Source of the DNA: Burkholderiales bacterium
GTDB lineage: Bacteria; Pseudomonadota; Gammaproteobacteria; Burkholderiales; CAIKXV01
Assembly (NCBI GenBank): GCA_019751575.1
Contig: JAIENF010000205.1
Location: forward strand, 1 to 13,907
Reading direction: 5' to 3'
Length of the DNA stretch: 13,907 nt
The translations under genes and the position numbers were made by a program. Below, piece after piece: positions 1 through 13,907 of this stretch (positions within the stretch are counted from its first letter, which is position 1; the number at the start of each line of letters is the position of its first letter). The notes beneath the pieces were generated by a model. That model did not search any database, was not told the origin of the DNA, and worked only from the letters and a program-made list of their open reading frames with translations.

Positions 1-1
1 G

Positions 2-1270
2 GGCTACGGGCTTGCCTTCCTGGTCGAGCAGCGCTTCTCGGCGGTGTTCGTCCTTGGCGCGGTCGTGCTCGCGGTGACCGGGGCCGAAGCGCTGTATGCC
101 GACATGGGCCACTTCGGGCGCAGGCCGATCCGCATCGCCTGGTTCGGGCTGGTGCTGCCGGCACTGATCCTCACCTACTTCGGGCAGGCCGCCTTGATGC
201 TGCGCGACCCGACCTCCATCCGCAATCCGTTCTACCTCATGTTCCCCGACTGGGCGCAGGCACCGATGCTGCTGCTTGCCACCGCGGCCACGGTGATCGC
301 CTCGCAGGCCGTGATCTCCGGGGCGTTCTCGATGACCCGGCAGGCGATCCAGCTAGGCTACTGCCCACGGCTGGCGATCGTGCACACCTCCGAGAACGAG
401 ATCGGGCAGGTCTACATCCCCTGGGTCAACTGGATGCTGCTTGCCGCGGTGATAGCACTGGTGCTGGGCTTCCAGTCTTCGGGAGCCCTGGCCTCGGCAT
501 ACGGCATCGCGGTCACCGGCACGATGGCCATCGATACGGTGCTTGCGGCGGTCGTGTTCCGCCGGATCTGGGGCTGGAGCTACCTGCGCACCGGCGCATT
601 CCTCACCGTGTTCCTGGCCATCGACCTCGCCTTCTTCGGCGCCAACACGCTGAAGGTGCTCGACGGTGGCTGGTTCCCGCTGATGCTGGGCCTGGTCGGC
701 TTCACGCTGCTGACCACCTGGAAGCGCGGACGCGAACTGCTGATGGGCAGCCTGCGCGAATCGGCGATCGATCTCAAGACGTTCATCGAAGGCCTGACCC
801 GCCACCCGCCCTCGCGCGTCGAGGGCACCGGCGTGTTCCTGACGGCCGATCGTGACGGCGTGCCGCATGCGCTGCTGCACAACCTGCTGCACAACAAGGT
901 CCTGCACGAACGCGTGTTCCTGCTGACCGTGGTCATCGCCGACGTGCCCTACGTGGCGTCCGACCAGCGCATCACGATCGAACCGCTGGGCAACGGCTTC
1001 TACCGGGTGCTGATCCACTTCGGCTTCCGGGACATACCGGACGTGCCGGCCGCCCTGGCGCGGCTGCCGGCCGCGGGCCAGCCGTTCGAGATGATGGAAA
1101 CCTCGTTCTTCCTGTCGCGCGAGACGGTGGTGCCGACGGTCAAGGCCGGCATGGCGCTGTGGCGGGAACGGCTGTTCTCGACGATGGCGCGCAATGCGGG
1201 CAGTGCCGCCACCTACTTCCGCCTGCCGCCGAACCGGGTGATCGAACTGGGCACGCAGGTGGAGATCTGA
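2..1270 (+). CDS. kup: Kup-family potassium uptake transporter, C-terminal part (5' end outside window)
   Basis: Low-affinity K+ uptake system of the inner membrane (KUP/HAK/KT family, H+-coupled). The reading frame is open from base 2, so about 422 C-terminal residues are present out of roughly 620-630 usual for the family; the GTG at 44 is internal, not a start. Visible signatures are the VLAVTGAEALYADMGHFG stretch, several hydrophobic membrane segments up to about residue 240, and then the cytoplasmic Kup C-terminal domain with the segment HNLLHNKVLHERVFLLTV, an FGFRD motif, METSFFLSRE, and the classic ending NRVIELGTQVEI just before the TGA at 1268-1270. It converges on the AraC-type gene with only 4 bases between the two stop codons. 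No functional link to the downstream catabolic genes is apparent. Family assignment is very secure. Confidence 0.97.
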   Translation, partial: GYGLAFLVEQRFSAVFVLGAVVLAVTGAEALYADMGHFGRRPIRIAWFGLVLPALILTYFGQAALMLRDPTSIRNPFYLMFPDWAQAPMLLLATAATVIASQAVISGAFSMTRQAIQLGYCPRLAIVHTSENEIGQVYIPWVNWMLLAAVIALVLGFQSSGALASAYGIAVTGTMAIDTVLAAVVFRRIWGWSYLRTGAFLTVFLAIDLAFFGANTLKVLDGGWFPLMLGLVGFTLLTTWKRGRELLMGSLRESAIDLKTFIEGLTRHPPSRVEGTGVFLTADRDGVPHALLHNLLHNKVLHERVFLLTVVIADVPYVASDQRITIEPLGNGFYRVLIHFGFRDIPDVPAALARLPAAGQPFEMMETSFFLSRETVVPTVKAGMALWRERLFSTMARNAGSAATYFRLPPNRVIELGTQVEI

Positions 1271-1274
1271 CGGC

Positions 1275-2255
1275 TCAGCGTACGCTGCCTGCACGCAGGC
1301 GATGCGCCGTGGCGGACGGCAACTCGCCGAACATCTGCCGGTAGTCGGCGGCGAACTGGCCGAGGTGCCAGAAGCCCCAGTCGAGCGCTGCATCGGTGAC
1401 GGCGGAGCCGCCCAGCAACGAACGGCGTGCACCATTGAAGCGCAATGCGCGCAGGTACGCGATCGGGCTCAGTCCGAGGACGTCCTGGAAGCAATACTGC
1501 AGCGTGCGCCGGCTGACCTCGAGCGCGGCGCACAGGCGGGCGACGTTCATCGGCTCATGCGGCGCCGCTTCGATCAGTTCACGCGCGCGCGCGACGAGGG
1601 CCCAGCGCGCGCGCAACTGCAGCGGCACCACGGCGGGCGCGCCGGCGTCCTCGAGCAGTTCGCACACATTGGCGACGATCGCATCCTTCAGCGCTGCGCG
1701 GGCATGGCGGTTGGACACCAGCACCGGCGTGGTCGCGAACGCCTCCATCAGGCCGGACACCAGGCGGCGCATCGATTCGAGGGCCTGCGGATCGGCGCAG
1801 CGTACCTGCGCCCGGTCGCCCATGCGGTCGAGCAGGCCAGCCGGGCCGTTCACGCCGCCGAGCGCGGACACGAGTTCCGGCGACAGCGCGATGCCGGCGA
1901 CCTGGTGGTCGGCCGGCGAGCAGAACTCGAAGCCATCCCGGCCCGAGTACACATAGGCCTGGTCGATCGAGCAGGCTTCTCCGCAGAAGCGGGCGGCACC
2001 CGCCAGCCGCAACGGCACGGCAACCGCAAGGGTGCCCCGCGCGAGGTGGCCGCGCTGCAGCAGTGCACGGTTGGCCGACTCGATGAACACATAGGTGCCC
2101 TCGAAGCTCACGGCGCGGACGCTGCCGTCGAACACGCCCCGGGACAGTTGCCAGTACGCCTGGTTCCAGCCGGGAAGGACCGCAGCCTGCTCCTGGGCAT
2201 CGAAGCACCGGAAAGCGGCGACGGGTGCTTCTGCAGGTTGCACGTTCACGGGCAT
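1275..2255 (-). CDS. AraC-family transcriptional regulator, EutR-like C-terminus
   Basis: DNA-binding regulator of 326 residues, cytoplasmic. The last ~110 residues form the AraC double helix-turn-helix: first HTH around 236-256 (MNVARLCAALEVSRRTLQYCF), second around 285-312 with GFWHLGQFAADYRQMFGE and then PSAT. The GFWHLGxFxxDYRxxFGExPSAT pattern is typical of the EutR-type branch of AraC regulators. The N-terminal ~200 residues are the presumed effector and dimerisation domain and carry no motif I recognise. The start at 2255 is supported by a strong GGAGG five bases upstream of the ATG on the minus strand. It is transcribed divergently from the phosphatase and the ethanolamine gene block, the usual arrangement for a local regulator. 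Inference: it senses ethanolamine or a pathway intermediate and activates the block. The family call is solid; the ligand and targets are not shown by the sequence. Confidence 0.92.
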   Translation of the reverse strand: MPVNVQPAEAPVAAFRCFDAQEQAAVLPGWNQAYWQLSRGVFDGSVRAVSFEGTYVFIESANRALLQRGHLARGTLAVAVPLRLAGAARFCGEACSIDQAYVYSGRDGFEFCSPADHQVAGIALSPELVSALGGVNGPAGLLDRMGDRAQVRCADPQALESMRRLVSGLMEAFATTPVLVSNRHARAALKDAIVANVCELLEDAGAPAVVPLQLRARWALVARARELIEAAPHEPMNVARLCAALEVSRRTLQYCFQDVLGLSPIAYLRALRFNGARRSLLGGSAVTDAALDWGFWHLGQFAADYRQMFGELPSATAHRLRAGSVR

Positions 2256-2551
2256 CGGTGCCTCCGCGAGGGACAGGAAGAAGATCGTTGTAGATCAGTC
2301 GTGTTACCGGAATTCGAGGGTCGGGCGCGCATCTCGGCCTCAAGCCCGAGCAACTCCCGTACCAAGGATCGGTGGCCGCAGGGACCGGCAACCCTGAAGG
2401 CACCCGCCCGCCGGGCTGCATTGCCGAAATCCGATAGCGGCGCAGCAGGCCATCCCCTACCTTCAGCAGGCGGGCGCACCGAAACGCCTGTCGCGCACCG
2501 GCCCAGGCCGGACGCACCCGCCACCATCGACCCCGAACGAGGAACCGAACC
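2256..2551. promoter_or_regulatory. Divergent intergenic region, probable regulator and phosphatase promoters
   Basis: 296 bases between the AraC-type gene (leftward) and the histidine phosphatase (rightward) with no convincing gene. The part nearest the regulator (about 2277-2316) is locally AT-richer than the surroundings and holds a direct repeat AGATC at 2282-2286 and 2292-2296, exactly 10 bases apart. That is one helical turn, as expected for an AraC-type half-site pair. No clear sigma-70 -35/-10 pair was found on either strand. The right end carries a GAGGAA ribosome-binding sequence just before the ATG at 2552. No riboswitch consensus was recognised. The operator idea is weak, since the repeat is only 5 bases. 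Confidence 0.35.
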
Positions 2552-3247
2552 ATGCTTTCCGCCCGCAAGCTCGTGCACATGATCGTCGCCGCCACCGCGC
2601 TCGCGATCGCCGCCCCGGCCTTCGCCGCAGACAACGTGCTGCGCGTGTACATCGCCCGCCATGGCATCACCGACTGGAACGTCGCGCTGCGTGTCCAGGG
2701 CAACACCGACAACTCGCTCAACGAGACCGGCCGCAAGCAGGCGGCGGCGCTGGTCGAGCGCATGCGCGGCGTGCAGCTCGACCACATCTACACCGCAGCC
2801 CTGGTGCGCACCCGGCAGACTGCCGAGGGCTTCACCGGCGTGAAGCAGACGGCGATTCCCGGGCTGAACGAACGCAGCCACGGCAAGTTCGAGGGCATCG
2901 TCGACGATCCGAAGAACAATGCGCAAATGTCGGCCGAATACCGGCGCCGCATCCGCATCGTCGACGATTCGCTCGACGGCGGCGAATCGCTGGGCGACCA
3001 GTGGAAGCGCGTCGGCGCGGCCACCCGCGACATCCTGTCGCGGCACAAGAACGGGGGCAACATCCTGATCGTCGGCCACGGCGGCAGCAACCCGCAGATC
3101 ATGGCCGAGCTGCTCGGCCTCAAGCCGGACGAAGCACTGAACCGCGTGCGCCAGGCCAACGACGAGGTGTACATGATCGAGCTGCGTCCCGGACGTGCGC
3201 CGATGATCTGGAAGAACATCACGATGGCCACGCTCGAGGAGCTGTAA
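2552..3247 (+). CDS. Secreted histidine phosphatase (phosphoglycerate-mutase-like) family protein
   Basis: A 231-residue histidine-acid phosphatase/PGM-fold protein that acts through a phosphohistidine intermediate. The catalytic set is complete: RHG at 36-38 (nucleophile His37), NETGRKQA at 58-65, Arg86 in TAALVRTRQT, Glu107 in the LNERSHGKFEG block (105-115), GGES at 143-146, and the second catalytic histidine His176 in ILIVGHGG. The N-terminus is a Sec signal peptide (K6, hydrophobic 9-20, APAFA ending near residue 25), so the enzyme should be periplasmic or secreted, unlike cytosolic PGM or CobC. The ATG at 2552 has GAGGAA upstream. A perfect 11-bp hairpin follows the stop, suggesting it may end its own transcript. 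Substrate is unknown; its position next to ethanolamine genes allows, but does not prove, a phosphoethanolamine-type ester. Confidence 0.9.
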   Translation: MLSARKLVHMIVAATALAIAAPAFAADNVLRVYIARHGITDWNVALRVQGNTDNSLNETGRKQAAALVERMRGVQLDHIYTAALVRTRQTAEGFTGVKQTAIPGLNERSHGKFEGIVDDPKNNAQMSAEYRRRIRIVDDSLDGGESLGDQWKRVGAATRDILSRHKNGGNILIVGHGGSNPQIMAELLGLKPDEALNRVRQANDEVYMIELRPGRAPMIWKNITMATLEEL

Positions 3248-3255
3248 GCCACGCC

Positions 3256-3289
3256 CGGGCCGTCGCCGCACGCGCGTCGCGACGGCCCG
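3256..3289 (+). terminator. Strong hairpin after the phosphatase gene, possible terminator
   Basis: A perfect 11-bp inverted repeat (CGGGCCGTCGC at 3256-3266, its complement at 3279-3289) with a 12-base loop begins 8 bases after the phosphatase stop codon. It is followed only by TTCC, not a real T-run, so intrinsic termination would be inefficient by the E. coli rule. In high-GC genomes such structures often still mark transcript ends or protect 3' ends. It separates the phosphatase from the phytase-like gene. Confidence 0.45.
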
Positions 3290-3308
3290 TTCCTGCCGCA
3301 TTCCCCAG

Positions 3309-3334
3309 CCCGGACGGCGCGAACGCCCTCCGGG
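3309..3334 (+). promoter_or_regulatory. Hairpin in the leader of the phytase-like gene
   Basis: A second inverted repeat lies 19 bases beyond the first: 6 bp (CCCGGA/TCCGGG), one C-C mismatch, 4 bp (GGCG/CGCC) and a CGAA loop. It ends 33 bases before the ATG at 3368. There is no T-run. It could be part of a tandem terminator for the phosphatase or a 5' leader structure for the operon that begins at 3368; the sequence does not decide between these. Confidence 0.3.
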
Positions 3335-3367
3335 TCGCTGTCGAACCCACAGAACCGGAGATCTTCC

Positions 3368-4762
3368 ATGAGCTACCGACTGGTTTCGCTCGTTCGTCCG
3401 ATGGCCATTGCCTGCACCCTCGGGGTGTCGGCGATGATCGCCACCCCGGATGCCGTCGCAGCGCAGGCATTCCCCGCCACCCTCGTCGGGCAGGCCATCC
3501 TGCCGGCCGCGACGTTCACCAGGCCGCCGGCCGATGCGCCGGCCTCGATGGCCGTGTCCGGGCGCTTCACCCATCCGGACACGCGCCGCCGCGACCAGAT
3601 CGGCTCGATCCCCGGCATCTCGTTCCTGTCCGACCCCAAGGTTCCTCGCTTCACCGGCGTCGACACGCCGTTCAAGGGCCAGCCGATCCAGGGCTTCTCC
3701 GGCATCAAGTGGATGAAGGACGGCACCGCCTGGGTGACCGGCGACAACGGCTTCGGCACCCGTGCCAACTCGCCGGACGCGATGTTGATGTTCTACCACG
3801 TGCGCTTCGACTGGAAGACGCACCAGATCGTCATCCTGCGCACCGTGTTCCTGCATGACCCGGACGGCATCCTGCCGTTCAACATCGTCAACTCGGCGAG
3901 CAAGACCCGCTACCTCACCGGCGCCGACCTCGACATCGAGTCGATCCAGGTCATCGGCGACAACTTCTGGTTCGGCGACGAACTGGGCCCGTACCTGATC
4001 CGCACCGACCGCAACGGCAAGGTCACCGGCCTGTTCGAGACCGTGATCGACGGCCGCGTGGTGCGCTCGCCCGACCACTTCGCCGTGACCACGCCGAACG
4101 TGCCGGGGCAGTTCAACACGGTGGTGCGCCGCTCGCGCGGCTTCGAGGGCATGGCGGCCTCGCCGGACGGACGGTTCCTCTACCCGCTGCTCGAAGGCCC
4201 GATCTGGAACGAAGCGACCAAGGGCTGGGAGATGGCGGACGGCCGCGAAGCGCTGCGCATCCTCGAGTTCGACGTGCAGAAGGGCGCCTACACCGGCCGC
4301 TCCTGGCGCTACCAGCTGGAAGTCAACGGGCACAACATCGGCGACTTCAACATGATCGACGGCACCACCGCGCTGATCGTCGAACGGGACAACCGGGAGG
4401 GCATCCCGGAACTGGCCTGCAATGGCCCGGCACGCGCCGACTGCTTCAACGCACCGGCGCAGTTCAAGCGGGTCTACAAGATCGACCTCGGCGGCACCGC
4501 ACCGGACGGCGTGGTGCGGAAGATCGGCTACATCGACCTGCTCAACATCGCGGACCCGGACAAGCGCGCGAAACAGGGCACGATCGCCGGCCGGTTCACG
4601 ATGCCGTTCTGGTGCATCGAGAACGTCGACATCGTCGATGCGGACCACATCATCGTCGGCAACGACAACAACCTGACCGTGGGCGCCGGTCGCGAGCCCG
4701 GCAGGCACGAGGACAACGAGTTCGTGCTGCTGCGCGTGAGCGAGTTCCTGCGGGCCCTGTGA
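3368..4762 (+). CDS. Secreted esterase-like activity of phytase family protein
   Basis: A 464-residue exported protein resembling the 'esterase-like activity of phytase' family (PF13449 type), a beta-propeller-like fold found in periplasmic proteins of poorly defined substrate. The Sec signal peptide has basic residues R4 and R10, a hydrophobic core about 11-25, and likely cleavage after VAAQA (residue 34). Family-type blocks include GADLDIESIQVIGDNFWFGDELGPYLIRTD (185-214), GFEGMAASPDGRFLYPLLEGP (258-278), FNMIDGTTALIVERDN (327-342), and the late IIVGNDNNL block (428-436). Cys351 and Cys359 are close enough for a disulfide in the periplasm. GGAG precedes the ATG. The stop is only 13 bases before the ethanolamine permease, so the two are probably cotranscribed. 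Inference: it may hydrolyse a phospho-ester supplying ethanolamine. I see no direct proof of the substrate. Confidence 0.85.
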   Translation: MSYRLVSLVRPMAIACTLGVSAMIATPDAVAAQAFPATLVGQAILPAATFTRPPADAPASMAVSGRFTHPDTRRRDQIGSIPGISFLSDPKVPRFTGVDTPFKGQPIQGFSGIKWMKDGTAWVTGDNGFGTRANSPDAMLMFYHVRFDWKTHQIVILRTVFLHDPDGILPFNIVNSASKTRYLTGADLDIESIQVIGDNFWFGDELGPYLIRTDRNGKVTGLFETVIDGRVVRSPDHFAVTTPNVPGQFNTVVRRSRGFEGMAASPDGRFLYPLLEGPIWNEATKGWEMADGREALRILEFDVQKGAYTGRSWRYQLEVNGHNIGDFNMIDGTTALIVERDNREGIPELACNGPARADCFNAPAQFKRVYKIDLGGTAPDGVVRKIGYIDLLNIADPDKRAKQGTIAGRFTMPFWCIENVDIVDADHIIVGNDNNLTVGAGREPGRHEDNEFVLLRVSEFLRAL

Positions 4763-4775
4763 GCGGATATCCACG

Positions 4776-6158
4776 ATGAGCAACCTTCCCGGTTCCCCGC
4801 AGCTGCGCAAGACCCTGTCCACGTTGCAACTGTGGGGGATCGCGGTCGGCCTCGTGATCTCCGGCGAGTATTTCGGCTGGAGCTTCGGGTGGGCTTCGGC
4901 CGGCACCCTCGGCTTTCTGGTCACGACGCTGTTCGTGGCCGCAATGTACACCACCTTCATCTTCAGCTTCACCGAACTGACCACCGCGATCCCGCACGCA
5001 GGCGGGCCTTTCGCCTACGCGCGGCGCGCTTTCGGACCGACCGGTGGCTATTTCGCCGGTGCCGCCACGCTGGTCGAGTTCGTGTTCGCACCGCCGGCGA
5101 TCGCACTGGCGATCGGCGCCTACCTCAACGTGCAGTTCCCGTCCGTCGACCCGAAGCTGGCGGCGGTCGGCGCGTACATCGTGTTCATGTCGCTGAACAT
5201 CGCCGGCGTGCGCATCGCAGCCACCTTCGAGCTGCTGATCACTCTGGTGGCGGTGTTCGAGCTGCTGGTCTTCATGGGCGTGGTCGCCCCCGGCTTCTCG
5301 ATGGCAAACTTCACCGCCGGCGGCTGGGCCGGGGCAGACAGCTTCACGCTGGCAGCCATCCCCGGCATCATCGCGGCGATCCCGTTCGCGATCTGGTTCT
5401 TCCTGGCGATCGAGGGCGTGGCGATGGCGGCAGAGGAGGCGAAGGATCCGCGACGCTCGATCCCGGTCGCCTATGTCACCGGCATCCTGACCCTGGTCGC
5501 GCTCGCCTTCGGCGTGATGCTGTTCGCCGGCGGCGCCGGCGACTGGCGGCAGCTGTCCAACATCAACGACCCGCTGCCGCAGGCGATGAAGATGGTGGTC
5601 GGCGAATCCAGCGGCTGGCTGACCATGCTGGTCTGGCTCGGCCTTTTCGGGCTGGTCGCCTCGTTCCACGGCATCATCCTGGGCTATTCGCGGCAGTGGT
5701 TCGCACTGGCCCGCGCCGGCTACCTTCCGGTCTGGTTCGCGCAGCTGCATCCGCGCTTCCATACGCCGCACCGCGCGATACTCGCCGGTGGCGTGGTCGG
5801 CATCGCCGCGATCTTCAGCGACGAAGTGGTGAAGATCGGCGGACAGACACTGACCGCGAACATCGTCACCATGGCGGTTTTCGGGGCCCTCACCATGTAC
5901 ATCATCAGCATGCTTTCGCTGTTCCGGCTGCGCAGGACAGAGCCCGGGCTCGAACGTCCGTTCAGCGCGCCAGCCTACCCGGTGTTCCCCGCATTCGCGC
6001 TGTGCACCGCCGTGGCCGCGCTGCTGGCGATCACCGTGTTCAACCCGTTGATCGCAGCCCTGTTCGCGGGCTTCATGCTGGCCGGCTATGTCTACTTCCT
6101 GCTCACCGCCGGCCAGCGCGAACGGGCGGCCAGCGACCCGCTGCTCGAAACCCGCTGA
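4776..6158 (+). CDS. eat: Ethanolamine permease (APC superfamily, Eat type)
   Basis: Inner-membrane amino acid-polyamine-organocation transporter of 460 residues, about 12 hydrophobic segments, the normal size for Eat. The N-terminus shows the signature of ethanolamine permeases: LQLWGIAVGLVISGEYFGWSFGW (residues 18-40), then FTELTTAIPHAGGPFAYARRAFGPTGGY, the EGVAMAAEEAKDPRRSIP loop after the middle helices, and SFHGIILGYSRQWFALARAGYLP. Members of this subfamily import ethanolamine; related APC proteins import amino acids or polyamines, so an analogous amino alcohol is possible. The start at 4776 has only a weak GGA ribosome site, consistent with translational coupling to the gene ending 13 bases upstream. 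It is placed directly ahead of the degradative enzymes and is the strongest single clue to the pathway's substrate. Confidence 0.93.
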   Translation: MSNLPGSPQLRKTLSTLQLWGIAVGLVISGEYFGWSFGWASAGTLGFLVTTLFVAAMYTTFIFSFTELTTAIPHAGGPFAYARRAFGPTGGYFAGAATLVEFVFAPPAIALAIGAYLNVQFPSVDPKLAAVGAYIVFMSLNIAGVRIAATFELLITLVAVFELLVFMGVVAPGFSMANFTAGGWAGADSFTLAAIPGIIAAIPFAIWFFLAIEGVAMAAEEAKDPRRSIPVAYVTGILTLVALAFGVMLFAGGAGDWRQLSNINDPLPQAMKMVVGESSGWLTMLVWLGLFGLVASFHGIILGYSRQWFALARAGYLPVWFAQLHPRFHTPHRAILAGGVVGIAAIFSDEVVKIGGQTLTANIVTMAVFGALTMYIISMLSLFRLRRTEPGLERPFSAPAYPVFPAFALCTAVAALLAITVFNPLIAALFAGFMLAGYVYFLLTAGQRERAASDPLLETR

Positions 6159-6225
6159 GCGGCCAGCCAACCCCGCACGGCACCCGCCGCCTCGCCCCTC
6201 ACGTACTCAGGACTGAACGCCCACC

Positions 6226-7635
6226 ATGCGCGACCCGGCATCCGCTGGCTCCAGATCACCGGCCGACGTATCTGCAACCGCCGGCACGGAACACCCTGCG
6301 CTCGCCGCCGTGCGGGCGTCCGATACGGTCAAGGTCAAGGTCGCCTGCAGCGACATCGACGGCATCCTGCGCGGCAAGTACCTGCACCGCGACAAGTTCA
6401 TTGCGGCCGTGGAAGGGGGCTTCGGCTTCTGCGACGTGGTGTTCGGATGGGACGCGCATGACGCCTGCTACGACAACACGCAGGTCACCGGATGGCAGCA
6501 CGGGTACCCCGATGCGCTGGCGCGCATCGACCTCGGCACCGCGCGCCATGTACCGTGGGACGCAGGCGTGCCGTTCTTCCTCGGCGAGTTCGTCAACGCC
6601 GACGGCTCGGCCTTCCCCGTGTGTCCGCGGCAGACCCTGAAGCGGGTGCTCAGGCGCGCCGAGAAGCTGGGCTTCGCGCCGATGGCCGGCATGGAGTTCG
6701 AATGGTTCAACTTCGCCGAGACGCCGCAGAGCTGGGCGGCCAAACGCGGCGTCGGGCCGGAGACGATCACCCCGGGCATGTTCGGCTACTCGCTGCTGCG
6801 CATGGCGGACAACGGTGGCTTCTTCAATGCCCTGATGGACGAGATGGCGGCCTTCCGCGTCCCCATCGAAGGGCTGCACACCGAAACCGGCCCGGGCGTC
6901 TACGAGGTCGCGATCACCTTCAGCGAGGCCCTGGAAGCCGCCGACCGCGCGATCCTGTTCAAGACCGGGGCGAAGGAGATCGGCAAGCGCTTCGACGTGA
7001 TGCCCAGCTTCATGGCCAAGTGGAACGCGGCGCTGCCCGGCTGCTCGGGGCACATCCACCAGAGCCTCTCGGACGGCCGGAAGAACGTGTTCTTCGATGC
7101 CGCAGGCCGGCACTCGATGAGCGCGGTGTTCGAGAGCTACCTGGCCGGCCAGGTGGCGTGCCTGATGGAGTTCGCGCCGATGTTCTGGCCGACGATCAAC
7201 AGCTACAAGCGCCTGGTCGACGGCTTCTGGGCGCCGGTCAAGCCCACCTGGGGCTTCGACAACCGCACCGCGAGTTTCCGCGTCATCGCGGGCAGCCCGA
7301 AGTCCACCCGGCTCGAGACACGCTGCCCCGGCGCCGACGTGAACCCGTACCTGGCGATGGCCGCAGTGCTCGCCGCCGGCCTGGACGGCATCGAGAAGGG
7401 CCTGAAGCTCACTGCACCCGCGATCACCGGAACCAACCAGGGCGCGGAGAACGTGGCGCGCGCGCCGCGCTCGCTGCAGCAGAGCACCGCGAACTTCCGC
7501 GCCAGCGACATCGCCCGCGACTGGCTCGGGGACACGTTCGTCGATCACTTCGCCGCCACCCGGGAATGGGAGCACCGGCAATGGCAGGATGCGGTGACCG
7601 ACTGGGAATTGAAGCGCTACCTCGAGATCATCTGA
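6226..7635 (+). CDS. Glutamine-synthetase-family gamma-glutamylamide synthetase (probable gamma-glutamylethanolamide synthetase)
   Basis: ATP-dependent ligase of the GS fold, 469 residues, cytoplasmic. Motifs in order: MEFEWF (156-161), HTETGPGVYEV (218-228), catalytic-loop GCSGHIHQS (272-280), NSYKRLVDGFWAPVKPTWG (325-343), NR and FRV (346-353), RLETRCPGADVNPYLA (362-377), and the VTDWELKRYLEII tail typical of gamma-glutamylpolyamine/ethanolamide synthetases rather than of GlnA. No tyrosine lies in residues 376-464, where GlnA carries its adenylylated Tyr, so that control is probably absent. Residues 1-33 are a low-complexity extension, and the ribosome site (AGGA, 13 bases away) is poor, so the true start may be later. 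Known family members are PuuA (putrescine) and Streptomyces GlnA4 (ethanolamine). With a permease and ADH beside it, ethanolamine plus glutamate is the likely reaction; true glutamine synthesis is unlikely. Confidence 0.9.
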   Translation: MRDPASAGSRSPADVSATAGTEHPALAAVRASDTVKVKVACSDIDGILRGKYLHRDKFIAAVEGGFGFCDVVFGWDAHDACYDNTQVTGWQHGYPDALARIDLGTARHVPWDAGVPFFLGEFVNADGSAFPVCPRQTLKRVLRRAEKLGFAPMAGMEFEWFNFAETPQSWAAKRGVGPETITPGMFGYSLLRMADNGGFFNALMDEMAAFRVPIEGLHTETGPGVYEVAITFSEALEAADRAILFKTGAKEIGKRFDVMPSFMAKWNAALPGCSGHIHQSLSDGRKNVFFDAAGRHSMSAVFESYLAGQVACLMEFAPMFWPTINSYKRLVDGFWAPVKPTWGFDNRTASFRVIAGSPKSTRLETRCPGADVNPYLAMAAVLAAGLDGIEKGLKLTAPAITGTNQGAENVARAPRSLQQSTANFRASDIARDWLGDTFVDHFAATREWEHRQWQDAVTDWELKRYLEII

Positions 7636-8768
7636 TGACCATCACTCATTTTTCGTTTCCGACTGCCATCGCCTTCGGTGCCGGTGCGCGCAAGCAGGTC
7701 GCCGAACACCTCCTCGCGCGGGGCCTGAAGCGGCCGTTGATCGTGACCGACCGCGCGCTGGCTGCGCTGCCGGTGCTGTCCGAGTTCAGGGGCCACCTCG
7801 GTGGCCTGCATCCTGCCGTCTTCGATGGCGTGCACGGCAACCCCACCTGTGCGCAGGTGATGGCCGGCGCTGCAGCGTTCAAGTCGCATGGCGCCGACTG
7901 CGTGATCGGCTTCGGCGGTGGTGCCGCGCTCGACGTGGCCAAGGTCGTCGGCCTGATGGCCGTCCACGAGGGCGACATCCTCGAGTATGTCTGGGACCAC
8001 CCGAACGTCCGGCCCATCACCCAGCCCCTGCCCTGGTTCGTGGCGCTGCCGACCACCGCGGGCACCGGCAGCGAGGTCGGCCGCTCGGCCGTGGTGTCGG
8101 AGAACGACACGCACCACAAGCGGACCGTGTTCAGCGCGAAGATCCTGGCACAGGCGGTCTTCGCCGACCCGGAGCTGACGCTCGGCCTGCCGGCCGCGGT
8201 CACCGCAGCCACCGGCATGGACGCGCTGACGCACAACATCGAGAGCTACCTGTCGCCGGCCTACCATCCGCTGTGCGACGGCATCGCGCTGGAAGGCCTG
8301 CGCGTGGGCGCACGCGCGCTGGCGGTCGCCGTGCGCGAGCCGGGAAACCTGGCCGCCCGAACCGACATGATGATGAGCTCGATGATGGGCGCCATCGCCT
8401 TCCAGAAGGACCTCGGCTCGGTGCATGCCTGCGCCCATGCGCTGGGCGCCGTCTGCGACCTCCATCATGGCCTGGCCAACGCGCTGATGATCGACACCGT
8501 GCTCGCCTGGAACTTCGAAGCGGTGCCGGCGAAGTTCGACGCGCTCGCGCACGCGGCCAGGCTGTCCGGCGGCGGCACGGCCTTCGTCCCCTGGCTGCGC
8601 GAGCTCAAGGCGACGATCGGCATCAAGGGCGGCCTGGGTGCGCGCGGCGTGACGCGCGCGCAGCTGCCACGGCTGGTCGAGCTGGCGGACAAGGACTTCA
8701 CCAGCCAGACCAATCCGCGCAAGGCATCCGCATCGGATTACGAGCGGCTGTTCCTGGAGGCCCTGTGA
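7635..8768 (+). CDS. Iron-containing alcohol dehydrogenase, probably acting on gamma-glutamyl amino alcohol
   Basis: Group III Fe-ADH of 377 residues, normal length, NAD(P)-dependent. The dinucleotide-binding GGGAALDVAK (94-103) and LPTTAGTGSEV (138-148) motifs are present. By alignment with E. coli FucO (D196, H200, H263, H277), the metal ligands are Asp196 and His200 in GMDALTH, His264 in SVHACAHALGA and His278 in HHGLANA, all conserved with the same spacing. The ATG overlaps the GS-like stop by one base (TGATG at 7633-7637), so the long upstream extension of the same frame is antisense-free shadow, not coding. In this cluster it should oxidise the free hydroxyl of gamma-glutamylethanolamide to the aldehyde, the step PuuB performs by amine oxidation in the putrescine route. 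Direct ethanolamine oxidation is a less likely alternative. Confidence 0.92.
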   Translation: MTITHFSFPTAIAFGAGARKQVAEHLLARGLKRPLIVTDRALAALPVLSEFRGHLGGLHPAVFDGVHGNPTCAQVMAGAAAFKSHGADCVIGFGGGAALDVAKVVGLMAVHEGDILEYVWDHPNVRPITQPLPWFVALPTTAGTGSEVGRSAVVSENDTHHKRTVFSAKILAQAVFADPELTLGLPAAVTAATGMDALTHNIESYLSPAYHPLCDGIALEGLRVGARALAVAVREPGNLAARTDMMMSSMMGAIAFQKDLGSVHACAHALGAVCDLHHGLANALMIDTVLAWNFEAVPAKFDALAHAARLSGGGTAFVPWLRELKATIGIKGGLGARGVTRAQLPRLVELADKDFTSQTNPRKASASDYERLFLEAL

Positions 8769-9571
8769 GCCCTGCGGGCGAGCGACCGCTGCTGATCGGC
8801 GTCTCGTCGCGCGTCCTGTACCCGGACGCGACGACCGCGCCGATCGGCGGCGTGTTCACCAAGACCCTGCACTACCTGGAGCAGTCGGTCGCGCACTGGG
8901 TGCTCTCCAGCCACGCCATCGCAGTGATGATCCCGGCGGTCACGCGCGACAGCATCGTGACCCGCGCCGACCTGAACCTGGACGACTACGCCGCCGCGCT
9001 CGACGGCCTGGTCCTGCAGGGCGGGGCGGACATCGCGCCCGAGAGCTACGGCGAGGTGCCGTTGCGACCCGAATGGCAGGGCGACCGGCTGCGCGACCGC
9101 CACGAGATCGCACTGATCGACGCGTTCATCGCCGCCGGAAAGCCGATCTTCGGCATCTGCCGGGGCCTGCAGATGCTCAACGTGAAGTTCGGCGGCACGC
9201 TGTTCCAGGACATCGCGACCCAGCAGCCGGCGGCCCGGTCGCACCGCGAGCATGCGCGGTACGAGCAGCACGGGCACGAGATCGAGATCGTCCCCGGCAC
9301 GCGCCTGGCGGAACTGTGCCCGGGCGTGACCCGTGCCAGCGCCAACAGCATCCACCACCAGGGCATCAAGGACCTCGCCCCCGGTTTCGTGGTCGAGGCG
9401 CGCTGCCCGCAGGACGGCATCATCGAGGCGGTGCGCCGCCCGGGGCCCACCTACGTGGCCGCCGTGCAGTGGCACCCCGAGTTCCACGACAGGGCCGTGC
9501 CGGGCCAGTTCGACGACACGCCGTTGCTGAACGATTTCCTCCAGGCGGCAAGGGCCGCGCGAAAGACATGA
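8765..9571 (+). CDS. PuuD-like gamma-glutamyl amide hydrolase (class I glutamine amidotransferase fold)
   Basis: A 268-residue peptidase-C26-type hydrolase, close to the 254 residues of E. coli PuuD. The catalytic triad is visible: nucleophile Cys132 in FGICRGLQMLNV, and His237 and Glu239 in AVQWHPEF. GLVLQGGADIAPESYG (81-96) and SANSIHHQGIKDLAPGF (192-208) are further family blocks. The start is a GTG at 8765 overlapping the ADH stop by 4 bases (GTGA); GGAGG at 8756-8760 lies 4 bases before it, and no ATG in this frame fits the conserved N-terminus PLLIGVSSR. It should cleave the gamma-glutamyl amide bond of the last intermediate, here predicted gamma-glutamylglycine, returning glutamate to the ligase and releasing glycine. 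PuuD itself acts on gamma-glutamyl-GABA; substrate here is inferred from neighbours. Confidence 0.9.
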   Translation: MSPAGERPLLIGVSSRVLYPDATTAPIGGVFTKTLHYLEQSVAHWVLSSHAIAVMIPAVTRDSIVTRADLNLDDYAAALDGLVLQGGADIAPESYGEVPLRPEWQGDRLRDRHEIALIDAFIAAGKPIFGICRGLQMLNVKFGGTLFQDIATQQPAARSHREHARYEQHGHEIEIVPGTRLAELCPGVTRASANSIHHQGIKDLAPGFVVEARCPQDGIIEAVRRPGPTYVAAVQWHPEFHDRAVPGQFDDTPLLNDFLQAARAARKT

Positions 9572-10944
9572 GCCATCGACTCGAGATCCACAACCCCGCC
9601 ACCGGACGCCGGCTGGCCGATGTCGCAGCCGACAGCCCGGCCTCGGTCGCCCTCAAGGCAACCGCTGCACGTGCGGCGCAGCCGGGCTGGGCCGCCACGC
9701 CGATGACCGAGCGCCTTTCTGCGATCGGGCGGTTTCGCACGAGCCTGGCCGCCGGGATCGAGACACTGGCGACCACGTTGACGCAGGAGGTCGGCAAGCC
9801 CATCAGCCAGTCGCGCAACGAGATCAACGGCGTGCTGACACGCATCGACTTCTTCCTCGAGCAGACAGAAGCTGCGATCGGTGACGAGCATGTGTTCGAC
9901 GACGGCGCCATGCGCGAGCAGATCTCGCATGTACCGCTGGGCGTGGTCGGCAACATCTCGGCCTGGAACTATCCCTACCTGGTCGGCTGCAACGTGATCG
10001 TGCCGGCGCTGCTCACCGGCAATGCCGTGTTGTACAAGCCCTCGGAATACGCCGCGCTGACCGGCCTGCACATCACGCGGCTGCTGCATGAAGCCGGCAT
10101 ACCGGGAGACGTGATGCAGGCCGTCATCGGCGCCGCCGATGTCGGCACCGCACTGCTCGAGCAGCCGCTCGACGGACTGTTCTTCACCGGCAGCCACGCC
10201 ACCGGCGTGCGCATCGCCCAGGCACTGGCACCACGGCTGGTCAAGCTGCAGCTCGAGCTGGGCGGCAAGGACCCGGTCTATGTCCGCGCCGACGCCGACC
10301 CGAAGATCGCCGCCGAAAGCCTGGCCGACGGCGCGATGTACAACACCGGGCAGAGCTGCTGCTCGGTCGAGCGGATCTACGTCCACGCAAGCCTGCACGA
10401 CGCGTTCGTCGAGCATTTCATGGCCACGGTCGCCGGGTTCAGGCAGGGCGACCCGATGGCCGATGACACCTACATCGGTGCCATCACGCGCGCACCGCAG
10501 CTCGACGTGCTGGACGCGCAGGTGGCCGATGCGAGCGCGAGGGGTGCCACGCTGCGCTGCGGTGGAAAGCGCCTGCCCCAGCCGGGGAACTGGTACGCGC
10601 CGACCGTATTCACCGAGGTCGACCACACGATGGCGCTGATGCGCGAGGAGAGCTTCGGCCCGATCATCGGCATCCAGAAGGTCTCCGGCGACGACGAGGC
10701 CGTGGCACTGATGAACGACACCCGGTATGGCCTGACGGCTGGCGTGTTCACCCGCGACGAGGCATCCGCCCACGCGTTGCTGTCCCGGGTGAAAGCCGGC
10801 ACCGTGTACTGGAACTGCTGCGACCGGGTGAGCCCGCGCCTGCCCTGGTCGGGCCATGGCGACTCTGGGCTGGGCCTGACGTTGTCCACGCACGGCATCC
10901 AGGCCTTCACGCGACCCAAGGCCTGGCATCTGCGGCGTCCGTGA
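9568..10944 (+). CDS. Aldehyde dehydrogenase, probably oxidising gamma-glutamyl aminoaldehyde
   Basis: NAD(P)+-dependent ALDH superfamily enzyme of 458 residues, slightly shorter than the ~490 of PuuC-type enzymes. Key residues are in place: Asn134 in ISAWNYPY, KPSE (157-160), FFTGSHATG (205-213), Glu230 in LELGGKDPV, and catalytic Cys264 in NTGQSCCSVERIYV, with a second Cys directly after it; EESFGP marks the late conserved block. The ATG overlaps the hydrolase stop by 4 bases (ATGA at 9568-9571). In the proposed pathway it turns the gamma-glutamyl aldehyde made by the iron ADH into gamma-glutamylglycine. Gene order (hydrolase before ALDH) is not reaction order. It is the last gene of the block: a 130-base gap follows. 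Family is certain; substrate follows from context. Confidence 0.93.
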   Translation: MSHRLEIHNPATGRRLADVAADSPASVALKATAARAAQPGWAATPMTERLSAIGRFRTSLAAGIETLATTLTQEVGKPISQSRNEINGVLTRIDFFLEQTEAAIGDEHVFDDGAMREQISHVPLGVVGNISAWNYPYLVGCNVIVPALLTGNAVLYKPSEYAALTGLHITRLLHEAGIPGDVMQAVIGAADVGTALLEQPLDGLFFTGSHATGVRIAQALAPRLVKLQLELGGKDPVYVRADADPKIAAESLADGAMYNTGQSCCSVERIYVHASLHDAFVEHFMATVAGFRQGDPMADDTYIGAITRAPQLDVLDAQVADASARGATLRCGGKRLPQPGNWYAPTVFTEVDHTMALMREESFGPIIGIQKVSGDDEAVALMNDTRYGLTAGVFTRDEASAHALLSRVKAGTVYWNCCDRVSPRLPWSGHGDSGLGLTLSTHGIQAFTRPKAWHLRRP

Positions 10945-11074
10945 CGCCAGCGCCCCGGCTTCCCGGAATCGCAGTAGATTGTCGAGGCTCCCTGTTCCGA
11001 CACGGAGCGGGGGCATCGGCATCTGCCGAGCACGCGACCAACGACCACGCGACGCAGGCACGGGAGACGACAGC
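10945..11074 (+). promoter_or_regulatory. Gap upstream of the amidohydrolase, with small repeats
   Basis: 130 bases between the ALDH stop and the amidohydrolase start. It holds an inverted repeat TCGGC-ATCT-GCCGA at 11016-11029 and a direct repeat CACGCGAC at 11031-11038 and 11046-11053 (15 bases apart), then GGGAGA as ribosome site at 11062-11067. This is enough space for a promoter, and the repeats could be operator-like, but no convincing -35/-10 pair was found. It suggests that the amidohydrolase is separately expressed. Confidence 0.25.
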
Positions 11075-12589
11075 ATGGGCATGATGAGCGACGAGGACCT
11101 GGCAAGACTGGCACCGGCGGAATCCTCGCTGTTCGCCTCCCCGATACCGGTGCAGTCGGTCTCCTCGGACGAGTTCATGCCGGCCCCGCAGACCGAACGA
11201 CAGCGCGAGTTCGAAGCCCGCGTGAAGGCGATCGGCACGGAACTCGCAGGGCACCAGGGCATGACCCGGCGCGCGTTCTTCAAGACCTCCGCCGGCATGG
11301 CTGCCGCCTTCGTCGCGATGAACGAGACCTTCGGTCCGCTCTACATGGTGAGCCGGGCCGAGGCAGCCACGCCCGAGATGGCCAATGCCCGCTCGGCGGC
11401 GCTCAAGGGCCAGTTCATCATGGACATGCATACCCACTTCCTGCGCGACGACACGCGGCTGGAGGGCTTCGTGCGCTCGCGCGAGGCGGTCGGCCGCTCG
11501 GGCTGGAACCCGGCGCTCGCCGGCAAGCCGCAGACCCTCGAGGACCTGAAGTTCGCGAACTACTTCAAGGAGATCTACCTCGACAGCGACACCAAGGTCG
11601 CGCTGATCTCCGGCTCCGGCTCGGAGGACCCGCGCGACTGGTTCCTCACCAACGAGATGAAGGCCGATGCGCGCACCAACGTGAACACGAAGAGCGGCAC
11701 GAAGCGCATGTTCTCGCATGCGATCTTCATGCCGGGCATGCCCGGCTGGCTCGAGAAGGTCGATCGCGACCTCGAAGTGCTGAAGCCGGATTCGTTCAAG
11801 GGCTATACGGTCGGCGACAACACCAACAAGCACCTCGCGCGCCATCCCTGGCACCTGGACGACGAGAAGCTGATGTACCCGTTCTACGAGAAGCTGGTGA
11901 AGGCGAGCAAGGCCAACCCGAGCCTGGCCAACGTCTGCGTGCACAAGGGCCTGTTCCCGCCGTCGACGACCAAGCTGTTCCCCGACCTCGTCAGGTACGC
12001 CGACGTGCGCGACGTGGGCAAGGCCGCGAAGGACTGGCCACAGCTCAACTTCGTGATCTACCACTCCGGGTTCCGCTTCACTGGCGGCGCGCAGAACACC
12101 GGCTGGCAGCAGTTCGAGAGGACCGGGCGCATCGACTGGGTGACCGACCTCGCCGACATCCCGGCGAAGTACGGCGTGAACAACGTGTACGGAGACCTCG
12201 GACAGATCTTCGCGCAGAGCACGGTGGCCGAACCGCGCCTGTGCGCCGCGATGCTCGGCCAACTGGTCAACGGCCTCGGTGCGGACCGCATCGTATGGGG
12301 GACCGACGCGGTGTGGACCGGCGCACCGCAATGGCAGATCGAGGCGCTGCGCCGTCTCGAGATCCCTGAAGAGATGCAGAAGCAGCATGGATTCAAGCCG
12401 CTCGGTGCGCCCGATGGCCCGGTGAAGAACGCGATCTTCGCCGAGAACTCCGCCCGGCTGTACCGGTTCACGCCGGCGATGCGCGCCGGGCTCGAGAACG
12501 ACCTCGTCGCGCGTGCGAAGCGCATCTACGACGAGCAGGGCGACGGGCGGACCAACCTCGCGTACGGATACGTGGATCGCGGCGCCTGA
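11075..12589 (+). CDS. Metal-dependent amidohydrolase with an internal twin-arginine signal
   Basis: TIM-barrel amidohydrolase of the Amidohydro_2 (PF04909) type, 504 residues from the ATG at 11075, chosen for GGGAGA seven bases upstream. Metal-site candidates: His119 and His121 in MDMHTHF, His290 in VCVHKG, His330 in IYHSGF, and Asp411 in WGTDAVW. A Tat-like motif TRRAFFK (64-70) followed by a short hydrophobic stretch (SAGMAAAFVAM) lies after a 62-residue polar N-terminal segment, far deeper than in usual Tat signals. An in-frame ATG at 11261 would put the motif at the very N-terminus, with only a weak AGGG site. From memory, relatives in other proteobacteria also carry the long leader. Substrate is unknown: the family includes decarboxylases and hydrolases of cyclic or aromatic compounds. 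No clear tie to the ethanolamine block. Confidence 0.85.
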   Translation: MGMMSDEDLARLAPAESSLFASPIPVQSVSSDEFMPAPQTERQREFEARVKAIGTELAGHQGMTRRAFFKTSAGMAAAFVAMNETFGPLYMVSRAEAATPEMANARSAALKGQFIMDMHTHFLRDDTRLEGFVRSREAVGRSGWNPALAGKPQTLEDLKFANYFKEIYLDSDTKVALISGSGSEDPRDWFLTNEMKADARTNVNTKSGTKRMFSHAIFMPGMPGWLEKVDRDLEVLKPDSFKGYTVGDNTNKHLARHPWHLDDEKLMYPFYEKLVKASKANPSLANVCVHKGLFPPSTTKLFPDLVRYADVRDVGKAAKDWPQLNFVIYHSGFRFTGGAQNTGWQQFERTGRIDWVTDLADIPAKYGVNNVYGDLGQIFAQSTVAEPRLCAAMLGQLVNGLGADRIVWGTDAVWTGAPQWQIEALRRLEIPEEMQKQHGFKPLGAPDGPVKNAIFAENSARLYRFTPAMRAGLENDLVARAKRIYDEQGDGRTNLAYGYVDRGA

Positions 12590-12818
12590 TCCCCGGACGA
12601 TGGTACGCAACGGTTCGCCGGCCATCGACAGGGCTTGCACAGGGTCGTCGCCTGCGGGCACACCGCAGGGATGACGCCGGGCAGTGGCCCGCGACGTGGC
12701 GTGGCGTGCGCCCTTGACGAAACCGTCCGGCTGGGCTTCACTGCCGGAGGCGCGCCACGGCGCGCAGGCAGGCGCACGACGCACCGCACATCAGGGAAGA
12801 AACGACAGGGGAAACGAC
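12590..12818. other. 229-base gap with several hairpins, no gene
   Basis: Between the amidohydrolase and the lipoprotein. It contains a 7-bp perfect hairpin CCTGCGG-GCACA-CCGCAGG at 12651-12669, a 5-bp hairpin CGGGC-AGTG-GCCCG at 12678-12691, and a GC palindrome GCGCGCC-AC-GGCGCGC at 12750-12765. None has a T-run. The first two may serve as a transcript end for the amidohydrolase; the third sits in the lipoprotein leader. No gene was accepted here. Confidence 0.4.
12714..12742 (+). promoter_or_regulatory. Weak candidate sigma-70 promoter for the lipoprotein
   Basis: TTGACG at 12714-12719 (5 of 6 to the -35 consensus), a 17-base spacer, and TTCACT at 12737-12742 (3 of 6 to the -10 consensus). 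The position, about 75 bases before the lipoprotein ATG, is reasonable. The -10 match is poor, so this is only a candidate. Confidence 0.22.
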
Positions 12819-13514
12819 ATGAATGACGCTGCAGAAGCCCTCGCATCCGGACAGAACGAACGGCGCAGCACCCGCCCGGGAAGCGCGACCCGCAGTGCGA
12901 TCGCGCGCCGGTCTGGCGCACTCGTCCTCGCCGGCGCGATCGCCCTTGGCGGCTGTGCCACCAACCAGGAAAGCGGCACCCTGGTCGGTGCACTCGGCGG
13001 CGCAGCCGTGGGTGCCGCCGTGGCCGGTGGCTCGCCCGAGCGCCGCATCGTCGGCGCACTGATCGGCGCGGCTGCGGGCGGCTTTGCCGGATCGCTGATC
13101 GGCAAGCGGCTCGACGAGGCCGACCGCCAGCGGGCCGAAGCCGCAGCCCAGAAGGCGATCGCCGAGCGCGAGGCAGCGGCGGCGCGCGAGCAGCAGCAGC
13201 GCAATGCCCAGATCGAAGCGCAGCTGCGCGCGGAGCAGGCGAAGGCCCGCACCCCGCAGGACCGGGCCGCCGCCGAGAGTCGCGCACTCGAGGCACGCCA
13301 GCGCGTCGCCCAGCAGGGACCGAACAACTCGGCCCCGCCGGTCACCTGGACCGGCAACGCCCGCGGCAGCGCGCAGGCCATCGGTCCGACCCAGGTCGCC
13401 GGGCGCGACGGCTGCGAACAGGTCCGCGAGATCGCGGTGATCCAGGGCCAGGAAGTCCGGCAGACCGCGACGTTCTGCCGCGACCCGAGCACCGGCTCGC
13501 GCGTACGCGTCTGA
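12819..13514 (+). CDS. Glycine-zipper envelope lipoprotein with 17-kDa-antigen-like tail
   Basis: A 231-residue exported lipoprotein of unknown function. The start at 12819 is preceded by AGGGG with 7 bases spacing; an upstream in-frame ATG at 12684 lacks such a site. The N-region is long (about 32 residues, with RR at 30-31), then a hydrophobic stretch and a lipobox ALGGC, so Cys46 should be lipidated. Residues 53-96 form a glycine zipper (GTLVGALGGAAVGAAVAGG, then GALIGAAAGGFAGSLIG), common in outer-membrane lipoproteins. Residues 99-165 are Ala/Glu/Arg/Gln-rich and probably coiled coil. The C-terminal ~55 residues with Cys199 and Cys220 resemble the ending of rickettsial-type 17-kDa surface antigen proteins and may hold a disulfide. 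It overlaps the next gene by one base, so the two are likely coexpressed. Confidence 0.82.
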   Translation: MNDAAEALASGQNERRSTRPGSATRSAIARRSGALVLAGAIALGGCATNQESGTLVGALGGAAVGAAVAGGSPERRIVGALIGAAAGGFAGSLIGKRLDEADRQRAEAAAQKAIAEREAAAAREQQQRNAQIEAQLRAEQAKARTPQDRAAAESRALEARQRVAQQGPNNSAPPVTWTGNARGSAQAIGPTQVAGRDGCEQVREIAVIQGQEVRQTATFCRDPSTGSRVRV

Positions 13515-13907
13515 TGACCGGGCGACTGCGGCTGCCTTCGCGACCCGTGCAGCCGCGGCTGCGCGCACCGCTGCTGTGCCTGGCGCTGGCGGGCGCGATC
13601 CTGCTGGCCTGCCTGCAGCCGCTGCCTGCGGCGGCCGTCGACTTCGTGGTGATGGACTACCAGGGCCGGCGGGTGATGCTCATCCGCGACGAGGCGAAGA
13701 GCGAGAAGTTTCCGCGCGGGGGCATGATCCAGCGCGGCGACGCCCAGCGCTTCGCCCAGGAACTGCAGCGTGCCGGCCCGATCGAGGAGATCCTGTTCAA
13801 TTCCGGCGGCGGCTCGGAACCCGACGGGCTGGAACTCGGCCGACTGATCCGCAAGGCCGGACTGAACACGCGCATCCCGGCCGGCGCGATATGCGCCAGC
13901 GCCTGCG
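13514..13907 (+). CDS. Secreted ClpP/crotonase-fold-like protein (COG3904 type), cut by the right edge
   Basis: The first 131 residues of an open frame starting at an ATG that overlaps the lipoprotein stop by one base (TGATG at 13512-13516). It begins with a basic region and a hydrophobic segment (about 19-33), followed either by signal peptidase I cleavage near PAAAVDF (residue 41) or by a lipobox-like LLAC (Cys33). The mature part shows EEILFNSGGGSEPDGLELGRLIRKAGLNTRIPAGAICASAC: the glycine-rich SGGG turn and the CASAC ending are the pattern of predicted periplasmic ClpP-like proteins (COG3904), where a serine in the last block is the candidate nucleophile (Ser129). The rest lies beyond the window, so activity cannot be judged. 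Linked by overlap to an envelope lipoprotein, suggesting a cell-envelope role. Confidence 0.7.
   Translation, partial: MTGRLRLPSRPVQPRLRAPLLCLALAGAILLACLQPLPAAAVDFVVMDYQGRRVMLIRDEAKSEKFPRGGMIQRGDAQRFAQELQRAGPIEEILFNSGGGSEPDGLELGRLIRKAGLNTRIPAGAICASAC

Follow-up and report, generated by a model that had tools for sequence, protein, structure and literature searches.

A five-gene block in a Burkholderiales genome probably encodes a variant gamma-glutamyl route for ethanolamine catabolism

The window, the whole stretch of DNA that was analysed (13,907 nucleotides, contig JAIENF010000205.1), belongs to the genome assembly of an uncultured betaproteobacterium, which is 84% complete and divided into 807 contigs. 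It holds five genes arranged head to tail, all on the plus strand. The borders are exact, with the start of the permease at 4776 and the stop of the aldehyde dehydrogenase (ALDH) at 10944, and the block described at 4776..10944 in the original prediction is thus real. The features are as follows.

1275..2255, minus strand: EutR-like AraC-family regulator, possible regulator of the cassette (NF007522 EutR, 157.2 bits, below the cut-off of 319)
2552..3247, plus strand: histidine phosphatase, leader-like at its N-terminus, a neighbour whose relevance is uncertain (PF00300, 136.6 bits)
4769..11061, no strand: gain/loss unit, unmatched by blastn in sister genome G003, where both flanks are retained
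4776..6158, plus strand: Eat-type ethanolamine permease of the APC superfamily (TIGR00908, 629.3 bits, cut-off 381.75)
6226..7635, plus strand: glutamine-synthetase (GS)-like gamma-glutamyl ligase, proposed gamma-glutamylethanolamide synthetase (PF00120, 303.7 bits; W335)
7635..8768, plus strand: iron-containing alcohol dehydrogenase (Fe-ADH), proposed gamma-glutamylethanolamide dehydrogenase (PF00465, PF25137)
8765..9571, plus strand: PuuD-like C26 hydrolase, proposed gamma-glutamylglycine hydrolase (Peptidase_C26 PF07722, 187.8 bits; GTG start at 8765)
9568..10944, plus strand: ALDH, proposed gamma-glutamylacetaldehyde dehydrogenase (PF00171, 422.9 bits)

The four enzyme genes overlap stop to start, by 1 base between the ligase and the Fe-ADH and by 4 bases at each of the next two junctions (GTGA between the Fe-ADH and the C26 hydrolase, ATGA between the hydrolase and the ALDH). 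The Fe-ADH contains the stretches GMDALTH, HACAHALG and HHGLANA, which we take to be metal-site stretches, and GICRGLQ and WHPE of the C26 hydrolase and ELGGK and GQSC of the ALDH are presumably catalytic motifs. Relatives of the hydrolase with solved structures are Lin1909 (3fij) and PuuD (6vtv). An Rfam search of the window gave no match at the gathering threshold, a tRNA scan of it found none, and its promoter and terminator counts were no different from those of shuffles.

Comparisons were made within an order sample of 100 related genomes, the window's own (G000) included, and within a second, wider sample of the whole phylum. Two further genomes of the genus, G009 and G004, have the identical gene order on contigs of 42 and 57 kb, ruling out an assembly artefact. 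Two of the ligase loci, L051 (G009) and L052 (G008), come from the window's own genus and so are not independent of it, and two others (L036 and L109) are identical. Among 57 named ligase loci with at least 4.5 kb 3' of the ligase, an ADH follows in 50, a C26 hydrolase in 41, an ALDH in 46 and all three in 39. The cassette is therefore more than a chance or assembly accident, since its order recurs in G009 and G004 and its downstream genes recur in the named loci. The 16 of these 57 loci in which no C26 hydrolase was found 3' of the ligase count against the cassette reading.

In the sister species G003 both flanks are present at the same site and the five cassette genes are missing. Alignment by blastn of the sister locus (L152) with the window pairs positions 2598-4051 with 3315-4768 and positions 4213-5104 with 11062-11953. 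Thus, the five genes are gained or lost together. The phytase-like gene at 3368-4762 and the amidohydrolase at 11075-12589 are retained in G003 without the five genes, and both were therefore rejected as obligatory members of the pathway. The histidine phosphatase stands beside the cassette in G004 and G009 and is, like the cassette, missing from G003. In four loci from other genera (L069 of Polaromonas sp. OV174, L080, L088 and L098), EutR-like genes lie divergent from Eat or the ligase, and in L069 the ligase belongs to a phn operon. However, the regulator in the window falls short of the EutR equivalog cut-off, which counts against the cassette reading, and its retention in G003 despite the missing cassette weakens the case for a dedicated regulator. 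Control of the cassette by this AraC-family gene is no more than possible.

The genome's own GlnA carries FDGSS, GFEAP and NLYDL, whereas the cassette ligase has GFWAP and no NLYDL. Trp335 of the ligase replaces the ammonia-site Glu of this GlnA, and it is present in all 84 rows of clade I and all 13 rows of clade II, our labels for two groups of ligases. GlnA4 and PauA7 show the same kind of ammonia-site change (PMC6529630). The ligase scores below the curated cut-offs of all four matching NCBIfam GS models (for example, 200.6 vs. 429.15 for TIGR00653 and 174.8 vs. 650 for GGputSyn). It is predicted from these features not to be an ammonia ligase, and W335 together with the TIGR00653 score speaks against a GlnA glutamine synthetase. 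The PF00120 and C26 families are common to GlnA and the Puu pathway, and the block might on that ground be thought to assimilate or detoxify polyamines by means of a glutamine synthetase or a PuuA/GlnA3-type ligase. The Puu pathway (PuuA-PuuB-PuuC-PuuD) indeed has related ligase and hydrolase families and the same logic of gamma-glutamylation, oxidation and hydrolysis. However, its oxidation step uses an amine oxidase, whereas the block has an alcohol dehydrogenase and no PuuB-type amine oxidase. In addition to the ligase, the C26 hydrolase (98.6 vs. 266 for PuuD) and the ALDH are under the Puu cut-offs. The polyamine or glutamine synthetase explanation is therefore extremely improbable, an ordinary enzyme of either kind being rejected on the model cut-offs and the ammonia-site Trp.

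The permease scores as a true ethanolamine permease and is 70-75% identical to the Eat proteins that adjoin EutB in three genomes (L046, L047 and L048). In the order sample, Eat occurs above the cut-off in 11 genomes, beside EutB in six and beside a clade I or II ligase in five, with none having both. The six genomes with Eat and EutB have no clade I or II ligase; the other five, four with a clade I ligase and one with a clade II ligase (G041), are without EutB. Within the genus, Eat and the ligase occur together in 4 of the 11 genomes and both are missing in the remaining 7. A search for EutB (PF06751) gave no match in the window's genome, at its 84% completeness in 807 contigs, and was positive in the E. 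coli control. EutB was matched in only 1 of the 34 genomes whose ligase loci have phnW or Eat upstream, over 134 of the 435 model positions. One of the 15 order-sample genomes with a clade I or II ligase also has EutB (G083), which counts against the cassette reading. The general rule that Eat pairs with EutB or with this ligase, which holds in 11 of 11 genomes of the order sample, is weakened, as it is not repeated in the phylum sample, which also counts against the cassette reading. There, EutB is present in 36 of the 40 genomes with Eat above the cut-off, and 3 lack both EutB and a clade I or II ligase. The window's own genome is the only one of the 40 to combine Eat with the ligase in the absence of EutB, and in G353 EutB occurs together with a clade II ligase.

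Taken from sequence, the five genes probably form one ethanolamine-catabolic cassette that works through glutamate-tied intermediates. Eat would bring ethanolamine into the cell, where the GS-like ligase would join it to the gamma-carboxyl of glutamate in an ATP-dependent reaction, giving gamma-glutamylethanolamide. The Fe-ADH would oxidise the hydroxyl of this compound to an aldehyde, the ALDH would convert the resulting gamma-glutamylacetaldehyde to gamma-glutamylglycine, and the C26 hydrolase would release glycine and return glutamate. We infer ethanolamine as the substrate, the step order, co-transcription and regulation. A different small amino alcohol (alaninol, 1-amino-2-propanol, 3-aminopropanol or serinol) could be processed by the same steps, with Eat acting as an amine permease of relaxed specificity. 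Several transporters are found in the ligase clade, and the ligase is 39% identical, over 92-97% of its length, to both copies of IpuC, the gamma-glutamylisopropylamide synthetase of Paenarthrobacter aurescens TC1. In the Ipu cluster (pTC1), C26 hydrolase and ALDH genes are nearby, with a short-chain dehydrogenase near one IpuC copy. The stretch examined there also has P450, ferredoxin and reductase genes, and no annotated Fe-ADH or Eat. However, the ligase is nearer to a clade with the order GS-ALDH-FeADH (45-52% identity) than to IpuC, the permease has the score of a true ethanolamine permease and adjoins EutB elsewhere in the order, and GS, iron ADH and ALDH (PF00120, PF00465 and PF00171) make up the published ethanolamine set, as given in Table 2 of PMC9397018 and in PMC10132767. 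Another amino alcohol is therefore an unlikely substrate.

The predicted route from ethanolamine through gamma-glutamylethanolamide and gamma-glutamylglycine to glycine and glutamate is thus the best-supported reading, given the Eat score, the lost ammonia-site Glu, the EutB search and the published enzyme set. However, its novelty does not hold, as the same route and intermediates had already been published. The further suggestion of protection against a free aldehyde holds only in part: free acetaldehyde would be avoided, but gamma-glutamylacetaldehyde is itself an aldehyde.

The relatives of the ligase have an aminoethylphosphonate (phn) context that was unexpected and is not visible from the window. 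Context labels derived from ORF clusters gave 23 phn, 1 phn with EutR and 11 Eat among 99 rows. Upstream genes were also counted by tblastn in 67 named ligase loci, 13 of the 80 having been dropped for upstream flanks shorter than 1.4 kb. The gene 5' of the ligase is phnW in 25 and an Eat-like permease in 9; 33 have neither and none has both. Eat is thus in the minority (9/67 vs. 25/67), which counts against the cassette reading. The 17 phnW loci with at least 8 kb upstream contain phnS2 in 15, phnU2 in 15 and phnA in 13, all seven phn genes of L061 (Aquabacterium terrae) pass the curated cut-offs, and 23 of the 25 phnW-context genomes are without an Eat match at E 1e-60. These findings could mean that the core module processes an aminophosphonate-linked compound, such as a hydroxylated aminoethylphosphonate, and that the module in the window was recruited to ethanolamine only secondarily. 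However, phnW, phnY and phnA, where all are present, already complete aminoethylphosphonate breakdown, and aminoethylphosphonate offers the Fe-ADH no alcohol. No alignment column tells the 5 Burkholderiales ligases with an Eat context apart from the 23 with a phn context (L115 was excluded because it lies outside the main Burkholderiales group). In a mostly Bacteroidota group, the first to branch off in clade I, 4 of 7 rows also have Eat ahead of the ligase. A primary role on aminophosphonates is accordingly very improbable.

Returning to ethanolamine as the substrate, the ligase, ADH, hydrolase and ALDH may, tentatively, be an interchangeable ethanolamine-to-glycine cartridge, built in many Burkholderiales into a 2-aminoethylphosphonate operon (phnS2-T2-U2-phnW-ligase-ADH-C26-ALDH) and placed in the window's genus behind Eat near kup, a site at which eutB is found in a sister species. 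If so, the phosphonate importer and regulator would be shared by the headgroup amines of phosphonolipids and phospholipids. In a bolder form, the module of the phn operons would act on an aminophosphonate-derived compound. No printed link between ethanolamine gamma-glutamylation and aminoethylphosphonate was among the matches listed in literature searches. Ethanolamine is a common phospholipid headgroup amine, and the recurrent linkage of the module with aminoethylphosphonate genes suggests that the headgroups of phospholipids and phosphonolipids are scavenged together. The cassette would extend B12-free ethanolamine use to many uncultured Burkholderiales as well as to some in culture, and Eat is seen to stand next to either the B12 lyase or the gamma-glutamyl enzymes.

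The short eut operon (eat-eutBC, sometimes with eutR) has in two genomes an EutR-like regulator 35-37% identical to that of the window, which has the gamma-glutamyl module in the place of EutBC. In the Streptomyces coelicolor GlnA4 cluster (SCO1610-1615), compared by description, the ligase is a gamma-glutamylethanolamide synthetase by HPLC/MS, and its ammonia-site Glu is changed to Phe, compared with Trp in the window (PMC6529630). A glutamine amidotransferase gene (orf5) in the cluster is a further likeness, and the orf2 of the cluster is named a short-chain dehydrogenase rather than an Fe-ADH (PMC6529630 Fig. 2 legend); no Eat homologue is reported for the cluster, another permease being present in some species (PMC6529630). 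The Phaeobacter sp. MED193 ethanolamine operon (MED193_10021-10056), likewise compared by description, is induced on phosphorylethanolamine (PMC10132767). It resembles the window in joining a ligase, an ALDH and an alcohol dehydrogenase, and its gamma-glutamylglycine amidohydrolase would have a counterpart in the C26 hydrolase. However, it has an RpiR regulator, the EtoVWX TRAP importer and the order ligase-ALDH-ADH, whereas the order in the window is ligase-ADH-C26-ALDH (PMC10132767). The pathway of C. salexigens and A. tumefaciens C58, as cited in PMC9397018, PMC6529630 and PMC10132767, resembles the window in the PF00120 ligase, PF00465 iron dehydrogenase and PF00171 ALDH and has the same proposed intermediates and products. 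According to these papers, C. salexigens uses a PF05013 N-formylglutamate amidohydrolase for the final step and a TRAP transporter with an ethanolamine-binding protein for uptake, in place of the PF07722 C26 hydrolase and Eat. The route is thus already published for Chromohalobacter, Agrobacterium, Phaeobacter and Streptomyces, and the cassette is a variant of it, in which Eat takes the part of the TRAP importer and a C26 hydrolase that of the N-formylglutamate amidohydrolase, with a different gene order and a ligase clade of its own.

The window is the complete contig C792 of a 3.8 Mb assembly (807 contigs, 84% complete). The predicted five-gene block of an Eat permease, a GS-like ligase, an iron alcohol dehydrogenase (Fe-ADH), a C26 hydrolase and an aldehyde dehydrogenase (ALDH) was confirmed at 4776-10944, with overlaps of 1, 4 and 4 bases between the four successive enzyme genes.

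Genes of the window
2-1270, + strand, kup (cut)
1275-2255, - strand, EutR-like AraC regulator
2552-3247, histidine phosphatase
3368-4762, phytase-like esterase
4776-6158, + strand, Eat permease
6226-7635, + strand, GS-like ligase
7635-8768, + strand, Fe-ADH
8765-9571, + strand, C26 hydrolase
9568-10944, + strand, ALDH
11075-12589, amidohydrolase
ending at 13514, glycine-zipper protein gene

The Eat score lies far over the curated cut-off, and the ADH, C26 hydrolase and ALDH contain sequence stretches that we take to be catalytic motifs. Ethanolamine would most likely be taken up by Eat, gamma-glutamylated, oxidized twice and hydrolyzed to glycine and glutamate, each step being assigned from the enzyme family and the gene neighbourhood. 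Several observations count against this pathway. Eat is a minority context upstream of the ligase, and the regulator scores below the EutR cut-off and is kept in the cassette-free genome G003. Among the 57 loci, drawn from the best 80 of 584 ligase candidates, whose downstream sequence is at least 4.5 kb long, the C26 hydrolase was not found downstream in 16, the ADH in 7 and the ALDH in 11. Directly 5' of Eat, 2552-4762 encodes two exported-looking phosphatase/phytase-like proteins. Conceivably this pair has to do with the cleavage of phosphoethanolamine, although the phytase-like gene is also present where the cassette is missing.

The GlnA of the same genome has FDGSS, NSYKRLVPGFEAP and NLYDL, whereas the window ligase has NSYKRLVDGFWAP in place of NSYKRLVPGFEAP and NLYDL is missing. 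A Trp occupies the ammonia-site position in all 84 alignment rows of clade I and all 13 of clade II, our names for two ligase groups. The same ammonia-site Glu is lost in GlnA4 (Phe) and PauA7 (Trp), as described in PMC6529630. Between the window ligase and clade II, whose gene order in the order sample is GS-ALDH-FeADH, identity amounts to 45-52%. Two uncultured 'Betaproteobacteria bacterium' assemblies are the nearest named neighbours of the window's genome in the ligase tree, for which the named loci came from the best 80 of 584 candidates. At 5890-11402 of locus L162 (G357), a ligase of only 32% identity accompanies an Eat-like permease, ALDH and Fe-ADH, a separate lineage of the same module design.

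Comparisons within the genus showed that the five genes are gained or lost jointly, that their neighbours are no obligatory part, and that the kup site is home to either catabolic type, depending on the species. These conclusions follow from the site states and from co-occurrence, as Eat and ligase are together in 4 of 11 members and both missing in 7. The full arrangement is present in G004 and G009, and G008 carries the cassette and kup on separate contigs. The order in G003 (L152) is kup, EutR-like gene, phytase-like gene, amidohydrolase, with none of the five cassette genes and no histidine phosphatase between the flanks, which pair with window 3315-4768 and 11062-11953 (blastn). Across the whole G003 genome, Eat matches stayed at or under 49 bits, and the search for a ligase of either clade was negative. 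At the G002 site (L151) the EutR-like gene is missing as well and the phytase-like gene is reduced to 265 bp, and in G005 (L045, 809-3421) eutB begins immediately 3' of kup, near the site that the cassette occupies in the window.

In the 100-genome order sample, EutB was found in 17 genomes and Eat above the cut-off in 11 (own genome counted). Eat lies beside EutB in six of these 11 (G017, G067, G030, G056, G058 and G019) and beside a ligase in five, of clade I in G000, G004, G008 and G009 and of clade II in G041; EutB and a clade I/II ligase are never combined in these 11. A sub-cut-off Eat-like permease adjoins the ligase in G025, G073 and G083, the last of which has EutB on a different contig and is the sole EutB carrier among 15 clade I/II-ligase genomes. 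The either-or pattern does not repeat outside the order. In the phylum sample, 36 of the 40 genomes (of 398) with Eat above the cut-off have EutB; the other four are G000 and G272, G314 and G463, and in these last three the searches for EutB and for a clade I/II ligase were both negative. In G353, EutB and a clade II ligase occur together. A class-III-type aminotransferase lies 3' of Eat in G272 (L158) and G314 (L159), and an APH-family gene adjoins Eat in G272 and G463 (L160). Such neighbours presumably fit an ethanolamine kinase/phospho-lyase route, which these three loci possibly encode.

Upstream contexts were counted in the 67 loci with at least 1.4 kb upstream among the best 80 of 584 confirmed named-genome candidates, to which the counts of loci given here refer. 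A same-strand phnW no more than 2.5 kb upstream of the ligase occurs in 25 loci, an Eat or Eat-like permease in nine, both together in none and neither in 33. An EutR-like gene is divergent in four, including Polaromonas sp. OV174 (L069), where it separates phnW from the ligase. Where the upstream sequence of a phnW locus reaches 8 kb or more, as in 17 of them, phnS2 is present in 15, phnU2 in 15 and phnA in 13. Eat at E 1e-60 was not found in 23 of the 25 genomes with a phnW-linked ligase; of the other two, one has an Eat above the cut-off and the other a weaker one, and neither Eat has a ligase within the 16 kb read. EutB was not found in 33 of the 34 genomes (completeness unstated) with phnW- or Eat-linked loci. 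The two contexts are more clustered in the ligase tree than shuffled labels, yet interleaved, the well-supported branches of this quick tree without bootstrap imposing at least eight changes for phn and four for Eat. Because the contexts interleave and no alignment column splits the five Eat-context from the 23 phn-context Burkholderiales ligases, one substrate with exchangeable uptake would be the favoured explanation.

The phnW-linked module, downstream of phnW, recurs in Burkholderiales within 2-aminoethylphosphonate operons (L061, L064, L062, L070, L071, L077, L081, L095 and others). In Aquabacterium terrae (L061), phnR, phnS2, phnT2, phnU2, phnW, phnA and phnY score above curated cut-offs, and the ligase frame, with a mechanically called start, opens 13 bases 3' of phnW. 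Outside this group, a ligase of 47.5% identity on a Rhizobium leguminosarum plasmid likewise has a phnW-annotated gene close by, together with a C26 hydrolase, a GMC oxidoreductase and an ALDH. Divergent amino-acid permeases adjoin the ligase in the Eat/phnW position at L085 (8318-9838, TIGR00907-like, sub-cut-off) and L093. L106 is a metagenome bin under the name Bordetella parapertussis, probably a wrong label. In aminoethylphosphonate operons phnW, phnY and phnA should suffice without the module, and its presence there may reflect joint headgroup scavenging. This putative tie to phosphonate operons is of interest; the open-access literature searched yielded, among the papers listed, no link between ethanolamine gamma-glutamylation and aminoethylphosphonate. 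In a term search of three phosphonate papers no word began with 'ethanolamine', and 'glutamine' occurred once, in PMC8316502.

The original reading of the block as a gamma-glutamyl ethanolamine pathway is probably right, but the route is already published for C. salexigens and A. tumefaciens. GlnA4 makes gamma-glutamylethanolamide (PMC6529630), and the C. salexigens ethanolamine set comprises PF00120, PF00465, PF00171 and PF05013 (PMC9397018, Table 2). Judged by gene order alone, clade II would be the clade of the MED193 and C. salexigens ligases. The window differs from the published pathway in its hydrolase, PF07722 instead of the PF05013 of C. salexigens, in its permease, Eat, and in its gene order; the cassette would be a new variant of that pathway.
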